From Opitutales bacterium (GTDB taxonomy: Bacteria; Verrucomicrobiota; Verrucomicrobiia; Opitutales; Coraliomargaritaceae): 39,051 bases of DNA. The notes under the pieces are model-generated. The model was not told where the DNA came from and did no database searches. It worked only from the letters and a program-made list of their open reading frames with translations. Shown here piece after piece: positions 1 through 39,051 of the stretch (position 1 is its first letter; each line of letters starts with the position of its first letter). A program made the position numbers and the translations under genes. The stretch spans positions 1 through 39,051 of the forward strand of contig JANQXM010000011.1 in NCBI GenBank assembly GCA_030729385.1. Reading direction: 5' to 3'.

Positions 1-26
1 AAACACTAGCGCTTTTCATACCAATG

Positions 27-629
27 TCACGCTTGCATGTAGGAGAGCTTTCCAGCGGTTGCGGCGACATCGCCTGCGCCTTCAAGTAGCTCTGCAAGTG
101 GATCGTAGTTGCCGCTCAATAGGCTATCGCGTGCACCTGGCTTGATTTCGCAAGGCACCGATTGATCGCCAAAGCTGATCTTATGATTTTCGACATCAAT
201 CGTGAGTTCGACCTCAGGATTGGCTTCGATTGCCGCGGATATGAGCTTACGATCAGCATCGGATGCGATCACGCAGACCACGCCGAGGTTGATGGAGTTG
301 CCGAAGAAAATTTCAGCAAAGCTACCAGCGATGACGGCATTGTAACCGGCACGGAGAATAGACTGTGGTGCGTGCTCGCGAGAGCTGCCGCAACCAAAGT
401 TGTTTCCGCTAACGAGGATCGACGCCTGTGCAAATCGAGGGTCGTTGAGGTTGTGCTTTTTATCTTCGCCCGACTCGGTCTTACGCACGTCGTGGAAGAG
501 ATATTCACCGAGACCATCAAAGGTGATGCACTTCATAAAGCGTGCAGGGATGATGCGATCGGTATCGATGTCGTCGCCGGGAACGAAAACGCCCTTTCCG
601 GAAACTTGTTTAATTGGTGTAGCTGGCAT
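27..629 (-). CDS. leuD: 3-isopropylmalate dehydratase small subunit
   Basis: Small subunit of the isopropylmalate isomerase that converts 2-isopropylmalate to 3-isopropylmalate in leucine synthesis; it supplies the mobile swivel domain that completes the active site on LeuC. The protein is 200 aa from MPATPIKQ, normal for the family. Visible signatures are DDIDTDRIIPARF near the N-terminus and NFGCGSSREHAP around residue 75, which contacts substrate. An upstream in-frame ATG at 704 would add 25 residues and overlap leuC, so I use the ATG at 629, which matches the family N-terminus. It lies 31 nt behind leuC on the same strand and should be co-transcribed. No clear ribosome binding site is seen. 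Confidence 0.95.
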   Translation of the reverse strand: MPATPIKQVSGKGVFVPGDDIDTDRIIPARFMKCITFDGLGEYLFHDVRKTESGEDKKHNLNDPRFAQASILVSGNNFGCGSSREHAPQSILRAGYNAVIAGSFAEIFFGNSINLGVVCVIASDADRKLISAAIEANPEVELTIDVENHKISFGDQSVPCEIKPGARDSLLSGNYDPLAELLEGAGDVAATAGKLSYMQA

Positions 630-660
630 GACTTTTAAAATTTGAATTAAGAAAGGAGAC

Positions 661-2076
661 TTATGATTTAAAACCGAAGACCTGACGGGCATCGGAAACT
701 TCACCGGTCACGGCTGCTGCTGCGACCATGATCGGACTCATCAACATTGTGCGACCAGTCGGGCTGCCTTGGCGGCCCTTGAAGTTACGATTTGAGGAGC
801 TGGCGCAAAGTTGATCACCGACGAGTTTGTCAGGGTTCATCGCCAAACACATGGAGCAACCTGCGGCGCGCCATTCGAAGCCGGCTTCGATAAAGATCTT
901 ATCGAGACCCTTCGCTTCAGCGATCTTCGCGACAACTTGAGAACCGGGAACGATGATGGCTTGCACGCCCTCAGCGACCTTGTGCCCCTTGACGTATTTC
1001 GCCACTTCTTCGAAGTCAGAAAGACGACCGTTGGTGCAGGAACCGATGAAAGCGACATCGATCTTCTTACCCTTGATCGGGCTGCCGCCTTCAAACTGCA
1101 TGTATTCAAGCGCTTCGGCGATAGAGTCTTTCTCCGATTGTGTCGGTGCATCGGCGATGGTTGGAATGTTTTCCTCAATGCCCACGCCCTGCCCTGGAGT
1201 AATTCCCCAAGTAACAGTTGGTTGAATCTCGGTGGCGTCGATGTTGACGACGTCGTCGAAAGCACAGCCTTCGTCGGATGCGAAAGACTTCCATTCAGCA
1301 ACTGCTGCGTCCCAAGCTTCACCGGTTGGTGAGTATGGGCGACCCTTGAGGTATTCGAAAGTGGTTTCGTCTGGATTGACATAACCGACGCGGGCACCGC
1401 CCTCGATCGACATGTTGCAGACCGTCATACGCTCTTCCATGGTGAAGTTGTCGAATGTGTCGCCGGCATACTCGTAAGCGAAACCAGTGCCTCCTTGTGT
1501 GCCTAGGAGACGGATGATGTGTAGAATCACGTCCTTCGCATACACGCCGGGAAGCAAGTTACCGGTCACGTTGATGCGGCGGACCTTGAGTTTATTCAGC
1601 GCGATAGTCTGTGTAGCCAATACGTCGCGCACTTGGCTGGTGCCGATACCGAAGGCAATCGCACCGAAAGCACCGTGTGTCGCAGTGTGGGAGTCACCAC
1701 AAGCGATCGTTGTGCCCGGTTGTGTGATGCCCTGCTCGGGACCTACGATGTGAACGACACCCTGTTTACCAGTGTTGGTGTCGAAGAAAGTGACGTTGTT
1801 TTCTGCGCAATTCTTACGCAACTCCTCGATCATGCCTTGAGCAAGCGGATCGCTGTAAGGCTCGACCGCTTCGTTGGTAGGCACGATGTGGTCCACCGTA
1901 GCAAAGGTGCGGTGCGGATACTGGACCGTTAAGTCCTTATCTCGCAGCATGCCAAAGGCTTGCGGGCTCGTCACTTCGTGAATCAAGTGCGTGCCAATCA
2001 ATAATTGCGTCTGTCCGTTTGCCAATTGGCGAACGGCGTGCGCGTCCCATACTTTTTCAAATAAGCTCTTGCTCAT
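661..2076 (-). CDS. leuC: 3-isopropylmalate dehydratase large subunit
   Basis: Large, [4Fe-4S]-containing subunit of isopropylmalate isomerase (leucine pathway, cytoplasm), partner of LeuD encoded 31 nt downstream. At 471 aa it has the usual length of bacterial LeuC. The three cluster cysteines are visible in GSCTNGR (about residue 345) and [12 protein letters not shown] (about residues 405-415); the substrate region [19 protein letters not shown] is intact. The start [13 protein letters not shown] is supported by GAGAGGA located a few bases upstream, one of the few clear Shine-Dalgarno sequences in the window. Divergent from typA across a 248-nt intergenic region. Confidence 0.97.
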
Positions 2077-2202
2077 GGTAATGTCCTCTCAGGAGGGGGT
2101 TAATCTCAAAAGCGTCTCAATAAGGATAGCTTTCCATGGTCTGGCAATCGCAAAGGGAAATTTTGATGCATTGCCCTATATTATGCGAAAAAATCATTTC
2201 GA

Positions 2203-2231
2203 TTGACTTCCCCGCCGCTGCTGACGTTATC
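2203..2231 (+). promoter_or_regulatory. possible weak promoter before typA
   Basis: TTGACT (2203-2208) resembles a sigma-70 -35 box; 17 nt later GTTATC is only a poor -10. It lies just before the terminator-like hairpin at 2248-2283. The -35 match is seen; a promoter here is a weak inference. Confidence 0.25.
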
Positions 2232-2247
2232 GCGCGTTTAATTTACC

Positions 2248-2283
2248 CCCCGCTCCCACAAAGGCGGGGTTTCTCATTTTTTT
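2248..2283 (+). terminator. intrinsic-terminator-like hairpin upstream of typA
   Basis: CCCCGC and GCGGGG arms enclose a 10-nt loop and are followed by TTTCTCATTTTTTT. It faces the plus strand, yet no plus-strand gene precedes it: leuC upstream runs the other way. It could end a short leader or small RNA made from the leuC-typA intergenic region, or attenuate typA. Confidence 0.6.
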
Positions 2284-2288
2284 AGGGC

Positions 2289-2324
2289 TAACTTCTGACA
2301 TCTAGCTTCTAACACTTAACTACC
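2289..2324 (+). repeat. five degenerate heptamer repeats ending at the typA ATG
   Basis: Five consecutive 7-nt units TAACTTC, TGACATC, TAGCTTC, TAACACT, TAACTAC fill 2289-2323, followed by one C and the typA ATG at 2325. There is no purine-rich ribosome binding site. The same period, with another consensus, is found before folA and mutL. Confidence 0.6.
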
Positions 2325-4160
2325 ATGAACGCTAAAAACATCCGTAACATCGCCATCATCGCTCACGTTGACCACGGCAAGACCACCCTCGTGGACTGCC
2401 TGCTCGCCCAAAGCGGAACTTACCGCGAGAACGAACGTGTTCAAGAGCGCGCAATGGACTCCATGGACCTTGAAAAGGAAAAGGGTATTACCATTAAAGC
2501 GAAGAATCTCGCAGTGAAATGGACGAACCCGAAGGATGGCGAAATCTACACGATCAACATCGTGGATACTCCAGGACACGCCGACTTCGGTGCTGAAGTG
2601 GAACGCGTGATGAAGATGGTCGACGGCGTGTTGCTTTTGACCGACGCCGTTGGCGGTCCGCAGGCGCAAACTCGTTGGGTGCTTCGTAAAGCCCTCGACC
2701 AAGGCCTGAAGACCATTTGTGTGATCAATAAAGTCGACCGCGACACTTCACGCCCTGACTGGGTGCACGATAAAGTGCTCGAACTCTTTCTCGATCTTGA
2801 GGCCGACGAAGATCAATTCAACGCCCCCTTCCTCTACGCTTCCGCCAAAATGGGCTTCGCCGACCGCGAAGTCGATGGCCCTCGCGAAAACATGCTCGAC
2901 CTCTTCGAAACGATTGTCGAACGCATCCCTGCTCCCGTCATCGAAGAAGGTGATTTCCGCATGCTCGCGAGTAACATCGACTGGGACGACTACGTTGGTC
3001 GTATGGCGATCGGCCGTGTGCTTTCCGGTGAGGTAAAAGTGGGACAAACTATTTTTGCACTTCGTAAAGACGGCAAAAAGGACCGCGTTAAAGTCACTAA
3101 GATGAAGAGCTTCTCCGGCGCTGGCAACACCGACGACGTGACGACTGCTGTCGCTGGTGACATTGTCGGCCTTGCTGGTTTCGACGAAGTAGACATTGGC
3201 GACACCCTCGCAGCTTCAATAGATATGGAAGCACTTCCATTCGTTGAAATCGATCCAGCCACCGTCCAGATGGAGTTCTCCGTCAACAACGGCCCGCTCG
3301 CTGGTAAAGATGGCAAGAAGGTCACTTCCCGCCAAATCCGTGAGCGCCTCATCCGCGAAACACAGTCCAACATTTCGATTAGCATTGAAGACACCGACGA
3401 CGGCACACGTTTCCTCGTCAACGCACGTGGCTCCATGCAGATCGCCGTCCTCGTCGAAACCATGCGCCGCGAAGGTTTCGAGCTACTCGTTTCCCGCCCG
3501 ACCGTTCTTTACAAAGAAATCGACGGCAAGCGCAACGAACCCTTCGAACGCGTTTGGGTTGAAGTGCCCGAAGAGCAACTCGGTGGTGTCATGGAAAACA
3601 TCAGCAAGCGCAAAGGTAAGGTCACTAACATGGAGCACCATCACTCCGGCGTCACAGTCGAAGCAGAATGCCCCACTCGTGGACTCATCGGTTTTGAAAG
3701 TGATCTCGTCACCATGACTTCCGGTCACGGCGTAATGAGCCACTCCTTCCTCGAGTATCGCCCACACTGCGGCGAGATCGTCACACGCCTCACCGGCACA
3801 CTCGTCAGCATGGAGCAAGGCAAGACAATGCCATACGCACTTGAGATGATTCAAAGCCGCGGCAAACTCTTCGTTGGTCCAGGTGAAGAAGCCTACTCAG
3901 GAATGATCGTTGGCGAAAACCCTCGCACCGAGGACATGCCCGTCAACCCAGCCAAAGCGAAGCAACTCGACAACATGCGTTCTTCCGGCACGGATAAGAG
4001 CATCCAGCTTTCACCGCCAATTAAGTTCTCTCTTGAGCGCGCGATCGAATACATCGCACCCGACGAGCTCGTCGAAGTCACACCGAACTTCCTGCGTATG
4101 CGTAAACGTATCCTCGACGAGAACGTTCGCCGCAAGATGGCCAAAGCAGCCAAGAAGTAA
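2325..4160 (+). CDS. typA: translational GTPase TypA/BipA
   Basis: Ribosome-associated GTPase of the EF-G/LepA group that acts in ribosome assembly and stress or cold adaptation. The protein has 611 aa, typical of the family. G1 [10 protein letters not shown] lies at residues 13-22, the switch II/G3 DTPGHADFG at about 80 and G4 NKVDR at about 135; the domain II, III/V and TypA-specific C-terminal regions follow, ending in a basic tail ([10 protein letters not shown]). The start is at the family N-terminus ([14 protein letters not shown]) and is preceded not by a Shine-Dalgarno sequence but by 7-nt repeats. Monocistronic: a terminator-like hairpin lies on both sides. Confidence 0.97.
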
Positions 4161-4186
4161 AACTTAGCGAACAGCAAAAAATTTCA

Positions 4187-4221
4187 AAGCCCATTAGGTA
4201 AATCACCTGATGGGTTTTTTT
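4187..4221 (+). terminator. intrinsic terminator of typA
   Basis: Arms CCCATTAGGT (4190-4199) and ACCTGATGGG (4205-4214) with a 5-nt loop are followed by a run of seven T. It lies 26 nt after the typA stop. Confidence 0.85.
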
Positions 4222-4270
4222 GGTTTATCATCATGCTCCTAGAAAGGCTTACTTGATTCAGGGATTACTT

Positions 4271-4362
4271 GGAGGGCAATGCTCCGTCATTGCCGTTCGC
4301 TAAGGGCGCTCGAACACCTAGCCGCAAGTCATACGTGCGGAAACGACAGAGCGTTTCCCTCC
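4271..4362. repeat. two REP-like hairpins in inverted orientation (GGAG head)
   Basis: First unit: head GGAG, stem GGCAATG (4275-4281), loop CTCCGT, stem CATTGCC (4288-4294). Second unit is inverted: stem GGAAACG (4339-4345), loop ACAGAG (CTCTGT on the other strand), stem CGTTTCC (4352-4358), then CTCC, the head of the inverted copy. The stems differ in sequence but both pair fully. The pair lies between the convergent ends of typA and the aminotransferase gene. Confidence 0.7.
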
Positions 4363-4381
4363 AGTGCCTCACTGATACTCA

Positions 4382-5653
4382 CTACATCTGCTTCGCTACC
4401 GCCACAAAACGCTGCGCGGCCTCAATCAAACGATCTTCCGGCAACGCACCCGAAGCCAAACGCGCACAGTGCCACGGCTCACCGGAAGAGAAACACAAAT
4501 CACCCGGCACGTAGAGCACACCTTGCTCAATACAACGCTGGCAAAATTCACTTTCCATCCGCAGGTCCGAACCGATCGGCGCACGCGCCCAAATAATGAG
4601 GCCACCTTTCGGGGTTTCCCAGCGCCAGCCAAGTTCCTTCAAACCTCCGGCGAGCAATTCACCTTCCAGCACCTGCGCCTTGCGCGCGTAGTGTTTTCTG
4701 ATGCCGGCTAAGTGCCCTTCATAAAGTCCCTCCTCCAAGACACGCTCGATCAAAGCCTGATTAAAATGCGCCGAACCAAAATCCTGGTGCCCTTTGATAC
4801 CCAGAATTTTGCCCAACCACTCAGAGTGCGTGCAATAACCGTAGCCCACTTTCAGACCCGTGGCGAACGGCTTGGTATAGGTGCCTAAATACAATTTCGG
4901 AAACGGAGCAAACTCCAGCATACTGATAATCGAAGCTGCCGGATGCGCCTCCTCGAAAAAGAGTTCACGATAAGCCGCATCCTCCATCACCGGCACAATG
5001 TAGCCCGCATCCAGCAACACCTTGGCAACAGCACGTTTTTCATCTGCCTCAAGCGAACGACTGCTCGGGTTACAAAAGTAACTGACCAAATACACCGCCT
5101 TCACGCGTGCCCGTTCTCCCGCAGCATCCAAGTCACGCAACAGCGCAGCCATTGCTTCAGGTATAATTGCCCCCGCATCATCACAAGGAATACCAATCGG
5201 CCGTAGCCCCAATCCCTTGAGCATTTCCAAACAAACGAAATAACTCGGCTCTTCCACCAGCACAATATCACCCGGATCGCACAAGGCTTGCACCGCCAAA
5301 TAGAGTGCCTGCTGCGAGCCATTTGTGATAAACATATTCGACGGATCAAAAGCCACCGCTTGCTCCCCCGGATGTGAAGCAATCACTTCGCAAGACAACT
5401 CACGCAAACGCGCCCGCCCCTGATTTTGACCATACTGCAGAGGCTCATCTGCCAAGCCCGCTTGCGTCAGTTCCGAAGCAAAACGAGCCACCAACTCACG
5501 CGGCAAGACCGCATTATCCGTAAACCCCGCCGCCAACGAAAGCAGCTCCGGATTCGCCAGTGCACGCGCCATCAAATCAACGATCACCGGCGATTGTATC
5601 TCGCGGCCGATCTTAGAAAAAGCAATAGGCGGTTGTGGATCAGAGGAACTCAT
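4382..5653 (-). CDS. PLP-dependent aminotransferase, fold type I (LysN/MocR-domain type)
   Basis: Class I/II aminotransferase of 423 aa, cytosolic, using pyridoxal phosphate. It matches the branch that includes 2-aminoadipate aminotransferases and the aminotransferase half of MocR regulators, but has no N-terminal GntR DNA-binding domain, so it is an enzyme rather than a MocR regulator. Visible are ITNGSQQALYLAVQ (cofactor phosphate region), EEPSYF, the Asn-Pro site in SYFCNPSSRS, and the Schiff-base lysine in GTYTKPFATGLKVGYG. Substrate cannot be deduced: neither lysine, tyrosine nor aminoadipate genes are adjacent. It stands alone on the minus strand. The start MSSSDPQPPIAFSKIG has no Shine-Dalgarno sequence. 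Confidence 0.88.
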   Translation of the reverse strand: MSSSDPQPPIAFSKIGREIQSPVIVDLMARALANPELLSLAAGFTDNAVLPRELVARFASELTQAGLADEPLQYGQNQGRARLRELSCEVIASHPGEQAVAFDPSNMFITNGSQQALYLAVQALCDPGDIVLVEEPSYFVCLEMLKGLGLRPIGIPCDDAGAIIPEAMAALLRDLDAAGERARVKAVYLVSYFCNPSSRSLEADEKRAVAKVLLDAGYIVPVMEDAAYRELFFEEAHPAASIISMLEFAPFPKLYLGTYTKPFATGLKVGYGYCTHSEWLGKILGIKGHQDFGSAHFNQALIERVLEEGLYEGHLAGIRKHYARKAQVLEGELLAGGLKELGWRWETPKGGLIIWARAPIGSDLRMESEFCQRCIEQGVLYVPGDLCFSSGEPWHCARLASGALPEDRLIEAAQRFVAVAKQM

Positions 5654-5707
5654 AACTACACATCAGCATTCATTTCGAACCACCTACTAGCAAGAAAGTA
5701 ACAGGCA

Positions 5708-5735
5708 CAAAAAAGCCCGCTGTTTCCAGCGGACT
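5708..5735 (-). terminator. second copy of the tRNA-Leu terminator
   Basis: On the minus strand AGTCCGCTG and CAGCGGGCT form a stem with loop GAAA, followed by TTTTT. It resembles the hairpin at 5864-5896 and follows the duplicated tRNA tail in the same relative position. Confidence 0.7.
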
Positions 5736-5740
5736 TCTAC

Positions 5741-5796
<56 letters not shown>

Positions 5797-5863
5797 CCGC
5801 ATCCTGCGTAGCTCGTAGAGCGAAGCATGGAAGCGAACCGAACCACCGCAGGTGAAAATCCCG

Positions 5864-5896
5864 ACACAAAGAAACCCGCTATTTCTAGCGGGTTTC
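5864..5896 (-). terminator. terminator of tRNA-Leu
   Basis: On the minus strand AAACCCGCTA and TAGCGGGTTT form a stem with loop GAAA, followed by CTTTG. It starts a few bases after the tRNA 3' end. Confidence 0.75.
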
Positions 5897-5901
5897 CAAA
5901 A

Positions 5902-5984
5902 TACTCAGGGGGGGATTTGAACCCCCACGCCCTTGCGGGCACCACGACCTGAACGTGGCGTGTCTGCCGTTTCACCACCTGAGC
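5902..5984 (-). tRNA. tRNA-Leu (anticodon CAG)
   Basis: Folds as a class II tRNA of 83 nt: acceptor GCTCAGG with CCTGAGT, D stem GTG/CAC with GG in the loop, anticodon stem CCACG/CGTGG with loop TTCAGGT (anticodon CAG, reading CUG), long variable arm GCCC-GCAA-GGGC, T arm GGGGG/CCCCC with loop TTCAAAT, discriminator A. CCA is not encoded. The first acceptor pair is G-U. The gene is followed by its own terminator and by a partial duplicate of its 3' end. Confidence 0.95.
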
Positions 5985-6334
5985 GAAAGTCGAAGTGCGG
6001 AGAAAAGTCGGCTTATCGGTCGCTGTCAATCTTGAGATTTGAGGTCTGGTTCAATGATTCGAATTAACCACAGAAATCACATAACACACAGAATTACAGG
6101 AAGCGACCCAAACTGAGGTGATTCGTCTCAAAGAAACAAGATACATTCCTAATACTGAATATTATCGATCAGAGTATTTTGTGCCTTCTGTGCTTTTTGT
6201 GGTTCAAAAATCGAATCTTTGTTGGCTAGTGTGAGCGATTTGAACAATTTGAATGACTCAGCCAACACAATCCATGCGCATCGCATTCGACAGGCTCATG
6301 CTTGGGAGACGATGCTGCGCTACCTTTTGACATT
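5985..6334. other. non-coding gap with an inverted-repeat relic
   Basis: About 350 nt between the tRNA and the carbonic-anhydrase-like gene, AT-rich, with no convincing gene on either strand. It contains the long imperfect inverted repeat at 6066-6205 and one copy of the dispersed ATTCGACAGGCTCA motif (6285-6300). Confidence 0.6.
6066..6205. repeat. imperfect long inverted repeat (AACCACAGAAA ... TTTTTGTGGTT)
   Basis: The left end begins AACCACAGAAATCACA (from 6066) and the right end is TTCTGTGCTTTTTGTGGTT (to 6204), its approximate reverse complement, with about 100 nt of AT-rich sequence between them. It looks like a small miniature-element or REP-like relic; no coding capacity. Confidence 0.5.
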
Positions 6335-6871
6335 ATGACACTTGAACAACGCCTCGAAACATTTCTCGATCAAACGCCCGCTGTCGATGACAGTGCTTAT
6401 ATCGCCAAAGGTGCCATTGTTATTGGCGCAGTGACTTTAGCAAAGGGCTCCAGCGTCTGGCATGGCTCTGTCTTACGCGGTGATATCAACACCATCGAAA
6501 TCGGCGAAGGCTCGAACGTCCAGGACGGCACCATCGTGCACCTATCGGATAACTACGGCGTGAAGGTTGGCAAATATGTCACCATCGGTCATGCGGCCAT
6601 GATCCATGCTTGCGAAATCGGCGACGGCTGTCTCGTCGGCATGCAAGCCACTATCCTAGATGGTGCCGTGATCGGGAAAGAATCGATCGTCGGTGCCGGC
6701 GCGCTCGTGACCAAGGGCACACAGGTGCCAGCCGGCTCGCTCGTGCTGGGCGCACCCGCTAAAGTGGTGCGCGCACTGACCGAAGCAGAACGTGCCACAG
6801 GCCGAATAATGGCCGAAAAATACGTGCGTGTCGCCAAAGGGCATAAAGCGCGGTTCGGTTCGGAAGCTTAG
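6335..6871 (+). CDS. gamma-carbonic anhydrase family protein (left-handed beta-helix)
   Basis: Hexapeptide-repeat protein of the YrdA/PaaY/CaiE group, 178 aa from MTLEQRLETFLD. The metal-binding histidines expected for gamma-class carbonic anhydrases are visible in GTIVHLSDN and in IGHAAMIHACEIGDG, and the HGSVLRGD motif precedes them. The left-handed helix spans roughly residues 20-150 and a short C-terminal helix follows. Carbonic anhydrase activity is possible because the metal ligands are present, but many relatives have unknown substrates. A TTG at 6302 would extend the frame by 11 residues; I prefer the ATG at 6335. Stands alone. Confidence 0.85.
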   Translation: MTLEQRLETFLDQTPAVDDSAYIAKGAIVIGAVTLAKGSSVWHGSVLRGDINTIEIGEGSNVQDGTIVHLSDNYGVKVGKYVTIGHAAMIHACEIGDGCLVGMQATILDGAVIGKESIVGAGALVTKGTQVPAGSLVLGAPAKVVRALTEAERATGRIMAEKYVRVAKGHKARFGSEA

Positions 6872-7038
6872 CAGGACTTCTCCAGCATAGCTGGAAACCG
6901 TCGATGACCTTGAGCCTGTCGAAAGGCTTATTTTCGCTAATAGGCGCTGAACACGGATTCACTGCGTATTTCTGATCTGTGTTTTCGACGCTCTGGGCTT
7001 GCAATGCGTGGCGAATGCTTTCTGGTATTTATTGTTAT

Positions 7039-7053
7039 TGAGACTTAATCTCA
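7039..7053. promoter_or_regulatory. Fur-box-like dyad before feoA
   Basis: TGAGACTTAATCTCA is a near-palindrome 18 nt before the feoA start. It agrees with 10 of 14 defined positions of the 7-1-7 Fur consensus TGATAATnATTATCA. Iron control of feoAB by Fur is common, so this is a reasonable operator candidate, but one site cannot prove it. Confidence 0.45.
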
Positions 7054-7070
7054 TACCTACTTAACTTTTT

Positions 7071-7298
7071 ATGCGACTCGACCAAATCAAAAAAGGCGGC
7101 CTTTTCAGGGTCAAAGAAGTGGACTGCTCCAATGACTGCATTGCGCGGCTCATGTCGATGGGTCTGCTCCCTGACCAAGAGATCCGCTTGATCCATGAGG
7201 CACCGCTGGGCGACCCGATTGCGGTCGAGTTCAATGGTTGCCACATGAGTATCCGCCTCAGTGATGCAGCTGGTGTTGAAGTCGAACAAATCCAATGA
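7071..7298 (+). CDS. feoA: ferrous iron transport protein A
   Basis: Small SH3-like protein of 75 aa needed for FeoB function in Fe(II) uptake; it probably binds FeoB at the inner face of the membrane. Typical FeoA pattern: MRLDQIKKGGLFRVKEV at the N-terminus, LMSMGLLPDQEIRL in the middle and a conserved GDPIAVEFNGCHMSIR strand pair. Its TGA overlaps the feoB ATG by four bases, so the two are translationally coupled. Preceded by a Fur-like dyad at 7039-7053. Confidence 0.93.
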   Translation: MRLDQIKKGGLFRVKEVDCSNDCIARLMSMGLLPDQEIRLIHEAPLGDPIAVEFNGCHMSIRLSDAAGVEVEQIQ

Positions 7299-9499
7299 GC
7301 ACGGCGGAAAAACGCATCCGGATCGCCGTCATCGGTAATCCGAACACTGGTAAAACGTCACTGTTCAACACCCTGACTGGTCTCCGCCAACGCGTGGGCA
7401 ACTACTCGGGCGTGACAGTCGAAAAGAAGACGGGGATCTGGAACATGCCCCATGGGCAAGATGTCGAGCTGATCGATCTACCCGGAACCTACAGTTTAAG
7501 TGCCACTTCTCTGGATGAGCGTGTAGCAGTGGACGTGATTGCTGGCCACGAAGCCGACTCCAAAGCACCGGACCTCGTGATCGTGGTGGTGGATGTGGAA
7601 AATTTACGCCGCAACCTCTTCCTCGCATCGCAAGCTTCCGAACTCGGTGTGCCAATGGTCATCGCTCTAAATTGCTGGGATGTGGCAGAAAAAAAAGGTC
7701 TGCAAATCGACAGTAAGCTCCTTCAGCAACGACTCGGCGTGCCGGTCATACCGACTGTTGCCAAGCGCAAGAGCGGCACTGACGAGTTAGCCAAAGCGGT
7801 CGAGCGCGCGATCGAAACTCGTCCGATGATGGCGCGTCCCTACTGGCCGGATCCGGTCAAAAAGGCACTCACTACTTTAAAAGATGAACTTGTCGTCAAA
7901 CGCGGCGAATCGCTGCGCGAAGGTGAACTGCAACGCCTCATCTTCGACCGAAAGAGCGCGGTGCGCGAAAGATTAAAGACCCCTGCAAGTGAGCACGAGC
8001 CGATCATCAAAGCCGTGCGCGACCAACTCTACAAAGATGGTTTCCAACCAGACGCGGCTGAATCGACCTTACGCTTTCGCTTTTTAAATCCTCTATTGAA
8101 TGACGTGCTAGAGCGTCAAGCCGCACTCAAGAAACGAAGTAAATCCGAGAGCATCGACCAATTGCTGCTCCATAAGTTCTGGGGACTGCTCGTGTTTATC
8201 GGCATGATGTATGTCGTCTTCCAATCGGTTTACACTTGGGCGGGTCCGCTGATGGACTTAATCGAGGGCGGTGTCGGCTGGGTGCAAGGTATCGCGTCGG
8301 ATGCGCTGGTTTCGATGCCGATGCTGCAGAGTTTAATCGCCGATGGCATCATCGGTGGTGTGGGTGCCTTCTTGGTTTTCTTACCACAGATCCTAGTCCT
8401 GTTCTTTTTCATCTCTCTGCTCGAAGCCTCAGGCTACATGGCGCGCGCAGCCTTCTTGATGGATAAACTTTTCCAGTGGTGCGGACTGAACGGTAAAAGC
8501 TTCGTCCCCCTACTCACGAGTTTTGCCTGTGCCATTCCCGGCATCATGGCGACACGCACGATCAACGACAACAAGGCGCGCCTGATCACAATTTTGATCG
8601 CTCCTTTGATGAGTTGTTCGGCACGACTGCCCGTTTACTTGCTGCTGATCGGTGCCTTCATCGAGCCGCAGTATGGTCCTAAGGTTGCTGGTGCGACACT
8701 CTTTGCCATGCACTTCATCGGCGCGCTCGTCGCCGCCCCATTTGCATGGGCCTTGAACAAGACCGTCAATAAAGGCCGCAAGCCCATACCATTCGTGATG
8801 GAGCTCCCCCACTACCGCGTGCCTCAAATTAAACTGACACTGCACCGCATGTATGAAAGCGGTAAAGAGTTCGTGGTGCGCGCTGGCACAGTGATTTTTG
8901 CCATGACCATCGTCATTTGGGCGCTGTTGTATTTCCCACGTTCGGCAGAGGTGGAAAATGAAATTCGCGCGAAATACGGAATCACTAATGACACAATCTC
9001 AGTGAGCAACGTCGGCGAACAGATCATCGCCAACGATTTAGAAGAAGCAATTTCCAAGCAAATAGACGCAGCCTATCTCGAACAGAGCTACATGGGCCGC
9101 TTCGGTAAATTCGTGCAGCCGGTGTTTGCACCTGCAGGCTACGATTGGAAGATCACCGTCGGTGTGCTAGCGAGTTTTCCGGCCCGCGAAATCATCATCT
9201 CGACGCTCGGCATCACCTACGCGCTTGGTGGCGAAGTCGATGAAGAATCCGGCGATCTACGCAGCACATTGAGCAACGCAAAATGGGAAAGCGGTCCCCG
9301 CATGGGCGAACCCGTTTTCAATATTCCAGTCGCGCTGTCGATCATGGTCTTTTTCGCACTCTGCATGCAGTGTGGCGCAACGCTCGCCGTCATCGCTAAA
9401 GAGCTCAACTGGTGGTGGGCCACAGGTAGCTTCTTCGCGCTAACAAGTATCGCTTGGATCGCTGCCGTGCTCGTCTATCAAATCGGAATGCTGTTTTAA
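7295..9499 (+). CDS. feoB: ferrous iron transporter B
   Basis: Inner-membrane Fe(II) transporter with a cytoplasmic G domain, 734 aa. G1 GNPNTGKTSLFN is at residues 14-25, G3 DLPGTYSL at about 60 and G4 NCWD at about 125; a helical GDI-like domain follows to about residue 275. The membrane part carries the two Gate regions (SFACAIPGIMATRTI and FPAREIIISTLGITYALGG) and the core ELPHYRVP motif. A hydrophilic stretch around residues 550-600 lies between membrane segments. The ATG overlaps the feoA stop (ATGA), and a small cysteine-rich protein follows after 2 nt, giving a three-gene feo operon. Confidence 0.96.
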   Translation: MSTAEKRIRIAVIGNPNTGKTSLFNTLTGLRQRVGNYSGVTVEKKTGIWNMPHGQDVELIDLPGTYSLSATSLDERVAVDVIAGHEADSKAPDLVIVVVDVENLRRNLFLASQASELGVPMVIALNCWDVAEKKGLQIDSKLLQQRLGVPVIPTVAKRKSGTDELAKAVERAIETRPMMARPYWPDPVKKALTTLKDELVVKRGESLREGELQRLIFDRKSAVRERLKTPASEHEPIIKAVRDQLYKDGFQPDAAESTLRFRFLNPLLNDVLERQAALKKRSKSESIDQLLLHKFWGLLVFIGMMYVVFQSVYTWAGPLMDLIEGGVGWVQGIASDALVSMPMLQSLIADGIIGGVGAFLVFLPQILVLFFFISLLEASGYMARAAFLMDKLFQWCGLNGKSFVPLLTSFACAIPGIMATRTINDNKARLITILIAPLMSCSARLPVYLLLIGAFIEPQYGPKVAGATLFAMHFIGALVAAPFAWALNKTVNKGRKPIPFVMELPHYRVPQIKLTLHRMYESGKEFVVRAGTVIFAMTIVIWALLYFPRSAEVENEIRAKYGITNDTISVSNVGEQIIANDLEEAISKQIDAAYLEQSYMGRFGKFVQPVFAPAGYDWKITVGVLASFPAREIIISTLGITYALGGEVDEESGDLRSTLSNAKWESGPRMGEPVFNIPVALSIMVFFALCMQCGATLAVIAKELNWWWATGSFFALTSIAWIAAVLVYQIGMLF

Positions 9500-9501
9500 G
9501 C

Positions 9502-9666
9502 ATGAAAACGATCGAATTCATCATTGTCGGACTCATCCTCCTAGGAGCGCTGTTCTACCTCTACACAGTATTCAAGCCGAAGAATAAATCGGGCGGCGGT
9601 TGCGGTTGTGGCACAACCGATTGCAAGGTGCCGAAGCCTGAGATCAAGCATCCGGATGCGAAGTAA
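9502..9666 (+). CDS. FeoB-associated Cys-rich membrane protein
   Basis: 54-aa protein beginning MKTIEFIIVGLILLG: one N-terminal transmembrane helix (about residues 5-22), then a basic linker and a glycine/cysteine cluster GGGCGCGTTDC, ending in a lysine/proline tail. Small one-helix cysteine proteins of this shape are often the third gene of feo operons; a role in handling iron or in FeoB assembly is assumed for them but not established. It starts 2 nt after the feoB stop. The ATG at 9502 is chosen because the longer frame would lie inside feoB. Confidence 0.8.
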   Translation: MKTIEFIIVGLILLGALFYLYTVFKPKNKSGGGCGCGTTDCKVPKPEIKHPDAK

Positions 9667-9690
9667 AGCGCGTTCGTATTGCGAAGAGTT

Positions 9691-9869
9691 GTAGCCACGG
9701 CAGTCCCCTGCCGTGTTTCGTTTTAGCGGATAACGGCTATGCAGAAGGTCACGTCACAGAGTGACGTGGCTACATCTGTGATGATGGAACAGAATGGTGA
9801 ACCGCAGTTGGCGGACGTGTGAAACACGTCCCTCCAGTCTAAGCTGTAGCCACGGCAGTCTCTGCCGTG
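9691..9869. repeat. cluster of four REP-like hairpins
   Basis: R1 plus: head GTAG(C), stem CACGGCAG/CTGCCGTG, loop TCCC (9691-9715). R2 minus: stem CACGTCAC/GTGACGTG, loop TCT, head GTAGC at 9769-9773 (9750-9773). R3 minus: stem GGACGTG/CACGTCC, loop TTTCA, head GGAG (9813-9835). R4 plus: GTAGC, CACGGCAG, TCT, CTGCCGTG (9846-9869). The cluster fills the space between the convergent feo operon and the DHOD-like gene and may act as a bidirectional terminator. Confidence 0.75.
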
Positions 9870-9896
9870 TTGTTGTCAGGATGGCTCGACCCGAAA

Positions 9897-10766
9897 TCAA
9901 TGCGGGCGCCAGCTCTTGAGAATGCGCATGTAGTTTGCGCGCTCGAGAGCTTCAGGATCGGGGCAACTATCGTAGTTCATACAACCTCGAAGCATCTCCA
10001 AAGATCCATACTCTTTTTCCTCCATCCATTCAGTCAGTTCGGCTAGGATTTCCTCTGCGCGAATCGGGCCGTTGATGAGCAAAGTGGAGACAAGTTGAAT
10101 CACGTCGGCACCAGCCATGAGGGCTTTGACCACATCGATACCGGTATGCGCACCACCTGATGCCGCTAGCTGGCAATCGATGCGACTGCTGAGCAGCGCG
10201 AGCCAACGCAGACGTAGCAAGAGCTCTTGCGAGTATGAATACTTCAAACGTGGGACCACCTCTAGTTCATCGACATCGAAGTCGGGTTGATAAAAACGAT
10301 TGAAAAGCACGAGGCCATCCACACCGGCTTCGCTAAGACGCTTTGCAAAATGCGGCAGCGCGGTGAATGAGGGCGACAACTTAACCGACAATGGGATCGA
10401 GATGCGCTCACGGATGGACTGCACAATACGAAGATAACGATCTTCCATATCACTGGCACTCACGTTGAAGTCAGTGGCGAGGCAGTATAAGTTGAGTTCG
10501 AGCGCGTCAGCTCCGGCGCCTTCAATCAGTGATGCATAGCTCACCCACTCGCCTTCTCGATTTCCGTTGAGCGACGCGACAACGGGAATATCGACAGCCC
10601 CTTTAACCTGTTGCAGCTGGTCAAGGTAGGCATCGACGCCACGATCCAGAAGACTGACTTCTGGGAAGTATGACGCTGCTTCAGAGAAAGAGTTCTCGTA
10701 GGCGCCCAGATGTGCATCAGAGCCAACAATGTTTTGAGTGATTTGCTCTTCGAAAAGAGAATACAA
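9897..10766 (-). pseudogene. dihydroorotate-dehydrogenase-like protein, 5'-truncated
   Basis: Matches the FMN-dependent DHOD-like proteins common in bacteria (about 330 aa), but only 289 aa remain and the first barrel strand is missing: the frame opens with a TTG directly before YSLFEEQI, a segment that normally lies about 45 residues in. Retained: ASLNGNREGEW, GADALELNLYC, LSVKLSPSF, GLVLFNRFYQPD, the glycine-rich phosphate region GGAHTG and the typical C-terminus PEALERANYMRILKSW. Only 42 nt separate it from the prepilin peptidase stop; another frame there reads RRLAISAAFV, possibly a frameshifted remnant of the lost start. Probably non-functional, though a shortened product from the TTG is conceivable. 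Confidence 0.65.
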
Positions 10767-10807
10767 AAGCTGCGCTTATCGCTAAACGCCTGATCCTCTA
10801 CCCGAAC

Positions 10808-11737
10808 TTAGCGCCCAAAAAAACTCAATGCGAAGTCCGCAAAATAGGCATCGACGTAGCGATCGGCTCCGAGGAAATATAGCAACCCAGCGACAGCCAG
10901 CATCGGGCCAAATGGCACCTGCGCACCGAACTCAACGGTTTCTTCCTCTTCTTCGCCTTCAACTGGATCTATTAGTGGCGCATCGGGCTCTGCAGCGCCT
11001 TTACCGAGTAGCCGACCGATCACCAAAATAGGCAACAAGACGATCGAACCAATCAAGGCACCGCCAAACATCGCGAAAACAGCACCTTGCCATCCACAGA
11101 AAGCACCGATGAAGCCGACAAATTTCACATCGCCCTCCCCCATGGCTGGCTTGCGAAAGACAATCTCGCCGAGCACTGCGATCCAATAAACTAAGCCCGC
11201 ACCGATCAATGCGCCCATTACCGAGATCACACCGCCTTGGATGTTTTCAACAATCGGTAAACCATCGATACCATGCAGAGAAGGAAATACGATCGAGAGC
11301 ACCACACCGATCACCATACCACCAATCGAGAAACGATCTGGAATGATCATGTGATCAAAATCGATGAATGTGGAGCAGATCAAAAAAGCGATGTAGAGCA
11401 TTCCAATGAATGCCACCACCGGCGAATGCGTGAGCCATGAAGCCAAGAACAATAAGCCCGTGAGCAGCTCAATGGCTGGATAACGCACGCTGAATTTTGC
11501 ACCACAGCAACTGGCACGACCTCGTAAAATCAACCAAGTCAAAATCGGCAGGTTATGATACCAGGGAATGGGTTGTCCGCAGGCACAGGTCGATCCGGGA
11601 AAAACCACCGAGCGTTCTACCGGTATACGATAGATACAGACGTTCAGAAAACTCCCGACAATAGTGCCTAATACAAAAACAAGCGAAGTGAAGAACCAGG
11701 GAAAGTCTTCGTTAATAAATTCAAGCGTCTCAATCAT
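10808..11737 (-). CDS. pilD: prepilin peptidase (A24 aspartic protease, type IV pilus/type II secretion)
   Basis: Membrane protease and N-methyltransferase that cleaves and methylates prepilins or pseudopilins; 309 aa with about eight hydrophobic segments. The catalytic aspartates are in FIDFDHMIIPD (about residue 125) and GEGDVKFVG (about 195). The N-terminal methylase part FLNVCIYRIP and the cytoplasmic loop are present, but the usual two CxxC pairs are altered to CAC and CC. A 40-residue acidic insert (EGEEEEETVEF) lies before the last segment. Starts inside the end of aroE (8-nt overlap), so the two are coupled. No pilus genes are in the window. Confidence 0.9.
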   Translation of the reverse strand: MIETLEFINEDFPWFFTSLVFVLGTIVGSFLNVCIYRIPVERSVVFPGSTCACGQPIPWYHNLPILTWLILRGRASCCGAKFSVRYPAIELLTGLLFLASWLTHSPVVAFIGMLYIAFLICSTFIDFDHMIIPDRFSIGGMVIGVVLSIVFPSLHGIDGLPIVENIQGGVISVMGALIGAGLVYWIAVLGEIVFRKPAMGEGDVKFVGFIGAFCGWQGAVFAMFGGALIGSIVLLPILVIGRLLGKGAAEPDAPLIDPVEGEEEEETVEFGAQVPFGPMLAVAGLLYFLGADRYVDAYFADFALSFFGR

Positions 11738-12662
11738 AACGGGGCGGTAAATTTAAAGCGCGGCAGGCAGCCTTCGACATCACATGCGCACTCACCTCTG
11801 CATGCGACCAAATTTCTAAAGAACGCACACCTTGATGCACCAACATGGAAAGACCATTGGCAATTTCGAGTCCATGTGCGCTGGCTTCCTTTAACAGTGT
11901 CGTCGCAGAAGGATTATAGATCATGTCATAGACCTTCCAACCTTTAGGTAGCGCAGTGACATCAATCGGGGCTGGATCGTCGCTCTTCAAGCCGAGCGAG
12001 GTCGCATTGATCAGTACGCCATTTTCCGGTAAATCCGTAGGCAACTCGGCAATGGCAAACGCCTCTGCAGTTTGGCCGCCAGGCATCGCATGCACGACAT
12101 CCATCACATTTTGTAAACGCTCGGGTGTGCGATTACCGATATAAAGCTTCGAACAATGATCGAGCACGCACTGCACTGCCGCCGCGCGCGCCGCGCCACC
12201 GGAACCAAGCAAGACAACTGTGGCACCTTTAAGGCTCACATCCAAATCCGCCTTCAGGGCATTCTTCAAACCATAGCCGTCGGTGTTGAAGCCATTGTAG
12301 CCGAACTCGTCCCAAACCAACGTATTGACCGCGCCCATACGCTCCGAATCCGGAGAGATACCTTTGATCAAAGGCATCGCCTCAACCTTGTGAGGAATCG
12401 TTAAATTCAGCCCGAGAAAATTATGCTTATGAAACAGCGGCAAAGCCTTAGGCAAATCCTCAGGCGCGACGTCGAAACGAAAATACGTCCAATCCGCAAA
12501 ACGTGAATCCACCAGCCGCATTTTTGCCAATGCCGCGTTGTGCATCGCGGGACTGACCGAGTGCTTGATCGGGTGCCCTAAAACAGCCAAAGGCGTGCCA
12601 CCAAAATCAATTTTACCCAAATCATCGAGGGTGTAAGTTTTATCCGTATCAAAAGTCGTCAT
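11730..12662 (-). CDS. aroE: shikimate dehydrogenase
   Basis: NADP-dependent reduction of 3-dehydroshikimate to shikimate in aromatic amino acid synthesis. 310 aa, about 30 longer than the E. coli enzyme because of an N-terminal extension. Seen: shikimate-binding GHPIKHSVSPAMHNAA, catalytic lysine in NLTIPHK, aspartate in FNTDGYG, the dinucleotide loop LGSGGAARAA and NRTPER, which suits NADP. Alternative starts inside the extension are possible; the given ATG keeps the DDLGKIDFGG strand that leads into the fold. Overlaps pilD by 8 nt. Confidence 0.94.
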   Translation of the reverse strand: MTTFDTDKTYTLDDLGKIDFGGTPLAVLGHPIKHSVSPAMHNAALAKMRLVDSRFADWTYFRFDVAPEDLPKALPLFHKHNFLGLNLTIPHKVEAMPLIKGISPDSERMGAVNTLVWDEFGYNGFNTDGYGLKNALKADLDVSLKGATVVLLGSGGAARAAAVQCVLDHCSKLYIGNRTPERLQNVMDVVHAMPGGQTAEAFAIAELPTDLPENGVLINATSLGLKSDDPAPIDVTALPKGWKVYDMIYNPSATTLLKEASAHGLEIANGLSMLVHQGVRSLEIWSHAEVSAHVMSKAACRALNLPPRYD

Positions 12663-12880
12663 TCAGAGTAAGAGAGTTCTAAAACAAGTAGGCATGAATC
12701 CACTCAGTGACGAGCCGTTTTTTGATTTCTTCAGACTTGATCGTTGGTTTCATGCTAGGCAGCTACATTCACTATCAAATCCAATTAAAATTCCTGCTAA
12801 AAGCGGAAATCCTTAAAGTTTCCTAAGGTGACGCTTGACCCAAAAAACGATTTAAAGATTGTTAGACCGAAAGTCTCATT

Positions 12881-13759
12881 GTGGCTAAAAAAAATCATCA
12901 ACAACGCAATGCGCTTTTCAAAGCGTTTTTCGTCCTAATGCTGCTCTCCACAGCTTGCTGCCTCGTCCTCATCTGGGCTGCACGCGATGCCAACTCCCCG
13001 TTCGCGAAGTCGATCCGCCAGTGGATCGGAATCAGAGAACCAGCACCTGTCGTTGAAGAGGTTCCGATCGTTGAGGTTCCTAAAGTGGTCGAAGTGACAC
13101 CTGAGCCGATCCAGCCAATCGTGGTAGAACCTGAACCCGATCCCATCATTGATATCACTTTTGGAGAGATTACCAAACAACGCCACCTTTGGCCGAAAAC
13201 GCTCCAGCTGAACTTAGCCGCGAAGATCACGATTCGTTTCAACGGCAACACCTATGGTGACATCGAGTTCGCGCCCGGCACGGTCGTCCAAGTGCAAGCA
13301 CTGAAATCGCCGGCACATATCGAATGCACACTCGGCAGCAATTTCACCACCATCCCGGTCCATGAAACTGATTTTGCAGAGTGGTTCACCGACAAGTATT
13401 CGGAAAAATATACATTACAGCCGATTCCCGAAGTTGATAATACAAACGATTTCGAGAGGGCCACATTCACCCGAGACGAACGGGAAAAAGCAGTGTGGAA
13501 TCAAATGAACATTTGGTGCTATCAAAATTACAAGTCCATCGCGCTGACCCTCGACACAGACAAACTAATTTTCAAATGGCATGATACGAACGACAACTAC
13601 GTGGACTATTCATACGAAGCGCGCGAGATCGCACGCAAATTTTTGCAACTTCGATCTGAACTAGGCAAGACAGACGACAACTACGCCGCTTGTGAAATCC
13701 GCAACCCACGGACAGATGAGCTATTAGGCAGCGGCGCTGTCTTCATCCCTCAACTATAG
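12881..13759 (+). CDS. hypothetical membrane-anchored protein with Pro/Glu-rich linker
   Basis: Not recognised as a named family. 292 aa from a GTG. Residues 1-10 are basic (KKNHQQRN), 13-31 form a single transmembrane helix, and about 45-90 is a low-complexity linker rich in Pro, Val and Glu (VEEVPIVEVPKVVEV). The rest is soluble, with a module around residues 115-165 (GTVVQVQALKS ... IPVHETDF) that resembles a small beta-rich unit seen in other PVC-group hypothetical proteins; that resemblance is from memory. Topology suggests a large domain outside the cytoplasm. Isolated on the plus strand; no Shine-Dalgarno sequence. Confidence 0.7.
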   Translation: MAKKNHQQRNALFKAFFVLMLLSTACCLVLIWAARDANSPFAKSIRQWIGIREPAPVVEEVPIVEVPKVVEVTPEPIQPIVVEPEPDPIIDITFGEITKQRHLWPKTLQLNLAAKITIRFNGNTYGDIEFAPGTVVQVQALKSPAHIECTLGSNFTTIPVHETDFAEWFTDKYSEKYTLQPIPEVDNTNDFERATFTRDEREKAVWNQMNIWCYQNYKSIALTLDTDKLIFKWHDTNDNYVDYSYEAREIARKFLQLRSELGKTDDNYAACEIRNPRTDELLGSGAVFIPQL

Positions 13760-13804
13760 CCGAAAGATAGAACTCGGTTTCTTGAGACTGAGGTAATCTA
13801 AAAT

Positions 13805-14019
13805 GTAGCCACGTCACTCTGTGACGTGTCCCTGTCTGTCCCGAGGTAATCGAAGGTGTAACGTAATCCCGAGCATATACGCTAACCTGCTAAACCGAAA
13901 CACGGCAGGAGACTGCCGTGGCTACAACTTAGACAAGAGGGACGTGTTTCACCCGTCCGCCATTTATTTGGAAGCTCATCCTGAAACGTAAAGATGTAGC
14001 CACGTCACTCTGTGACGTG
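13805..14019. repeat. cluster of four REP-like hairpins
   Basis: R5 plus (13805-13828) and R8 plus (13996-14019): GTAGC, stem CACGTCAC/GTGACGTG, loop TCT. R6 minus (13901-13925): stem CACGGCAG/CTGCCGTG, loop TCTC, head GTAGC. R7 plus (about 13937-13958): GAGG head, stem GGACGTG/CCCGTCC with one mismatch, loop TTTCA. Fills the 298-nt gap between the convergent hypothetical gene and lpxA; nothing else is seen there. Confidence 0.75.
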
Positions 14020-14057
14020 TCCCTCAAGTTCGTCCACGGCGGTTACCTTCGATACCA

Positions 14058-14834
14058 CTAAGAAAGGCCGCGCTCACTGCTCTCGGCAAAAGTCAGCAAA
14101 GTTTGAACGATTGGATTCCCTAGATCGGCCTCAGCGCGCAACTTATCCGCTGCCTGACGGCGATTGAGACCTTCCTTGTAAAAGGTTTTAAACAGACGAC
14201 GCACTAGAGCGACATCTTCAGGAGAAAATCCTGCTCGTTCCAAACCAATCTTATTCGTGGTGCGCACTACCGCAGGATTTCCATCCGCGATCATATATGG
14301 CGGCACATCTTGAACGATTTTAGATGCAGCACCGGCCATGGCGTAATCACCGATACGGCAAAATTGATGTAGTCCCGTGCCCCAGCCGATATTGACGTGG
14401 TTACCCACTACAACGTGACCACCGAGCGCAGAGTGACTACTCATCACCAAATGGTTACCGACGATGCATTCGTGCGCAATGTGACTGTATGAAAGAATCA
14501 AATTATGATCCCCCATAATCGTATTCGAATCTTCGTTGGTGGCACAGTGAACTGTGGTGAACTCACGAAAGACATTTTTTGAACCGATCTTCAAACCGTG
14601 CACACCGCCACGATATTTCAAGTCGTGCGTTTTACCACCGACGTAGGCGTATGGGTGCACTTCATTGTCCTCGGCCATCGTTGTGGCACCATCGACAGTT
14701 GCGTGGTGCATGACATCCGTGCCTTTGCCTATCTTCACACGGGAACCGATGTATGCATAAGCACCAACGGTTACGCCATCATCAAGCTCAGCACCGTCTT
14801 CAACGATTGCAGTTGGGTGAATCTGTGTCGCCAT
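14058..14834 (-). CDS. lpxA: acyl-ACP--UDP-N-acetylglucosamine O-acyltransferase
   Basis: First enzyme of lipid A synthesis: moves a 3-hydroxyacyl group from ACP to UDP-GlcNAc. 258 aa, usual length. Left-handed beta-helix of hexapeptide repeats over residues 1-190, then a helical C-terminus. Family marks include [22 protein letters not shown] holding the catalytic histidine, and [13 protein letters not shown] and [14 protein letters not shown]. Follows lpxC/fabZ by 14 nt on the same strand, forming a lipid A unit. Acyl-chain length preference cannot be read with confidence. Confidence 0.96.
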
Positions 14835-14848
14835 TTTTGTGGTCTCAA

Positions 14849-16183
14849 TTAATCAGTCGCATCGGCCAGCATGAACATCAGTTCGGCGCTGGAAACAGTC
14901 TTACCGGCCACTTTACATTCGCCGGTGGCTGTCGCGATTTTATTACCTCGGATCTTGATCAACTTAACGCGAATCTCGATGGAGTCTCCAGGCTCAACAG
15001 CTTGGCGGAATTTCACCTTATCCACACTCATGAAGAAGGCGATTTTGTTCTCTTCGACAGGAAGCTTGCGTAAAAGTAAAACACCAGCCGCTTGCGCCAT
15101 CGCTTCGACTTGCAACACACCCGGCATCACAGGACGTCCCGGATAGTGACCTTGGAAATACGGCTCGTTAATGGTGACGTTTTTAAGGGCCACCAACTCG
15201 TCTTCGCTGACGATTTCGATGACCTTATCAATCATCACGAATGGGTAACGATGCGGCAAAGTATCCAACACCCGACGAATATCCATCGTCGTTTCATGTG
15301 CTTCGACTACGGAAGCTTTTTTAGGCTTCGCCGCAGCCTTCGCGCCCTTTGCTTTTTCAAGAATCTTCTTACGTAGCACCTTGGAAAGCTCTGCATTCAA
15401 AGCATGCCCTGGACGCACCCCCACGATGTGTGCCTTGATCGGCATACCCGCGAGCACGATGTCGCCGATGATATCGAGCATCTTGTGGCGAACAAACTCG
15501 TCCTTAAAACGAAGCGGCTCTTTAGAGACGATCTTATCGCCCTTGATCACAATCGCGCTGTCCAGACTACCACCCCTGATCTTGCCGAGCTTCAACAACT
15601 CTTCGATGTCTTCATAGATGGTGAAAGTCCGCGCTGGTGCGATCTGCGCCACGTAAGTTTCAGGGTCCACATCCAAACTCAAGTGCTGCGTATGGATCCC
15701 TCGGTCATCTGCCGAGGTGCATGTAATACGGAAGCCATCATGCGGTAGCGCAATAATTGAACTGTTACCGCGTGTGACTGAAATCGGTTCTTCCAAAACG
15801 AAGTATTCGCGCTCCGCCTCTTGCTCCACTGGTTCAGCTTGCTGCACCAGATTCACGAAATGCTTTGCAGAACCATCGAGAATCGGCGGCTCACTCGCAT
15901 CCATTTCGATGAGCACATTGTCCACACCGCAACCATTCAGCGCGCTCAACACGTGCTCCACAGTGTGCACCTTGGCATGTCCGTCGGCAATCGTCGTGCT
16001 GCGAACCAAATCCTCAACCAACTCGATCATCGGTTTCAGTTCAGGCTTACCGTAAAGATCGATCCGTTTAAAAACGATCCCGTGATTCTCGGCAGCTGGT
16101 TTGAGGGTCAGATTAACTTCTTCGCCTGTGTGCAAGGACTTCCCCTTGATCGAGACTTCCCGAAGGATGGTGCGTTGCTTCAT
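14849..16183 (-). CDS. lpxC: bifunctional LpxC/FabZ fusion
   Basis: 444-aa fusion of UDP-3-O-acyl-GlcNAc deacetylase (about residues 1-290) and 3-hydroxyacyl-ACP dehydratase (about 300-444), joined by a Lys/Ala-rich linker ([13 protein letters not shown]). LpxC marks: [10 protein letters not shown] and [10 protein letters not shown], supplying the Zn ligands and catalytic Glu, plus EPPILDGSA. FabZ marks: [22 protein letters not shown] with the catalytic His and QVEAMAQ with the catalytic Glu. Such fusions are known in Bacteroidetes and some relatives. I start at [14 protein letters not shown]; an upstream ATG at 16267 adds 28 residues that do not fit the family. The lpxA gene follows after 14 nt. 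Confidence 0.96.
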
Positions 16184-16482
16184 ATATATGAGTATTAAGA
16201 CAGTAAGATCAGAACGAACAGTGAGAACGGACCGACATAAAACCCCAAAAGCTAAAGGAAGCCTCAAACATGTAAAGCATCGGTTTTAACGATCACCTGA
16301 TGTGTGAGAAGGGATACCTTGGTAGCTGTCTTATATATTATGGAGGGCAATGCGCTGTTCTAACCTGAGTTTGTCGAAGTGTCATTGCCGCAGATACTTC
16401 GTTGCCGCATCGAACCTTCGGCGGTTGCGACGGAGCGCAACCCTCCAAAAACATGCAACTCGCTCGTATTTTTCCAGTTCTA
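16184..16482. other. non-coding gap with REP-like elements
   Basis: The 299 nt hold the upstream region of lpxC (no recognisable promoter or ribosome binding site) and the repeat at 16341-16446 next to the end of pxpA. No gene is seen. Confidence 0.6.
16341..16446. repeat. REP-like pair, one with an enlarged loop
   Basis: Plus unit: GGAG head, stem GGCAATG (16345-16351) and CATTGCC (16382-16388), but instead of the 6-nt CTCCGT loop a 30-nt loop containing ACCTGAGTTTGTCGAA. Minus unit: stem GGTTGCG (16423-16429), loop ACGGAG, stem CGCAACC (16436-16442), then CTCC. Lies just downstream of pxpA. Confidence 0.7.
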
Positions 16483-17211
16483 TTAGACTTTTGAACCAAA
16501 CGCTTCGGTAAATTCAGCTCGTAGGCTCACCAGCAAGTCCACCGCGCCGGGTGAGTCCGCATGCACACAAAGCGTATCTGCCTGTAGCGGGAAGGTCGCC
16601 CCACCTATCGCCGACATCTGACCAATGGACAACCACTGCCGCACACGTTCAACCGCTTCAACCGTGCCCAAAATCGCCCCAGGCTCACCCCGTGGCACCA
16701 ATCCGCCGTTGTCGAGATAACCTCGATCGACAAATGCCTCCGCCCACACTTGAATCCCCTGCGCAGCGGCTTCGCGCGCACAAAGACCGCCCGCCAAAAC
16801 GAAAAGCCCCAATTCTGGTCGACCACCCATGAACTGTAAAAAGATCGCACGTAAATCTGCGTTCACCTCGACCGCATGATAGAGCGATCCGTGTAGCTTA
16901 ACATAGCGCACATCGGCACCCACAGCGGCTGCCGCCTCGCAAAATCCATCCACCTGCGCAGCCAACAAAGCCTCAAATTCCGTTGAAATAGGCAAATCCC
17001 CACCCCGTCCACCGGATCCAGCCAGCCCAGGATGCGCGCCAATCATCACGCCAGCTTCGCTCGCCAATTGAATCGTCGAAGTCGTTTTGGCCAAACTACC
17101 GGCATGCACACCGCAGCAGATATTCGCCGCACCGACCTGCGCCAACAAAGCAGCCGTCTGCTCCAGCGATTCATTCTCGCCCAGATCACAATTGAGTATC
17201 AGTCGCGCCAT
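16483..17211 (-). CDS. pxpA: 5-oxoprolinase subunit A (LamB/YcsF family)
   Basis: Component of the ATP-dependent PxpABC 5-oxoprolinase that opens pyroglutamate to glutamate. 242 aa from MARLILNCDLGENES; the conserved N-terminal acidic motif (NCDLGE) and AANICCGVHAGS (usually SANIACGFHAGD) are clear, as are IGAHPGLAG and VKLHGSLYH. A start ten codons upstream (17241) is possible, but MARLILNCDLGE fits the family better. Overlaps the end of pxpC by 13 nt, last gene of the pxpB-pxpC-pxpA operon. Confidence 0.93.
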   Translation of the reverse strand: MARLILNCDLGENESLEQTAALLAQVGAANICCGVHAGSLAKTTSTIQLASEAGVMIGAHPGLAGSGGRGGDLPISTEFEALLAAQVDGFCEAAAAVGADVRYVKLHGSLYHAVEVNADLRAIFLQFMGGRPELGLFVLAGGLCAREAAAQGIQVWAEAFVDRGYLDNGGLVPRGEPGAILGTVEAVERVRQWLSIGQMSAIGGATFPLQADTLCVHADSPGAVDLLVSLRAEFTEAFGSKV

Positions 17212-18059
17212 TGGAAAGAAATCTGCGTGCCCGGAGCGCATTGCGCAAGTCTATCGATATCCGCATCCCGCAGCACAGCCAGCTTCGCATAGCCGCCCAC
17301 CGTCGGGCCATCCACCATGGTGACAATCGGCTGGCCATTGCCCGGAATCTGAAAACTTCCCGGCAGCACCGGCTCACTGGGAATTGATGCCGGCACCTCT
17401 ATAGTAGGGCCTTCCAAACGAAAACCCGTGCGATCCGATCGCGCCGACACCCGCCAAGGCGATGCGACCAAGACATCGCGAGCCGACTCCGAGAACAATG
17501 CATACTGAGGACCTCTTAATAGCTCAAAAGTCACTTCGCGGCCAAAATCCCTTCGATCCTCGACTAGCAGACGCCGCAAGGAAACCCCTTCGGTCGACAC
17601 CTGCGGTGCCGATTGCATTGCCGAAAGTCGTATCCCATTTCGTAAAACACAGCCCAATCCATTCCGCGCATCCACCGACGCACTGCCAAACCAGTGATCC
17701 GCAACCACGCCTCCCGGCACCGCCAAATAGGCAAATAGACCCGATCGCGCCTGCGGAAAGGTCAAAACCTCGCCCGCGGACACCCGCTGCGCCGTCCATG
17801 GCTCGATCCCACAACCAAGATCCGCACCGGCCAGCGCCAGCCAAGTATCCGCCAAAACCTTCAACTTCGCCCCCTGCAGCATGATCTCCAGCGCCGGAGC
17901 CGTTTCACGATTGCCCAACAAACGATTTGCCGCCGCCAGCGAATAGCGATCCATCGCCCCACCGACCGGCACCCCGAAGCGACGCCAGCCCGCACGACCA
18001 GCATCCTGAATCGATAGCCCCACCCCAGTAGATAGTATTTCAAGTATCGGCTGCATCAC
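17199..18059 (-). CDS. pxpC: 5-oxoprolinase subunit C (biotin-dependent carboxyltransferase-like)
   Basis: 286 aa; C subunit of the PxpBC pair (KipA/AHS2 domain) working with PxpA in 5-oxoproline cleavage. Typical opening GLSIQDAGRAGWRRFGVPVGGAMD and core APALEIMLQGAKL, and PGSFQIPGNGQPIVTMVDGPTVGG near the C-terminus. A GTG at 18059 and an ATG at 18056 are adjacent possible starts; both overlap the pxpB stop, so translation is coupled. In some bacteria B and C are fused as urea amidolyase-like proteins; here they are separate. Confidence 0.93.
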   Translation of the reverse strand: MMQPILEILSTGVGLSIQDAGRAGWRRFGVPVGGAMDRYSLAAANRLLGNRETAPALEIMLQGAKLKVLADTWLALAGADLGCGIEPWTAQRVSAGEVLTFPQARSGLFAYLAVPGGVVADHWFGSASVDARNGLGCVLRNGIRLSAMQSAPQVSTEGVSLRRLLVEDRRDFGREVTFELLRGPQYALFSESARDVLVASPWRVSARSDRTGFRLEGPTIEVPASIPSEPVLPGSFQIPGNGQPIVTMVDGPTVGGYAKLAVLRDADIDRLAQCAPGTQISFQWRD

Positions 18060-18796
18060 TTCTGAGGAATAAATTTCACCCGATCTCCGGGTTCTAAAGC
18101 AAACACCGCCTCACTGACAGGCTTTGCCAACTTAGCCAGCGCCGGTCGAAACAGCGGCAGATCCGTCTGACCGAGCAAATGCCAGCCTCCTGGACTCGCC
18201 ACCGAATAAATACCAGCATGCCCGCCACCAATCGCCACCGTCCCTGGAGCGATGTGGTCACGCGGCGACGCACGACGCGCCAAATGCAGACGCGGGTCCA
18301 AGCCATCTAAATAAGGAAAACCTGGCGCAAAGCCCATTATCCGCACCCGATATTCAGGTGCAGAGTGGATCGCCACCACCTCTGCCTCGCTTAAATCCGT
18401 CAATCGAGCCACTTCTGCCAGATCGGTCCCGTCATAGCGAACCGGCACCTGCACCAAGCGACCTTGCGCACGAGCCAGCTCTGCGGGTTCCGCCAAGCCT
18501 GCGACCCATCGACCGCCCGCATCGACAAATTTCGGCGCGCGAAAAATCAACAGCATGTTCTCATAGCCATGCACCCATTCCAAGAAACCCGCTGGTGGCG
18601 CCGTCTGCACCGCGATTTCGACCGCCGCACGCGCGCCATCACTCAATCCTTGGATCAAGATCCCGCACTCCCCGTATAACTGACAATCCGCTTTCAATCC
18701 TCTGCGATGACAACCCGTCTCCATTCTAGCGTCAAGAGACTGTCTCAATAATTGCAATATAACGATTTCCGACGTCATGATCGTAATCTTACTCAT
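18056..18796 (-). CDS. pxpB: 5-oxoprolinase subunit B (KipI/AHS1 domain)
   Basis: 246 aa. The AHS1 domain is marked by YGECGILIQGLS (the usual GDSALLVEF strand), IMGFAPGFPYLDGLDP and VAIGGGHAGIYSVASPGGWHLLGQTD. It normally begins within about 10 residues of that first strand; here about 40 residues precede it. A GGAGG nine bases before the ATG at 18796 supports the long start, although METGCHRRGLK (18724) would fit family length better. First gene of the pxp operon, which ends with pxpA. Confidence 0.9.
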   Translation of the reverse strand: MSKITIMTSEIVILQLLRQSLDARMETGCHRRGLKADCQLYGECGILIQGLSDGARAAVEIAVQTAPPAGFLEWVHGYENMLLIFRAPKFVDAGGRWVAGLAEPAELARAQGRLVQVPVRYDGTDLAEVARLTDLSEAEVVAIHSAPEYRVRIMGFAPGFPYLDGLDPRLHLARRASPRDHIAPGTVAIGGGHAGIYSVASPGGWHLLGQTDLPLFRPALAKLAKPVSEAVFALEPGDRVKFIPQK

Positions 18797-18901
18797 AGTC
18801 TTAATCCTCCGTTCACGTTCGTAAGACCTTCTATTACAACGCTTAGATTAAGATTAAGAGCGCATCAGCCACGCAACCGATTCTATAGGGCTGCAACAAC
18901 C

Positions 18902-18965
18902 GGCGATGACGGAGCATCGCCCTCCACTGCAGCCATATTCTGGAGGGTTGCGCTCCGTCGCAACC
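18902..18965. repeat. two REP-like hairpins in inverted orientation (GGAG head)
   Basis: Minus unit: stem GGCGATG (18902-18908), loop ACGGAG, stem CATCGCC (18915-18921), then CTCC. Plus unit: GGAG head, stem GGTTGCG (18946-18952), loop CTCCGT, stem CGCAACC (18959-18965). The loop is the same hexamer on the head strand in both units, while the stems differ and remain complementary. Confidence 0.75.
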
Positions 18966-18992
18966 GCAGTATGTCTTATTGGATCGATTCCC

Positions 18993-19035
18993 ACAACCGG
19001 CGATGACCATTCGACAAGCTCAGGTTGGAACCTCC
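18993..19035. repeat. degenerate REP-like unit carrying the ATTCGACAAGCTCAGG motif
   Basis: ACAACCGGCGATGACC repeats the left arm of the 18902 element, but ATTCGACAAGCTCAGG (19009-19024) replaces the expected loop and right arm, and CCTCC ends the unit near 19034. Related to the large-loop element at 16341. Confidence 0.55.
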
Positions 19036-19192
19036 ATTTCAGTCATATTCCAGCGGATTGCTCTCCACATTCAAAACCACCCGCATTTTACAATAAAAGC
19101 CCCCAATGGAGCGACATTCCAAAATACCCTGAAAATAAGCTAAAAACTTCTTGATTTAACCAGCCAGTCCTATTTGCTCTCCAACTTTTCCC

Positions 19193-19507
19193 ATGAAAGC
19201 CACTATCAAAACACAAGGCCGCCAATTTACCGTAACTGAAGGCGATGTTCTCAAAGTTAACTTCTTTCCCGAAACGAAAGCAGGCGACACGATTGACATC
19301 AATGAAGTCCTCATGATCGGCGAAGGCGCGGACGCTCGCTTCGGCACACCACTCGTCGAGGGTGCATCCGTTAAAGTAACAATCCTCGAAAACAAGAAGG
19401 ACAAAAAAGTCGTTATCTTTAAGAAGAAGCGTCGCCAAGGCTACAAAAAGCGCCGCGGCCACCGTCAGCACCTTTCTGTTATTAAAATCGAATCCATCAA
19501 CGGTTAA
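19193..19507 (+). CDS. rplU: 50S ribosomal protein L21
   Basis: Ribosomal large-subunit protein binding 23S rRNA; 104 aa, normal length. Begins [20 protein letters not shown] and carries the family C-terminal region [21 protein letters not shown]. Followed after 23 nt by rpmA, the usual pairing. The upstream leader is pyrimidine-rich (CTCTCCAACTTTTCCC) with no Shine-Dalgarno sequence. Confidence 0.97.
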
Positions 19508-19530
19508 TCCAACCAAGGAGAACTTAAGCT

Positions 19531-19785
19531 ATGTCACATAAAAAAGGACAAGGAACTTCACGCAACGGTCGCGACAGCCACTCAAAGCGTCTTGGTGTTA
19601 AAAAATTCGGCGGCGAGACTGTCGTTGCAGGTAACATCATCTTACGTCAACGCGGCACAAAATACCACCCAGGCGTCAACGTCGGTATGGGTCGTGACCA
19701 CACACTTTTCGCTCTGAAAGACGGCAACGTCGCTTTCGACAAGGAACACCGCAAGATCAACGTTGTTGAACTAGCGACTGCGTAA
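19531..19785 (+). CDS. rpmA: 50S ribosomal protein L27
   Basis: 84-aa ribosomal protein near the peptidyl transferase centre. [16 protein letters not shown] and the core [15 protein letters not shown] are typical. The N-terminus begins directly with the mature-type sequence, without the cleavable extension seen in Firmicutes. AAGGAG ten bases before the ATG is a good ribosome binding site. The obgE gene, a frequent third member of this cluster, is absent; a terminator follows. Confidence 0.97.
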
Positions 19786-19814
19786 GACGATTTTAAATCG
19801 ACAAAACTTTCAAA

Positions 19815-19847
19815 ATCCCGCCTCCTTCTAGGAGCGGGATTTTTTTA
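19815..19847 (+). terminator. intrinsic terminator of rplU-rpmA
   Basis: ATCCCG-C-CTCC and GGAG-CGGGAT form a stem with one bulged C and loop TTCTA, followed by seven T. The next gene begins right at the end of this T run. Confidence 0.85.
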
Positions 19848-20218
19848 TGGACCAATCACTTGAAGAGCTACGCGCACAACGCGAACTGATACGAAAGCAT
19901 CTGGAATGGATCGACCAACAGCTCGCGGCCGCTGAAACCGGTAAGCCCAGCGAACGAACAAGCGAAACCACCAGCCCGTCCGAAACTCCAGAAGCTCCCA
20001 AAGCTTCGCCGGTCAAGACCGCCCCACCCGCAGAAGCAACGGAAGGCACTGCTGCCCCCGAAGGAAGCAAAGTCTTCGTCAACGACGACCCCGAACGCCT
20101 ACACGCACCCGCCCCGGTCGATCTCACACGCGCAAAGATTGGCTGCCTCGCCCTTTTCTTCCTCAGCTCCTTCCTCTTCCTCTTCCTGCTCTTCGGCTTG
20201 CCGTATTTGATGGATTAG
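19847..20218 (+). CDS. small hypothetical membrane protein
   Basis: 123 aa, no family recognised. Residues 1-30 form an amphipathic, Glu/Arg/Gln-rich helix likely to be coiled coil (LEELRAQRELIRKHLEW); about 30-75 is a Pro/Ser/Thr/Ala-rich spacer; about 95-120 is a phenylalanine- and leucine-rich transmembrane helix close to the C-terminus (tail anchor). The ATG lies immediately after the T run of the rpmA terminator, so expression would rely on read-through or on a promoter inside rpmA. Confidence 0.65.
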   Translation: MDQSLEELRAQRELIRKHLEWIDQQLAAAETGKPSERTSETTSPSETPEAPKASPVKTAPPAEATEGTAAPEGSKVFVNDDPERLHAPAPVDLTRAKIGCLALFFLSSFLFLFLLFGLPYLMD

Positions 20219-20428
20219 GCGTCAGATCAGGGAAAAGTGAATAGAGAAAATGGAAAGCCCGTCAGACGATATATTTAACCGCAGAGAGCGCGGAGAGATA
20301 AAAGAGAAAAATAACTCACTCCACCTCAGCGTTCTCAAGCGAAGCGGGCGGTTAATAAAAGCATCTGATCAGCCACGGATCCAGAATCTTTCAGCAGTTG
20401 GAATATCTTACACGTTCGTTCCAATTTT
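20219..20428. other. short intergenic stretch
   Basis: 210 nt between the small membrane protein and the DUF2007-type gene. It contains AACCGCAGAGAGCGCGGAGAG (from about 20277), a low-complexity motif; I recall similar strings in other verrucomicrobial intergenic regions. A 60-codon open frame here has no family features and I do not call it. Confidence 0.4.
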
Positions 20429-20752
20429 TTAGTGTATCGATTCGGCTTCACACTCATCGCAGAAGTAGCACTGCTTCGTTCCAGAAAATAAGGTTCTTTT
20501 CACCTTTCCTTCGATCTCTCTCATCGAGGTAGATCCACAGCTAGGGCAAGTCACTGACTCCCTTTCTTCGTTTTCATCAATAACTTCAAAAATGATGTAG
20601 GCATCTTCTGCTCTATCTTCTTCGACGTAAAGATCCCAAGTGCTTAGCTCGCCTCCGCTTTCTCGGATCTCATAGGGGATTCCGTTTTCTTTTAGGAGCG
20701 CTTCAATGGGCGGAAGTGCTGCTTGATCGTGATACTGTGCTATGAGTTTCAT
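20429..20752 (-). CDS. DUF2007-type protein with C-terminal zinc ribbon
   Basis: 107 aa. The N-terminal half (MKLIAQYHDQAALPPIEALL ... WDLYVEEDRAEDAYII) fits the DUF2007 putative signal-transducing domain, a small ferredoxin-like fold. The C-terminal half has CPSCG (about residue 70) and CYFCDEC (about 94), a likely zinc ribbon. Function unknown. Lies next to the toxin-antitoxin pair on the same strand, 31 nt downstream of the toxin, so it may be transcribed with it. Codons appear AT-richer than in the flanking housekeeping genes. Confidence 0.75.
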   Translation of the reverse strand: MKLIAQYHDQAALPPIEALLKENGIPYEIRESGGELSTWDLYVEEDRAEDAYIIFEVIDENEERESVTCPSCGSTSMREIEGKVKRTLFSGTKQCYFCDECEAESIH

Positions 20753-20783
20753 TTGTTTATCGAACGTCTCGACTGGGTATGCA

Positions 20784-21044
20784 TCAGTTTTTGTAGATAT
20801 CTCTACGATGTCTTACTTTGACGACATTGACGATTAGTTCCTGATCGATCACCTGATACAGAATTCGATAGTTGCCCTGCCTGATTCTATATTTCTCTTG
20901 CCCGGAAAGCTTTTTACTTCCTGCGGGGTGAGGATTGCTAGCAAGGCTTCGGATTTTTTCAATGATGCGAATTCGGTCTTTGATTTCGATCCTCTCGATT
21001 TCCTTTGCAGCCGATTTCTTGATGACAATTCTATAGTTTCCCAT
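20784..21044 (-). CDS. RelE/ParE-superfamily toxin
   Basis: 86-aa member of the RelE/ParE fold. Typical features: N-terminal YRIVIKKSAAKEIERI, SNPHPAGSKKLSG in the middle, YRIRQGNYRILYQV and the C-terminal VNVVKVRHRRDIYKN. The basic residues in YRIRQGNYRILY and HRRDIY fit ribosome-dependent mRNA cleavage as in RelE, but ParE-type gyrase poisoning is not excluded by sequence. Its start overlaps the antitoxin end by 14 nt, so it is translationally coupled. Confidence 0.88.
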   Translation of the reverse strand: MGNYRIVIKKSAAKEIERIEIKDRIRIIEKIRSLASNPHPAGSKKLSGQEKYRIRQGNYRILYQVIDQELIVNVVKVRHRRDIYKN

Positions 21045-21252
21045 TTTCTTTGAGGGAGGCTACGAAAGCTTCGAAATCGATTACTGGCTCATCCTCTCTT
21101 TCTTTGAATGCCTCCAGGTCTTCTGCGTCCTCAAACAGGGCAGATCGCACCGCGTCATTTACAAGTTCAGATACCGGAGATGAGACCTCAGCCGATTTCA
21201 TTTTCAAGGCTTTGTGGAGATCTTCTTCAAAATAGACAGTGGCGCGCTTCAT
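21031..21252 (-). CDS. ribbon-helix-helix antitoxin (CopG type)
   Basis: 73 aa. The N-terminal RHH motif MKRATVYFEEDLHKALKMK ... SELVNDAVRSAL should bind DNA as a dimer; the acidic C-terminus (DEPVIDFEAFVASL) is the likely toxin-binding tail. First gene of the pair, overlapping the relE-like toxin by 14 nt. An inverted repeat just upstream (21255-21282) is the probable autoregulatory operator. Confidence 0.88.
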   Translation of the reverse strand: MKRATVYFEEDLHKALKMKSAEVSSPVSELVNDAVRSALFEDAEDLEAFKEREDEPVIDFEAFVASLKENGKL

Positions 21253-21254
21253 AG

Positions 21255-21288
21255 TTTAGCACTAAAACGTCAAAGCGCTAAATGTCAA
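21255..21288 (-). promoter_or_regulatory. toxin-antitoxin operator and -35 box
   Basis: TTTAGCACT (21255-21263) and AGCGCTAAA (21274-21282) are inverted with 8 of 9 bases pairing, immediately before the antitoxin ATG. A perfect TTGACA -35 box (minus strand, 21283-21288) adjoins it. No good -10 is visible. Layout fits autorepression by the RHH antitoxin. Confidence 0.55.
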
Positions 21289-21373
21289 TTTCTTTCCCGT
21301 GAACGTGGAAGACTATCGACGCAGTGAGCGAAGCGAACGGAGTTGATAGCTCTGACTGGTTCGATCCATTTGG

Positions 21374-21844
21374 TTAAATTCTGTAATAGAAGATGCGCTG
21401 CTTTTCGAGGTCATATCCAAACCATTCTGTTTCAGTTCTGTAGACTTCCAAGCCTTTACTGCTTGTCGGCCACCAAGACCACCATTCTGAGAGTTCTTCG
21501 TCGTAGGTGAAGTGTTCTGATGGGACTGGCGGCCTCCGATTCTTAGACTCGGTGTCATATGTTTTTCTTTTGGTGATGATGAGTTCGATGTCTTTCTCAT
21601 CTGCTGTGAAGCCCAGAAAGATGATGTTCGTCCGCAGTCCAAGCGACTGGTGAAACTCAATATTCCTAGCGCTTTCGGGAAGCCAAGGGATCTTCGCTTT
21701 TACTTCTTCAAAGTTTGATTGAGCAGAGACGATCGTGCTGTCTGTGCCCCAGAAGTCTTCTCCAAATTTCTTTATCGCAAGGGCACTGCCGCCAATTGCT
21801 ATTCCGAATAGCAAACCGATGGCGAATATGGATGAGGATTTCAT
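21374..21844 (-). CDS. hypothetical protein with N-terminal membrane anchor
   Basis: 156 aa from MKSSSIFAIGLLFGIAIGG (an ATG five codons earlier at 21859 is the alternative). Residues 6-25 are a transmembrane or signal helix with small residues (GIAIGGSALA), then a soluble domain with WLPESARNIEFHQSLG and FLGFTADEKDIELII, a pattern I associate with unnamed verrucomicrobial lipoprotein-like proteins, and a tryptophan-rich patch SEWWSWWP. No function can be assigned. Part of the AT-richer stretch with the toxin-antitoxin genes. Confidence 0.6.
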   Translation of the reverse strand: MKSSSIFAIGLLFGIAIGGSALAIKKFGEDFWGTDSTIVSAQSNFEEVKAKIPWLPESARNIEFHQSLGLRTNIIFLGFTADEKDIELIITKRKTYDTESKNRRPPVPSEHFTYDEELSEWWSWWPTSSKGLEVYRTETEWFGYDLEKQRIFYYRI

Positions 21845-21859
21845 TCTCTTATCGAACAA

Positions 21860-22215
21860 GTTATTATGTCATTTTGAGATATTCTTCCGTGAAGCGGCTG
21901 TCAAACGTCCTTTGAGGGAGCAAAAATAGGATTTCCTAATGTCATATCATTCCAATGGGGATAATATGACAATGAGATATTATTCCTCGCTTGCTTCAAA
22001 AGCGCCTAGATTGGTTCCTAGAAGAATGTCAGGCGTAGGCGGCAAGCGCGCCTTTGGGATTACTAATTAGCGTCACATAAGCGTCCATAAGCGGCAAAGC
22101 TCCACGTCATCGTTGAACGACTCAGGGAAGCCTTTAAGCCACTCGTGGCCTCTCGGATCGATCCATTCGACACAGGCTCATGGTGATTAGGGATAACGAT
22201 CCCTACCCATACAGT
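21860..22215. other. non-coding gap
   Basis: 356 nt with no convincing gene. It contains a degenerate 10-nt repeat at 22065-22094 and one copy of the ATTCGACA(CA)GGCTCA motif (22165-22183). Confidence 0.55.
22065..22094. repeat. three degenerate 10-nt repeats
   Basis: AATTAGCGTC, ACATAAGCGTCC and ATAAGCGG form about three copies of a WTWAGCGTCC unit. The motif may be a decayed relic of a longer array. Confidence 0.35.
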
Positions 22216-23367
22216 CTAAAGCAACTGTGCGCCCTGCCCTGCTTGGGTGTGGATGACGGTGGCTTCCAAGCCATGCTCGGCTTGATAGGCGGCAGCCACG
22301 ACTGCGGCATGCTCGGCTCCAAACTCGGCTCCGGTGAAGGCCATCACGGCTCCACCAAATCCGCCGCCGGTGAGACGGGCGCCATAGACATAGGGTTGTT
22401 TTTTCAACAGATCGACCAGTGTATCGAGCTCAGGGATGCTGTTCTCGAAATTGACGCGTGAGCTTTCATGCGAGGCACTGATTGCCGCGCCAACCGCCGC
22501 TAGATCACCCACAGCCAAAGCAGACTCCACCGCACCAACGCGGGCGTTTTCTGTCACTACATGCAAGGCACGGCGAAAGAGCACATCGCCCAGCTCGGCC
22601 TCGCAGGCACGCACTTGCGCTTCGTCGAGTTGCGAAAGTGTTGCTGCTTCGGGGAAGCGTTTTTGCAGGATCGCCAAGGCGTCCTTACATTCTTGGAAAC
22701 GATCGGCATAGGCTGAGTCGACCAGCGCATGCTTCTTGTTGGAATTCAAAATCCAGAAGTGTGTGTCCTTCGGCATTAGCTTAGTGCGGAAGACTTCGGT
22801 CGCGCAATCGATCAACACGATCGAATCGGCTTCACCAAAAGCAGACACCCCTTGATCCAAAATACCGCAAGGCATGCCAACAAATTCGTTTTCGGCCTTA
22901 CGTCCGATACGGGCGAAGCCCACGGTGTCGGTTTCGAAACCATAGAGCGCTGCAAGCGCCTTGGCGGTAGCGAGCTCAAACGCGGCGCTACTGCTCATCC
23001 CGGCACCTGCTGGCAGTGTGCTAGTGACTGCGATGTTGTAGCCCACTGGCATTTTCATGCCGAGACCACGCATGACATGTGTCACACCGACGGGATAATT
23101 CGTCCACGAAGCAGGTCCTTTGATCGGTTTCAAATCGTCGAGCGCGATCTCCATCGCGGCGGCGCCGTCACTGACCAAGCCGATGTTCTGATCATCGCGA
23201 AGTGCCACACAAACGGTGATCCCTTCCGTCACGGCGACGCCCATCACAAGCCCACCGTTATAATCGGTATGATTGCCGATAAACTCGATACGACCGGGGG
23301 CAAAGGCGGCGTAAGTCGGCTCGGCATTGAATTGCGATTTAAAGAATTGCTTCGTTTTTTCAGACAT
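22216..23367 (-). CDS. galK: galactokinase
   Basis: GHMP-fold kinase phosphorylating galactose at C1 (Leloir pathway). 383 aa, typical length. Galactokinase signature GRIEFIGNHTDYNGG (residues 25-39), GHMP ATP loop LPAGAGMSSSAAFELA (about 114-129), catalytic aspartate in CGILDQGVSAFG and the C-terminal motif RLTGGGFGGAVMAF. The usual signature is GRVNLIGEHTDYN; here Glu is replaced by Asn32 and the preceding Asn by Glu28. The Asn variant also occurs in some other bacterial galactokinases. Starts 25 nt after glnS. No other gal genes in the window. Confidence 0.92.
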   Translation of the reverse strand: MSEKTKQFFKSQFNAEPTYAAFAPGRIEFIGNHTDYNGGLVMGVAVTEGITVCVALRDDQNIGLVSDGAAAMEIALDDLKPIKGPASWTNYPVGVTHVMRGLGMKMPVGYNIAVTSTLPAGAGMSSSAAFELATAKALAALYGFETDTVGFARIGRKAENEFVGMPCGILDQGVSAFGEADSIVLIDCATEVFRTKLMPKDTHFWILNSNKKHALVDSAYADRFQECKDALAILQKRFPEAATLSQLDEAQVRACEAELGDVLFRRALHVVTENARVGAVESALAVGDLAAVGAAISASHESSRVNFENSIPELDTLVDLLKKQPYVYGARLTGGGFGGAVMAFTGAEFGAEHAAVVAAAYQAEHGLEATVIHTQAGQGAQLL

Positions 23368-23392
23368 TGGGGATGGGGATACTGGATTGCTG

Positions 23393-25060
23393 CTATGAAT
23401 TGGATTTCGCCCAAGAATCTCTTAAGGCAACGGTCCGATTAAAGACCAGCGCAGCGGGGGCAGAAAGTTGGCTGTCGGGGCAAAAATACCCGATCCGCTC
23501 AAACTGACAAGTCTCGCCGACTGGCAGGCTCGTGAGGCTAGGCTCACAATAAGCGATGCTTTCGGTGACGGAATCGGGATTCACAAAATCGAGGAACTCT
23601 TTCTCCTTATCACCTTCGGGCTTTTCGACTGAAAAGAGACGATCAAACATCCGCACCTTGGCCTGCACTGCATGGTCGCGACTAACCCAGTGAATCACTC
23701 CCTTCACCTTACGGTCTTCGGGGTTTTTATTCAAGGTGTCGTGATCCACACTGCAGAGCAGCTTGATTGGATTGCCGGCCTCGTCTTTGATCACTTCGTC
23801 GCACTTGATAATGTAGCCGAAACGTAAGCGGACTTCGCCGTCTTGCTTCAAGCGGAAGAACTTACGGTTGGCTTCTTCCTTAAAGTCGTCCTGCTCGATC
23901 AACAGGTGCTTGCTGAATGGAATCTTGCGTGTGCCGGCTGATTCATCACCAGGGTTATTGATGCCATCGACCTCAACGACTTCACCTTCAGGCCAATTCG
24001 TTAGTTCGATCTCAAGCGGATCCAAGACTGCCATGCGACGAACCGCGACCTCGTTCAGTTCTTGGCGAACCGCATACTCAAGCAGCGCGACATCACTAGT
24101 CGAAGGGACTTTAGTGATGCCCACCGTGGCACAAAACTGACGAATCGCTGCGGCAGGATAACCGCGGCGGCGCATTCCGCAGAGTGTCGGCATGCGAGGA
24201 TCGTCCCAACCTGTGACATGACCACCATCCACCAGATCGCGCAGCTTGCGCTTGCTGACCACGGTGTAAGTCAAATTCAGGCGGGCAAACTCGGTTTGCT
24301 TGGATGGAAAGATACCGAGCTTCTCGATAAACCAATCGTAGAGCGGGCGGTGGTCTTGGAACTCAAGCGAACAGAGCGAGTGCGTGATCTCTTCCAAGGA
24401 GTCACTCTGACCGTGCGTAAAGTCATAGCTTGGGTAAATACACCATGCATCCCCTACTCGGTGGTGATGCATGCGCTTGATGCGATACATGACCGGATCG
24501 CGCATGTTCATGTTCGGATGCGTCATGTCGATTTTGGCGCGGAGCACTTTGGCCCCATCATCAAACTCGCCCGCGCGCATGCGCTTAAACAAATCAATGC
24601 TCTCTTCGATCGGACGCTCACGATGAGGGCTAGGCTTGCCTGGCTCAGTGATGGAACCGCGATAGGCACGCATCTCGTCGAAACTCAGTTCGTCGACATA
24701 GGCATCGCCTGACTCAATCAGTTGGATGGCCCAGAGATACAGCTGCTCGAAGTAATCGCTGGCGAAACAGATCTTCGCCCAGTCGTAGCCCAGCCATTTG
24801 ATGTCTTCTTGAATGGCTTGCACGAACTCATCGCTCTCCTTTTCAGGATTGGTGTCGTCGAAGCGCAAATTGCAAAGACCGCCAAACTCCTTAGCGATCT
24901 CAAAATTCAAGCAGATCGCTTTGGCATGGCCAATCTGGAGATAACCATTCGGCTCAGGAGGGAAACGTGTTTGCACACGCCCATCATGTTTACCAGCAGC
25001 CACATCGGCTGCCACCATTTGGCGGATAAAATCGGTCGGCGTATCGGAAGCGTCTGACAT
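23393..25060 (-). CDS. glnS: glutaminyl-tRNA synthetase
   Basis: Class I aminoacyl-tRNA synthetase charging tRNA-Gln, 555 aa as in E. coli. The HIGH-type motif PPEPNGYLQIGHAK is at about residue 31-44, the KMSKS-type motif VVSKRKL at about 270, and the anticodon-binding beta-barrels end near ERIGYFCPDS. MSDASDTPTDFIRQMV is a family-like N-terminus. The enzyme implies direct Gln-tRNA charging. Co-directional with galK 25 nt downstream, probably one transcript although the functions are unrelated. Confidence 0.97.
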   Translation of the reverse strand: MSDASDTPTDFIRQMVAADVAAGKHDGRVQTRFPPEPNGYLQIGHAKAICLNFEIAKEFGGLCNLRFDDTNPEKESDEFVQAIQEDIKWLGYDWAKICFASDYFEQLYLWAIQLIESGDAYVDELSFDEMRAYRGSITEPGKPSPHRERPIEESIDLFKRMRAGEFDDGAKVLRAKIDMTHPNMNMRDPVMYRIKRMHHHRVGDAWCIYPSYDFTHGQSDSLEEITHSLCSLEFQDHRPLYDWFIEKLGIFPSKQTEFARLNLTYTVVSKRKLRDLVDGGHVTGWDDPRMPTLCGMRRRGYPAAAIRQFCATVGITKVPSTSDVALLEYAVRQELNEVAVRRMAVLDPLEIELTNWPEGEVVEVDGINNPGDESAGTRKIPFSKHLLIEQDDFKEEANRKFFRLKQDGEVRLRFGYIIKCDEVIKDEAGNPIKLLCSVDHDTLNKNPEDRKVKGVIHWVSRDHAVQAKVRMFDRLFSVEKPEGDKEKEFLDFVNPDSVTESIAYCEPSLTSLPVGETCQFERIGYFCPDSQLSAPAALVFNRTVALRDSWAKSNS

Positions 25061-25216
25061 AAGCGGTGAAGCAAAACGCAGCCGATGGTCCTGTGCCAGT
25101 CAAAAAGAATAGAAAGGTAGGGGGCAAAGCGCGTAAGTCCGACAAGGGCGCGGGGACGTCGACCCTACTTGCACGATACGCGGCTCAGACGTGTGGCGAT
25201 GGAGACCAATGTAACG

Positions 25217-25289
25217 GTAGGGACGCCTGCCCTCAGGCGTCCGCTATATTAGCTTCAGCCTCGGACGCCTAGGGGCAGGCGTCCCTACC
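25217..25289. repeat. REP-like pair with 9-nt stems (GTAG head)
   Basis: Plus unit: GTAG, stem GGACGCCTG (25221-25229), loop CCCT, stem CAGGCGTCC (25234-25242). Minus unit: stem GGACGCCT (25263-25270), loop AGGGGC, stem AGGCGTCC (25277-25284), then CTACC, which is the inverted GTAG head. Twenty nt separate the two. Lies between the divergent start of glnS and the convergent end of the EF-hand gene. Confidence 0.75.
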
Positions 25290-25300
25290 CCTATAAAATA

Positions 25301-25687
25301 TCAGTTCTTTCTATTATTACTGCGTTGTTGCCTCTTCTTTTTGTTCTTTGCTGCGTTGGCTTTCCTCTTAGCAGCTGCCACCTTAGCCGCAGCTGCTTTC
25401 TTAGCGGCTTCCGCCCTCTTGTTTGCGACCAACGAGTTTAAATTCTGAAATTCACTCAGCTCCACGCGGCCGTTGCCATTTTCATCGAGTTTTCCGAAAT
25501 GTATCTGCAACTCTTTATTCTCAGAGCGCTGTGCTTCCGACTTCGAAATATCCTGACTTTCGTTCGTATCAATCGCCTTAAAAGCAGCATTGCCCTCGTT
25601 CGCCTTTGCTGGCGCAGCAAATGATAGAGATGGAGCGATCAAGGCCGCACAGCCGATCAGTCAGAGAAGGATAGGTTTTATATTCAT
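25301..25687 (-). pseudogene. secreted EF-hand protein with in-frame TGA in the signal peptide
   Basis: From the ATG at 25687 the frame reads MNIKPILL, then TGA (25661-25663), then LIGCAALIAPSLSFAAPA, which together form a normal secretion signal broken by one stop. After it come two EF-hand loops, DTNESQDISKSE and DENGNGRVELSE, each with Asp/Asn/Ser ligands and a closing Glu, so calcium binding is plausible. The last 40 residues are a Lys/Ala-rich and Arg/Asn tail (ANAAKNKKKRQQRSNNRKN). Translation could restart at a TTG at 25642 (113 aa), but that start lacks the basic n-region. A single TGG-to-TGA change or a sequencing error explains it. Confidence 0.65.
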
Positions 25688-25760
25688 TTTGTGTATTCAG
25701 TCAGTATTTTGGCTTCAGTGCACTAACAGAATGCAGCGACACTGAAAGACCACTTAAGCA

Positions 25761-26744
25761 CTACGCATGATCGATCGCGCTCAATTCCTCATCGCTAAAG
25801 GGCGCGGCTTCCAATCCCGCGAGTATATCTAGAATCTGTGCAGAACGACTCGCCCCGATCAGCGCGGAAGTCACTGTCGAGCGCCGCAACACCCAAGATA
25901 TAGCCATCTGAGCGAGGCTCTGACCACGGACGAGCGCGATCTCATTGAGCGCGCGCACAGTATTCATGGTCTGCTGGACCTGCGCTTCTTGCAGGAAAGG
26001 GCTGTTCACATCTGCCGCGCGAGAATCGGCTGGTATCTCGGTGAGGTATTTATTGGTCAACATCCCTTGCGCTAGCGGCGAGAAGACGATGGCACCGACT
26101 CCAGTTTCGTCTAGCTCATCAAGGAGCCCGTCTTCGACCCAGCGATCCAATATGCTATAGCGGGGCTGATGGATCAGACACGGTGTGCCCAGTTCTCGGA
26201 GGATCCGCACGGCTTCTTTGAATTCAGTAGGACGGTAATTAGAAAGCCCCACATACAGCGCCTTACCTGAGCGAACCGCGGTGTCCAGCGCGCCCATCGT
26301 TTCCTCCAGTGGCGTCTCAGGATCTGGACGATGACTGTAAAAAATATCGACGTAGTCGAGCCCCATACGCTGCAAGCTCTGGTCTAGACTGGAGAGCATA
26401 TACTTGCGCGAGCCCCACTCGCCATAAGGTCCCTCCCACATATGGTAGCCTGCCTTGGTCGAAATAATCAGTTCGTCACGATAAGGTCGAAAATCCTGCG
26501 CAAAGATTTTGCCGAAGTTGCGCTCCGCCGAGCCGGGAGGCGGTCCGTAGTTATTCGCGAGGTCGAAGTGCGTGATGCCGTTGTCAAAGGCGCAATGCAG
26601 CATCTCGCGGCTGTTCTCGAAGTCATCCACATCGCCGAAGTTGTGCCACAAGCCAATCGAGACAGGTGGCAGCTTCAGCCCACTACGACCACAGCGGTTA
26701 TAATCTATTTTAGTATATCGATCCGAGGCAGGTAAATAGGACAT
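25761..26744 (-). CDS. aldo/keto reductase, YghZ (L-glyceraldehyde-3-phosphate reductase) type
   Basis: NADPH-dependent oxidoreductase of the KCNAB/YghZ branch, 327 aa from MSYLPASDRYTKIDY. The catalytic tetrad is visible: Asp and Tyr in HFDLANNYGPPPGSAE, Lys in STKAGYHMW, His in YSHRPDPETP. The cofactor part is SPLAQGMLTNKYL and IGASRSAQIL. Similarity to E. coli YghZ in these blocks is very high; the protein ends at EELSAIDHA, about 15-20 residues earlier than YghZ. A start at 26783 would add 13 residues without family support. Divergent from the ACT-domain gene. Confidence 0.92.
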   Translation of the reverse strand: MSYLPASDRYTKIDYNRCGRSGLKLPPVSIGLWHNFGDVDDFENSREMLHCAFDNGITHFDLANNYGPPPGSAERNFGKIFAQDFRPYRDELIISTKAGYHMWEGPYGEWGSRKYMLSSLDQSLQRMGLDYVDIFYSHRPDPETPLEETMGALDTAVRSGKALYVGLSNYRPTEFKEAVRILRELGTPCLIHQPRYSILDRWVEDGLLDELDETGVGAIVFSPLAQGMLTNKYLTEIPADSRAADVNSPFLQEAQVQQTMNTVRALNEIALVRGQSLAQMAISWVLRRSTVTSALIGASRSAQILDILAGLEAAPFSDEELSAIDHA

Positions 26745-26831
26745 AATGAGCAAAATGGTAAAATCGCCTCTAGGCGCAATCACACATAAAAAATTCGTGC
26801 AACGCGCCCATTATCAACTATAGTGATCGGT

Positions 26832-27293
26832 ATGCCAGCAGAAGTGATGCGTAACCCGGGCGCGTTTGAACCGGTCATTCAGTTTTCGATCCATGCCGAT
26901 AACAAGGTGGGGCGATTAAACGAAATCATTGGACTACTCTCCGTGCATAATGTGCACATCATGGCGCTCTCGATTCTGGATACGACCGACAGCTCCATTA
27001 TACGACTCATCGTCGACTACCCTCAAGAGGCCCAAAAGCTGCTGATCGAGCACCAGTTCTCGTTTGTCCAAAGTGAATTGATCGCCGTTGAGCTGACAGA
27101 CGAGTCCGAGATCAAGACTGTGACCTCCGCACTCGTGCAAGCCGAAATCAACATCCACTACATCTACCCTTTCCTCGTTCGCCCGAATGACCGCTACGCG
27201 CTGGCAATCAGTCTAGAGGATAACGACCTCGCCGCCGATACATTGAAACGACACCAGCTCCGCATCATCGGCCAAGAAGACATCACACGATAG
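26832..27293 (+). CDS. tandem ACT-domain protein
   Basis: 153 aa with two ACT domains and nothing else: first (about residues 12-75) [20 protein letters not shown] ... [11 protein letters not shown], second (about 80-148) [20 protein letters not shown] ... [13 protein letters not shown] pairs bind amino acids and regulate enzymes or transcription; the partner is unknown. A GTG at 26823 precedes; MPAEVMRN (26832) or MRNPGAFE (26844) is the likelier start. Lies 76 nt ahead of a TetR gene on the same strand. Confidence 0.8.
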
Positions 27294-27369
27294 CCTGAGC
27301 AGTGATTAATTTTTCCTATTTTGATGAGGAGACTTGCAGCGCATCCGGCAACTACACTTAATAGCCGAC

Positions 27370-27999
27370 ATGCCTCTCAAACGCTCACGCCCCAACACTG
27401 AGATTAAGTTCCAGAACGCCGTTCTAGAATTAGTCGCGACAGAGGGCTGTGCCGCGCTCGGCATCAATGTCGTCGCCCAAAAGGCCGGTGCCGACAAAGT
27501 CCTGATCTACCGCTATTTTGGCGACTTGGACGGACTACTTGAAAGAGTCGCAGAAAGCCGCAGTTGGTTGCCCTCGGCCGAAGAAGTCTTGGCATCGGTA
27601 TCGCACCATCGCAACGACTGCACACGCTATCTCAAGGAACTCTTTCATTACATGGTGCAACACATCCAAACGGATGCCACCACACACCAACTCGTGCGCT
27701 GGCGCAAAGCCCATAAAAATCCGCTCACAAATCACTTCAGCGAAGAATGGCATAGTTTCTGGAAACAGCTCATCACGGAACTCGGTCGCAGCCTCGACCA
27801 CGAACAAAAACTGGACTGGAAACACGCCTTCCACCTCATCGCATTATTGATCGAGTCGGAACTCTGCGGCGAAGGCATGGACTATGATTGCCTCGAAACC
27901 ATCGCAGTGAATCTCAATGCACCGGAAGCCTACGAAGCCAGCGAGAGCCACTACACCAGTGATGAGGAAAGCGACCGCCTACCGACTAATTTACTTTAA
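27370..27999 (+). CDS. TetR-family transcriptional regulator
   Basis: 209 aa. The N-terminal HTH runs over about residues 10-55: FQNAVLELVATEGCAALGIN, VVAQKAGADKVLIYRYFGDLDGLL, the expected TetR pattern including YRYFGD. The C-terminal ligand-binding part has no recognisable ligand signature. An in-frame TTG at 27334 would add 12 residues; MPLKRSRPNTE is preferred. The target is unknown; thyA begins 15 nt downstream, so it may be transcribed with thyA-folA. Confidence 0.85.
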   Translation: MPLKRSRPNTEIKFQNAVLELVATEGCAALGINVVAQKAGADKVLIYRYFGDLDGLLERVAESRSWLPSAEEVLASVSHHRNDCTRYLKELFHYMVQHIQTDATTHQLVRWRKAHKNPLTNHFSEEWHSFWKQLITELGRSLDHEQKLDWKHAFHLIALLIESELCGEGMDYDCLETIAVNLNAPEAYEASESHYTSDEESDRLPTNLL

Positions 28000-28014
28000 T
28001 ACGCGAACGACCCT

Positions 28015-28809
28015 ATGAAAAACTATTTGGATCTTCTCCGCACGGTTCTTGAAACCGGCACCTACCGTGATGACCGGACCGGCACAGGCACCTACTCGAT
28101 TTTCGGCGCTCAAGCGCGTTTCTCACTCGACCCCGACTTTCCGCTGCTCACTACGAAGAAGCTGCACCTGCGCTCAATCATCCACGAGCTGCTCTGGTTC
28201 CTAAAAGGTGAAACCAACATCAAATATCTAAAAGAAAACAAAGTCCGCATTTGGGATGAATGGGCCGACGAAAATGGCGATCTTGGCCGCGTCTATGGCG
28301 CACAATGGACCGATTGGGCAGCTCCAAACGGCGAGCGCGTCAACCAAATCGCCGAAGTCATCGAATCGTTGACCAACAATCCGGACAGCCGCCGCCACAT
28401 CGTCTGCGCGTGGAACCCGGGCGAGATCAAGCACATGGCGCTGCCCCCCTGCCACGCCCTATTTCAATTCTACGTCGCCAACGGCGAGCTCAGTTGCCAG
28501 CTCTACCAACGCAGCGCCGACATTTTTCTAGGCGTGCCTTTCAACATCGCTTCATACGCGCTGCTCACACAAATGATCGCGCAAGTCTGCGGACTGAAAG
28601 CCAAAGAATTCGTCCATACTTTCGGCGACCTCCACCTCTACGCCAACCATGTAGAGCAAGCCAAAGAGCAACTCTCCCGCGAACCGCGCCCGTTACCACA
28701 GATGAAGCTCAATCCCGAGGTCAAAACCATCGACGGCTTCACCTACGAAGACTTCGAACTCGTCAACTACGATCCTCTCCCCGCCATTAAAGCACCCATC
28801 GCAGTCTAA
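28015..28809 (+). CDS. thyA: thymidylate synthase
   Basis: Methylates dUMP to dTMP using methylene-tetrahydrofolate. 264 aa, same length as E. coli ThyA. Seen: [22 protein letters not shown], nucleophilic Cys in [32 protein letters not shown] and [12 protein letters not shown]. The folA gene follows after 36 nt; DHFR regenerates the folate oxidised by ThyA, so the pairing makes sense. Confidence 0.97.
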
Positions 28810-28812
28810 CTA

Positions 28813-28845
28813 CTCGCATCACGCATCTCATATCTCGCATCTCAA
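28813..28845 (+). repeat. heptamer repeats ending at the folA ATG
   Basis: CTCGCAT, CACGCAT, CTCATAT, CTCGCAT fill 28813-28840, followed by a partial fifth unit CTCAA and the folA ATG at 28846. It fills nearly the whole thyA-folA spacer, and no Shine-Dalgarno sequence is present. Confidence 0.7.
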
Positions 28846-29307
28846 ATGAACACCTACAAAGCCATTGCCGCCATGGCAGAAAATCGCGCGATTGGGAACG
28901 CTGGCGACATACCTTGGCATCTACCTAAGGACTTCCAGTGGTTCAAAAAAACAACCATGGGCCAAATCCTGGTCATGGGACGCAAGACTTACGAATCCAT
29001 TGGACGCCCACTCCCCGGTCGTGAAACCTTCGTCCTCAGTCGGAAACCACAATCCATTCCCGGCGTCCACAGTTTCACAGATCTGGAAATGCTGGATCAC
29101 CTGCAAACCGATAAAACCATTTGGATCGCTGGTGGCGGTGAAATCTACCGCCAGATGCTCCCTCGCTGCGAAGCGCTTTACCTGACCCGCGTGCATCGCA
29201 CAGTCGTAGGCGACGCCTTTTTTCCCGAATTCGAAGATCAATTCAGCCTCAAAGAAATTATGCTTCAGAACGACGATTTCACCATCGAACACTGGGTGCG
29301 CAACTAA
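28846..29307 (+). CDS. folA: dihydrofolate reductase
   Basis: NADPH-dependent reduction of dihydrofolate; 153 aa. The active-site region AIGNAGDIPWHLPKDFQWFK, cofactor motif MGRKTYESIGRPLPGR and IAGGGEIYRQML with the conserved GG are all present. Second gene of thyA-folA; a thioredoxin-like gene follows after 9 nt. The ATG is preceded by 7-nt repeats. Confidence 0.96.
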   Translation: MNTYKAIAAMAENRAIGNAGDIPWHLPKDFQWFKKTTMGQILVMGRKTYESIGRPLPGRETFVLSRKPQSIPGVHSFTDLEMLDHLQTDKTIWIAGGGEIYRQMLPRCEALYLTRVHRTVVGDAFFPEFEDQFSLKEIMLQNDDFTIEHWVRN

Positions 29308-29316
29308 ACGATCATC

Positions 29317-30036
29317 ATGAAAACCACATACTTTGCCACCGCTTTACTCCTCATCGTCTCTGCAGCCTGTAGTGCAGATATCCGCACTTGGACAGACACG
29401 CAGGGACGCTCGATGGAAGCCGAGTTTGTTCGCGTCGATGGCGATAAAGTCAGCTTTCAAAAGCCAGACGGCATGCGCTACGGGTTCCCCCTCGCTCAAC
29501 TGTCACAGGCTGACAAAGACTATATCAAAAGCCTCAACGAATCCGACAGCAACGCCGGTAGCGGAGCCGCCGCACTAGAACAAAGTGAGCTGGCCGAGTG
29601 GTTAGAACAAAACCTAGTCGGGGTGGACGGCAAAAAAGTCGCTCGCCTCAGAGAAAGCCACCTCCCTCAGGCAGAATACATTGCCATCTACTATTCCGCT
29701 TCTTGGTGCCCACCTTGCCGTAAATTCACCCCTGTGCTAGTCGATTTCTACAACGAAAAGCGCGCAAAACATGACAATTTTGAATTGGTCTATGTCAGTT
29801 CCGACAACACCGAAGAAGCCCAAGAGAAATACATGCTCGACGACAAGATGCCTTGGCCTGCCGTAAAATTCAGCAAAGCGAAAGAAAAAGTAGCCAAACA
29901 ATATGCCGGTTCGGGCATCCCCTGCCTCGTAATACTCGACCGTCAAGGCAACGTCCTAAAACATAGCTATGTGGACGGTAAATATGTCGGTCCCACCGTC
30001 GTTATGAACGAACTGGGCAAACTGCTGGGCAAATAA
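29317..30036 (+). CDS. exported thioredoxin-like protein with SHD1 domain
   Basis: 239 aa. Signal peptide about residues 1-20 (TALLLIVSAACSA region), then an SHD1/SLA1-homology domain (about 22-72: RTWTDTQGRSMEAEF ... YGFPLAQLSQADKDYI), a linker, and a nucleoredoxin/tryparedoxin-type thioredoxin fold (about 100-239) with the active site SASWCPPCRKF at about 129-139 and the cis-Pro region GSGIPCLVILD. SHD1 fused to redox domains is common in Verrucomicrobia and Planctomycetes. Likely a periplasmic thiol-disulfide protein. Starts 9 nt after folA. Confidence 0.9.
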   Translation: MKTTYFATALLLIVSAACSADIRTWTDTQGRSMEAEFVRVDGDKVSFQKPDGMRYGFPLAQLSQADKDYIKSLNESDSNAGSGAAALEQSELAEWLEQNLVGVDGKKVARLRESHLPQAEYIAIYYSASWCPPCRKFTPVLVDFYNEKRAKHDNFELVYVSSDNTEEAQEKYMLDDKMPWPAVKFSKAKEKVAKQYAGSGIPCLVILDRQGNVLKHSYVDGKYVGPTVVMNELGKLLGK

Positions 30037-30047
30037 GCCCTCGCAAA

Positions 30048-30374
30048 CTACTCCGACTTCGAAGGTGCCCCTGCAACATACAGCAGGAAGATCACATTCA
30101 CACCTGGCACCAGCATAAGCAGGCTGAAATAGGCAGCTTTGCCAATATCACGCAGGCGCTTCAGCAACTGCATCAACCCGATAAAGCCACAAATCAATGC
30201 GGCCACGATCGTCAAAAAGATGGCCAAGGTCCCGAATGTGCCGTGATGCCAATGCGCGAAAAAGCGCGATGCCGCTTCGTAAACCGCAAAAACTAGCACC
30301 GCCAGAATGACGATACGAAGGATAAAGGAGAAACGACCGAGGCGGCCTTCAGAGCTGATAAGACTTTCTTTCAT
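30048..30374 (-). CDS. DUF805-type small membrane protein
   Basis: 108 aa with three hydrophobic segments (about 17-37, 45-70, 78-103). Opening GRLGRFSFILR and the later LLKRLRDIGKAAYFSLLML correspond to the GR(x)nR and LRDIG marks of DUF805 proteins. Function unknown. Convergent with the thioredoxin-like gene (11 nt apart) and divergent from mutL. Confidence 0.75.
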   Translation of the reverse strand: MKESLISSEGRLGRFSFILRIVILAVLVFAVYEAASRFFAHWHHGTFGTLAIFLTIVAALICGFIGLMQLLKRLRDIGKAAYFSLLMLVPGVNVIFLLYVAGAPSKSE

Positions 30375-30489
30375 GTGTGTGCAAAAAGGTTAATACCGCA
30401 GATGTTTACGAAAGACCGCCGGATCGCAATAAAAACCTGCAAGCTATAATTTGTTTTGCAGCCACGCCCACCTGCTTCACAAAATACAC

Positions 30490-30531
30490 CCGTATCTCGT
30501 ATCCCGCATCTCGCATCTCGTATCCCACTCC
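30490..30531 (+). repeat. heptamer repeats ending exactly at the mutL ATG
   Basis: Units CCGTATC, TCGTATC, CCGCATC, TCGCATC, TCGTATC and a diverged CCACTCC follow without gap from 30490 to 30531; the mutL ATG is at 30532. Consensus YCGYATC. It occupies the place of the ribosome binding site. Confidence 0.8.
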
Positions 30532-32319
30532 ATGTCCTCCATCCGTATACTGTCCGACCGAGTCGCCAATCAGATCGCCGCTGGCGAAGTGATTGAGCGC
30601 CCTGTAGCAGTGGTCAAGGAACTGATCGAGAACAGCATCGATGCTGGTGCCACACGCATCGAGGTCGAGTTTCGCAACGGCGGCAAATCCTACATACGAA
30701 TCGAGGACAACGGCAAAGGCATGAGCCCCGACGAGGCTTCGCTTTCACTCGAACGCCACGCCACTAGTAAAATCCGTGAAGCGTCCGACCTCAACGAAGT
30801 CTCCAGCTTTGGTTTTCGCGGTGAAGCCCTACCCTCGATCGCTTCGGTTTCTAAGTTTACCATGCGCACCCGCACCGAAGGCTGGGACCATGGCACCGAA
30901 ATTCTGATCAATGGCGGTAAACTGATCGAAAAGAAAGAATGCGGCATGCCTATCGGCACCGTGATCGAAGTCGCCAACCTCTTCAACTCAGTCCCCGCCC
31001 GGCGCAAATTCCTCAAGACCGACCCCACCGAAACGGCGCACATTACCTACAACACACGTCTGTTTGCGGTGGCCCACCCCAATGTCGCATTCCGTGTGCT
31101 GGAAAATGGGCGAACTGTATTTCAATCACCCGCCTGTGAAAATCTGCGCGACCGCATCGCCGAAATATGGGGACGCGCGCTAGCCGATGACCTCATGCCT
31201 GTCGATGTGACCGATGCCAAACGTGGCTTTCGCCTCACTGGACTGACCGCCAAACCCGGCGTAGGTCGCTCGACTCGCCGTGAGCTCGTAACACTCGTCA
31301 ATCGCCGACCCGTCGATAGCCGCACACTCGGCTTTGCCGTGCTCGACGCGTATCATGGCCGCATACAAAAAGGCCGCTACCCGCCCGCCTTTCTCTTTCT
31401 CGAGATCCAACCGCAGGACGTCGACGTCAACGTCCACCCCGCCAAACGCGAAGTGCGCTTCCGCGATGATGGTGCGGTGCGTCGCTTCGTGCTTAGTGCC
31501 GTGGCCGACACCCTGGCTGCAGCACGACCCAGTGCCAGCCAAGCACCAGTAGAGCCACCGACACAAACCGAAGCCATTCGCCCCAAGCCAGCGCCTGCCA
31601 TCGCTCAAACAACTGCCCCGAGCCCACGGTCGACATCCGCTCTACGCCCCGCAGCAGCGACGGCTACCCAGCCGGTAGCCTCGGTCATCTCGACACCCGC
31701 AGCAGAACCAAAGAAAGCCGCACCTGCCGCCGCCAAAGCGCCAGAATGGCAATTCATACGCCGCCTGAAGCAACGCTACGCACTCTTTGAAACGCCACGC
31801 GGACTCGTGATGCTGCACCTCCGACATGCCGACCAGCGCGTGCGCTTCGAGCGCATCTGTAAAGACTTCAAACAGGAAAGCGTCCCCAGCCAACGCTTGC
31901 TCATTCCCACTACTATCGAATTTGAACCACTGGCTTCCGAAGCGCTGAACCAACAACTCGATTTGCTCAATCAACAAGGCTTTGAAATCGAAGCCTTCGG
32001 TCGACACTTCTATCGCGTCGGCGCACTCCCTGCTTGGCTGGCCGAAGAGCAAGCCGAGAGCTTCATCCGAGACCTCGTCGATATGATCCGTCAACGTGGC
32101 GACCTGCGCAAACAATCCGAAATCGCTTGGCAAGCCATCGCCCGCCTCGCTGTCGAAGGCAGCCATCAGCGCAACGATGCAATCGCCGACGCGAGCATCC
32201 AACAATTGGCAAACGACCTGCTAACTTGCGAAACACCACACACCTCTCCCTTCGGCAAACCGACTTTCAGCGAAATCAGCTGGAACGAATGGAGTCGCCG
32301 TTTAGGTGGAGAAGGATAA
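30532..32319 (+). CDS. mutL: DNA mismatch repair protein MutL (no endonuclease motif)
   Basis: 595 aa. The GHKL ATPase is complete: [23 protein letters not shown] (about residue 58), [21 protein letters not shown] (about 95) and the [10 protein letters not shown] transducer region. A Pro/Ala linker (about 330-400) leads to a C-terminal dimerisation domain. There the endonuclease motif DQHA(x)2E(x)4E is replaced by [11 protein letters not shown], and the zinc motif CPHGRP by SPFGKP, so this MutL probably has no nicking activity. A start at 30451 would place the 7-nt repeat inside the protein; the family N-terminus [19 protein letters not shown] fixes the ATG at 30532. Confidence 0.94.
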
Positions 32320-32342
32320 GTTCAAAAAGCAAAACCCCTTAC

Positions 32343-32372
32343 TTTCACCCTCACACTCACTTTCATTTCCCT
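32343..32372 (+). repeat. hexamer repeats before the amidase-like gene
   Basis: TTTCAC, CCTCAC, ACTCAC, TTTCAT, TTCCCT run from 32343 to 32372, two bases before the ATG at 32375. Period is 6 rather than 7, and no purines resembling a Shine-Dalgarno sequence are present. Confidence 0.45.
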
Positions 32373-32374
32373 AA

Positions 32375-33682
32375 ATGCCTGCAGAGCGCCCAACATTTAA
32401 AGAATGGCAGACCCTTGCCTCGGAATCTCCCGAGCGAGTCGTCGATCAATTCTTGGGCAAGCTAGAGCTCATCACAGCAGAGAGTTCCAGGGCCATGATT
32501 GCCTCGCATTTTGATCGCGAGCGGACGCTCTCGGCACTCAAAGCATCTTGCGCTCTAGAGGATGCCCCCCTGTCGGGCGTGCCTTACATGCTGCAGGACC
32601 TTTTCGACGTCACTGGGCTGCCAACCAAATGCGGTGCACCTTTCGATGAACCTTTCCTACCACCACTCGAACAATCCAGCTTACTGTATCAGAAACTGAA
32701 TACACTCGGTGGTGCTTTCTTTGCCAAGTCCGTCCCCGCTGAATTCGGAATCGATATGCGCGGGCTCAACCCCACTTTCGGCGACTGCCCCCATGCCGAT
32801 AGCCTACGCTACGTCTGCGGTGGCGGAGCTGGTGCCTCCATACATGCCGTCGCAGAAGGTTGGGCACCGATAGCGTTCGGGCTCGATACCACTGGCGGCA
32901 TTCGCATACCCGCAGCCTTCCACGGACTTTTCGGCTTTCGAATGGGAACCAATAATTTCGCCCGCGAAGGCGTTTTCCCTATCGTCCCATCGATCGAAGC
33001 TGTCGGCTTCGCCACGGCCCATTGCGAAGACCTGCTCGCCGCATTCAAAGCCTTGCACCGCATCCCGATTTCCATCGAAGGTCCCAAAGTGGCACGCGGC
33101 TATTTACTCACCGATCTTGCCGGCCCCCTCGAACCTTCACTGAAGGCCGGCATTATGCAGTTGCTTCGCGAACTCAACATCGATGACGAGCCCAGCACCC
33201 GTCGACGTTTACTCGACGCCTTTGCTCGTGGCGGACAAGCACTCTCCGTCATCGAAAGCCGCGAACTCTACTCGATACATAAATATTGGATCGAAGAATA
33301 CGGCGAGCTCTACGCCCCCTCCGCGATGCAACGCATTCAGCAAGGTCGTGACTGCAGTGCCGCGGATGCCGAAAAAGCGATTCTCATTCAACAATGGATA
33401 CGCGCTAGCCTCACTGAATTTTTCGTCGATCACGATTATCTCGTCATCCCAATCTGCACGACGCCAAGCCCCGAGAAATCGATCTGGAGCCCCGATCTGG
33501 AGCGCGACCTGCAGCAGCTAAATGCCCCTGCCAGCCTCTCTTTCCTCCCTGCGATGATTCTTCCCGTCTACTGCAACGAAGGTCTCCACGGCGCGGTTCA
33601 AATCATCATCCACCCAAGAAAACTTCACTGCGTTCCACAGATCATCGAAAAAGTAACGAAGTATTACGCAATCGAAGAGTAG
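32375..33682 (+). CDS. amidase-signature family protein lacking the catalytic triad
   Basis: 435 aa with the fold marks of the GatA/amidase family. Active enzymes use Lys, a cis-Ser and a nucleophilic Ser. Here the lysine block reads GVPYMLQDLFDVTG (Gln74 for Lys), the GGSSGG loop reads GGGAGA (residues 149-154; both Ser lost), and GSDTGGSIR reads GLDTTGGIR (Gly175 for the nucleophile). Flanking structure (FGFRMGTNNFAREGVFP, IRIPAAFHGLFGF) is preserved, and the frame is open to the end, so this looks like a maintained pseudoenzyme rather than a decaying gene. Starts 55 nt after mutL and is likely co-transcribed. Role unknown. Confidence 0.85.
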   Translation: MPAERPTFKEWQTLASESPERVVDQFLGKLELITAESSRAMIASHFDRERTLSALKASCALEDAPLSGVPYMLQDLFDVTGLPTKCGAPFDEPFLPPLEQSSLLYQKLNTLGGAFFAKSVPAEFGIDMRGLNPTFGDCPHADSLRYVCGGGAGASIHAVAEGWAPIAFGLDTTGGIRIPAAFHGLFGFRMGTNNFAREGVFPIVPSIEAVGFATAHCEDLLAAFKALHRIPISIEGPKVARGYLLTDLAGPLEPSLKAGIMQLLRELNIDDEPSTRRRLLDAFARGGQALSVIESRELYSIHKYWIEEYGELYAPSAMQRIQQGRDCSAADAEKAILIQQWIRASLTEFFVDHDYLVIPICTTPSPEKSIWSPDLERDLQQLNAPASLSFLPAMILPVYCNEGLHGAVQIIIHPRKLHCVPQIIEKVTKYYAIEE

Positions 33683-33715
33683 AGTAAATAATTGGCCCCA
33701 CAAAGGAGCCGAAAA

Positions 33716-34000
33716 CTATTCTTCCTCGTCTTCAGACTTCTTGTTGTCACGATCACGCTCTTTGGCGACATTGACCGCCAATGCACGACCAGCGACTTCT
33801 TGACCATCTAATTGGCGAATCGCTTCTTGCCCGGCAGCCTCATCGACCATGGTGACAAAACCGAAACCACGAGGGCGGCCACCACCTGGACGCGTCACAA
33901 TGATCGCGTCTTCAACCTCACCGGTTTGTGAGAAGATCTCCTTGAGATCTTCAGCAGTGGCATCGAAAGATAAGTTTCCTACGTAAAGTCGAACGGACAT
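33716..34000 (-). CDS. RRM RNA-binding protein
   Basis: 94 aa: one RNA-recognition motif (about residues 3-80) with RNP2 LYVGNL and RNP1 RGFGFVTM, both with the aromatic residues that stack on RNA, and a charged tail (KERDRDNKKSEDEEE). Resembles the small glycine-poor RNP proteins of cyanobacteria and many other bacteria that respond to cold or bind mRNA; partner RNAs unknown. Convergent with the amidase-like gene. Confidence 0.93.
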   Translation of the reverse strand: MSVRLYVGNLSFDATAEDLKEIFSQTGEVEDAIIVTRPGGGRPRGFGFVTMVDEAAGQEAIRQLDGQEVAGRALAVNVAKERDRDNKKSEDEEE

Positions 34001-34144
34001 AGTATAAATGGATAATAGTTAAGATAGAGTAGCTAAAGGATGAGGAAAGCGGATGAACCGCCCCGCTGACAATCATTAATTAAAAGCGATTGAGATTTGC
34101 CAAAGTGACTGGACAGAGCTTGCGTTGGCAAAAGAACGATCATC

Positions 34145-35905
34145 GTGAGCAAAGAAAAACAGAAAAGCACCATCCTGCGCGTCTCCGCCTATCTCTTTCG
34201 ATACAAGGCCCTCTTCTGGCTGACGATCGGGCTGGCTGCTGGCATGACGGCGCTGGAAATAGCGGTGCCACTCGCGATCGAGAACATTCTGGAAAATATC
34301 GAAAATGCCAGCGGTTTGAACAACCTGCTTTGGGGCGTCGCCATTATCGCGGGACTCTATCTTGGCAGCGAAGTGCTCAATAGTCTGCGCATTCGAGTGA
34401 ATAATACACTGGAACAGCGAGTTCTACTGGAGATGCGGCGCGATTTGCACTCCAAATTGCTCCATTTGCCGGTTTCTTTCTACGATCAGCGCAAAAGCGG
34501 CGAAATCTCCTCCCGCGTGATCGAAGATGTCGCCGCGGTGGAGCGCGCGCTCCTCGACGGCACTGAACAGGGCACTGGAGCTATCCTCAAAATAGTCGGC
34601 ATCACCACCTTTCTCTTTCTACTCCAGCCGATGTTGGCTTGGTTCGTCTTCCTCCCGGTTCCGATCCTGCTCATCGCTGGGATGTTTTACTCCAAAGGGT
34701 CACGCAAGGTGTGGAAAGGCGTCCGCGAAAGCGCAGGCTCGCTCAATAGCCTGCTGGTCGAAGACATCCAAGGGAATCGCCTCATCCAAACCTTCGGACT
34801 GCAAAAGCGGGAATCTGCTCGATTCGAGGAAAAAGCAGAAGACCTACGCTTTAGAACGCTCAAAGCGATGTTTCGCTGGGCACTCTACCACCCCAGCACC
34901 ACCTTTGTCACCAAGCTCGGCTTCTTGAGTATCGTTGGCGTAGGCGGCTATCTTGTGCTGGAAGATGCCGCCGACTTCGGCATGCCGCAGCTCCTCACCT
35001 TCTTTTTGCTGGCAAATATGCTCTACCAGCCGATCGGGCAGCTACACGGACTCAATCACCTCATCGCCGCAGGCCGTGCCTCAGGTGAGCGTGTTTTCGA
35101 AATCCTCGACGCTCAAGTCGATGTCGCCGAAGCCGCCGAGCCCAAACCCATGCCAGAAGGTCCCGTCGAAGTGTGCTTTGAAAACGTCCGCTTCGAATAC
35201 CCGGGCCGCCCTGCTGTGCTGGAAGACTTTAACCTCACCATGGGTGCCAACCAAGTCACTGCCTTGGTCGGTCACACCGGCGCGGGCAAGTCCACTATCG
35301 CCAATCTTGCCATGCGCACCCACGACGCCACCTCAGGCACGGTTAAACTCTCTGGCACCGACATACGCGACATCCGGCTAGAGGAACTGCACAACATCGT
35401 TGGCCATGTCGCACAAGACCCCTTCCTCTTCGAAGGCACCGTCCGTGAAAACCTACTACTCGCCAAAGCCGACGCCACCGAGGACGACATCATCCATGCC
35501 CTCGAACTAGCCTGCGCATGGGACTTCGTCAGCGCGCTTCCGGAACAACTCGACACCAATATCGGCGAAAAAGGCATCCGTCTGAGCCAAGGAGAGAAGC
35601 AACGCCTGACCATCGCCCGCGTTTTACTCAAAAATCCGCCTTTCGTCATTCTCGACGAGGCGACCGCCAGCGTCGACACCATCACCGAGCGTAAAATCCA
35701 AGAAGCCCTCGATCACCTCGTGGAAGCCCGCACCGTGCTCGTCATCGCACACCGCCTCTCCACCGTCCGCCAAGCAAACAACATTGTCGTGCTCGAAAAC
35801 GGTCGAATTATCGAATCCGGCACCCACGAAGCCCTACTCGCCAAAGACGGTCACTACGCCAAGCTTTGGCAGCACCAGAGCGACTTAATTCCCGAGTATT
35901 CGTAA
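34145..35905 (+). CDS. ABC exporter, fused permease and ATPase (MsbA/MDR type)
   Basis: 586 aa half-transporter. The six-helix membrane domain spans about residues 1-310 and the nucleotide-binding domain 335-586. Walker A GHTGAGKST at about 376, Q-loop HVAQDPFLFEG, signature LSQGEKQR (LSQGE in place of LSGGQ, a tolerated variant), Walker B FVILDEATASVD, switch His in IAHRLST. Substrate unknown; lipid or drug export are the usual roles. Start is GTG at 34145 (MSKEKQKST), preceded by CGATCATC. Single gene; 121 nt without recognisable features separate it from ilvB. Confidence 0.93.
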   Translation: MSKEKQKSTILRVSAYLFRYKALFWLTIGLAAGMTALEIAVPLAIENILENIENASGLNNLLWGVAIIAGLYLGSEVLNSLRIRVNNTLEQRVLLEMRRDLHSKLLHLPVSFYDQRKSGEISSRVIEDVAAVERALLDGTEQGTGAILKIVGITTFLFLLQPMLAWFVFLPVPILLIAGMFYSKGSRKVWKGVRESAGSLNSLLVEDIQGNRLIQTFGLQKRESARFEEKAEDLRFRTLKAMFRWALYHPSTTFVTKLGFLSIVGVGGYLVLEDAADFGMPQLLTFFLLANMLYQPIGQLHGLNHLIAAGRASGERVFEILDAQVDVAEAAEPKPMPEGPVEVCFENVRFEYPGRPAVLEDFNLTMGANQVTALVGHTGAGKSTIANLAMRTHDATSGTVKLSGTDIRDIRLEELHNIVGHVAQDPFLFEGTVRENLLLAKADATEDDIIHALELACAWDFVSALPEQLDTNIGEKGIRLSQGEKQRLTIARVLLKNPPFVILDEATASVDTITERKIQEALDHLVEARTVLVIAHRLSTVRQANNIVVLENGRIIESGTHEALLAKDGHYAKLWQHQSDLIPEYS

Positions 35906-36026
35906 AGGTCAGGCAGGAATCGTCTTCCGTGCTTGATTTGATGGCGTTTTACTGTCTTTTTCCTTCCCTTTTCACGCGGGCGCTGCCGTCCGCACATCGA
36001 ACACAACGCAAAACTACCACATCACA

Positions 36027-37811
36027 ATGAAAACCGAAAAAGCAATCGACTTCCCTAAGCAGGACGAAATTGGCCCCGAAATGAAGGGTGCTGACGTCTT
36101 GGTCGCCTCTCTTGAGCGCGAGGGTGTGGATGTGGTCTTCGCCTATCCTGGTGGCGCGTCGATGGAACTACACCAAGCCCTGACTAAGAGCGAAAAAATC
36201 CGCACCATCCTGCCTCGCTTCGAGCAAGGCGGCGGCTTCATGGCTCACGGTCATGCTCGTGCCACTGGCAAGGCCAGCGTCTGCATGGCAACTTCCGGCC
36301 CTGGTGCGACCAATATGGTCACCTGTATCGCTGACGCTTACATGGACAGCATCCCTTTGATCGCGATCACTGGTCAGGTGTATCAACAGTTCATCGGTAA
36401 AACCGCTTTCCAAGAAACCGACTTTTTCGGCATGACGCTTCCGATCGTGAAGCACAGCTTCCTCGTTCTCGATAAGGAAGACCTGCCACGTGTTGTCAAA
36501 GAAGCCTTCCACATTGCGACCACTGGTCGTCCTGGTCCTGTCGTGATCGATATCCCTAAGGATGTCCAACAAGCGATCTTCGCACCGACTTTCCCTGCCG
36601 AGGTCGATATCCCAGGCTACAAGATCGAATCCACCAAGCCAGAAGCAACCGACGCAGAGTTGCTCAATGTGCTGGATTTGATCAGCGGTGCTGAGCGCCC
36701 AGTTCTTTACATCGGTGGCGGGATCATCTCTGCCGAAGCACACTTAGAACTCCGCGAGTTTGCTGAAGTCACTGGTTTGCCAGTGGCCTCGACCCTCATG
36801 GGGTTGGGAGCCTTCGACGCCGAGCACCCACAATCACTCTATTGGTTTGGCATGCACGGCACTGTTGCTGGCAACTGGGCAGTTTGCGATAGCGACATCC
36901 TCATTTGCGCCGGTGCTCGTTTCGACGACCGTATTACTGGTCTCGTTTCCAAGTTCGCACCCGATTCCGAAATCGTTCACATCGATATCGACGTTTCCGA
37001 GCACAATAAGAACAAGCGCGTCAAACACCCGATCCACTCAGACATTAAATACGCCCTCAAGCGTATGACTGAGCTCGTGAAGGCCGGTAAATTCAAAAAG
37101 CCCGATCTCAGCGCTTGGTTCAAAACTATCAACGGCTGGAAAGAGCAGTATCCTTTCTCTTACGACAAGACGGGCCACATCACTCAACAAGAGGCGATCG
37201 AAACACTCTACGAAGTCACTAAAGGTGATGCCATCATCACGACTGGTGTTGGACAGCACCAAATGTGGGCAGCTCAGTTCTTCAAGTTCCGCGAGCCACG
37301 CACTTACATCAGCTCCCTCGGCCTAGGCACTATGGGCTTCGGTCTCCCCGCTGCTATCGGCGCGAAGGTCGCCTTCCCTGATCGTTTGGTGGTCAATATC
37401 GACGGCGACGGTTGCTTCATGATGAATATTCAGGAGCTCGCCACAGCCAAAATCGAGAAGATCAACGCCAAGACAATCATCCTGAATAACCAACACCTCG
37501 GTATGGTGGTTCAATGGGAAGACCTTCTCTACGAAAGTGTCCGCGGCCAAACCATCCTTTGCGACAAGGACAACATCGGCGGTCCAGACAACATCGACGC
37601 CATCTATCCGGACTTCGTTAAGATCTCTGAAGGTTTCGGTGTTGCCGGTAAGCGCGTCATCAAACGCGAAGACCTCCGCGGCGCGATTGAAGAAATGATC
37701 GCTCACGACGGACCTTACGTCCTCGAAGTGATCGTTCCTTATACCGAGCACGTTTTGCCAATGATCAAGCAAGGCCTCGGCGCTAAGGAAATCTTAATCA
37801 AATCCGAGTAA
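36027..37811 (+). CDS. ilvB: acetolactate synthase large subunit
   Basis: Thiamine-diphosphate enzyme joining two pyruvates, or pyruvate and 2-ketobutyrate, in branched-chain amino acid synthesis. 594 aa. Seen: [20 protein letters not shown], the catalytic Glu in [32 protein letters not shown]-domain region [15 protein letters not shown] and the ThDP motif [15 protein letters not shown] ending in NN about 28 residues later. The usual HEQ is FEQ here. No ilvN follows: a strong terminator lies 20 nt after the stop, so the regulatory subunit must be encoded elsewhere. Confidence 0.96.
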
Positions 37812-37830
37812 TCGGTTCGCAATTTGCTTT

Positions 37831-37870
37831 ATGCGTATTCCCCCTACGAGGGGAATACGCATTTTTTTTT
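37831..37870 (+). terminator. intrinsic terminator of ilvB
   Basis: Perfect 13-bp stem ATGCGTATTCCCC / GGGGAATACGCAT with loop CTACGA, followed by eight T. The strongest terminator of the window. Confidence 0.95.
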
Positions 37871-37894
37871 GGAACACCCAGCTTCCTCATTACC

Positions 37895-38947
37895 ATGAAA
37901 CACACACTCATCACAATCACAGCCCTGATCGCTAGTCTCGGCGCACCAGCCATGGCAGACACCGTCATCACCAATGACGGCGCACGCCTCACCGGCTCCA
38001 TCACCTTGATCGATGCAGGTATCATCCATTTGGATACAGCCTACGCCGGAACGCTTGAGATCAAACAAGAACTCGTCAGCTCCTTCAGCACCGACGAGCC
38101 AGTCTTCGTGCGCCTCGCCAGTGGTAGCACCATGGCCGGTCCAGTCATCTCTTCTGGCAATGGTAAGCTCAAAATTCAATCCGAAGACGGCACTCTCGAA
38201 ACTGAGATGACCCGAGTCACCGCCTCTTGGACGCCTACCAGCGAAGACCCCGCCATCGTGGCCCTCCGCGAAAAAGAAGAAGCCATGCGTCGCCAATGGA
38301 AGTTCCGCGGCGGCGTGAACCTCCTCGGCAAAAGCGGCAACACCGACCAGTTCGATCTAGGCATCACCTTCGACGCCGTGCTCAAGGGCCCAAACGATGC
38401 ACTCGCATTCTTTGGAGAGTATGAGCAACGCGAAAAGAACGGTAGCACCACCGAAGACCGCATCGCAGGCGGCACCTCCTACGAATCCTTTTTCAGCGAG
38501 CACTACGGGTGGTATGTCCGCACCGAACTCGAAAGCGATAAAGTCGACCAGATCGACCTCCGCTCCACTTCCGGTGCTGGTATGTCTTTCCGCATCATCA
38601 ATAAGGACACCCAGACACTCGTCGCTCGTTCTGGTCTAGGCTATCGCTACACCGGCTTCGGAAATGGCACCACCAACGAATCGTCTGCTACACTCGATTT
38701 CGGTGTCGCTCACACATATAAATATAAAACGTTCTTCTCCATGGAAAATGATCTCAGCTACGTGCCCAGCATCGACGACTTTGACGTTTACCGCGTTGTC
38801 CACGACAGCGGCATCGTGATCCCGCTCGGCAATGGAGAAAACTGGAAGATTCGCGTAGGTCTCAAACACGAGTATGACAGCCAACCAGCCGTCAACGAGA
38901 AGTTAGACACCACCTACTACTCACGCATGATCTACTCTTGGGATTAA
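37895..38947 (+). CDS. DUF481-type outer-membrane beta-barrel protein
   Basis: 350 aa. Signal peptide about residues 1-21 (ITALIASLGAPAMA), then an N-terminal beta-rich part (DGARLTGSITLIDAGIIHLDT, about 28-110) and from about residue 130 a DUF481 (YdiY-type) barrel: WKFRGGVNLLGKSGNTDQFD, GGTSYESFFSEHYGWYVRTE, YKYKTFFSMENDLSYVPS, ending YYSRMIYSWD with the C-terminal aromatic expected for barrel assembly. Function of DUF481 proteins is unknown. Begins 25 nt after the ilvB terminator, so it has its own promoter or depends on read-through. Confidence 0.88.
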   Translation: MKHTLITITALIASLGAPAMADTVITNDGARLTGSITLIDAGIIHLDTAYAGTLEIKQELVSSFSTDEPVFVRLASGSTMAGPVISSGNGKLKIQSEDGTLETEMTRVTASWTPTSEDPAIVALREKEEAMRRQWKFRGGVNLLGKSGNTDQFDLGITFDAVLKGPNDALAFFGEYEQREKNGSTTEDRIAGGTSYESFFSEHYGWYVRTELESDKVDQIDLRSTSGAGMSFRIINKDTQTLVARSGLGYRYTGFGNGTTNESSATLDFGVAHTYKYKTFFSMENDLSYVPSIDDFDVYRVVHDSGIVIPLGNGENWKIRVGLKHEYDSQPAVNEKLDTTYYSRMIYSWD

Positions 38948-39051
38948 AGGCAAAATTATTTTCAATATTGTTTGATCCGGCAACGCGCATGCGTCTCTGG
39001 TCGAGTTACCCAAACTGAGCCAGAGCATGTGTTAGTCTGGACGGTTTAATT

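Follow-up and report, generated by a model that had tools for sequence, protein, structure and literature searches.

Introduction

Between the genes of the DNA stretch studied here lie short hairpins with a GTAG or GGAG tetranucleotide at one foot, and the question is whether they are repetitive extragenic palindromes (REPs), how many families they form and which REP-associated tyrosine transposases (RAYTs) could have spread them. The whole stretch of 39,051 nt, called the window in the following, is contig 11 of a draft genome (G000; 2.59 Mb, 73 contigs, 99.6% complete). Its FeoB is nearest to Coraliomargarita sp. SDUM461004 and to Opitutales/Puniceicoccaceae bins, which points to a Coraliomargarita-like member of the Opitutales as host. 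The original prediction, made from the window alone, described a single REP family with eight interchangeable stems. In our reading, the hairpins are very probably non-autonomous REPs copied by several RAYTs which read head and loop, with drifting stems, paired units and turnover of the RAYTs themselves.

Two congeners, one of them G001, served for comparison, so that the class II stem set covers three congeneric genomes. The base-by-base sample comprised 1.15 Mb of the own genome (~44%), while the counts for class I, class II and the loop module described below are genome-wide.

Hairpins of the window

All predicted hairpins were recovered at their positions by a window scan and direct reading. 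The scan yielded 14 perfect REP hairpins, and reading of the sequence added a single-mismatch copy (13936-13958), a copy with a large loop insert (16342-16389) and a remnant (18999-19035; Table 1). The stem at 9813-9835 is, more exactly, GGACGTGT and measures 8 bp. Heads indeed sit at the hairpin feet; in class I, however, one unpaired C separates head and stem. Similarly, the proposed five-base head T-G-(G/T)-A-G holds for class I and class II, where base -1 is T in 41/41 and 37/37 copies, but a T does not start every head, as base -1 is G in all 33 copies of classes III, IV and V, the last of which is present in the window. No REP hairpin of the window was matched by Rfam. Its sole match there was a tRNA-Leu (CAG) at 5902-5984 on the minus strand.

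Table 1. REP hairpins and remnants of the window, with strand and the basis or context of each assignment.
Position	Strand	Feature	Basis or context
4271..4294	+	Class II REP, stem GGCAATG; left half of head-out pair	Scan, genome-wide pattern search
4339..4362	-	Class II REP, stem GGAAACG; right half of pair with 4271	44 bp spacer, CAATG/AAACG subfamily
9691..9715	+	Class I REP, stem CACGGCAG, loop TCCC	Scan, genome-wide pattern search
9750..9773	-	Class I REP, stem CACGTCAC; head-out pair with 9691	Scan, pattern search
9813..9835	-	Class VI REP, TGGAG-GGACGTGT-TTC; class also flanks decayed RAYT-A	Scan, RAYT-A flanks
9846..9869	+	Class I REP, stem CACGGCAG, loop TCT	Scan, pattern search
13805..13828	+	Class I REP, stem CACGTCAC; head-out pair with 13901-13925	Gap REP-free in two congeners
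13901..13925	-	Class I REP, stem CACGGCAG, loop TCTC	Scan, pattern search
13936..13958	+	Decayed class VI REP: head AGAG, stem GGACGTGT with one mismatch	Sequence reading
13996..14019	+	Class I REP, stem CACGTCAC	Scan, pattern search
16342..16389	+	Class II REP, stem GGCAATG; loop replaced by 30 nt module holding CTGAGTTTGTCGAA	Sequence reading
16423..16446	-	Class II REP, stem GGTTGCG	Scan, pattern search
18902..18925	-	Class II REP, stem GGCGATG	Gap REP-free in two congeners
18942..18965	+	Class II REP, stem GGTTGCG	Scan, pattern search
18999..19035	-	Class II remnant: head GGAG, right arm CATCGCC; CTGAGCTTGTCGAA replaces left arm and loop	Sequence reading
25217..25242	+	Class V REP, GGTAG-GGACGCCTG-CCCT	Scan, hairpin-foot survey
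25263..25288	-	Class V REP, GGTAG-GGACGCCT-GCCCCT; head-out pair with 25217	Scan

Abundance, placement and head/loop classes

The hairpins are real and far more frequent than expected by chance. An unbiased survey of all perfectly paired hairpins with at least 7 bp of stem in the 1.15 Mb sample found GTAG at the foot in 70 cases with a 1-nt spacer and in 26 without spacer, and GGAG in 48, against a median of 4 for unrelated tetramers. Further copies beyond the window, on which the original prediction had been made to depend, were plentiful: a genome-wide pattern search, which for class II fixed head, stem foot and loop and did not require pairing of the inner positions, returned 73 copies of class I and 52 of class II, and none for the reversed-pattern control. 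Only 16 of 118 REPs lie wholly within long ORFs, while such ORFs make up 83% of the sample. High copy number and a mostly extragenic position, both typical of REPs, are accordingly found here, as is the palindrome with a GTAG-like tetranucleotide at one foot (GTAG in classes I, III, IV and V, GGAG in II and VI).

Classes are set by head, spacer and loop and not by the stem. Within each class, head, loop and stem foot stay the same, and the inner part of the stem differs among copies that remain paired. Seven such classes occur in the genome, four of them (I, II, V and VI) in the window: class I, TGTAG-C-CACGKCAS-TCT(C); class II, TGGAG-GGNNNNG-CTCYGT; class III, GGTAG-GGNNCGWTA-TCCT; class IV, GGTAG-C-GGCGNTNG-TCC; class V, GGTAG-GGACGCCTG-CCCT; class VI, TGGAG-GGACGNGT-TTC(C); and a further class of GTAG/GTGG-CCTCG hairpins beside RAYT-B (see below). 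The proposed single family with interchangeable stems therefore has to be given up, as its eight stems split over the four window classes (CACGTCAC and CACGGCAG in I; GGCAATG, GGAAACG, GGTTGCG and GGCGATG in II; GGACGCCTG in V; GGACGTG in VI) with no exchange between classes.

Stem variation with pairing retained

Conserved pairing of a varying stem, a further REP trait, is clearest in class II. Here, 111 of the 128 copies from the three congeneric genomes, carrying 14 stems, pair perfectly, while shuffling of the right arms gave a mean of 21 and a maximum of 35 perfectly paired copies; the stems thus pair well beyond chance, as the original prediction demanded. Among the 38 distinct sequences, both sides change in five of the seven pairs, and the covariation score reaches 0.635 compared to 0.21 for shuffled arms and a maximum of 0.304 when the partners are slid. 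Any mismatch at all is seen in 17/128 copies, 14 of which have single mismatches, mostly transitions, and this fits one-arm mutations as intermediates. An alternative option would be that both arms are rewritten together by block conversion or template switching instead of by mutation and subsequent compensation. The small number of mismatched copies, the recurrence of stems as discrete words and a class II REP with the stem GGCTGTG, found in one congener 3' of the gene that ends at 4160, could be taken in this sense; we nevertheless regard it as unlikely, since the 14 single mismatches are mostly transitions that link common stems and since the stems can be lined up as a ladder in which each step alters one pair (CAATG, CGATG, CGGTG, CAACG), as ordinary mutation and re-amplification would give.

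RAYT genes and their flanking REPs

The Pfam model Y1_Tnp (PF01797) had no match in the own genome, against 13 in one congener and 6 in the other. The absence of RAYTs suggested by this null result was overturned by a homology search with a congener RAYT, which found two genes, neither of them inside the window, in line with the original prediction. The Pfam model by itself can consequently miss all RAYTs of a genome. ORFs of ~330 aa with a Y1_Tnp match in relatives were also considered as mobilisers and dropped, as REPs flank none of those read.

The first gene, RAYT-A (G000:C42:83594-84066, minus strand), has lost its reading frame through a frameshift, and hairpins of the forms GGAG-GGACGTGT-TTC and GGAG-GGACGCGT-TTCC flank it. 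These are of class VI, to which the window hairpin at 9813-9835 belongs (the predicted GGACGTG class). The counterpart of RAYT-A in G002, a related genome, contains one in-frame TAG; judged by their reading frames, both look recently inactivated. RAYT-B (G000:C67) is an intact ORF of 186 residues between GTAG/GTGG-CCTCG hairpins. For class II, an open-frame RAYT in G001 is flanked by GGTTGCG/GGCGGTG/GGCGGCG, and one in another genus by GGAAACG-ctccgt, a stem also found in the window. G002 furthermore holds a decayed remnant of a RAYT flanked by class III. RAYTs framed by matching REPs, the proposed check, were thus found for class VI in the own genome, for class II in G001 and another genus, and for class III in G002, which bears out both the REP identity of the hairpins and their association with RAYTs. 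Homology search revealed no class II RAYT in the own assembly, where contig gaps could hide one, and no RAYT flanked by class IV or by class I, the most abundant class, was found. A separate REP class, GTAG-AAGCGACA-CTCY, flanks another RAYT type in three relatives (G002:C39, G010 and G018).

In a tree of 19 rows, the deep forks of which are weak so that only two clades were used, the class II-flanked RAYTs form one clade (95/93) and RAYT-B with its relatives another (100/99). A RAYT profile (A1) matched the solved TnpArep 4er8 at 1.1e-19, and the NCBIfam RAYT model recognised the class II RAYT of G001 above its cut-off and RAYT-B at 1.8e-12, below the cut-off. By these matches the genes are assigned to the Y1 HUH nucleases of the TnpAREP family, with a predicted catalytic function. 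The original prediction had offered several RAYT lineages or fast stem evolution as explanations for the diversity of hairpins, and both apply: the lineages are tied to head/loop classes, and the stems drift fast inside a class.

RAYT-B, the sole intact RAYT found in the own genome, could also mobilise class I. Both units open with GTAGCC[A/T]CG, at a distance of 1-2 kb from the gene there are four class I copies, and no second intact RAYT was found that could do so. On the other hand, RAYT-B is directly framed by CCTCG-type hairpins that have a T-G step and the loop TCA/TCG, and the flanking pair was class I at 0/30 loci of RAYT-B and its homologues in the order; we hold this assignment to be less likely than not.

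Paired units and lineage specificity

As expected for REPs, many of the hairpins occur in inverted pairs (BIME/REPIN). Class II head-out pairs combine two different stems in 33 of 34 cases (counted by eye from the match list), nearly always one GGC-type stem with one GGT- or GGA-type, and their spacers in the own sample measure ~32 bp for CAATG/TTGCG and 40-46 bp for CAATG/AAACG. Whole pairs resembling that at 4271-4362 are present on contigs C71, C15 and C21 of G000. This head-out arrangement with subfamily-specific spacers suggests that the mobile unit is probably the REP pair (BIME or REPIN).

The copies are lineage-specific. Class I, with its 73 copies in the own genome, has none in either congener, and the syntenic gaps corresponding to 13760-14057, 16268-16482 and 18797-19087 contain no REP in either of them. 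A synteny test at named FeoB loci was set aside for lack of synteny, and regions of the congeners were used instead.

An almost exclusively intergenic position and the ability to fold as RNA are also what transcription terminators or mRNA-stabilising structures, selected at gene ends and not mobile, would show, and such secondary roles are possible for REPs (PMC3733652). Structures of this kind would not, however, be expected to have class-specific heads and loops common to tens of copies, paired units with conserved spacers, identical hairpins beside RAYTs or REP-free syntenic gaps in congeners, and we consider this explanation highly improbable.

Proposed mechanism and relation to described systems

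From the hairpins, their covariation, the lineage-specific sites and the RAYTs flanked by the same classes, we infer that several RAYT/TnpAREP proteins, acting as HUH single-strand nucleases, would copy the non-autonomous REPs. Each lineage would recognise the folded single strand via head and loop on a paired stem, leaving the stem sequence free to drift provided that pairing is kept, by one-arm mutation followed by a compensating change or by re-amplification. The unit moved would often be a head-out pair of two different stems around a subfamily-specific spacer. RAYTs would come and go, with one frameshifted and one intact in this genome and those of classes II and III only in relatives, and the window would consequently mix recent copies with orphans.

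GTAG REP families with complementary stem variants and heterodimers have been described for species including Opitutus terrae (Di Nocera et al., 2013; PMC3733652). The present hairpins resemble them in their GTAG-headed perfect stems of 6-9 bp, the complementary stem variants within families, the homo- and heterodimers, the presence of several families per genome and the mostly intergenic position, but differ in the GGAG head of classes II and VI and in the host, which is another genus. The GGAG head is not named in the texts of PMC3733652 and PMC8266576, and is backed here by its own RAYTs. Work on fluorescent pseudomonads and stenotrophomonads (Nunvar et al., 2013; PMC3686654) describes REP classes, orthogroups and the "orthoswitch," together with stems that switch at RAYTs, RAYTs reduced to pseudogenes, and orphan REPs. 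Our data likewise show switched stems at related RAYTs, RAYT pseudogenes and REP classes outliving their RAYT; in contrast to that work, these are seen via congeners of an Opitutales genus, and a class is defined by head and loop instead of the stem. For the group 3 TnpAREP/REP duos with perfect palindromes from Stenotrophomonas and Marinomonas, some loop positions allowed no change in vitro and stem changes were tolerated better (Corneloup et al., 2021; PMC8266576), which predicts a constant head and loop with a free but paired stem. The perfect palindromes, constant loops and drifting stems found here match this tolerance, although the biochemistry is that of the published duos.

The system is thus a known sort of selfish DNA, traced here to specific intact, broken or lost RAYT genes, and adds a Coraliomargarita-like genus to the REP/RAYT picture. 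Because it cleanly sets a drifting stem apart from an unchanging head and loop, it also provides a covariation set for how RAYTs read DNA hairpins.

A module nested in REP loops

Some loops carry a further module, CTGAGCYKGTCGAA. All 10 exact copies of the genome lie within REPs, nine in class I loops and one in the class II remnant of the window (18999-19035, minus strand), and a one-mismatch copy occupies the class II loop at 16342-16389 (plus strand). Elsewhere in the phylum, this motif is frequent as a repeat. General nesting of the CTGAGC module in loops was not seen there (4/32 with arms of at least 6 bp vs. 9% in controls), and a literal search of the literature found no mention of it. 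The simplest reading is that two or three fusions occurred and were later copied along with the REP. Alternatively, CTGAGCYKGTCGAA could be a small mobile palindrome preferring the loops of other hairpins; its copies in loops or a remnant of two unrelated REP classes would then form a hairpin-in-hairpin element within REP pairs, which we judge quite improbable.

Two more one-mismatch copies of CTGAGCYKGTCGAA lie in the window at 6263-6323 (minus strand) and 6910-6923 (plus strand). The hairpin around the former, with the head GGTAG, the stem GCATCG/CGATGC and a loop starting with TCTCCC, looks like a drifted class I unit.
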